From positions 1 through 23,009 of IMG/VR virus record IMGVR_UViG_3300033992_000757: 23,009 nt of DNA; one strand, given 5' to 3'. Within the stretch, counting starts at the first letter, position 1, and the number at the start of each line of letters is the position of its first letter. This document shows positions 1-23,009 of the stretch, piece by piece. Under the pieces are notes generated by a model. That model saw nothing but the letters and a program-made list of their open reading frames with translations. It did not search any database and was not told the origin of the DNA. A program made the position numbers and the translations under genes. The stretch is from a virus.

Positions 1-186
1 ATGATTGACCCTCGTTTACATATGAAAGCGTTCAATCGTATCCGCGTCGGCACGTCCGCCAACCCCCCTAAGGAATCTCTTTTGGGCGGTTTTCCGCCGC
101 GTTGGACGACACCTGCCCCTCTTTTTTACGAGGGGAAAAGAAGGTTTTGACCAAAACAGCAAACGGGGGAACTCCAGCACTCGGCC
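1..186. other. Lead-in region upstream of the terminase genes, with two hairpins
   Basis: No convincing gene is seen here. A 49-codon ATG frame runs 1-150 but matches nothing I recognise and consists partly of the hairpins. Hairpin one is GGCGG-TTTT-CCGCC at 85-98. Hairpin two is CCCCTC at 116-121 pairing with GAGGGG at 130-135 around an 8-nt T-rich loop. Neither is followed by a T-run, so neither is a good intrinsic terminator. In lambda-like phages with Nu1/GpA terminases the packaging site (cos) lies just upstream of the small terminase gene. This region is therefore the natural place to look for cos, but nothing in it proves that role. Confidence 0.4.
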
Positions 187-747
187 ATGACGCGTAAACT
201 CAGCAACCTCGAGATCGGCACGGCGTTGAACATCACGCCGCAGCGCGTGAGCGTGCTCAAACGCGAAGGCCTTCCCACGGACAGCATCGAAGCCGCCCTG
301 GCATGGCGGGCTCAACGCGAGGAGCAGCGCAAGGCGAAGGCGCCGAAGGCCGCGCCGGCGCAGCTCGACGACGGCACGCTCGCCGACACGATCAGCGAGC
401 ACCGGGCGCTCGTCGGTCGGGCCCGCGGCGTGTGGCTTGCGTCGATGGAGGGCGGAGATCCTAACCAGGGGAAGTATCAAACCGCATACAACCAATCTCT
501 GAAGACGCTCGTCGCCCTCGAGGAAGAGCAGGAGCGTCGGCTCATCCTGGCTAAGGACTACATCGCCGCGAAGGAAGCGACGGAGGCTATGCGTCAACTG
601 ATGGGCGAGGTCGTCAACCGCCTCGACAAGCTGGCCCTCGACGTGGCCGAAGGGTGCAACCCCGAGAACCCGGCGAAGGCCGTGAAGGCGCTCGAGACTT
701 GGGTACGCAAGACGAAGGCCGACCTCTCCGCCAATGACGAAGCGTAA
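187..747 (+). CDS. Terminase small subunit (Nu1-like)
   Basis: This 186-aa protein is predicted to recognise the packaging start site and load the large terminase. The N-terminus (about residues 4-40) reads as a winged/MerR-type helix-turn-helix, with LSNLEIGTALNITPQRVSVL followed by a 'REGLP' turn as in the Nu1 family. The middle and C-terminus are charged and helical (rich in E, R, K, A), suited to oligomerisation and to contacting the large subunit. Its place directly upstream of the GpA-type large terminase supports the call. ATG 187 is chosen because the HTH starts immediately after it. There is no obvious Shine-Dalgarno. The 3' end overlaps a small basic ORF starting at 734. Confidence 0.8.
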   Translation: MTRKLSNLEIGTALNITPQRVSVLKREGLPTDSIEAALAWRAQREEQRKAKAPKAAPAQLDDGTLADTISEHRALVGRARGVWLASMEGGDPNQGKYQTAYNQSLKTLVALEEEQERRLILAKDYIAAKEATEAMRQLMGEVVNRLDKLALDVAEGCNPENPAKAVKALETWVRKTKADLSANDEA

Positions 748-871
748 GCCCAAGCCCAGGCGCAAGCCGATGCCGAAGCCGTCGCGTCCGTTCAGGCGCA
801 AGCCGAGGAAGTGGTCGGAGTTGTCCGACGAGCTGTATCGTCTCCTGAAGGAGGCGGGGCTTTATGAATAA
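734..871 (+). CDS. Possible 45-aa basic ORF bridging small and large terminase
   Basis: An intact frame begins with ATG inside the last codons of the small terminase gene and ends with TAA 8 nt into the large terminase gene. The product is 45 aa. Its first 27 residues are almost only K, R and P with a few M, S, F and T, and it ends in a short amphipathic helix (LSDELYRLLKEAG). It has no recognised family. It could be a real small DNA- or RNA-binding protein. It could also simply keep ribosomes moving from one terminase gene to the next, since the large terminase ribosome site at 848-854 lies within it. The frame has no internal stop over the whole 116-nt gap between the terminase genes, which is suggestive but not proof. 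Confidence 0.45.
   Translation: MTKRKPKPRRKPMPKPSRPFRRKPRKWSELSDELYRLLKEAGLYE
848..854 (+). promoter_or_regulatory. Canonical Shine-Dalgarno for the large terminase
   Basis: AAGGAGG lies 9 nt upstream of ATG 864. It is one of the very few strong classical ribosome sites in the window, and it shows that the host ribosome uses an ordinary anti-Shine-Dalgarno. It fixes the large terminase start. Confidence 0.75.
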
Positions 872-2651
872 GACTGACCTTCTCCGCGTAGGCCGTGACG
901 TGCTCAAGCCGTCCGACTCCGGCGACGTGGTCGAGTGGCTGGAGGAGAACGTGCTCGCCATCCCTGACTCGCCAATGCCCGGGCCGTTCCGCTCCGAGCG
1001 CACGCCGTGGATCGCGGAGGCCCTACGCATCGCGGCCGACCCTGAGACGCGGATGCTCACCGTGCTCGCCAGCATCCAGTCGGGCAAGTCCCTCTTCGCC
1101 CGCCTGTTTACTTGCCACATCGTCGCGAACGCTCCCGGCCCTACCTGTGTTTTTCAAAGCACGGATGCGGAATCTAAGGACTTCGCCCTTCGCTACATGC
1201 GGCCAGTCTGGAACAACTGCCCGCCGGTGAAGGCCCGCATCTCCGTCGACGACATGGATCGCTCGACGACGACGGACTTCGACCGCATGACGCTTTACTG
1301 TCGCGGCCTGTGGAATGAATCCAACCTCCAGCGCCTGTCGCTTCGATATACAATTGCAGACGAATGCTGGATGGCGCCGCCCGGACACTTGGCCGAACTG
1401 AGCGCGCGCGTCACGGCCTTTGGCTGGATGGGCAAACGCATCTTCATGTCCCAGGGCGGACGGGCTGGGCAGGAGTTCCATCAGCTGCACGAGTCCACCG
1501 ATCAACGTGACTGGAACTTTCGGTGTGTCCGATGTGACACGCTCCAGCCATGGGTCTGGGAACAGGTCAGGTTCCCTGACGAGGCAAAGCAGACCGGCAC
1601 ATGGGATTTGCAGAAGGTCAGCACCGGCACGACGTACGAATGCGCCTCATGCCAGGAGCGACTGCCCGACAACAACGCCACGCGCCTCGAGGCGAACCGA
1701 CGCGGGGCCTTTGTCGCTACGGCCTCGGCCGCTAACTCCGGGCATATCGGCCTACATTGGAACAGCCTTGCGACGATGAGCTGGGGCGAGCTGGCCGTAA
1801 TGATGATCAAGGCGAAGGAGGCCGCTGACATCTACGGCGACGAGGAGGCCCGCCGGCAGTTCAAGCAGAAGCGTCTGGCCCTGCCATGGGCGGAAGAGGG
1901 CGGGGAGATCGTGAACATCGCCCAGGCCGCGAACTACAACATGACCGACGACTGGGAAGGGGAGTCAGTCATCACCCCGAAGGGCCGCGTCGTCGACCGC
2001 GAGGGAGCGCCCGAAGGCTCCTTCCCTTTCCGCACGGCCGGCATCGACGTGCAGCGAGGTTTCTTTTATTGTGCCATCCGCCGGTGGAGTCGCACCGGGC
2101 ACAGCCGCCTCAAGGCCTTCGCGAAAATTGACACATGGAACGACCTCGAGGCCTTCGTCAAAAAGCACGGCGTGCATCAGGCCATGGTCATGGTCGACTC
2201 GGGTGACCAGGCTACGGACGTCTATCGGCAGACCGCGGCCCGCGGCTGGAAGTGTGCGAAGGGGTCGGGCAACGAAGACTTCTCGGTCACGACTAAGGAC
2301 GGTAAGACCACCCGCCGCTTCTACTCCGACAAACAGGCCATCATGGTGCCCGGTCTTCAGGCGCGGGCCGTCCTGATCGTGTGGTCGAACCTCGCCGGCA
2401 AAGACCTCCTGCACGGCCTCCGCTCTCGGAAAGTATTCACCTACTCGCTCGACGCGGGCCAGGACTACGTCGACCAGATGAATGCCGAAGTCCGCGTGAA
2501 GGACAGGCGCACGGGGAAGCCCCAGTGGCTGCTCCCTCAGGGCAAGAAGGATAACCATGCTTTCGACTGCGAGCTGCTCGGCCTCCTGGCGGCCGTCCGC
2601 TGGGGCATCGTCGGGAAGGAAACAACCGAAACCGACTTGCCTTCCGCGTGA
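864..2651 (+). CDS. Terminase large subunit (lambda GpA family)
   Basis: This 595-aa protein is the ATP-driven motor and nuclease that packages and cuts concatemeric DNA at the portal vertex. Visible motifs are the Walker A ASIQSGKS (69-76, with K75), a Walker B-like YTIADE (162-167), and four cysteines in two CxxC pairs (C221/C224 and C260/C263) that look like a zinc knuckle. The C-terminal nuclease shows acidic residues in AGIDVQRG (D395), MVMVDSGDQA (D445) and the late DNHAFDCE segment. The length is close to that of the family (lambda gpA is about 640 aa). The start is set by a good Shine-Dalgarno. The GpA type is usually linked with cos or related packaging in phages that use a lambda-type portal, which is found downstream. 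Confidence 0.95.
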   Translation: MNKTDLLRVGRDVLKPSDSGDVVEWLEENVLAIPDSPMPGPFRSERTPWIAEALRIAADPETRMLTVLASIQSGKSLFARLFTCHIVANAPGPTCVFQSTDAESKDFALRYMRPVWNNCPPVKARISVDDMDRSTTTDFDRMTLYCRGLWNESNLQRLSLRYTIADECWMAPPGHLAELSARVTAFGWMGKRIFMSQGGRAGQEFHQLHESTDQRDWNFRCVRCDTLQPWVWEQVRFPDEAKQTGTWDLQKVSTGTTYECASCQERLPDNNATRLEANRRGAFVATASAANSGHIGLHWNSLATMSWGELAVMMIKAKEAADIYGDEEARRQFKQKRLALPWAEEGGEIVNIAQAANYNMTDDWEGESVITPKGRVVDREGAPEGSFPFRTAGIDVQRGFFYCAIRRWSRTGHSRLKAFAKIDTWNDLEAFVKKHGVHQAMVMVDSGDQATDVYRQTAARGWKCAKGSGNEDFSVTTKDGKTTRRFYSDKQAIMVPGLQARAVLIVWSNLAGKDLLHGLRSRKVFTYSLDAGQDYVDQMNAEVRVKDRRTGKPQWLLPQGKKDNHAFDCELLGLLAAVRWGIVGKETTETDLPSA

Positions 2652-2672
2652 ACTCGGGGAGACTTTACCTAA

Positions 2673-2731
2673 GCGGCGGCGCCGATAGTTGCGGGAAGAA
2701 GAGCTCGTGGCGTGGATATGGGCGTCGCCGC
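2673..2731 (+). other. Long-range stem in the terminase-connector gap
   Basis: In the 111-nt gap after the large terminase, an 11-nt G/C-rich arm at 2673-2683 can pair with 2721-2731 at 10 of 11 positions, closing a loop of about 37 nt. No T-run follows, so it is not a standard terminator. It ends 8 nt before the leader element at 2740 and could shield or present that site in the mRNA. A 10-codon ATG frame (2718-2750) overlaps the right arm and the element. Confidence 0.4.
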
Positions 2732-2739
2732 CCCCTCCG

Positions 2740-2762
2740 TTGCCAATTAACGCAGGACTAGA
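2740..2762 (+). promoter_or_regulatory. Leader element copy 1 (TTGCCAAT-N4-GCAGG)
   Basis: TTGCCAAT at 2740-2747, TAAC, then GCAGG at 2752-2756, followed by a 6-nt spacer (ACTAGA) to ATG 2763. GCAGGA can serve as a Shine-Dalgarno. The TTGCCAAT part upstream of it is conserved in all six copies in the window. Confidence 0.8.
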
Positions 2763-3017
2763 ATGAGCCAAGGCATCTTCATCGGTCTAACGGAATGCGA
2801 GTTGCTCGACCTAAAGTCGAAGGCTCTCCAGCTCATCATGGACGGCAAGACCCTGATGTCCTACTCTGACTCCGGCTCTTCGGCGACGAAACAGTTCGCC
2901 CTGCCTCCGAAGGAGATGCTTAACGAGGCGATGTTCGCCCTGAGCCGTCTGGATCCTGGCAAGTATGGTCGCCGCTCGACGATGGTTTACACCCGATGGG
3001 ATAACCGTTACGAATAA
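2763..3017 (+). CDS. Head-tail connector / head completion protein (gpW-like)
   Basis: This 84-aa protein matches the gpW type in size, position (between large terminase and portal) and sequence style: two helices flanking a short strand segment, with MSYSDSGSSATKQF near residues 32-45 and a C-terminal helix LPPKEMLNEAMFALSRL. gpW sits under the portal and stabilises packaged DNA before tail joining. The start at 2763 is fixed by leader element copy 1. The C-terminal RRSTMVYTRWDNRY tail is basic and aromatic. Portal translation begins 4 nt after its stop, so the two are probably coupled. Confidence 0.75.
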   Translation: MSQGIFIGLTECELLDLKSKALQLIMDGKTLMSYSDSGSSATKQFALPPKEMLNEAMFALSRLDPGKYGRRSTMVYTRWDNRYE

Positions 3018-3020
3018 TCT

Positions 3021-4520
3021 ATGGCCCCCCGCAAGAAAGACCAGAAGCCCGCTAAGCCTTCCGCGAGGAAGAAGCCGATGACCGCGCCTCAGGCCGCGTC
3101 GAGTGGGGCCACGTTCAACAATCAGTACAGCGGCAACCAGTGGGGCTCGACCGTCCAGACCTACGCCCGCCGCGTCATCTACGCTCCGCAGCCGGACGAC
3201 ATGCGCCGCGACCTCTCGCCCTGGGATCGCAACGAGATGGTCAAGAAGTGCCGCTGGGCCGAGCGCGAGTCCGCTCTTTTCCGTCAAATCCTTAACGACC
3301 TCTGCATCTACGTCGTCGGCGACGGCATCAAGCCCCAGGCGCACGCAGACAACCCGGAGACTTCCCGTCTTTACGAGGAGTACTTCGCCCGCCAGTCCAA
3401 GCGCATCGACGTCTCCGGCAAGTCCTTCTATCAGTGTCAGGCCATCCTCATCCGCGCCCTTATCCGCGACGGAGATGCCTTCGCCATCAAGGTCGTCAAC
3501 GGTGACCGCGCCCAGATCCAGACCATCGAGGCCCACCGCGTGGGCGACCCTACCGACGCAGACACCCCTGCGGATTGCTGGGACGGCATCGGCTTCGGCA
3601 AGTATAACGAGCCGACCTATTACAACGTCTACAAGGCCGACGGCTCGTCGAAGAAGGTCGAGGCTCAGTCCGTGATGCACGTCATGGACATGGAGACCGC
3701 TTCAGGCTCTCGCGGCGTCCCGGTGCTTCAGTCCTCGCTCAACAGCATCCAGGACGTGAAGGAGATCCTCGAGCTCGAGCGTCGGGCCGTTAAGGACAAC
3801 GGCGACGTGACCCGAGTCATCAAGAAGGGCTCTGGCTTCCTCGACGACGACGCGGCCTCCGAGATCTCGTCGAACCACAACTCCGCTGAGATCATCGCAA
3901 GCCAGATGGGCGGCAAGGCCATCGTGCTCGAGTCCTCTGACTCTTTCGAGTCCTTTGAGAGCAAGCGCCCGAACTCGACCTTCGTCGGCTTCCTTGCGGC
4001 GCTCGAAAAAGATATTTGCTCCGTCCTCCCTTACGAATTCGTGAAGGACGTCACCGCCGCCGGCGGAGCCGGGGTTCGCCTGGTCACCGCGAAGAGCGCA
4101 CGGGTCTTCGGAAAATATCAGAATGTCATCGTTGAGGCCTTTTGCCAACCAACGTATGAGTACATAATCGCAGACGGTATCGCCCGCGGCGAGATCCCTG
4201 ACGACCCCCGCTGGTGGTCTGCCTCCTGGACGACCCCGAAGTCTGTCACCGTCGACGCCGGCCGCGAGGCTGCGAATGACCGGGCCGACATCGAGATGGG
4301 TCTGATGTCCATGTCTGAGCTCTACGGCCAGCGCGGCCTCGACTTCCGCTCCGAGATGGAGAAGCGAGCCGCCGACATGGCGCATATTCAGAACCTTGCG
4401 AAGCAGTACGGCATCCCCTTCGAGCTGCTCTTCCGCCCGACTAACACCCCGCTCGGCACGGTCGCCCAAGTCGACCAGGCTGAACCGCTCCCCGGCACCA
4501 ACCTTAACGAAAAGAAATGA
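3021..4520 (+). CDS. Portal protein (lambda gpB family)
   Basis: This 499-aa protein is predicted to form the dodecameric ring at the packaging vertex through which DNA enters and leaves. The N-terminus is lysine/proline-rich (about 1-25). The body carries family-typical stretches such as 'SPWDRNEMVKKCRWAERES', 'IRALIRDGDAFAIKVVNG', the late 'LPYEFVKDVTAAGGAG' and 'YEYIIADGIARGEIPDDPRW', ending in a low-complexity tail. The length is normal for lambda-type portals (about 530 aa). ATG 3021 follows the gpW-like stop by 3 nt with no Shine-Dalgarno, consistent with coupling. Its end overlaps the protease start (ATGA). Confidence 0.92.
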   Translation: MAPRKKDQKPAKPSARKKPMTAPQAASSGATFNNQYSGNQWGSTVQTYARRVIYAPQPDDMRRDLSPWDRNEMVKKCRWAERESALFRQILNDLCIYVVGDGIKPQAHADNPETSRLYEEYFARQSKRIDVSGKSFYQCQAILIRALIRDGDAFAIKVVNGDRAQIQTIEAHRVGDPTDADTPADCWDGIGFGKYNEPTYYNVYKADGSSKKVEAQSVMHVMDMETASGSRGVPVLQSSLNSIQDVKEILELERRAVKDNGDVTRVIKKGSGFLDDDAASEISSNHNSAEIIASQMGGKAIVLESSDSFESFESKRPNSTFVGFLAALEKDICSVLPYEFVKDVTAAGGAGVRLVTAKSARVFGKYQNVIVEAFCQPTYEYIIADGIARGEIPDDPRWWSASWTTPKSVTVDAGREAANDRADIEMGLMSMSELYGQRGLDFRSEMEKRAADMAHIQNLAKQYGIPFELLFRPTNTPLGTVAQVDQAEPLPGTNLNEKK

Positions 4521-5311
4521 CCCGCTTCCTCTCCCATGCACTCAAGGGCCGTGAGCCGATGCTCATCGACCCGTCCAAGGCCCAAGACTTCGCGGTCATG
4601 GCCGACAAGTTCGGATTCTCCGACATGCTCGCCCAGATCTTCGGCGTGGCCCCTGCGCCGTATATCCAGAACGGCGTGGGCGTCATCCCTATCGTCGGCC
4701 TGATCTCCAAGGGCGTCAGCCCTCTCGAGCGCATGATGGGCGTCACCGACGTGAATGAAATCTCTGCCACGCTCGACGCGATGGCGGCCGACCCTGCGGT
4801 CGAGAAGATTGCCTTCAACATCTCTTCCCCTGGCGGCACGGTCACCGGCGTCGAAGAGCTCGCCAACAAGATCCGCGACGTGGGCAAGCCGACCATGGCC
4901 TATACCGATAGCGAGATGGCTTCGGCTGCTTACTGGCTTGGCTCTCAGGCCGACCGCGTCGTCGCCTCCCCATCGGCCACCGTCGGCAGCGTGGGCGTCT
5001 ACATGGCTATCCCTGACATGTCCAAGCTCTACGAGTCCCAGGGCGTGCGTATGGTCGTCATCAAGTCATCCGGCTCTCCCCTCAAGGGCGCCGGCATCGA
5101 GGGCACGTCCCTCTCCGACGAGCAGATGGCCGACCTTCAGGCCTCGGTCGACGGAATCCATGAAGACTTCAAGGCCGCCATCCGTGCCAAGCGCAAGATG
5201 GTCGCCGACTCCGCTCTCCGCGGTCAGGTCTTCTCCGGCAAGCAAGCCGCCGCCCAGGGCCTAGTCACGGGCTTGGCCGACTCCTTCTCCGCCGCCCTCC
5301 GTTCGTTCTGA
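4517..5311 (+). CDS. Prohead protease, S49 (SppA/lambda gpC-type) serine peptidase
   Basis: This 264-aa protein is predicted to mature the procapsid by cleaving scaffold and possibly head proteins. Family signatures are 'NISSPGGTVTGVEELANKI' (101-119), 'SEMASAAYWLGSQADRVVA' (132-150), where S136 should be the nucleophile, and 'ATVGSVGVY' (154-162). K190 in the following 'SSGSPLKG' is the likely general base of the Ser-Lys dyad; this assignment is inferred from family spacing. No signal peptide is seen, as expected for a cytosolic capsid protease. Its ATGA overlap with the portal and its TGATG junction with the next ORF imply a coupled operon. Unlike lambda gene C it does not itself contain the scaffold, which is encoded downstream. 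Confidence 0.92.
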   Translation: MTRFLSHALKGREPMLIDPSKAQDFAVMADKFGFSDMLAQIFGVAPAPYIQNGVGVIPIVGLISKGVSPLERMMGVTDVNEISATLDAMAADPAVEKIAFNISSPGGTVTGVEELANKIRDVGKPTMAYTDSEMASAAYWLGSQADRVVASPSATVGSVGVYMAIPDMSKLYESQGVRMVVIKSSGSPLKGAGIEGTSLSDEQMADLQASVDGIHEDFKAAIRAKRKMVADSALRGQVFSGKQAAAQGLVTGLADSFSAALRSF

Positions 5312-6573
5312 TGGCGATCGGCGTCCCAGACTACGTCTCCGACGCTGCCCGACGCGGCCTTGAATGGCACGCCGAGGGCAAGTCGGGCGACGGCGTCACG
5401 GACAAGACCCTACGCGAAGCCCGCGAGATGGCCGCCGGCGAAGTCTCCGAAGACAAGCTGCGCCGTATGGGGCCTTGGTTCCAGCGCCACCGCCCGGACA
5501 TGGACGCCCCGAAGAACAAGCCCGCGAGCGACGACTTCCCCGGAGCCGGCGCCGTAGCCTGGGCTCTCTGGGGTGGCCCGACCTCTGGCGACATCATGCG
5601 CACGGCCGACTGGGTCGAGGCCAAGGTCGCGCAGCTCGACCGCGAGGCCGGAGCGTCCGCCCTGTCCTCCCCCAAGACTTTAACCCAAATAGATACAACT
5701 ATGCCCCGCATCTTCACCGACATCGACGACACGATCCTTAAAGACGGCAAGCCCGTCGAGCGTGTCATCGACTTCATCGACGAGACCGCCGAAGAGGTGG
5801 TCATCCTGACCAACCGCCCCGAGTCCGACCGCGAGAAGACCGTGGCCGACCTCGCCGCCACCGGCCTCGAGTATCAGGAGCTGATTATGAATGACGGCAC
5901 CGAAGAGGCCCCGGCTTTCAAGGCCCGCGTCATCAAGGAACGCCTGGACAAGGGTGAGCGCGTCGACCTGTTCATCGACAACCGAGCCGACAGCCGCGAG
6001 GCCGTGGCCGCCCTGGGCGTGGAAGTCATGGCCCCCGAGGATGTCCCTGAAGTCGTCGAAGAGTCCGAAGAAGAAGTCGAAGACGAGGTCGAAGAGGCCG
6101 TCGTCCCCTCGGCTAAGGTTGCCAATTTCCGCAGGACTAGCATGACCATCGAAGAGCAACTCGTCCAGGCCGCCGCCTCGCTTGCGGGCCTTACCGCTGA
6201 ACGCGACGACCTCCGCACCACCGTCGAGAAGATGACCGTCGGCGCCTCCGCCGAACTGGAGTCCCTCAAGGTCGAGGCCGCCGCTTCGTCCTCCAAGGTC
6301 GCCGAACTGACCGCCGCCCTCGAAGCCTCCGCAAAGGAAGCCTCCGAGCTGAAGGCCAAGGTCGCCGAGCTCGAAGGCTCCAAGGCCACCGCCTCGAAGG
6401 AAGCCGCGAAGATCGTCGCCTCCTTCGGCACCGAGCCCGTCGAACTTCCGAAGGGCGACTCCCCGGTGAAGATGAGCAACGCCGACATCAAGGCCGCTTA
6501 CCTCGCTCTCCCTCCTGGTCAGGCCCGCATCGCGTTCTTCAACGCGCACAAGGCCGCTCTCATTTCCCTCTAA
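5311..6573 (+). CDS. Composite head ORF: phage helical domain + HAD phosphatase-like domain + scaffold
   Basis: The 420-aa frame has four parts. Residues 1-115 are a domain I recognise from phage head-maturation proteins ('AARRGLEWHAEGKSGDGV', 'REMAAGEVSEDKLRRMGPW', 'DDFPGAGAVAWALWGG'). Residues 131-246 look like a HAD-superfamily phosphatase: D137/D139 in DIDDT, T167 in VVILTNR, K204, and D223 in LFIDNRAD. Residues 247-265 are a strongly acidic linker. From 278 a coiled-coil scaffold follows (E/A/K/L heptads), ending in a conserved-looking 'YLALPPGQARIAFFNAHKAAL'. ATG 5701 (residue 131) and ATG 6142 (residue 278) are plausible internal starts, the latter with leader element copy 2. The ORF could thus yield a full-length protein, a HAD-scaffold form and free scaffold. 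Confidence 0.8.
   Translation: MAIGVPDYVSDAARRGLEWHAEGKSGDGVTDKTLREAREMAAGEVSEDKLRRMGPWFQRHRPDMDAPKNKPASDDFPGAGAVAWALWGGPTSGDIMRTADWVEAKVAQLDREAGASALSSPKTLTQIDTTMPRIFTDIDDTILKDGKPVERVIDFIDETAEEVVILTNRPESDREKTVADLAATGLEYQELIMNDGTEEAPAFKARVIKERLDKGERVDLFIDNRADSREAVAALGVEVMAPEDVPEVVEESEEEVEDEVEEAVVPSAKVANFRRTSMTIEEQLVQAAASLAGLTAERDDLRTTVEKMTVGASAELESLKVEAAASSSKVAELTAALEASAKEASELKAKVAELEGSKATASKEAAKIVASFGTEPVELPKGDSPVKMSNADIKAAYLALPPGQARIAFFNAHKAALISL
6119..6141 (+). promoter_or_regulatory. Leader element copy 2, inside the composite head ORF
   Basis: TTGCCAAT (6119-6126), TTCC, GCAGG (6131-6135), spacer ACTAGC, ATG 6142. The spacer differs from copy 1 by one base. The element is translated in the long frame (as VANFRRTS), so it is kept despite coding constraint and marks an internal start. 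Confidence 0.8.
6142..6573 (+). CDS. Nested capsid scaffold protein (in-frame internal start)
   Basis: This 143-aa product is predicted from an in-frame ATG within the composite ORF. It begins MTIEEQLVQAAASLAGL and consists mainly of coiled-coil heptads rich in A, E, K and L up to about residue 110. A short helical C-terminus (SNADIKAAYLALPPGQ and onward) follows and could bind the coat protein. Scaffolds are typically helical, acidic and encoded directly before the major capsid gene, as here. The start rests on leader element copy 2. The layout parallels lambda Nu3, an in-frame internal product of the gene upstream of the capsid genes. Whether the long form is also made is unknown. Confidence 0.72.
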   Translation: MTIEEQLVQAAASLAGLTAERDDLRTTVEKMTVGASAELESLKVEAAASSSKVAELTAALEASAKEASELKAKVAELEGSKATASKEAAKIVASFGTEPVELPKGDSPVKMSNADIKAAYLALPPGQARIAFFNAHKAALISL

Positions 6574-6596
6574 CCCTCACTCCCTAACACACTACT

Positions 6597-7475
6597 ATGG
6601 CTACCGTCCTCCCTACCGCTCCGGCTATCCTGTCTGACTACATCGTCCAGACCGTCGCCGGCAAGCTGCCCATCCTCAACAACATCTCCGTCAACCTCTC
6701 GGCCTCTGTCGGCCGCGCGGGCAAAACCGTTTTCGTCCCGATCATGGGTTCGGGCACGGCCTCGGAATTCAACAAGGCCACCAACACCCTCGCGGATGTC
6801 GACGGCGCCACGATGACCAACTCCTCGGTCACCCTCAAGCACTTCAAGTACGTCGACGAGTTCAGCCCCCTGGACATCCAGGAGTTCGGCATGCAGTACC
6901 TTATCAACGCTTACGCGAAGACCGCCGCTCAGGCCATCGTCGACAAGTGCTGGGAAGAAATCGGTGCCGTCTTCACGACCGCCAACTTCGCCACGGAAGA
7001 AATCGTCACCGTCAATGACTTCGGCTATGACGACGTCGTGAACGCTCAGTTCCTCCTCGACACCGCCAAGGCCGGACAGCCCCGCTCCTTCCTCGTCGGC
7101 AACGGCTACCTGAAGGCCCTCCGCAACTCGGCCTCCCTCGTCAGCTCCCTCAACCCGAGCGCCAACACCGTTGTCACCACCGGCAACGTCGGTCAGGTCG
7201 CCGGCATGGACATCTACCAGTGGAACCAGATCCCGAACGTCGAGAATCTCGCGGGCGTGGCCATGGGCCCGGATTCCCTGCTGGTCGCGACTGGGGTGCC
7301 GATGGCTGAAATCGCCGGCTTCAATGCCAGCGTCGCCACCGCCGAGTCGGGTCTCTCCGTCCAGGTTCTCGTCGGTCAGGCTGAGACGGGTAACATCCGC
7401 TGCATCGCTCAGATCCTCATCGGCGCCAATAAGGGCCGTGGGACGAGTGCTGTCCGCTACGTCACCGCTGCCTAA
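6597..7475 (+). CDS. Major capsid protein
   Basis: This 292-aa protein probably has the HK97 fold. It starts directly after the scaffold and is the only gene followed at once by a strong terminator, as expected for the most abundant protein. Supporting text includes the N-terminal 'SDYIVQTVAGKLPILNNI', a P-loop-like stretch 'GRAGKTVFVPIMGSGTASEF' typical of coat proteins of this sort (not an ATPase), 'INAYAKTAAQAIVDKCWEEI' in the spine-helix position, and a late β-rich segment 'GQVAGMDIYQWNQIPN'. The ATG lies after an A/C/T leader (CTAACACACTACT) with no Shine-Dalgarno and no leader element, so its initiation differs from that of its neighbours. Confidence 0.88.
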   Translation: MATVLPTAPAILSDYIVQTVAGKLPILNNISVNLSASVGRAGKTVFVPIMGSGTASEFNKATNTLADVDGATMTNSSVTLKHFKYVDEFSPLDIQEFGMQYLINAYAKTAAQAIVDKCWEEIGAVFTTANFATEEIVTVNDFGYDDVVNAQFLLDTAKAGQPRSFLVGNGYLKALRNSASLVSSLNPSANTVVTTGNVGQVAGMDIYQWNQIPNVENLAGVAMGPDSLLVATGVPMAEIAGFNASVATAESGLSVQVLVGQAETGNIRCIAQILIGANKGRGTSAVRYVTAA

Positions 7476-7495
7476 GCGGCCTGACATCGAAAACG

Positions 7496-7521
7496 GGGGC
7501 TCCGCAAGGGGCCCCTTTTTT
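7496..7521 (+). terminator. Intrinsic terminator after the major capsid gene
   Basis: GGGGCTCC (7496-7503), GCAA tetraloop (7504-7507), GGGGCCCC (7508-7515), then six T (7516-7521). The 8-bp stem (one G-U) capped by a GNRA tetraloop is a textbook terminator. It would lower transcription into the neck and tail genes relative to capsid. Confidence 0.92.
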
Positions 7522-7529
7522 GTGCCTGT

Positions 7530-7549
7530 TTGCCAATGGCCGCAGGGTT
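7530..7549 (+). promoter_or_regulatory. Leader element copy 3
   Basis: TTGCCAAT (7530-7537), GGCC, GCAGG (7542-7546), then only GTT before ATG 7550. It lies 8 nt after the T-run of the capsid terminator. Confidence 0.75.
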
Positions 7550-7927
7550 ATGAGTTTATACTCTGAGTTCCTGCCCGACGCGAAGGAGATGGTCGCCGAT
7601 TTTGCCGTGGCCGGTTCGGCCAACTCGGGAGCGATTACATTCGCTTGTCTTATCTCCGACCCCGCCGTGCAGACCGTGCTCGAAGCTGGGGGCTATATGG
7701 AGCGAACCCAGTACAATGTCCGCATCCCCGCTGCAACGGCCTCCTGGAGCCTTCCAGACGGGTCTACGGGGGCATCCACGGCCATCATCGTCGGCGGCGT
7801 CCCCATCGCCTCTCTCGCCCAGGGCAAGAAGATCGTGGCCGGCGGGAAGAACGTCCGCATCACGACCCAGACCTATAAGCCCGGGTCGGCGTGGGTCACC
7901 CTCGTCGTCATCGACGACAACCAGTAA
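7550..7927 (+). CDS. Putative head-tail joining protein (gpFII/neck type)
   Basis: This 125-aa protein follows directly after the capsid gene, where lambda-like phages encode head-tail joining proteins. The sequence looks β-rich and soluble ('FACLISDPAVQTVLEAGGYM', 'IIVGGVPIASL', 'WVTLVVIDDNQ'), in keeping with the small barrel of gpFII-like proteins. I do not see a diagnostic motif, so the role rests mainly on order and size. ATG 7550 is chosen over a TTG at 7520 because leader element copy 3 ends just before it and the upstream codons lie in the terminator tail. TAATG overlap with the next gene suggests coupling. Confidence 0.6.
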   Translation: MSLYSEFLPDAKEMVADFAVAGSANSGAITFACLISDPAVQTVLEAGGYMERTQYNVRIPAATASWSLPDGSTGASTAIIVGGVPIASLAQGKKIVAGGKNVRITTQTYKPGSAWVTLVVIDDNQ

Positions 7928-8889
7928 TGGCCTCAAAGGTTTCCATCGAGCCGAAGTCGCTTGCGGAGTTCGTGGAGGCCTGCCGCCAGTTCGCTAAGAA
8001 CTCCGGCATCGCCATGCGCGACGCCGTGCTCGAGCAGGGCATGCTTGCCTGTCAGGACGCGGCCAAGTTCACCCCTCCCCTTCCCCGCGGCGGGGGCAAC
8101 GGGCTTAGCCCTTCCGCAAAAAAGGCAGGCCTTAAAGCCGTGGCTGGAGACATCTCCAAAATCTTCGTGGCCGCAAACGACTCTTCAGCTCGTGGCGTTG
8201 CCGGCAACTTGGTCAACCAAGTTGCGTTTGCCGTGAAGACTGGCGACTTCGGAACATTTACTAGGCTCACTGACGGCGGCAAACTCTCCGGCATGCTCGG
8301 CCAGCGCAGCATCCTCTCGAAGATTGCAAACGACGCCGACAAGCAAAGGGCTTTTGCCAAGGCGAAGAACTTCCTCAACAGGGCCAACCCTGTAAAGAGC
8401 GAGTATGGCACACAGGGCTTCGTCCGAGACCTACGTCCAATCCATGATCAGGTAAAATCCCGCTTCGGGGGTCGAATCAAGAAAGGCCAGCGAGCAGTCT
8501 CTGCGAAACTCCTTGTCCAGGATAAGAACGAGCTGAAAGAATACATTGAGCGTCGCCAGCAAATGGTAGGTGTTATCAAGTCAGGATGGGCAAAGGGAAT
8601 GGCTAGCCTGCCGCGCCTAAAAGAGCCTAACGGGCAGAAAGGTGAGCCTGGAGCCGAGTTACGTAAGGCCACATGGATTACCTCGCATTCAAGAGTTATT
8701 GGGACTAGCATAACGACCTTCACCGACAAGATCGCCGAAGTCTCCGTGACCAACACCCTAGGAAACATCAACGCAATCGCCGACGACGCGGGAGTCCTCG
8801 GCCTAGTCTACGGAAACCGCGTCAAGCAGATGCCCGCGATGATCCGTTACCGCATGCGAAAGCCCATCAACAAATTTAACCGCAAATAA
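7927..8889 (+). CDS. Putative neck or tail-completion structural protein
   Basis: This 320-aa protein is not recognised with confidence. Its place between a head-tail joiner and a tail-terminator candidate suggests a neck or tail-completion protein (lambda gpZ / HK97 gp10 position). The N-terminus ('LAEFVEACRQFAKNSGIAMRDAVLEQG') is helical like such proteins. The rest is very basic (many K/R, pI clearly high). The middle of the gene (about 8120-8740) uses more A/T-ending codons than its flanks, suggesting recombination. At 8118-8124 an A-AAA-AAG heptamer sits in the −1 slippery register; slipping would stop after three codons and give about 69 aa. ATG 7927 overlaps the previous stop. Confidence 0.6.
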   Translation: MASKVSIEPKSLAEFVEACRQFAKNSGIAMRDAVLEQGMLACQDAAKFTPPLPRGGGNGLSPSAKKAGLKAVAGDISKIFVAANDSSARGVAGNLVNQVAFAVKTGDFGTFTRLTDGGKLSGMLGQRSILSKIANDADKQRAFAKAKNFLNRANPVKSEYGTQGFVRDLRPIHDQVKSRFGGRIKKGQRAVSAKLLVQDKNELKEYIERRQQMVGVIKSGWAKGMASLPRLKEPNGQKGEPGAELRKATWITSHSRVIGTSITTFTDKIAEVSVTNTLGNINAIADDAGVLGLVYGNRVKQMPAMIRYRMRKPINKFNRK

Positions 8890-8890
8890 C

Positions 8891-9328
8891 ATGGCCTTTA
8901 CCAAATCCATTCGCCACATCGTCGAGGGCACGCTCGCGACCTACCTCACCGCCCAGGCTGGACTCGCCGGCGTGGCCATCCTCACGGGTGACAGCGCCGC
9001 GACCCAGACCCTACCCAAGGCCGTCGTGCTCTGCGACTCGGCCCGGGCTCCTGGCGACCTCCCCGAAGGCCTTGGCAACTTCGATTGCTCCGTCCGCATC
9101 ACCCTTTTCTCGAACGCCGACGACACGACCCTGGCCGTCCACCGTGCCCGCTGCGCCGCCCTGTCCGACTGCATGCGGAGCGTGGGCCTGATCCAAGACG
9201 CCTTCGCGGTGACCGGCGATGCGCTCTGCTATGACGTGACCTATGTCTCCGAAGACGAGGGCATCGACGAGCGCTCCTGGGCGACTTCCTTTGCCTTCGA
9301 CATCCTCACTTGCCTGAACCCCGAGTAG
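8891..9328 (+). CDS. Putative tail terminator protein
   Basis: This 145-aa protein has the size, position and pattern of tail-terminator/tail-completion proteins (lambda gpU-like, DUF3168-like). It has an N-terminal helix ('IRHIVEGTLATYLTAQAGLAG'), a strand-rich core with 'VRITLFSNADDTTLAVHRARCAALSDCM' and a β-rich end ('RSWATSFAFDILTCL'). Such proteins cap the tail tube and join it to the head. The call is by architecture, without a unique motif. ATG 8891 lies one base after the preceding stop with no Shine-Dalgarno, consistent with coupling. It contains five cysteines, which is unusual for this window. Confidence 0.55.
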   Translation: MAFTKSIRHIVEGTLATYLTAQAGLAGVAILTGDSAATQTLPKAVVLCDSARAPGDLPEGLGNFDCSVRITLFSNADDTTLAVHRARCAALSDCMRSVGLIQDAFAVTGDALCYDVTYVSEDEGIDERSWATSFAFDILTCLNPE

Positions 9329-9329
9329 G

Positions 9330-9352
9330 TTGCCAATTAAAGCAGGAGTAAG
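9330..9352 (+). promoter_or_regulatory. Leader element copy 4
   Basis: TTGCCAAT (9330-9337), TAAA, GCAGG (9342-9346), spacer AGTAAG, ATG 9353. The spacer length matches copies 1 and 2. AGGAG here is the best Shine-Dalgarno of the six copies. Confidence 0.8.
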
Positions 9353-9733
9353 ATGAGCGAAGTAAACAAAGGCGTAGTCTGCCTCTATGGAATCGGCGCC
9401 GGCCAGGTTGCCTCCCTTTTTGTGCAGAGCTACTCGGTCAGCTCTGGATTCAACAACACCGGCACGGTGGTCAATGAGTCCGGCCTGACCGTGACGGCCC
9501 GTTACGACGACCGACGCTCCGAGATCACCGTCGAGGGCGTGGCCAAGCTCACGTCCGTCCCGCAGCTCGGCGCGACCCTATCCTTCACCGCGAAGACCGC
9601 CTCGGCTTACCCCGGCGGCTCCGCTTCGGTCAGCTTCTCGGGCGTGATCACCAAGGTCGACGACCGTGGATCTAGTAAAGGTTTCGTCAGCGTCTCGGTC
9701 ACTGCCGAGTCGTACGAAGAGATCACCTACTAA
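9353..9733 (+). CDS. Putative major tail (tube) protein
   Basis: This 126-aa protein is rich in S, T, V and G and predicted mostly β ('SLFVQSYSVSSGFNNTG', 'SEITVEGVAKL', 'SVSFSGVITKVDD', 'FVSVSVTAESYEEITY'). That is the expected look of a tail-tube subunit, which is a single β-barrel. It sits between the tail-terminator candidate and the assembly chaperone/tape measure pair, exactly where the tube gene is normally found. It is shorter than most tube proteins (usually about 150-250 aa). The strong leader element before it fits a product needed in many copies. An alternative is a smaller tail-associated protein. Confidence 0.55.
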   Translation: MSEVNKGVVCLYGIGAGQVASLFVQSYSVSSGFNNTGTVVNESGLTVTARYDDRRSEITVEGVAKLTSVPQLGATLSFTAKTASAYPGGSASVSFSGVITKVDDRGSSKGFVSVSVTAESYEEITY

Positions 9734-9760
9734 TTGACACCCCCGAAAGGGGCGTAGTCT
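9734..9760 (+). promoter_or_regulatory. Possible promoter −35 with dyad
   Basis: A perfect TTGACA lies at 9734-9739, right after a stop codon. It is followed by CCCC-GAAA-GGGG (9741-9752). The −10 region is poor (TAGTCT at 9755-9760 gives a 15-nt spacer; 17 nt gives GTCTGG). Transcription from it would start around the GTG at 9767. The dyad could be an operator or only an RNA hairpin. There is no T-run, so it is not a terminator. Confidence 0.3.
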
Positions 9761-9766
9761 GGTGGA

Positions 9767-10339
9767 GTGGACAGGCGCTTCCTCAATAGCCAGGTAGACC
9801 CTGCCCCGTTCAAGTTACTAGGCAGGACTCTTTACCCGTGGTGCCTCAAGTACCGCGTGCGCCTGCATGCGTTCGACTCCCCACTGGTGACAGGTGATCG
9901 CGGCATTACGCCCGCAGACTTATTGTTTGCATGTCAGGTATGCGCTGAAGAGACGCTCGGTAATGTAAGCATAATCGACAAAGCCAGAATTGTTTACTTA
10001 TCCAGTAACCCTTATCGATTTGAGGCGCTCGTTAAAGCCTTCTCAGGTTACATCTTAATCGACAACTGGCCAAAGTTCTGGGAGCAAGATCAGAAGAAGA
10101 GCGGAGGAAGCAAGGGCCTCCCGTATCCGCTAGCCATCGTCGCAAACCTAGTGGCCAACGGCATCGACGAAAAGCGTGCCTGGGAGATGCCGGAGTGTCA
10201 GGCCATCTGGATGAACGCGGCCTTTGCCATGCGCAAGGGTGTCGACGTGGCGATCATGTCCCCGGAAGAGGAGGCCTACATCGAAGAGCAGCTGAAGGCC
10301 GGCGAAGGGGAAGCCCCCGTTGCCAATCCCGCAGGGTAA
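9767..10339 (+). CDS. Putative tail assembly chaperone
   Basis: This 190-aa protein begins at GTG (VDRRFLNSQVDPAPFKLLG); no ATG is available near the conserved-looking N-terminus. It lies directly upstream of the tape-measure candidate, the fixed position of tail assembly chaperones. The C-terminal part 'DEKRAWEMPECQAIWMNAAFAMRKG' resembles the 'AW.MP…A..W..A' segment seen in chaperones of this kind. It ends in an acidic tail. No classical G/GT frameshift extension was found. The first two thirds use A/T-richer codons than the GC-rich last third (from about 10115). Its last codons contain leader element copy 5. Confidence 0.6.
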   Translation: MDRRFLNSQVDPAPFKLLGRTLYPWCLKYRVRLHAFDSPLVTGDRGITPADLLFACQVCAEETLGNVSIIDKARIVYLSSNPYRFEALVKAFSGYILIDNWPKFWEQDQKKSGGSKGLPYPLAIVANLVANGIDEKRAWEMPECQAIWMNAAFAMRKGVDVAIMSPEEEAYIEEQLKAGEGEAPVANPAG

Positions 10340-10346
10340 AGAGCCC
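10320..10346 (+). promoter_or_regulatory. Leader element copy 5
   Basis: TTGCCAAT (10320-10327), CCC (one base shorter than the other copies), GCAGG (10331-10335), then an 11-nt spacer to ATG 10347. It overlaps the last codons of the upstream gene. Confidence 0.72.
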
Positions 10347-11135
10347 ATGTCCCAAGACCTTACGTTAAAAGTTAAGACGGACTCTGACGTCCCGGACGCC
10401 ATGAATAAGGCGAAGACGGCTGTCTCTGGTTTCGACAAGCAACTTCAGGACATCCGCAACAAGTTTGGAACGTCTTTCAAGGACATCTTTTTGTCGGCCC
10501 TAGGCCCTATGGCGCTCGTTGCTTCTGCCACTGCGTTTATCGGCAAATTAATTGCAGATAATCAAAAGAAACAAGAAGACGCTAATAAAGCAGCCATCGA
10601 AGGTACGAACGAACTAATGTCCGCCCAGGATCGTTACTACGCCAACAAGCTTAACAACGAAAAGAAAGACAAGGAGACGGTTGAGCAGGCCGCTGCTGCC
10701 CGTAAAAAAATTACAAAGGATTTCTTGGAGAATGACCCACGCGGCAAACAAATGTATGACGAAGCATACAGAGAAAAGTTCTTCGGTCACCCATTCAAAA
10801 AAACAAAGGCAGGCCTCATTGAAGATGACCCAGAGATTCAGTCTAGGGTTCAGGCTATGATCGCTGAAGACGCTAGGAAGAATCCCCAGGCAGGGATTAA
10901 CCCTGAGCAAAAATCTGAAGCCAAGGCCGGCTCATTCAAGGGCCCCGAAGGCTTCGGCACGGTCGTCGGCGTCGGCGCGAACCCGGTCATGGAAAAGATG
11001 ACCCGCCAGAATGAGATCCTCGAGGAAATTAAGATTATCCTCCAGGAGCAGAGCCTCATCAATAAGGGCGGCATGGTTCCTTCTCCGTTCACTGAGGCCG
11101 TGCCTCTTACCCTCCAGAAGATGGGAGCCGTCTAA
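10347..11135 (+). CDS. Putative short tape measure protein
   Basis: This 262-aa protein starts MSQDLTLKVKTDSDVPDAMN, a common N-terminal style of tape measure proteins. A helix and a hydrophobic segment follow (about 47-69, LSALGPMALVASATAFIGKL). A long charged helical region comes next (70-200, rich in K/E/D/Q), then a C-terminus with 'RQNEILEEIKIILQEQSLI'. Tape measures set tail length at roughly 1.5 Å per residue, so this would suit a tail of only about 40 nm. I infer the role from position and layout. If it is wrong, the phage has no tape measure in this window. Codons are A/T-rich until about 10920 and GC-rich afterwards. Confidence 0.55.
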   Translation: MSQDLTLKVKTDSDVPDAMNKAKTAVSGFDKQLQDIRNKFGTSFKDIFLSALGPMALVASATAFIGKLIADNQKKQEDANKAAIEGTNELMSAQDRYYANKLNNEKKDKETVEQAAAARKKITKDFLENDPRGKQMYDEAYREKFFGHPFKKTKAGLIEDDPEIQSRVQAMIAEDARKNPQAGINPEQKSEAKAGSFKGPEGFGTVVGVGANPVMEKMTRQNEILEEIKIILQEQSLINKGGMVPSPFTEAVPLTLQKMGAV

Positions 11136-11141
11136 TCTACC

Positions 11142-12017
11142 ATGGCCATCGTCAACACAGGAAACGCCCTCTCTTCCGAGCTTATCCAGCCCGGGATCAC
11201 CGTCATGTCGGACGGCTTCGGACTGGTCACCGCGTCGGCGACTTACAAGTGCGACTGGGCGACCCCCGTCCCGGTCACGCAGCGCGGCGCTCCCCTGGAC
11301 TTCGGCGGCCTGACTTACCTCAAGGCGCACAAGTCGAGCATCAGCTACGACAACTTACAGTTCAAGACGGTGAAGGTGGACTACGTCGGCATCGACCCGA
11401 CGGTCAACAGCGGCGCATGGACTAACGCAAACACCTCCGCGGCGAACGGCCTGACCGCCGAGAACATCACCTCTCATCCTAACTTCTTTGAGCAGGCTGG
11501 CGGGTATACTGTAGGCCCTCTCGCAGGCTTGCCTTCCGACTTCGGCGGTCTCTACGACGACTCGACCCTCGGGCCTCCCGTCACGGTCATCGCGGTCGCA
11601 CCTTCTCCGAACGCTGGCAAACCCGTCGTCGTCCCGTCCTCCGAAGGCTACAACGGCGCGTGCTTCGAGACGGGCATGGGCGGGCGCTTCATCGGCTTCG
11701 TCGACCCGACCGTCCCTTATCTTTTCGGCAAGACTCAATATCTCGCAACGACCACGACCTACACTGGCGTGATTTATGTCAATGCACATCAGTCTGCTCG
11801 CATGATTATCGACTCCCTAGGCACGGCAGTCGCCGGCAATACCTGGGGAGCGTTCAAGCTTCTCCCCGACTGGGCTGAAGTCGGAACAGGCCCTTACGGG
11901 AAATTAAACCTTCTCTCTCAGGCCAACGTCGAAGAGTTCGGTTTGATTTATAAGGTAAACTATGAGATCCGATTCTCAAAGGAAGGCTGGCCGCCGGACG
12001 TTTACATCAACCTCTGA
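11142..12017 (+). CDS. Unrecognised tail-module protein (291 aa)
   Basis: I do not recognise the family. The protein is β-type in composition (G, T, S, V, Y-rich), with no signal peptide or membrane segment. It includes 'FGGLYDDSTLGPPVTVIAVAP' and 'GFVDPTVPYLFGKTQYLATT', and ends in 'NYEIRFSKEGWPPDVYINL'. Position after the tape-measure candidate points to a distal tail or tail-tip component. It starts 6 nt after the previous stop at ATG 11142 (TCTAATCTACC leader, no Shine-Dalgarno). It is the first of three genes of similar composition that fill the place where siphophages encode distal tail and hub proteins. Confidence 0.6.
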   Translation: MAIVNTGNALSSELIQPGITVMSDGFGLVTASATYKCDWATPVPVTQRGAPLDFGGLTYLKAHKSSISYDNLQFKTVKVDYVGIDPTVNSGAWTNANTSAANGLTAENITSHPNFFEQAGGYTVGPLAGLPSDFGGLYDDSTLGPPVTVIAVAPSPNAGKPVVVPSSEGYNGACFETGMGGRFIGFVDPTVPYLFGKTQYLATTTTYTGVIYVNAHQSARMIIDSLGTAVAGNTWGAFKLLPDWAEVGTGPYGKLNLLSQANVEEFGLIYKVNYEIRFSKEGWPPDVYINL

Positions 12018-12020
12018 CCG

Positions 12021-12596
12021 ATGTCTATTCAACCCGGAGTCGGCTACACGTTCACTTCGTCCAGCCTAGGGACGAACTTCAACATCGAGAAGCCCTGGGC
12101 GCCGTGGGCCGTCTACCCGGTCACCGAGGAGGTCTGTCCGTTCACCATCGTCGACGAATCCTCAGGCACGACCTACAAATTCAGCTGCACGCCTGGCATG
12201 GTGAACTCGGTCATCCCTCAGATCGGCATCGCCCCGCTTGCGACTAAGCGCCTCGACTACGTTCCGACCCCGACGACGGCCTTCAACTTCGACCCGGCCA
12301 CTGGTTACTCGTATATCTACCTCAAGGTCTCGGCGGACTATTCCACTCCTCCGACCATCTACCCTGTGACGGATCAGACAGACATCCTTTATCCGCGCAT
12401 CATCTCGACGAGTATTCAGCATCCGGCCACGGACGACTCCGCCTTCTTCCTCCTGGCTGTCGCCTACCAAGACCAGACCAACCCGGGTGGCGTTGCGACC
12501 CCGATTGTCATCACTCAGCTGACGTGCGGCTCTCAGTGGTCTGACCGAATCAAGGTCGGCACATCTACCGCGAAGTACTTCTTCGCCCGCGCCTGA
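12021..12596 (+). CDS. Unrecognised tail-module protein (191 aa)
   Basis: No family is recognised. The protein is β-rich and soluble, with aromatic/proline clusters near the N-terminus ('NIEKPWAPWAVYPVTEEVCPF') and 'YSYIYLKVSADYSTPPTIYPV' in the middle. Its C-terminal end 'GTSTAKYFFARA' is typical of phage tail or baseplate accessory proteins but not diagnostic. ATG 12021 follows the upstream stop by 3 nt. The stop overlaps the next start (TGATG). Very likely it is co-translated with the genes on each side and part of the same tail-tip assembly. Confidence 0.6.
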   Translation: MSIQPGVGYTFTSSSLGTNFNIEKPWAPWAVYPVTEEVCPFTIVDESSGTTYKFSCTPGMVNSVIPQIGIAPLATKRLDYVPTPTTAFNFDPATGYSYIYLKVSADYSTPPTIYPVTDQTDILYPRIISTSIQHPATDDSAFFLLAVAYQDQTNPGGVATPIVITQLTCGSQWSDRIKVGTSTAKYFFARA

Positions 12597-13129
12597 TGCC
12601 CCTGCCTCCGCTGACAAAGGACTATTTTACTGTCGGCGGAACCCAGGTTTTCGGCGTCACCTTGTTTACTTGGGGGCAAGCACGTTCTCCCGTCTATGCT
12701 GCGCAACACACCACTGGCGGATTTAGTTTTAGCAATTCGTCTCACGCATACGACTATTATAAATACAGTGCGGGCGCTCCTATCCGGGCAGTCGACGCCC
12801 AAGGTCGCCTCTTCCGCGGGACTCCTTTTGCCGCGCCTGGTTACAACGACTACGCAACCTTTTCCGGCGGGAGCCCTCCCGCAATCGAGGAGCGTTTCTT
12901 TTTCGGCGCATTCTACGAAGACCCGCTCAACCCTGGCACCTTTCTCCCGTCCGTTGCAACAGGCCTAGATAAGGACTATGAGTCCGCGATACTGACCGGG
13001 GCCTTCTATGCGGGCACGACATCTTCGGTGACCGTCGGCGCAACCGCTTTTGACGGCTCCGACCCCTTCGGACAAAATATCGGGCCAACCCCTACGGGCG
13101 ACATTACCGCGGTGACCTTGGCATTCTGA
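12596..13129 (+). CDS. Unrecognised tail-module protein (177 aa)
   Basis: No family is recognised. The protein is rich in F, Y, G, S and A with no charged helices: 'YFTVGGTQVFGVTLFTWGQA', 'SSHAYDYYKYSAGAPI', 'RFFFGAFYEDPLNPGTF'. The look is of a β-structured virion surface or tail-tip protein. ATG 12596 overlaps the TGA of the previous gene. Codon choice in the first part (12620-12770) is more A/T-ending than in neighbours. No membrane segment or signal peptide is seen. Confidence 0.58.
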   Translation: MPLPPLTKDYFTVGGTQVFGVTLFTWGQARSPVYAAQHTTGGFSFSNSSHAYDYYKYSAGAPIRAVDAQGRLFRGTPFAAPGYNDYATFSGGSPPAIEERFFFGAFYEDPLNPGTFLPSVATGLDKDYESAILTGAFYAGTTSSVTVGATAFDGSDPFGQNIGPTPTGDITAVTLAF

Positions 13130-13134
13130 CCCCC

Positions 13135-13165
13135 TTGCCAATCTGGGCAGGGTTAAGAAGACCCG
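13135..13165 (+). promoter_or_regulatory. Leader element copy 6
   Basis: TTGCCAAT (13135-13142), CTGG, GCAGG (13147-13151), then a 14-nt spacer with AAGAAG to ATG 13166. TGCC and GGCA within the copy can form a 4-bp stem. It has the longest spacer of the set. Confidence 0.72.
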
Positions 13166-13489
13166 ATGAGCTGCTCCAATACCGCCGTATTCTCCCGAGG
13201 GGACAGTTTCTCCAGCGTCTGGACGTGGGTTCCCGGGGCCGGCGAGCCCGTCAACCTCCTCGGCACGACCATCGCCTCGACCCTCCGCGATCGGAGCGGC
13301 AAGGAATACCCCCTCGTCATCGTGCTGGCCGGCAACGGCCTCTCCTTCACGGCCACCTTCCCCGGTGACACCGCCGACTGGGCGCTCGGCCTCGCGAGCT
13401 GGGACATCCGCTTCACCTTCCCTGGCGGCCCCGTGACGCACTCGACCATCTTCCGCGTGCAGATCCAGGAGACCATCACTCAAGCTTAA
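13166..13489 (+). CDS. Small baseplate/fibre-associated protein (BppU-N-like pattern)
   Basis: This 107-aa protein shows the pattern of a small phage family found next to tail fibres: 'VFSRGDSFSSVWTW', 'PVNLLGTTIASTLRDRSGK', 'SWDIRFTFPGGPVTHSTIF', 'VQIQETITQ'. These correspond to the RGD(S/T)F, 'DLTGYTI...LRD' and 'D(I/V)...F...G.V..S..F.I.V' elements of BppU-N-like baseplate domains. It probably links the fibre to the tail tip. The start is set by leader element copy 6. The fibre gene begins one base after its stop. Confidence 0.6.
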   Translation: MSCSNTAVFSRGDSFSSVWTWVPGAGEPVNLLGTTIASTLRDRSGKEYPLVIVLAGNGLSFTATFPGDTADWALGLASWDIRFTFPGGPVTHSTIFRVQIQETITQA

Positions 13490-13490
13490 C

Positions 13491-15128
13491 ATGGCGACCA
13501 TCAACGGAACATTCAACAGCCTGATCGCGGGAACGCTGTCGGGCACCGTCGCCACCCCTGGCGCTACTGGCCCCGCCGGCCCTGCCGGCCCTGCCGGCCC
13601 TCAGGGCGTCCCAGGAGCTCCCGGCGTCGGCGTCCCTGCTGGCGGAACTACGGGCCAATTCCTGACCAAGTCGAGCAACCTCGATTATTCGACTGGCTGG
13701 TCGACCCTATCTCTCGCCGGCTACGCGACCGAGTCCTGGGTGACCGCTGGTTTTTATCCTCTCACTGGTAACCCCTCGGGCTTCCTGACGGCCTCGGCGC
13801 TTACGCCCTACCTGACCAAAGCCGATAATCTCGGCAGCCTGACCAACTTCGCCACGGCCCGCGACAACCTCAACCTCGGCACGCTTAACTCCCCGACCTT
13901 TGCGGGTCTCACGTTGCAGGGCTCAGGCGCTAACGTCGGCCAGTATACGCCGACCTCCCTGAGCCTGACGCACACGACCTTCGGTTCCTTCGTGATCTCG
14001 CCGTCGTCGGGCATCACGTTCCCCGATACCTCCATTCAGACGACCGCCTTCGTCGCCGGCTCCGGCTTGCCCACTGGCGGCACGGTCGGCCAAGTCCTGA
14101 CCAAGAACTCCGGCACGAACTTTGACGCGTCCTTTGCGACCCTCATCCCGGGCGACCGCTACCTGACGAGCTCGACGACGAGCCTGACCATCGACAACGC
14201 GAACAAGACCCTGACCGTCGGCACGGGCTTGTCGTACACCCCGCAGCAGGACGTGGTCATCGCCTATGACGCGGCGAACCATATGCACGCCCAGGTGCTG
14301 ACGTACAACTCCGGCACGGGTGTCATGACGGTCGATGTGCGCAGTCACTCCGGCTCGGGCACGTTCTCGCTCTGGACGGTCAATGTTGGCGGCACGGTTC
14401 CCGAGGCCTCCGTTGCCTGGGGTTCTATCACCGGGGTTTTGGGCAATCAGGTAGACCTCGCTGGCGCTCTTTCGGCCAAGCTCGAAGTCACGACCGCGGC
14501 CTCGACTTACTTCACGATCGCATCGGCTGCGGGCAAGGCGAACCTCTCCGGGGCGACGTTCACGGGTAAGGTCAACTTGGCAACGATTTCGGCATCAAGC
14601 CCGAGCGTGAACCTCGGAGGGCAATGCGACTCTGCACCGGCTTCGGCAACGAACGGAGACCTCTGGATTTCAAACGCTGCCTCCCCTAAAATCACCTATC
14701 GGATTGGCGGGATTAATTACAACTTAGCCGTCCTGAACCAGTTCAACACGTTCACGGGCCAGATGGTCATCAACACGACCTCTTCATCGACCGCCGCCCT
14801 GCGTGTCACTCAGCTCGGAGCAGCAAACGCCATCGAAGTCGAGGACAGCACGTCCCCTGACGCCACCCGTTTCGTCGTCGACGCCAACGGCAAGGTCGGA
14901 ATCGGCGTCGCCCCGGATACGACCGCCGCGCTCAAGGTCGATGCGAACGGCATCATGTTCGGAGATGGCACGCTGCTGATCACGGCGCCGAATAGTGTCC
15001 AATTTAATGGCAGCTCCCAAGCCAATCCCATTTCAGGTTCCTTTGATAACAGTTCTACTTCTTACCCTAGCGAACTACTTGTTAATTTCGGAGGCACTAT
15101 CTACGCAGTCCCTGCCCGCATCGTATAA
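13491..15128 (+). CDS. Tail fibre / receptor-binding protein with collagen-like segment
   Basis: This 545-aa protein is predicted to be a trimeric tail fibre. After an N-terminal 23 residues (MATINGTFNSLIAGTLSGTV) comes a collagen-like run of eight Gly-X-Y triplets (24-47). Two related modules follow: 'GGTTGQFLTKSSNLDYSTGW' (51-70) and 'GGTVGQVLTKNSGTNFDASF' (196-215). Also present are fibre-type motifs 'LTKADNLGSLTNFATARDNL', 'LGTLNSPTFAGL' and a later 'LSGATFTGKVNL'. The last about 45 residues (from 15000) have different, A/T-richer codons, as often seen at exchangeable receptor-binding tips. No intramolecular chaperone domain is evident. Confidence 0.85.
   Translation: MATINGTFNSLIAGTLSGTVATPGATGPAGPAGPAGPQGVPGAPGVGVPAGGTTGQFLTKSSNLDYSTGWSTLSLAGYATESWVTAGFYPLTGNPSGFLTASALTPYLTKADNLGSLTNFATARDNLNLGTLNSPTFAGLTLQGSGANVGQYTPTSLSLTHTTFGSFVISPSSGITFPDTSIQTTAFVAGSGLPTGGTVGQVLTKNSGTNFDASFATLIPGDRYLTSSTTSLTIDNANKTLTVGTGLSYTPQQDVVIAYDAANHMHAQVLTYNSGTGVMTVDVRSHSGSGTFSLWTVNVGGTVPEASVAWGSITGVLGNQVDLAGALSAKLEVTTAASTYFTIASAAGKANLSGATFTGKVNLATISASSPSVNLGGQCDSAPASATNGDLWISNAASPKITYRIGGINYNLAVLNQFNTFTGQMVINTTSSSTAALRVTQLGAANAIEVEDSTSPDATRFVVDANGKVGIGVAPDTTAALKVDANGIMFGDGTLLITAPNSVQFNGSSQANPISGSFDNSSTSYPSELLVNFGGTIYAVPARIV
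13575..13601 (+). repeat. Three perfect 9-bp tandem repeats in the fibre gene
   Basis: GCCGGCCCT occurs three times in a row (13575-13583, 13584-13592, 13593-13601) and encodes the Ala-Gly-Pro part of the collagen run. Gain or loss of a unit keeps the frame and changes the collagen length by one triplet. Confidence 0.85.
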
Positions 15129-15131
15129 TTT

Positions 15132-15263
15132 ATGATCCTCGCAATCCTCTCCTTCATCGCCGGCCTGATCACGGGTCTGCTCGTCATGCGAAAGCACGCC
15201 GCCAAAGCCTCCGAGCTGGAGGCCAAGGGCAAGGCCGCTCTCGACGCGCTCAAGGGACGCTGA
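15132..15263 (+). CDS. 43-aa single-pass membrane peptide
   Basis: ATG 15132 opens a 43-aa frame. The N-terminal hydrophobic helix (residues 2-19, ILAILSFIAGLITGLLVM) is followed by a basic, then alternating charged helix (KHAAKASELEAKGKAALDAL). It would sit in the inner membrane with the C-terminus inside, by the positive-inside rule. It lies between the fibre gene and the lipoprotein, 3 nt after the fibre stop, and opens the membrane-protein cluster. It could be a small holin, an anti-holin or a holin partner. No family match is claimed. Confidence 0.6.
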   Translation: MILAILSFIAGLITGLLVMRKHAAKASELEAKGKAALDALKGR

Positions 15264-15267
15264 CCCT

Positions 15268-16011
15268 GTGCGCTTGCTCCTGGTCATCGCCGTCCTGGCC
15301 CTGACCGGGTGCAGTCTGTTCCGCAAGGGTGACGCCCTGCCGCCCCTGCCCGTCCAGCCGCCGGCCCCGACCAAGCCTGACGCCGTCCAGACCCTAGGCA
15401 AAGACCTCGACAAGACGGATCACCGCGTAGGCGCTGCGCTCGTGGCCATCGAGAAGAACGCCGACAAGCCCAAGGTGGTCGTCGCGGAGTCTCGCCTCGC
15501 TCAGTCCTATCTGCCCCCGCCCCCCGAGGCGGACGTGGCCTTCGCCGTTGCCCGGGCTACCAAGGCCGACCCCATCGACTACGCCAAGCAGATGGAGTTC
15601 GGACGCAAACTCGCCACCGCCGTGAACAAGGCATGGGAGAAGCTCGAGGCCGACCAGAAGGAAGCCGCCCGCGTCTCTGGCCTGAAGGACGCCCGCATCG
15701 TCGAGCTGACTAAGGAGGTCGAGCGCGTGAAGAAGGACGCCTCCGCCCAGACTTGGACGCTCGTCGGCGCCGGCCTCGCCGTCATCGGTGCGCTGACGAC
15801 CGCCTTCATGGGCCCGCGTATCGGTCTGCCCCTGCTACTCTGCGGAGCCTTCTGCGGATCGGTTCCATTCATCATCGACTCGCCCTGGTTCGAGTACGCC
15901 GCCGGTGCGACCATCGTCATCTCCTGCGGCCTCGGTCTCTGGTGGCTGGCCGACAAGGTGCGCGACTCGGTGAACAAGCCCTCTCCCACCGATGAGCCGC
16001 CGCAAGAATAA
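15268..16011 (+). CDS. Lipoprotein with C-terminal membrane segments (possible spanin-like lysis protein)
   Basis: GTG 15268 gives 247 aa. Residues 1-15 are a lipoprotein signal with lipobox LTGC (Cys15; the +2 Ser would favour the outer membrane). A proline-rich stretch (25-38) and a helical charged region (about 100-160, likely coiled coil) follow. Three hydrophobic segments come next (about 163-181, 186-203, 210-228). An N-terminal lipid anchor plus a C-terminal membrane anchor is the plan of unimolecular spanins such as T1 gp11, which fuse inner and outer membranes in lysis. It is longer and has more membrane segments than gp11, so the role is an inference. The neighbouring holin supports it. 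The 3' end overlaps the next gene by 20 nt. Confidence 0.65.
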   Translation: MRLLLVIAVLALTGCSLFRKGDALPPLPVQPPAPTKPDAVQTLGKDLDKTDHRVGAALVAIEKNADKPKVVVAESRLAQSYLPPPPEADVAFAVARATKADPIDYAKQMEFGRKLATAVNKAWEKLEADQKEAARVSGLKDARIVELTKEVERVKKDASAQTWTLVGAGLAVIGALTTAFMGPRIGLPLLLCGAFCGSVPFIIDSPWFEYAAGATIVISCGLGLWWLADKVRDSVNKPSPTDEPPQE

Positions 16012-16276
16012 GGTCAAAGTCGTCAGCCGACGCTTAGGCCGTGAGCGTGCCTGGGGACAGGCCTTCATCGGCGAGAACAAGCTGGAGATAGATCCAAGGC
16101 TCGGCGCACGGCGTTCCCTTGAAGTTCTAATTCACGAGGTCACCCACCTCGCCCATCCAGGGATGTCAGAGCCTGAGGTCGACCGCACGGGCAAGATGAT
16201 CTGCGCCGTGCTCTGGTCTCAGAACTACCGCCGCGTCCTGCTCGAACCTAACGCCAAGCCGCCCCGCATCTCGTGA
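15992..16276 (+). CDS. HExxH mini-protein, putative zinc metallopeptidase-like
   Basis: This 94-aa basic protein has a HEVTH motif (H48, E49, H52) in the context 'LEVLIHEVTHLAHPGMSEPEVDRTGKMICAVLW'. It resembles small phage proteins annotated as metallopeptidase-like. E60 or E62 could be the third zinc ligand. The domain is much smaller than typical SprT or M-clan peptidases. Substrate is unknown, and it has no signal peptide. It overlaps the lipoprotein gene upstream and the holin gene downstream (GTGA), so it is translated with the lysis-type cluster. It could act on a phage or host protein, or it could be structural without catalysis. Confidence 0.65.
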   Translation: MSRRKNKVKVVSRRLGRERAWGQAFIGENKLEIDPRLGARRSLEVLIHEVTHLAHPGMSEPEVDRTGKMICAVLWSQNYRRVLLEPNAKPPRIS

Positions 16277-16653
16277 GCCCTCCTCCTCCGCCCATCGACC
16301 CCGAGTCCCTGCCGAAAGAGCTGAAGGACGGCGTCGTCGCGTCAGTCCTTGGCGGCCTCGCCATGACGGCCCGCCTCCTGCTCTCGACCGAACCCGTGTC
16401 CCTGGGATGGGTCGTGCGCCGTGTCCTCGCCGCCGCGATCACCGCGGCCTTGGTCGGCTACGGCATCCAAGACCACATCCAAAGCCCGGGCCTGAAGATG
16501 GCAGTCGTCGGTGCGGCCGGCTACGCGGCCCCCGAATGTCTGGACTACCTGATGAAATACATCAAGGCCCGCGGAGAGAAGGAAGTCGCCGCGGTCGTCG
16601 GCAAACCCAAACCCCATGGCAAAGGTAAAGCAGTCACTAAGCGGAAGCGGTAA
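16273..16653 (+). CDS. Putative holin
   Basis: GTG 16273 (GTGA overlap) gives 126 aa. Three hydrophobic helices are seen (about 21-37, 46-64, 73-87). The sequence 'LGWVVRRVLAAAITAALVGYG' then 'GLKMAVVGAAGYAAPECLDYL' resembles holins of the LydA/holin-3 style, followed by a strongly basic cytoplasmic tail (KPKPHGKGKAVTKRKR). The N-terminus is proline-rich and uncharged. Holins form membrane holes that time lysis. Context with a spanin-like lipoprotein and another small membrane protein fits. The lysozyme-like gene is not adjacent but 2.5 kb downstream. Its end overlaps the next gene by 38 nt. Confidence 0.7.
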   Translation: MSPPPPPIDPESLPKELKDGVVASVLGGLAMTARLLLSTEPVSLGWVVRRVLAAAITAALVGYGIQDHIQSPGLKMAVVGAAGYAAPECLDYLMKYIKARGEKEVAAVVGKPKPHGKGKAVTKRKR

Positions 16654-16939
16654 CCTCCTGCTCGCGGTCACGCTGCTCACCGGCTTTGCGGGAGTCTCGG
16701 CCCTGTCGTCGGCCTACATCGCCGGGTATGTCCTCGACCAGTTGCAATCGACCGACGCCCTGGTCATGATCGTGACGGACGCGGGCCTGAAGTCCGACTC
16801 GGCCGACCTCGAGCGCAACATGAGCACGGCGACCCTAGCCCTGAAGTCCGTCCGCGACCTTGGCTGGGCCTTGGCCGTAGGGTGCTTAGGGGTAGGGGTG
16901 GCGGTCTTCTTACGCTCCCGCCGTCAAAACGCCTCCTAG
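16616..16939 (+). CDS. Small two-TM membrane protein, end of the late module
   Basis: This 107-aa protein has an N-terminal basic patch (MAKVKQ), a long hydrophobic segment (about 13-40), a mixed polar middle with acidic residues (41-80), a second membrane segment (about 81-99) and a basic end (RSRRQ). Both termini are predicted inside. Overlap with the holin gene suggests co-translation and a possible anti-holin or holin-partner role, but no family was recognised. It is the last gene before the control region with the second terminator. Confidence 0.6.
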   Translation: MAKVKQSLSGSGNLLLAVTLLTGFAGVSALSSAYIAGYVLDQLQSTDALVMIVTDAGLKSDSADLERNMSTATLALKSVRDLGWALAVGCLGVGVAVFLRSRRQNAS

Positions 16940-16965
16940 GGCAAGCCAGAGGGGTCTAATGCCCC

Positions 16966-16995
16966 TTGACGCGGCGCCCTAGGGTGGCACATTAG
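16966..16995 (+). promoter_or_regulatory. Possible promoter upstream of the second terminator
   Basis: TTGACG (16966-16971) lies 17-18 nt before ACATTA/CATTAG (16989-16995). CCCTAGGG, a perfect 8-bp palindrome, lies in the spacer. The −10 match is weak. A transcript would begin about 17002 and run at once into the hairpin at 17005, which suggests attenuation or a decoy. Confidence 0.35.
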
Positions 16996-17004
16996 CCTTA
17001 GTAA

Positions 17005-17048
17005 ACCCCCCGGCCCTCTCAACGATGGTTTCTCTCGGGGGGTCTTTT
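17005..17048 (+). terminator. Terminator between late and early-type modules
   Basis: ACCCCCCG (17005-17012) pairs perfectly with CGGGGGGT (17036-17043) across a 23-nt loop, followed by C and TTTT (17045-17048). The short T-run and large loop make it weaker in form than the capsid terminator. Its place after the last late gene supports it. Confidence 0.7.
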
Positions 17049-17077
17049 GTGCCTGTCAAAAGTTTCGGCAAAAGAGT

Positions 17078-17106
17078 TTGACGGAATGCATTTGGTCTGA
17101 GAGATT
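17078..17106 (+). promoter_or_regulatory. Possible promoter for the right-hand module
   Basis: TTGACG (17078-17083), a 17-nt spacer, then GAGATT (17101-17106). Transcription would start near 17113, about 14 nt before ATG 17127. Only three of six −10 bases match consensus. It is placed where a promoter for the downstream operon is needed, after a terminator. Confidence 0.4.
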
Positions 17107-17126
17107 GGTCTGGCACCACAAAAAAC

Positions 17127-17321
17127 ATGACCACCGCCGAAGCCATTACCGCCCTCCGTATCGCCGCCACCGCCCGCCTGACCGAAGACAAGGTCGCTCG
17201 TCGTAAAGCAAACAAAGCCTTCAAGGCCGCCGCCCTCAACCTTTGGGCCGCTTGGCAGATCGAAGGCTACCCGGAAGACGCTAACGAAGTCCTTCGCGCC
17301 TACGGCATCTGCTTCGCCTAA
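17127..17321 (+). CDS. Unrecognised 64-aa protein, first of the right-hand operon
   Basis: This small helical protein is rich in A, K and R ('ITALRIAATARLTEDKVARR', 'KAFKAAALNLWAAWQIEG') and ends in 'ANEVLRAYGICFA'. It has no membrane segment. No family is recognised. As the first gene after the terminator and the possible promoter it would be among the first transcribed. ATG 17127 follows an A/C-rich leader (CACCACAAAAAAC) with no Shine-Dalgarno. Confidence 0.6.
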   Translation: MTTAEAITALRIAATARLTEDKVARRKANKAFKAAALNLWAAWQIEGYPEDANEVLRAYGICFA

Positions 17322-17322
17322 T

Positions 17323-17332
17323 CTCCACCCAC
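17323..17332 (+). promoter_or_regulatory. C-rich leader box before ATG 17345
   Basis: CTCCACCCAC, followed by GCAAACACACCC and ATG. It is the first of several purine-poor leaders in this module (others at 17483, 17764, 18491, 20112, 20339 and 21627). Confidence 0.45.
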
Positions 17333-17344
17333 GCAAACACACCC

Positions 17345-17482
17345 ATGAAGTCCCTCATCGCCCTCTCCTTCCTCATCATCTTCGGATGGCTCGCCGTCGT
17401 CACCTTCGCCGGCCCCGAACTGGCCCGGGCCATCAACGGCCCCGAGCCGGTCAAGGCCAAGGCCGTCCGCAGCGCCCGCTAA
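17345..17482 (+). CDS. 45-aa single-pass membrane protein
   Basis: ATG 17345 to TAA gives 45 aa. It begins MKSLIALSFLIIFGWLAVVT, a hydrophobic helix that is either a membrane anchor or an uncleaved signal. A short polar tail (PELARAINGPEPVKAKAVRSAR) follows. The C-rich leader before it and another just after its stop frame it as a real gene. Function is unknown; small early membrane peptides in phages often act on host membrane processes, but nothing here shows that. Confidence 0.55.
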   Translation: MKSLIALSFLIIFGWLAVVTFAGPELARAINGPEPVKAKAVRSAR

Positions 17483-17494
17483 TTTCCCACCCAC
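17483..17494 (+). promoter_or_regulatory. C-rich leader box before ATG 17503
   Basis: TTTCCCACCCAC, then ACCACACC and ATG. Nearly identical to the box at 17764; no Shine-Dalgarno is present. Confidence 0.5.
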
Positions 17495-17502
17495 ACCACA
17501 CC

Positions 17503-17763
17503 ATGACCTGGCGCTGCATCAAAACCTTTAACTCAAGCAAGTTTAAGCACGAGGATGCCTGCTTGTTTTTCCATAAAAAATACAAGTATCCGATGCTTCT
17601 CAGTCTCTTCAGGTTTGATGAAGAATACATCAAGGCCTGCGAAAAGAGAGACGGTTACAGTTACGGAGAACCGCGAGATGATTGGGATGACATTAACGGC
17701 GACACCGAAAGTCTCGATCAGTTTTCCCATTGGATGCCTATCAATAAACCCAAAAAGAAATAA
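17503..17763 (+). CDS. DUF551-like small protein, A/T-rich
   Basis: This 86-aa protein ends with 'SLDQFSHWMPINKPKKK', which matches the 'THWMPLP.P' C-terminal signature of DUF551-type phage proteins. It carries a tryptophan near the start (MTWRCIKTF). Function of that family is unknown. ATG 17503 is chosen over an upstream in-frame start at 17386 because that would overlap the 45-aa gene and because the C-rich leader lies just before it. Base use is clearly A/T-richer than in both neighbours (for example CATAAAAAATACAAG), suggesting recent acquisition. Confidence 0.65.
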   Translation: MTWRCIKTFNSSKFKHEDACLFFHKKYKYPMLLSLFRFDEEYIKACEKRDGYSYGEPRDDWDDINGDTESLDQFSHWMPINKPKKK

Positions 17764-17779
17764 CTTCCCACCCACCCAC
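17764..17779 (+). promoter_or_regulatory. C-rich leader box before ATG 17780
   Basis: CTTCCCACCCACCCAC lies directly against the ATG. It contains no purine run that could pair with a standard anti-Shine-Dalgarno. Confidence 0.5.
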
Positions 17780-18040
17780 ATGAACCAAGAACCCATCGAC
17801 CTAATCACCGTCGGCGACCGCCCCATCCGGCTGTCCCGCCCGGTGCTCCCCCACGCCGCCCGCCGTCTCGCCGAGACGCTCCCGCAACTGAACGCCCTCA
17901 ACACGGCCGGCAAGTCTCAGGCCGATGCGGCCGAGGCCCTCGGCGTCTCCGTCGGCGCCGTCCGCTCTTGGATCGCGCTGGCGAACCTGTCCTGGTCGAA
18001 CATCAACCGCCGCGGCCCCTACGCCAAGCGCACGAAGTAA
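17780..18040 (+). CDS. Helix-turn-helix protein (86 aa)
   Basis: The C-terminal half has an HTH: 'SQADAAEALGVSVGAVRSWI' (about residues 46-65) then 'ALANLSWSNINRRGPYAKR'. The N-terminus is short and β-like ('PIDLITVGDRPIRLSRP'). It probably binds DNA. It is directly followed (4 nt) by a second protein with two related HTH units. The start at 17780 follows a C-rich leader; longer in-frame starts (17555) would overlap the previous gene. A regulator of this operon is possible but unproven. Confidence 0.65.
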   Translation: MNQEPIDLITVGDRPIRLSRPVLPHAARRLAETLPQLNALNTAGKSQADAAEALGVSVGAVRSWIALANLSWSNINRRGPYAKRTK

Positions 18041-18044
18041 GACC

Positions 18045-18482
18045 ATGCCCGCCCCCAAACCTCCCCGCGGCGCCAAGGCCACGCAGACCTTGAACGGCGT
18101 CAAGATGAGCCAACTCAAGTTCGACCGCATTCTCGCCTTCCGCGCTCAACTCCCGCAGCTCGACCACAAGGAGCGCCTCGGTTCGCTCGACATCGCCTCC
18201 CGCCTGGGCGTGTCGTCGTCCTGCGTCAATCAGTGGCTGCGCATCCTCGGCTACCGCCTGAACAACCACAACGGCCGCACGATCTACAAGCACGACCATA
18301 CGGGTTGGGAAGAGAAGATTCTCCCCGTCTACAAGAAGACCGGCTACATGGCCGGCAAGACGGCCGAACTCCTGGGCATGGACAAGTCGGTCGTCTACCG
18401 CTGGCTGGCGAACACCGGGCACCTTAAGCCCAAGTACGCCCCCCGCGACATCTCAACCTATAAGTTCCAATCCTACCGCTAA
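18045..18482 (+). CDS. Protein with two HTH units (145 aa)
   Basis: Two HTH motifs of the same style are seen: 'GSLDIASRLGVSSSCVNQWL' (residues 46-65) and 'YMAGKTAELLGMDKSVVYRW' (about 104-123). Both end in a V..W(L) recognition helix followed by a glycine turn. The N-terminus is basic (MPAPKPPRGAKATQ) and the tail carries aromatic residues. Two units suggest binding to a split or repeated DNA site. ATG 18045 is chosen because it lies 4 nt after the previous stop; an earlier in-frame start at 17925 would overlap that gene. It could be a replication or transcription accessory factor. Confidence 0.65.
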   Translation: MPAPKPPRGAKATQTLNGVKMSQLKFDRILAFRAQLPQLDHKERLGSLDIASRLGVSSSCVNQWLRILGYRLNNHNGRTIYKHDHTGWEEKILPVYKKTGYMAGKTAELLGMDKSVVYRWLANTGHLKPKYAPRDISTYKFQSYR

Positions 18483-18514
18483 TGCCTGACCCTTCCCACC
18501 GCCCCTACCAACCC

Positions 18515-18874
18515 ATGACCATCATCCGACCTGACTCCCTGCCCGCCTTCTGGTGGCTCTTCCCCTGGAGCATCGCCCGTCAGCTGCACAAGAACGCCGT
18601 GGCCCTCAAGGCCATGTCCGACCGCCTCGACCAAGCCGTGACCATGCAGACGCATATCATCTCCGACCAGTCCGAGGAGATCGCAAACCTCCGCACCGAG
18701 GCCGAGCGTCTCGCCGGCAACGTGAACTATTGGCGCATCGAGGCCGAGACCGACCACGCCCGATGGCTCCGCGTCCTCGAGGAGAATGACAAGCTGCGCA
18801 AGCAGATCGCCGACATCGACGCCGCCATCATGCTAGGCCGCGTCATCACCCCCGACGCTCACCCCCATGAGTAG
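18515..18874 (+). CDS. Coiled-coil protein with hydrophobic N-terminus (119 aa)
   Basis: From ATG 18515 the protein begins MTIIRPDSLPAFWWLFPWSI, an aromatic hydrophobic stretch too short for a sure membrane span. A long helical region (about 25-100) with heptad-like spacing and E/R/A/L content follows. Another in-frame ATG at 18482 overlaps the preceding stop and adds 11 residues. I prefer 18515 because a CCTTCCCACC box (18491-18500) lies before it, as for other genes here. Function is unknown; a membrane-associated scaffold is one possibility. Confidence 0.55.
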   Translation: MTIIRPDSLPAFWWLFPWSIARQLHKNAVALKAMSDRLDQAVTMQTHIISDQSEEIANLRTEAERLAGNVNYWRIEAETDHARWLRVLEENDKLRKQIADIDAAIMLGRVITPDAHPHE

Positions 18875-19151
18875 TTTCCGCCACCTCGACGGCATGGTCG
18901 CCCTGCTCTCCGAGGTATATGAAATCAATGAGCGAATCCTGACCGGTGACATCACGTCCAACAAGACCGCCATCGCCTCCGGCCGCATGAAGAAACTCCT
19001 GCACCACTATCACGAGGCCCTGCACGAGGACGGCGCCGTGAAGGTATCGCTCCAGGCCTACGCCGCCGCCGGTGGCTGGGTCGGCATCACCTACTCCTAC
19101 GAGCTCGACGGCTTCGAGGTCGCCGGATCACAAGTCCCCCGCCGCGTATGA
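18867..19151 (+). CDS. Unrecognised 94-aa protein
   Basis: It overlaps the preceding gene by 8 nt and the lysozyme-like gene by 4 (ATGA), so it is probably translated by coupling. The sequence has helices ('VALLSEVYEINERILTGDI', 'RMKKLLHHYHEALHED') and a glycine-rich turn near residues 65-75 (AYAAAGGWVGITYSY). No signal peptide, membrane span or known motif is seen. Direct coupling to the secreted muramidase-like gene may mean a related role, such as an inhibitor or partner, but nothing in the sequence shows this. Confidence 0.5.
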   Translation: MSSFRHLDGMVALLSEVYEINERILTGDITSNKTAIASGRMKKLLHHYHEALHEDGAVKVSLQAYAAAGGWVGITYSYELDGFEVAGSQVPRRV

Positions 19152-19600
19152 CCCTCAACCAGCGCTTCTCCGTCGTCGCCCTGCTGCTCCTCGGCCTCAA
19201 CGCCCAGGCCAAGACCGACGCCGCCTTCCTCGAGGCCGTTGCCGCGGTAGAGTCCGGCCACAACCGCAAGGCCATCGGCAAGGCCGGTGAGCGTGGCATG
19301 TATCAGGTCGGCAAGGCCGCATGGGACGACGCCTCCGCCCGCCTCAAGGCCGAGGGCCATTACGCCTTCCCCTGGTCTAAATGGCGCGACGCCACGGCGC
19401 AGGACATGGTCGCCGCTTCGCACCTCCGCTGGATCAGGTCGAACTTCCACCGCATCGGCATGACCGACCCGACCCCCGAACAGATGGCGCTCGTCTGGAA
19501 TGTCGGATGGACGGAGGCCCGCAGCCGAGACTTCCGGGCAAACGACTACGCCTTCCGCGTGGCTAATTTATTCCGCTCGCAAAAGGTTTTGAGCCGTTGA
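19148..19600 (+). CDS. Secreted lysozyme/lytic transglycosylase-like enzyme (putative endolysin)
   Basis: This 150-aa protein has an N-terminal signal peptide or signal-anchor (MTLNQRFSVVALLLLGLNAQ, cleavage near residue 21). The SLT/lysozyme-like core follows at once: 'FLEAVAAVESGHNRKAIGKA' with E35 as the likely catalytic acid, then 'GERGMYQVGKAAWDDA' (48-63). The C-terminal part 'PEQMALVWNVGWTEA' fits a small helical lysozyme fold. It should cut the glycan strands of peptidoglycan. With a Sec-type export signal it could reach the periplasm without a large-pore holin. It lies in the right-hand module next to recombination genes, not in the holin cluster. Confidence 0.75.
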   Translation: MTLNQRFSVVALLLLGLNAQAKTDAAFLEAVAAVESGHNRKAIGKAGERGMYQVGKAAWDDASARLKAEGHYAFPWSKWRDATAQDMVAASHLRWIRSNFHRIGMTDPTPEQMALVWNVGWTEARSRDFRANDYAFRVANLFRSQKVLSR

Positions 19601-19611
19601 AAGTTTCGACC

Positions 19612-20076
19612 ATGTCTCACATGGTCATCGCTGTCGACCCCGGTGCTAACGGCGCCTTTGTATGGTCGGTCGACGGCATCGGCATCGAGACGCGCAAGAT
19701 GCCCGGGTCGGATGTTGAGATCTGCGAGCTGATGGCCGAGCTCTCCTGCAAGACGAAGTCCGTCGCCCTGTTCCTCGAGACGCCGAGCGTCGCCGGCTAC
19801 GGCCCGAAGATTCCCGGCGCCTCAATCGCCAAGCTGCAATTCAACGTCGGCCTGATCTACGGCGCCTCGATCGCCATGGGCTGGCAAGTCCGCCGCATCG
19901 ACCCGAAGGCATGGCAGAAGACTCACCCCGTCGGCAAGAAGGCCGACCACGGCTCCGGCTGGAAGCGTCACCTCAAGGCCAGGGCGAAAGAGCTCTTCCC
20001 TCATACCGACGTCTATGACTGGACGGCCGACGCGCTGCTCATCTACGACTCCGCCATCCGCGGCGTCATTAACTGA
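19612..20076 (+). CDS. RuvC-like Holliday junction resolvase
   Basis: This 154-aa protein has the RNase H-fold nuclease signature. D9 lies in 'VIAVDPGANGAFVW', E56 in 'VALFLETPSV', and acidic residues D136/D140 and D146 lie in 'YDWTADALLIYDSA', the place of the last RuvC carboxylates. The basic stretch 'GKKADHGSGWKRHLKARAKE' could bind DNA. It should resolve branched DNA formed in replication or recombination before packaging. ATG 19612 is used (MSHMVIAVDPG); a TTG at 19597 overlapping the lysozyme stop would add five residues. It neighbours Erf, exonuclease and SSB-like genes, a full recombination set. Confidence 0.82.
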   Translation: MSHMVIAVDPGANGAFVWSVDGIGIETRKMPGSDVEICELMAELSCKTKSVALFLETPSVAGYGPKIPGASIAKLQFNVGLIYGASIAMGWQVRRIDPKAWQKTHPVGKKADHGSGWKRHLKARAKELFPHTDVYDWTADALLIYDSAIRGVIN

Positions 20077-20091
20077 GTTAACATAACTCAG
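20073..20091. promoter_or_regulatory. Perfect 8-bp inverted repeat at the end of the resolvase gene
   Basis: CTGAGTTA (20073-20080), ACA, TAACTCAG (20084-20091). It covers the TGA stop of the resolvase gene. It has an operator-like form. A T5 run appears only 12 nt later (after GCAAACCCTCC), so terminator function is doubtful. Confidence 0.45.
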
Positions 20092-20122
20092 GCAAACCCT
20101 CCTTTTTGTAACCTTTCCACCT

Positions 20123-20338
20123 ATGAAGAAAAACACCCTCTCCCCAAACGCCGAGATCCCTGGCACGCAGTACATCCTCCTGCCGGACAACCGCGTGGCC
20201 CGTCTCCTGACGCCCACCGTCCGCCCTTCCGGCGACAATTACAACCTCCGCATCGGCGGCCGCACGCGTCAGTTTACGCTCGAGGCCATCAAGGCCATCA
20301 TCGCCGGCGCCGACCCCGCCACCGTCGGCAACAAGTAA
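20123..20338 (+). CDS. Unrecognised 71-aa protein
   Basis: This small protein begins with lysines (MKKNTLSP), has a β-type middle ('YILLPDNRVARLLTPTVRPS', 'YNLRIGGRTRQFTLEAI') and a C-terminal helix ending in 'AGADPATVGNK'. It may be a small DNA-associated protein, judging by its basic strands and its position between resolvase and Erf, but no family is recognised. ATG 20123 follows a CCTTTCCACCT leader (20112-20122) with no Shine-Dalgarno. Confidence 0.55.
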   Translation: MKKNTLSPNAEIPGTQYILLPDNRVARLLTPTVRPSGDNYNLRIGGRTRQFTLEAIKAIIAGADPATVGNK

Positions 20339-20348
20339 CTCTTCCCAC

Positions 20349-20804
20349 ATGAGCACCACGCCCAAAACCCAGTCCGCCACCGCCTCACTCGTCGCCGCCC
20401 TCGCGGCCCTCGACAACGTGAAGGCCAACAAGATCGTGAAGGCCAACTTCACCGCCAAGTACGTCTCCCTCGACGCGCTGCTCGACGCCGTGAAGCCCGT
20501 CCTCCTCGACCACGACCTCGCCCTGATCCAGACGCTCGTCAGCCAGGAGGGCAAGGTCGGCGTCTCGACCGCCTTCCTGCACGTCTCCGGCGAGCGGTTC
20601 GAGTTCGGCACGCTCCTGGTCAAGTCCGAGGGCCTGACCCCTCAACAGGTCGGCGGCCTGATCACCTACGTCCGCCGGATGTCCATCAGCACCGCATGCG
20701 GAATCAGTGTCGACCTGGACGACGACGGCTCCGCGGCCTCTGGCTTCCGTTCTGCGACCGTTTCCAGCGTCACCCCTGCCACCCCCCGCCCCCTCACCCG
20801 ATGA
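20349..20804 (+). CDS. Erf-family single-strand annealing protein
   Basis: This 151-aa protein shows Erf signatures: 'FTAKYVSLDALLDAVKPVLL' (34-53), 'LALIQTLV' (57-64), and 'LTPQQVGGLITYVRRMSIST' (96-115) followed by 'ACGISVDLDDDGSAA'. The last matches the 'Q..G...TY.RR......GI..D.DDDG' core of P22 Erf relatives. It should anneal complementary single strands during phage recombination. It is shorter than typical Erf proteins (about 200 aa) and lacks a long C-terminal domain, having only a short Ser/Pro tail. The start at 20349 follows CTCTTCCCAC. It works with the exonuclease at 21638 and the SSB-like protein at 22437. Confidence 0.85.
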   Translation: MSTTPKTQSATASLVAALAALDNVKANKIVKANFTAKYVSLDALLDAVKPVLLDHDLALIQTLVSQEGKVGVSTAFLHVSGERFEFGTLLVKSEGLTPQQVGGLITYVRRMSISTACGISVDLDDDGSAASGFRSATVSSVTPATPRPLTR

Positions 20805-21040
20805 GCGACCCTAAGGACTTCAACCCCTTCGACCCCATCTCCGCCGCGATGGGCGCCATTCACGGCCAGAACCTCCTCGCGGCCAAGGACGCCCGCATCA
20901 AGCAGCTCGAGGAACGCCTCGAAGGCATGCGCGAGGCCGGCGACCAACTCTGGTACTGCGTCCGCCACGCGCAGCGCATCCATGCCGACGAGCTCATCGA
21001 CGCCATCGAGGAATGGCAGGAAGCCCGGAACCATGGCTGA
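20801..21040 (+). CDS. Unrecognised 79-aa coiled-coil protein
   Basis: ATG 20801 overlaps the Erf stop (ATGA). The protein has a short N-terminal Asp/Phe/Pro patch (DPKDFNPFDPISAAM) and then a helical coiled coil ('AKDARIKQLEERLEGMREAG') continuing to 'LIDAIEEWQEARNHG'. Tight coupling to Erf suggests a partner or accessory in recombination. No family is recognised. An upstream in-frame ATG at 20696 would lie inside the Erf gene and is not preferred. Confidence 0.55.
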   Translation: MSDPKDFNPFDPISAAMGAIHGQNLLAAKDARIKQLEERLEGMREAGDQLWYCVRHAQRIHADELIDAIEEWQEARNHG

Positions 21041-21272
21041 CATACCCAAAGGCATCGAGAAGATCGCGGCCACCGTCCCGAAGCAGTTCGCTCTCCTCCT
21101 ATTCCTGGACGGCTTCCCCTACGTCGAGTTCACCGCCCGCAAACACGCCGACTTCCTGACCGACCTCAACGCCTGGAAGCGCAAGACCTACCCGTCCTTC
21201 TCCCGCTCCGTCGTCCGATTCTTTACGCTCGCACCTAACGGGGAGCTTAAAGAACTTACCTTTACCAAATGA
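21033..21272 (+). CDS. Unrecognised 79-aa protein
   Basis: ATG 21033 overlaps the end of the coiled-coil gene by 8 nt, and its stop overlaps the next start (ATGA). The protein has a hydrophobic strand or short helix ('QFALLLFLDGFPYVEF') and a basic aromatic middle ('WKRKTYPSFSRSVVRFF'), ending 'GELKELTFTK'. It is basic and could contact nucleic acid. No family is recognised. Gene reality rests on the chain of overlaps and on uniform codon use. Confidence 0.5.
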   Translation: MADIPKGIEKIAATVPKQFALLLFLDGFPYVEFTARKHADFLTDLNAWKRKTYPSFSRSVVRFFTLAPNGELKELTFTK

Positions 21273-21625
21273 CCAACCGCGAATACCTGAGGAACATCCT
21301 CAACCAGTTAGCCGGCGAAGTCTCCGCCCTCCGCCCGACCCCCGAAGACTCCGTCACCCTCGCCGGGTCTGATCTGATGCAACTCCAGATCGCCATCAAC
21401 GAGGCCGCAACCGAACTCGAGCGCCTTGACGTCGAGAACATCGAGGAGGCCTATCACATCAAGCCGATCTATGACCGCATCAAGGCCGTCATCGCCCACG
21501 AGCGCGTCCTCCGCAACCAGCTCGACCGCGTGGCCCTCGCCGCCGACAACGCTATCGACCTCTGTAACCTCCTTTCCGCCCACGTCGAAGAGCACAACCC
21601 GAACGACGAAGACGAAGCCCTCTGA
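21269..21625 (+). CDS. Unrecognised 118-aa helical protein
   Basis: This acidic protein is almost all helical. It has 'MTNREYLRNILNQLAGEVSA' at the start, a central heptad-like region ('LMQLQIAINEAATELERLDV') and 'RVLRNQLDRVALAADNAIDL', ending in a very acidic tail (EEHNPNDEDEAL). It is probably a dimerising accessory protein. The acidic tail may contact a DNA-binding partner. ATGA overlap with the previous gene shows coupling. No family is recognised. Confidence 0.55.
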   Translation: MTNREYLRNILNQLAGEVSALRPTPEDSVTLAGSDLMQLQIAINEAATELERLDVENIEEAYHIKPIYDRIKAVIAHERVLRNQLDRVALAADNAIDLCNLLSAHVEEHNPNDEDEAL

Positions 21626-21637
21626 ACCTTTCCCCCC

Positions 21638-22435
21638 ATGCCACAAATCCACGACCGAAAAGAATACCGCGCCTTCCCGGCGCTGAACCAGTCCGCCGCG
21701 AAGAAGTTCCTCGAGGGCTCACCGGCTCACTACCAGGCCTACATCAACAGCCCGCACGAAGAGACGAAGGCCATGCGCTTCGGAACCTTCGTTCACTCCG
21801 CGATCCTCGAGCCTCACACGCTGAACGACCTCTACGCTACCGCCCCGGAGGTCGACCGACGCACCAAGGAAGGCAAGGAGACTTGGGCCGCCTTCCAGAC
21901 CGCCAACGTAGGCAAGACCATCCTCGACTATGAGGAGTCCGCCCTCGGGCATCTCGTCGCCTCGTCCGCCCGCTTCGCCCTCAAGCGCCTCGGCGTGGAG
22001 TTCGACGCGACCGAGGTCATGTATCACGTCGACTATAACGGCGTCCCGCTCAAGGCCGCCATCGACGGCGTGGCCGGCGACTACCTCTGGGACATCAAGA
22101 CCACCGACGACGCGTCAGCTGCGGGCATGCTCAAGGCGATCAGGAATTACCGCTACAACCTCCAGGCCTACTGGTACCGCCTCGTCTACGAGCTCGCGAC
22201 CGGGCGCCGCCCTCTCGGCTTCCGCTTTCTCTTCATCGAGAAAGAGCCGCCCTTCGCCTGTTCGATTTGTGAGGTCGGCCCTGAGCTCATGTCCTGGGCC
22301 ATCGCCGACTTCGAGAAAGCCGTGACCCTGTATAAGGAATGCACGGCCTCCGGCGTCTGGCCCGCCTACACCGAGGAGATTCAGGTCATCGACATCAAGA
22401 GCACGACCACCGCCGCCCCCATTAACTTCGCCTAA
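21638..22435 (+). CDS. PD-(D/E)XK exodeoxyribonuclease (RecE/DUF3799-like)
   Basis: This 265-aa protein should resect double-stranded DNA to expose strands for the Erf annealing protein. Nuclease landmarks: N-terminal 'LNQSAAKKFLEGSPAHY' and 'RFGTFVHSAILEP' (H53); D143 in 'KAAIDGVAGDYLWDIKTT', with D152 and K154 as the D-X-K core; and 'NLQAYWYRLVYEL' (Q176), a late helix typical of RecE/RecB-like nucleases. The length is normal for phage members. The start follows CCTTTCCCCCC. Direct coupling (one base) with the SSB-like gene is functionally coherent. Confidence 0.88.
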   Translation: MPQIHDRKEYRAFPALNQSAAKKFLEGSPAHYQAYINSPHEETKAMRFGTFVHSAILEPHTLNDLYATAPEVDRRTKEGKETWAAFQTANVGKTILDYEESALGHLVASSARFALKRLGVEFDATEVMYHVDYNGVPLKAAIDGVAGDYLWDIKTTDDASAAGMLKAIRNYRYNLQAYWYRLVYELATGRRPLGFRFLFIEKEPPFACSICEVGPELMSWAIADFEKAVTLYKECTASGVWPAYTEEIQVIDIKSTTTAAPINFA

Positions 22436-22436
22436 C

Positions 22437-22871
22437 ATGGAACCCAACAATGACCGCAAGCCCCTGAAGTCCATCGAGACCGCGGGGACGTATAAACTCA
22501 AACTCATCAAGCCCGCCTTCGACAAGATCAGGCAGTGGGAAGACGGCACCGTCTCCTGCCGCCTCTTCTTCCTCGACGACCAGGGCAACTGCCTGAGCAA
22601 GTCCTTCTCCTCGAAGTGGGGCAAGCCCCTCGCGATGCTCGTCGGGAAATACAGCGGGACGTTCACTCAGGAGCTGCGCCTAGATGCCACCCCCGCCGAG
22701 TTCATGGAATACATCACCCCGGCCTGTGGCAAGACGTGCCTCCTCGGCGTCGAGGCCGAGCCGTCCGGCGAGTACAACGGCAAGCCTCAATACAAGTACA
22801 AGCTGACCTACCCTAAGGGCAGTCAGAAGCCGACCGTCTCCGAGCCTCTCCCCGATAATCCTCCCTTCTGA
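22437..22871 (+). CDS. Putative single-stranded DNA-binding protein
   Basis: This 144-aa protein has a β-rich, OB-fold-like body ('TAGTYKLKLIKPAFDKIRQW', 'SCRLFFLDDQGNCLSKSFSS', 'CLLGVEAEPSGEYNG', 'PQYKYKLTYPKGS'). Its C-terminal tail 'SEPLPDNPPF' resembles the acidic D..PF tip of SSB proteins that recruits repair partners. Aromatic and basic residues (W34, F44/F45, K60, W61) could stack on bases. It resembles phage DUF669/DUF2815-type proteins in style, but assignment is by pattern. Its place after the exonuclease supports an SSB role. TGATG overlap leads into the last ORF. Confidence 0.68.
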   Translation: MEPNNDRKPLKSIETAGTYKLKLIKPAFDKIRQWEDGTVSCRLFFLDDQGNCLSKSFSSKWGKPLAMLVGKYSGTFTQELRLDATPAEFMEYITPACGKTCLLGVEAEPSGEYNGKPQYKYKLTYPKGSQKPTVSEPLPDNPPF

Positions 22872-23009
22872 TGAACAACCTCGCCAAGATCCGCGAGGCC
22901 CTGGTCGACGCGCTGCTCAAGGCGCCCGACCTTAACCTCCGCCGCGTGCGTCGTAAGCTCGGCATCTCCGGCCGCCAGACCCGCATCGCCTCCCGAATCG
23001 CAAAAGCCA
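22871..23009 (+). CDS. Start of an HTH-containing protein (cut by the window end)
   Basis: The frame is open from ATG 22871 to the window edge (46 codons). It reads MNNLAKIREALVDALLKAPD, then an HTH-like 'NLRRVRRKLGISGRQTRIAS'. The rest is outside the window. It overlaps the SSB-like stop (TGATG). It could be a replication or regulatory protein. Confidence 0.6.
   Translation, partial: MNNLAKIREALVDALLKAPDLNLRRVRRKLGISGRQTRIASRIAKA

What the first reader, a model, noticed from the sequence alone, without database searches (positions are those of the whole stretch)
734..871. 45-aa Lys/Arg/Pro-rich ORF spanning the gap between the terminase genes
The frame overlaps the end of the small terminase gene and the start of the large one and is open across the whole gap. 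Its first 27 residues are extremely basic and proline-rich. It may be a terminase accessory peptide (DNA contact) or a coupling ORF that carries ribosomes to the large terminase site.
Basis: seen in the sequence. Interest (0 to 1): 0.5.

Follow-up and report, generated by a model that had tools for sequence, protein, structure and literature searches.

The report
Come-and-go small gene between terminase genes
A tiny gene for a very positively charged peptide, squeezed between the two DNA-packaging genes of a group of phages, is under clear selection, yet close relatives repeatedly gain or lose it as one exact unit, so it is probably an optional helper whose job is still unknown.

Summary
The 45-codon ORF at 734-871 is real. 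It overlaps the small terminase gene (terS) by 14 nt and the large one (terL) by 8 nt. It is very probably a translated gene: all 89 distinct examined loci with a terS-terL gap carry it intact, 38-51 codons. Its pN/pS is 0.25-0.32, against 0.67-2.13 in the other frames. Its start-site context is the one TerL itself uses in relatives that lack the ORF.

The surprise is that it is optional. In 98 of 191 distinct loci terS runs directly into terL. On a tree of 140 distinct terL sequences, presence changes at least 35 times, 23 of them forced by well-supported branches. One pair is identical over 400 nt of terS and 1,500 nt of terL yet differs in the ORF. ORF DNA follows terL divergence only weakly, as expected of a recombining cassette.

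The peptide has a K/R/P tail of net +14 and a predicted 14-residue helix. No Pfam, PHROG, NCBIfam or PADLOC family fits. Binding to DNA or RNA is the likeliest action, but unshown. A pure ribosome-coupling role is unlikely, because one variant lacks the strong TerL ribosome site but keeps the peptide.

The parts
187..747 (+). terS, small terminase subunit (186 aa)
   Evidence: PHROG 57 terminase small subunit, E 2.1e-6
734..871 (+). the 45-aa K/R/P-rich ORF (accessory cassette)
   Evidence: conservation
734..811 (+). codons 1-26: basic Pro-rich part (7K, 7R, 7P, no D/E); conserved core RKPMPKPSRP
812..868 (+). codons 27-45: C-terminal part; AlphaFold2 helix at residues 27-40, mean pLDDT 93 for residues 31-40
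734..747 (+). 14-nt overlap of the ORF start with the terS end
   Evidence: same overlap in 69 of the 85 distinct ORF+ loci where it could be measured
848..854 (+). AAGGAGG, Shine-Dalgarno of terL, inside ORF codons 39-41, 9 nt before the terL ATG
   Evidence: sequence; duplex energy -11.0 kcal/mol
864..871 (+). 8-nt overlap ATGAATAA of the ORF end with the terL start
   Evidence: 8-nt end overlap in 72 of 88 distinct ORF+ loci
734..742 (+). ATGACGAAG, left copy of the start-codon repeat; in ORF-less relatives this position is the terL start
864..872 (+). ATGAATAAG, right copy of the start-codon repeat
864..2651 (+). terL, large terminase subunit (595 aa, GpA type)
   Evidence: Pfam GpA_ATPase E 3.2e-27 and GpA_nuclease E 1.8e-16; PHROG 15 E 5.6e-52
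20349..20804 (+). Erf-like ssDNA annealing protein, candidate engine of the cassette exchange (link inferred)
   Evidence: PHROG 2324 E 2.8e-30
21638..22435 (+). exonuclease VIII-like gene, possible partner of the annealing protein
   Evidence: PHROG 412 E 1.1e-55

Best explanation
The ORF is a genuine translated gene for a 38-51 residue peptide: an extended K/R/P tail joined to a short helix. SHOWN by comparison: protein-level selection; a fixed place between terS and terL; overlap with both neighbours; presence or absence as one near-exact unit; a DNA history that follows terL only weakly. INFERRED: ribosomes finishing terS start the ORF by termination-reinitiation, and those finishing the ORF start terL, usually helped by the Shine-Dalgarno in the ORF's last codons, so the cassette can be added or removed without uncoupling the terminase genes. 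INFERRED: gain and loss occur by homologous or short-homology recombination across the conserved start-codon region, plausibly driven by the phage's own Erf-like annealing protein and exonuclease. INFERRED, weakest: the made peptide binds DNA or RNA through its basic tail at packaging time, giving an advantage only in some hosts or conditions, which keeps both states in the population. My odds by step: coding and translated about 0.93; recombining optional cassette about 0.88; nucleic-acid binding about 0.55; acting on packaging itself rather than on a host target about 0.35.
For: Own-frame selection: pN/pS 0.25 (52 sequences) and 0.32 (58 sequences), against 0.67-2.13 in other frames; codons 6-26 alone 0.31 and codons 27-38 alone 0.19 (47 sequences). 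Charge kept: net charge +11 to +15 in all 44 distinct ATG-start proteins, no D/E in the first 20 residues in 43 of 44. Fixed place: 78 of 78 loci newly fetched with alignment A2 (80 of 111 relatives were returned) have it within 170 nt upstream of a TerL. Optional: 191 distinct loci = 88 with ORF, 98 with direct terS-terL overlap, 4 with no TerS in view, 1 gap not recognised by the filter, which is an intact GTG-start ORF. Counting only loci fetched through TerL: 180 distinct = 78, 97, 4, 1. Turnover: 35 fewest changes on a 140-row terL tree, 23 forced by starred branches. Matching pair L279/L280. Start context shared with TerL of ORF-less relatives. Cassette history: ORF 88-100% identical to the window between flanks at 73-85% in L083, L090, L098, L101; ORF-terL distance correlations 0.03-0.21 against 0.36-0.55 among terL parts (53 loci). 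Erf and exonuclease genes. Helix 27-40.
Against: No expression, peptide or binding data exist here. No family match in Pfam, PHROGs, NCBIfam or PADLOC, so function rests on composition and position. ORF start sites have weak Shine-Dalgarno energies (median -2.6 kcal/mol, near the background median -2.4; 9 of 88 at or below -5), so translation would depend on coupling. Synonymous divergence in the ORF is only 0.42-0.68 of that in terL in the three nearer bands, so a DNA-level constraint is not excluded. ORF distance is not fully independent of terL: its mean rises from 0.040 to about 0.09 as terL distance rises from 0.03 to 0.21. Change counts on the terL tree are inflated if terL itself recombines, which searches suggest. 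Strong constraint could in part mimic transfer.
Confidence: 0.5

Rival explanations
1. Counter-defence or host-takeover peptide: the product acts on a host factor (for example ribosome, nucleoid or a defence complex) and merely rides in the late operon because that slot tolerates inserts.
For: Presence/absence changes often on the terL tree, and ORF+ and ORF- contigs share at least seven sample numbers in their names (3300021963, 3300034356, 3300042392, 3300042448, 3300042519, 3300042875, 3300044675; names, states), as expected under host-dependent selection. Matching terminase genes occur with and without it.
Against: It was only seen beside terminase genes (78 of 78; no convincing second site in 16 ORF- records), whereas counter-defence genes often sit in varied or early-gene positions (recalled). 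No PADLOC match in 22 of 22 members, though that library mostly holds defence, not counter-defence, proteins.
Confidence: 0.28
2. Pure coupling or leader ORF: only the act of translation and the Shine-Dalgarno carried in the last codons matter, raising TerL output; the peptide is irrelevant.
For: TerL start energies are strong in ORF+ loci (median -10.9 kcal/mol, 71 of 88 at or below -5) and mostly weak in ORF- loci (median -2.6, 29 of 98 at or below -5). Overlaps at both ends in every measured locus.
Against: Codons 6-26, far from the Shine-Dalgarno, are under amino-acid selection; 8 of 8 ITWSK loci lack the strong site yet keep the peptide; charge and Pro content are preserved through length changes of 38-51 residues.
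Confidence: 0.1
3. Selfish micro-cassette: the unit spreads by biased gene conversion into the empty terS-terL junction (homing-like) regardless of benefit.
For: Near-exact occupied and empty sites, many changes of state, ORF history only weakly tied to terL.
Against: The unit encodes no recognisable nuclease; no homing-type nuclease domain was found in the 20 other window ORFs scanned with Pfam, though 18 of the 20 gave no match at all. A unit without benefit should decay, but 89 of 89 distinct copies are intact.
Confidence: 0.08
4. A DNA element (packaging site or regulatory sequence) that happens to be open.
For: Lower synonymous divergence of the ORF than of terL.
Against: Third codon positions vary most (entropy 0.485 against 0.174 and 0.173) and the own frame alone is stop-free in all sequences; 98 of 191 distinct relatives lack it; no Rfam match in the window.
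Confidence: 0.03
5. A frameshifted extension of TerS, giving some TerS copies a basic tail.
For: The ORF lies in another frame and overlaps the terS end; its frame is open 2-17 codons upstream of its ATG in 71 of 78 loci.
Against: The start codon is kept: ATG in 88 of 89 distinct gap-bearing loci and GTG in the other; the overlap length varies (4, 8, 14, 20 nt), which a fixed shift site would hardly tolerate. No slippery site was looked for.
Confidence: 0.03

Closest known systems
Overlapping, translationally coupled gene pairs (termination-reinitiation; PMC6728339 and PMC10666635, abstract starts seen in the listing)
   Same: Stop and start codons overlap at both ends of the ORF, as in ATGA-type pairs.
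   Different: Here a third small gene is inserted into, or removed from, an already overlapping pair without breaking the overlaps; coupling itself was not measured.
Phage morons (recalled, no call)
   Same: A small gene present in some and absent from otherwise matching genomes, between conserved late genes.
   Different: Classic morons carry their own promoter and terminator; none was found in 1-3100 by sigma-70 and simple terminator scans, and the overlaps leave no room.
Small mobile DNAs of phages: homing endonucleases (PMC2988022, listing seen) and mycobacteriophage mobile elements (recalled)
   Same: Empty and occupied sites in matching backgrounds and presence across diverged backgrounds.
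   Different: No recognisable nuclease or transposase, about 130 nt long; the only bordering repeat noticed is the ATGAanAAG start-codon repeat.
Proline-rich antimicrobial peptides such as apidaecin (PMC9221748, listing; resemblance recalled)
   Same: Short, K/R/P-rich, predicted extended.
   Different: No homology shown; has a predicted C-terminal helix; activity untested.
GpA-type terminase operons, e.g. Verrucomicrobia phage P8625
   Same: The gene before terL (annotated hypothetical, presumably terS) overlaps terL by 4 nt.
   Different: P8625 has no ORF between them; its TerL has the lowest E-value among the 40 rows listed of 200 matching phage records (E 1e-30, 24.6% identity).

Membership tests
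Protein-coding gene | Open frame conserved in relatives with excess of synonymous change | tested here: met
   89 of 89 gap-bearing distinct loci intact; pN/pS 0.25-0.32
Protein-coding gene | Product detected | not testable with these tools
   no expression data on hand
Translationally coupled gene pair | Overlapping stop and start codons | tested here: met
   ORF-terL overlap 1-14 nt in 88 of 88 distinct ORF+ loci; terS-ORF overlap 4-20 nt in 85 of 85 measured
Translationally coupled gene pair | Downstream translation depends on upstream translation | not testable with these tools
   needs reporter assay
Phage moron | Present or absent between conserved genes of otherwise matching phages | tested here: met
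   L279/L280, identical flanks; window/L002, terL 90-98% per 100 nt
Phage moron | Own promoter and terminator | tested here: not met
   0 promoter-like and 0 terminator-like sites in 1-3100, sigma-70 consensus only
Homing or transposing element | Encodes nuclease or transposase | tested here: not met
   45-aa product without family match
Homing or transposing element | Empty site in relatives | tested here: met
   the boundary varies by 3 nt between pairs
Known protein family (Pfam, PHROGs, NCBIfam, PADLOC) | Significant profile match | tested here: not met
   22 members of A2 scanned; best E-values 0.19, 0.027 and 0.17, and no match
Proline-rich antimicrobial peptide | Inhibits ribosomes or bacterial growth | not tested
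   composition only
Essential terminase subunit | Present in all phages with that terminase | tested here: not met
   absent from 98 of 191 distinct loci

The most novel reading that the evidence does not exclude
A roughly 130-nt single-gene cassette, among the smallest exchangeable units in phages, that repeatedly enters and leaves one slot at the terL start codon in a phage population, usually carrying a ribosome site for the gene it displaces, and encoding an undescribed family of ultra-basic K/R/P peptides kept at intermediate frequency by host-dependent (for example counter-defence) selection.
Probability: 0.3. Interest if true: 0.75.

Novelty: new variant of a known kind. Interest (0 to 1): 0.5.

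Why it matters
ORFs of this size between overlapping genes are easily left out of annotations, yet this one is under clear protein selection. The natural matched pairs (same terminase genes, with and without) offer a ready-made test of what an optional peptide does to packaging, host range or defence sensitivity. It also shows how a gene can be fitted into an overlapping gene pair without breaking the overlaps: the insert reuses the displaced gene's start site and brings a new one. If the function is host-dependent, the frequency of the two states could be followed in environmental samples over time.

Tried and rejected
The first classifier counted TerS reading frames of ORF-less loci as ORF+ (75 of 79); it was wrong and was replaced by the composition-based one (33 ORF+, 44 ORF-, 2 undetermined of 79, the window included). 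Of the 80 loci (of 248 relatives found), L057 and L069 do not reach the TerL start and were left out. Loci were fetched because they carry the ORF, so shares that include loci are not frequencies; counting only loci fetched through TerL, 180 distinct loci are 78 with ORF, 97 direct, 4 without TerS in view and 1 gap. The filter needs an ATG and missed L186 (GTG start); one search shows it is intact. In one search the most distant TerL band (terL ratio 1.04) is not usable because TerL was compared without alignment gaps; likewise the TerS column. One search used only loci with TerL identity of at least 70%, offset -130, length 45 or 47, and left out the ITWSK and PMTSK variants. The tree left out 67 loci under 70% TerL identity, 10 with short TerL and 16 without TerL start, and kept one row per identical TerL (216 loci to 140 rows; no identical-TerL group had mixed states).

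Search for the ORF elsewhere in 16 ORF- records: one weak match, E 0.0023, inside a 307-aa frame of G001, taken as chance; the records may be fragments. Isolated phages: no tblastn match to the peptide, but the low-complexity filter makes this uninformative. Genomes of the order of the Opitutae MAG: 18 of 273 hold a TerL relative at E 1e-30 or better; of 21 loci taken, 17 show sequence upstream of TerL and none has a recognisable ORF of this family. PDB profile search gave one weak match to 8fjg chain A, named H12 there (E 0.0017, profile positions 17-44); not pursued. Literature searches listed nothing recognisable as such an ORF; only listings and abstract starts were seen, and no paper was opened. 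Not run: homing-nuclease search in the relatives, recombination breakpoint statistics, slippery-site search.

Full report
What was checked. The ORF is at 734-871 exactly as described. It starts inside terS (187-747; PHROG 57, E 2.1e-6) and ends inside terL (864-2651; GpA-type ATPase and nuclease domains). The record is a 23,009-nt virus contig. Among the 40 rows listed of 200 matching phage records, the lowest TerL E-value is that of Verrucomicrobia phage P8625 (E 1e-30, 24.6% identity). A 76% TerL relative lies in a contig binned with an Opitutae MAG, and 18 of 273 genomes sampled from that MAG's order hold a TerL relative at E 1e-30 or better. A host of that kind is therefore likely but not shown.

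Is it coding? Relatives were gathered with TerL, with the ORF family and with two other TerLs. Of 309 loci examined, 293 show the TerL start, and these reduce to 191 distinct sequences around the junction. Of these, 88 carry the ORF, 98 have terS overlapping terL directly, 4 do not show TerS, and 1 has a gap not recognised by the filter, which on reading is an intact copy with a GTG start. So 89 of 89 gap-bearing distinct loci have an intact ORF, and nothing else was found in that gap. Counting only loci fetched through TerL, the figures are 78, 97, 4 and 1 of 180. The ATG-start copies make 44 distinct proteins of 38-51 residues. In codons 6-38 of 52 distinct sequences the own frame has pN/pS 0.25 and no stop, against 2.13 and 1.56 with stops in 20 and 27 of 52 for the other plus frames; third positions are the variable ones. 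With 58 sequences and all six frames the own frame is at 0.32 and the others at 0.67-1.85. Selection acts on both halves: pN/pS 0.31 for codons 6-26 and 0.19 for codons 27-38 (47 sequences).

What the product looks like. Residues 1-26 have 7 K, 7 R, 7 P and no acidic residue; residues 27-45 have 5 acidic and 2 basic residues. AlphaFold2 gives an extended N-terminal part and one helix at 27-40, mean pLDDT 93 for residues 31-40 (pTM 0.35, 12 sequences). In 22 aligned members R10, K11, M13 and P16 are invariant and P12, P14, K15, R18 and P19 nearly so. The C-terminal part comes in several types (WSELSDELYRLLKEAGLYE, TSKDRRRILDKLFDAIRKAGLYE, ITWSKASDRLHRYLVKHGLYE, and in L218 a short divergent form). 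Net charge is +11 to +15 in all 44 proteins. Pfam, PHROGs, NCBIfam and PADLOC give no significant match for any of 22 members.

Where it sits and what replaces it. In ORF-less relatives the terL ATG stands where the ORF's ATG stands in the others, in the same context, for example ccgacctctccgcgaacgATGAACAAG (L002) against ccgacctctccgcgaacgATGAAGAAG (L015). The ORF thus uses a start context at which close relatives without it must start TerL. That is the strongest sequence argument that it is translated. The ORF's own Shine-Dalgarno is weak (median -2.6 kcal/mol, 9 of 88 at or below -5), as is that of TerL in many ORF-less loci (median -2.6; 29 of 98 at or below -5), so both probably depend on coupling to terS. 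TerL in ORF+ loci mostly has a strong site in the ORF's last codons (median -10.9; 71 of 88 at or below -5); 17 of 88 do not reach -5, among them all 8 ITWSK loci. Overlaps are kept at both ends in all measured loci: terS-ORF 4-20 nt in 85 loci, ORF-terL 1-14 nt in 88, terS-terL 4-14 nt in 98 ORF-less loci.

How it moves. On a FastTree terL tree of 140 distinct sequences (67 with, 73 without), the fewest changes of state are 35, of which 23 are forced by starred branches; shuffled labels give 46.8 on average and none of 500 is as low as 35. So the trait is inherited to some degree but changes very often. Counts do not tell gain from loss, and recombination within terL would inflate them. The sharpest case is L279/L280: 400 nt of terS and the first 1,500 nt of terL are identical, and one has the ORF while the other does not. 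The boundary differs by 3 nt (acg) in this and some other pairs and not in others, which suggests several separate events. In phages whose flanks are 73-85% identical to the window (L083, L090, L098, L101) the ORF is 88-100% identical (21 loci were profiled, and in the most distant ones, such as L147 and L155, the ORF is 71-93% against flanks of 44-68%). Over 53 ORF+ loci of one length class, ORF distances correlate with terL distances at 0.03-0.21, against 0.36-0.55 among parts of terL. ORF distance between the two main terL clades (0.072) is like that within them (0.061, 0.076), while terL nt 150-400 is at 0.21 against 0.098 and 0.107, and nt 400-700 at 0.146 against 0.106 and 0.091. Against full independence, the mean ORF distance rises from 0.040 to about 0.09 as terL distance rises from 0.03 to 0.21. 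The simplest reading is frequent exchange of the cassette between lineages, with constraint contributing. The window encodes an Erf-like annealing protein and an exonuclease VIII-like protein, which could promote such exchange; this link is inference. ORF+ and ORF- contigs carry the same sample number in at least seven cases (names, states).

Origin. P8625 lacks the ORF, and none of the 17 loci with visible upstream sequence from genomes of the MAG's order has a recognisable copy, so within what was examined the family is confined to phages with TerL of roughly 50% identity or more to the window. Absence is probably the older state (inference).

Function. The peptide must be dispensable for packaging in general. 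Its kept charge and Pro pattern make polyanion binding the likeliest biochemical property; whether the target is phage DNA at packaging, TerS/TerL, or a host RNA, nucleoid or defence factor cannot be decided here. The fixed position in the packaging operon favours packaging; the rapid turnover favours a host-dependent benefit. A translation-only role is disfavoured by the selection on codons 6-26 and by the ITWSK variant. A DNA-element role is disfavoured by the codon pattern and by the many relatives without it.

Novelty. Known ingredients (overlapping coupled genes, optional small phage genes, recombination by annealing proteins) are combined in a form I did not find described: a single small gene that swaps in and out of one slot in an overlapping gene pair. 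The library searches listed no description of it; subscription papers are mostly not held, and no paper was opened.

Noticed in passing
IMGVR_UViG_3300042514_000940 (L098/L232 and L118/L299): One 32,851-nt contig holds two different terS-ORF-terL modules whose TerL starts lie about 28.2 kb apart (my arithmetic), close to the 28,157-nt length of the L160 contig, whose TerL is split over its two ends. Probably an assembly that ran round a circular or permuted genome and picked up two strain variants, not a real tandem.
   Followed up: partly
L218/L219: terL is 93-99% identical for the first 600 nt, then 76% and 22-40% in ungapped comparison, next to an ORF+/ORF- difference; either an indel or a recombination joint.
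   Followed up: no
window 5311-6573: A 420-aa gene with weak polynucleotide-kinase and phosphoheptose-isomerase PHROG matches sits between the head protease and the major head protein.
   Followed up: no
window 2763-3017: 84-aa ORF between terL and the portal gene with no PHROG match; its position recalls the small head-joining gene of lambda (recalled).
   Followed up: no
C-termini of the ORF family (L033, L054, L058, L079 and L241, L267, L276, L300): The N-terminal RKPMPKP block is joined to clearly different C-terminal parts (TSKDRRRILDKLFDAIRKAGL, ITWSKASDRLHRYLVKHGL), as if the halves were swapped.
   Followed up: partly
loci near L204 (L199-L215): In this TerL subgroup the assigned TerL start is mostly GTG, with a 4-nt overlap and no ORF.
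   Followed up: no
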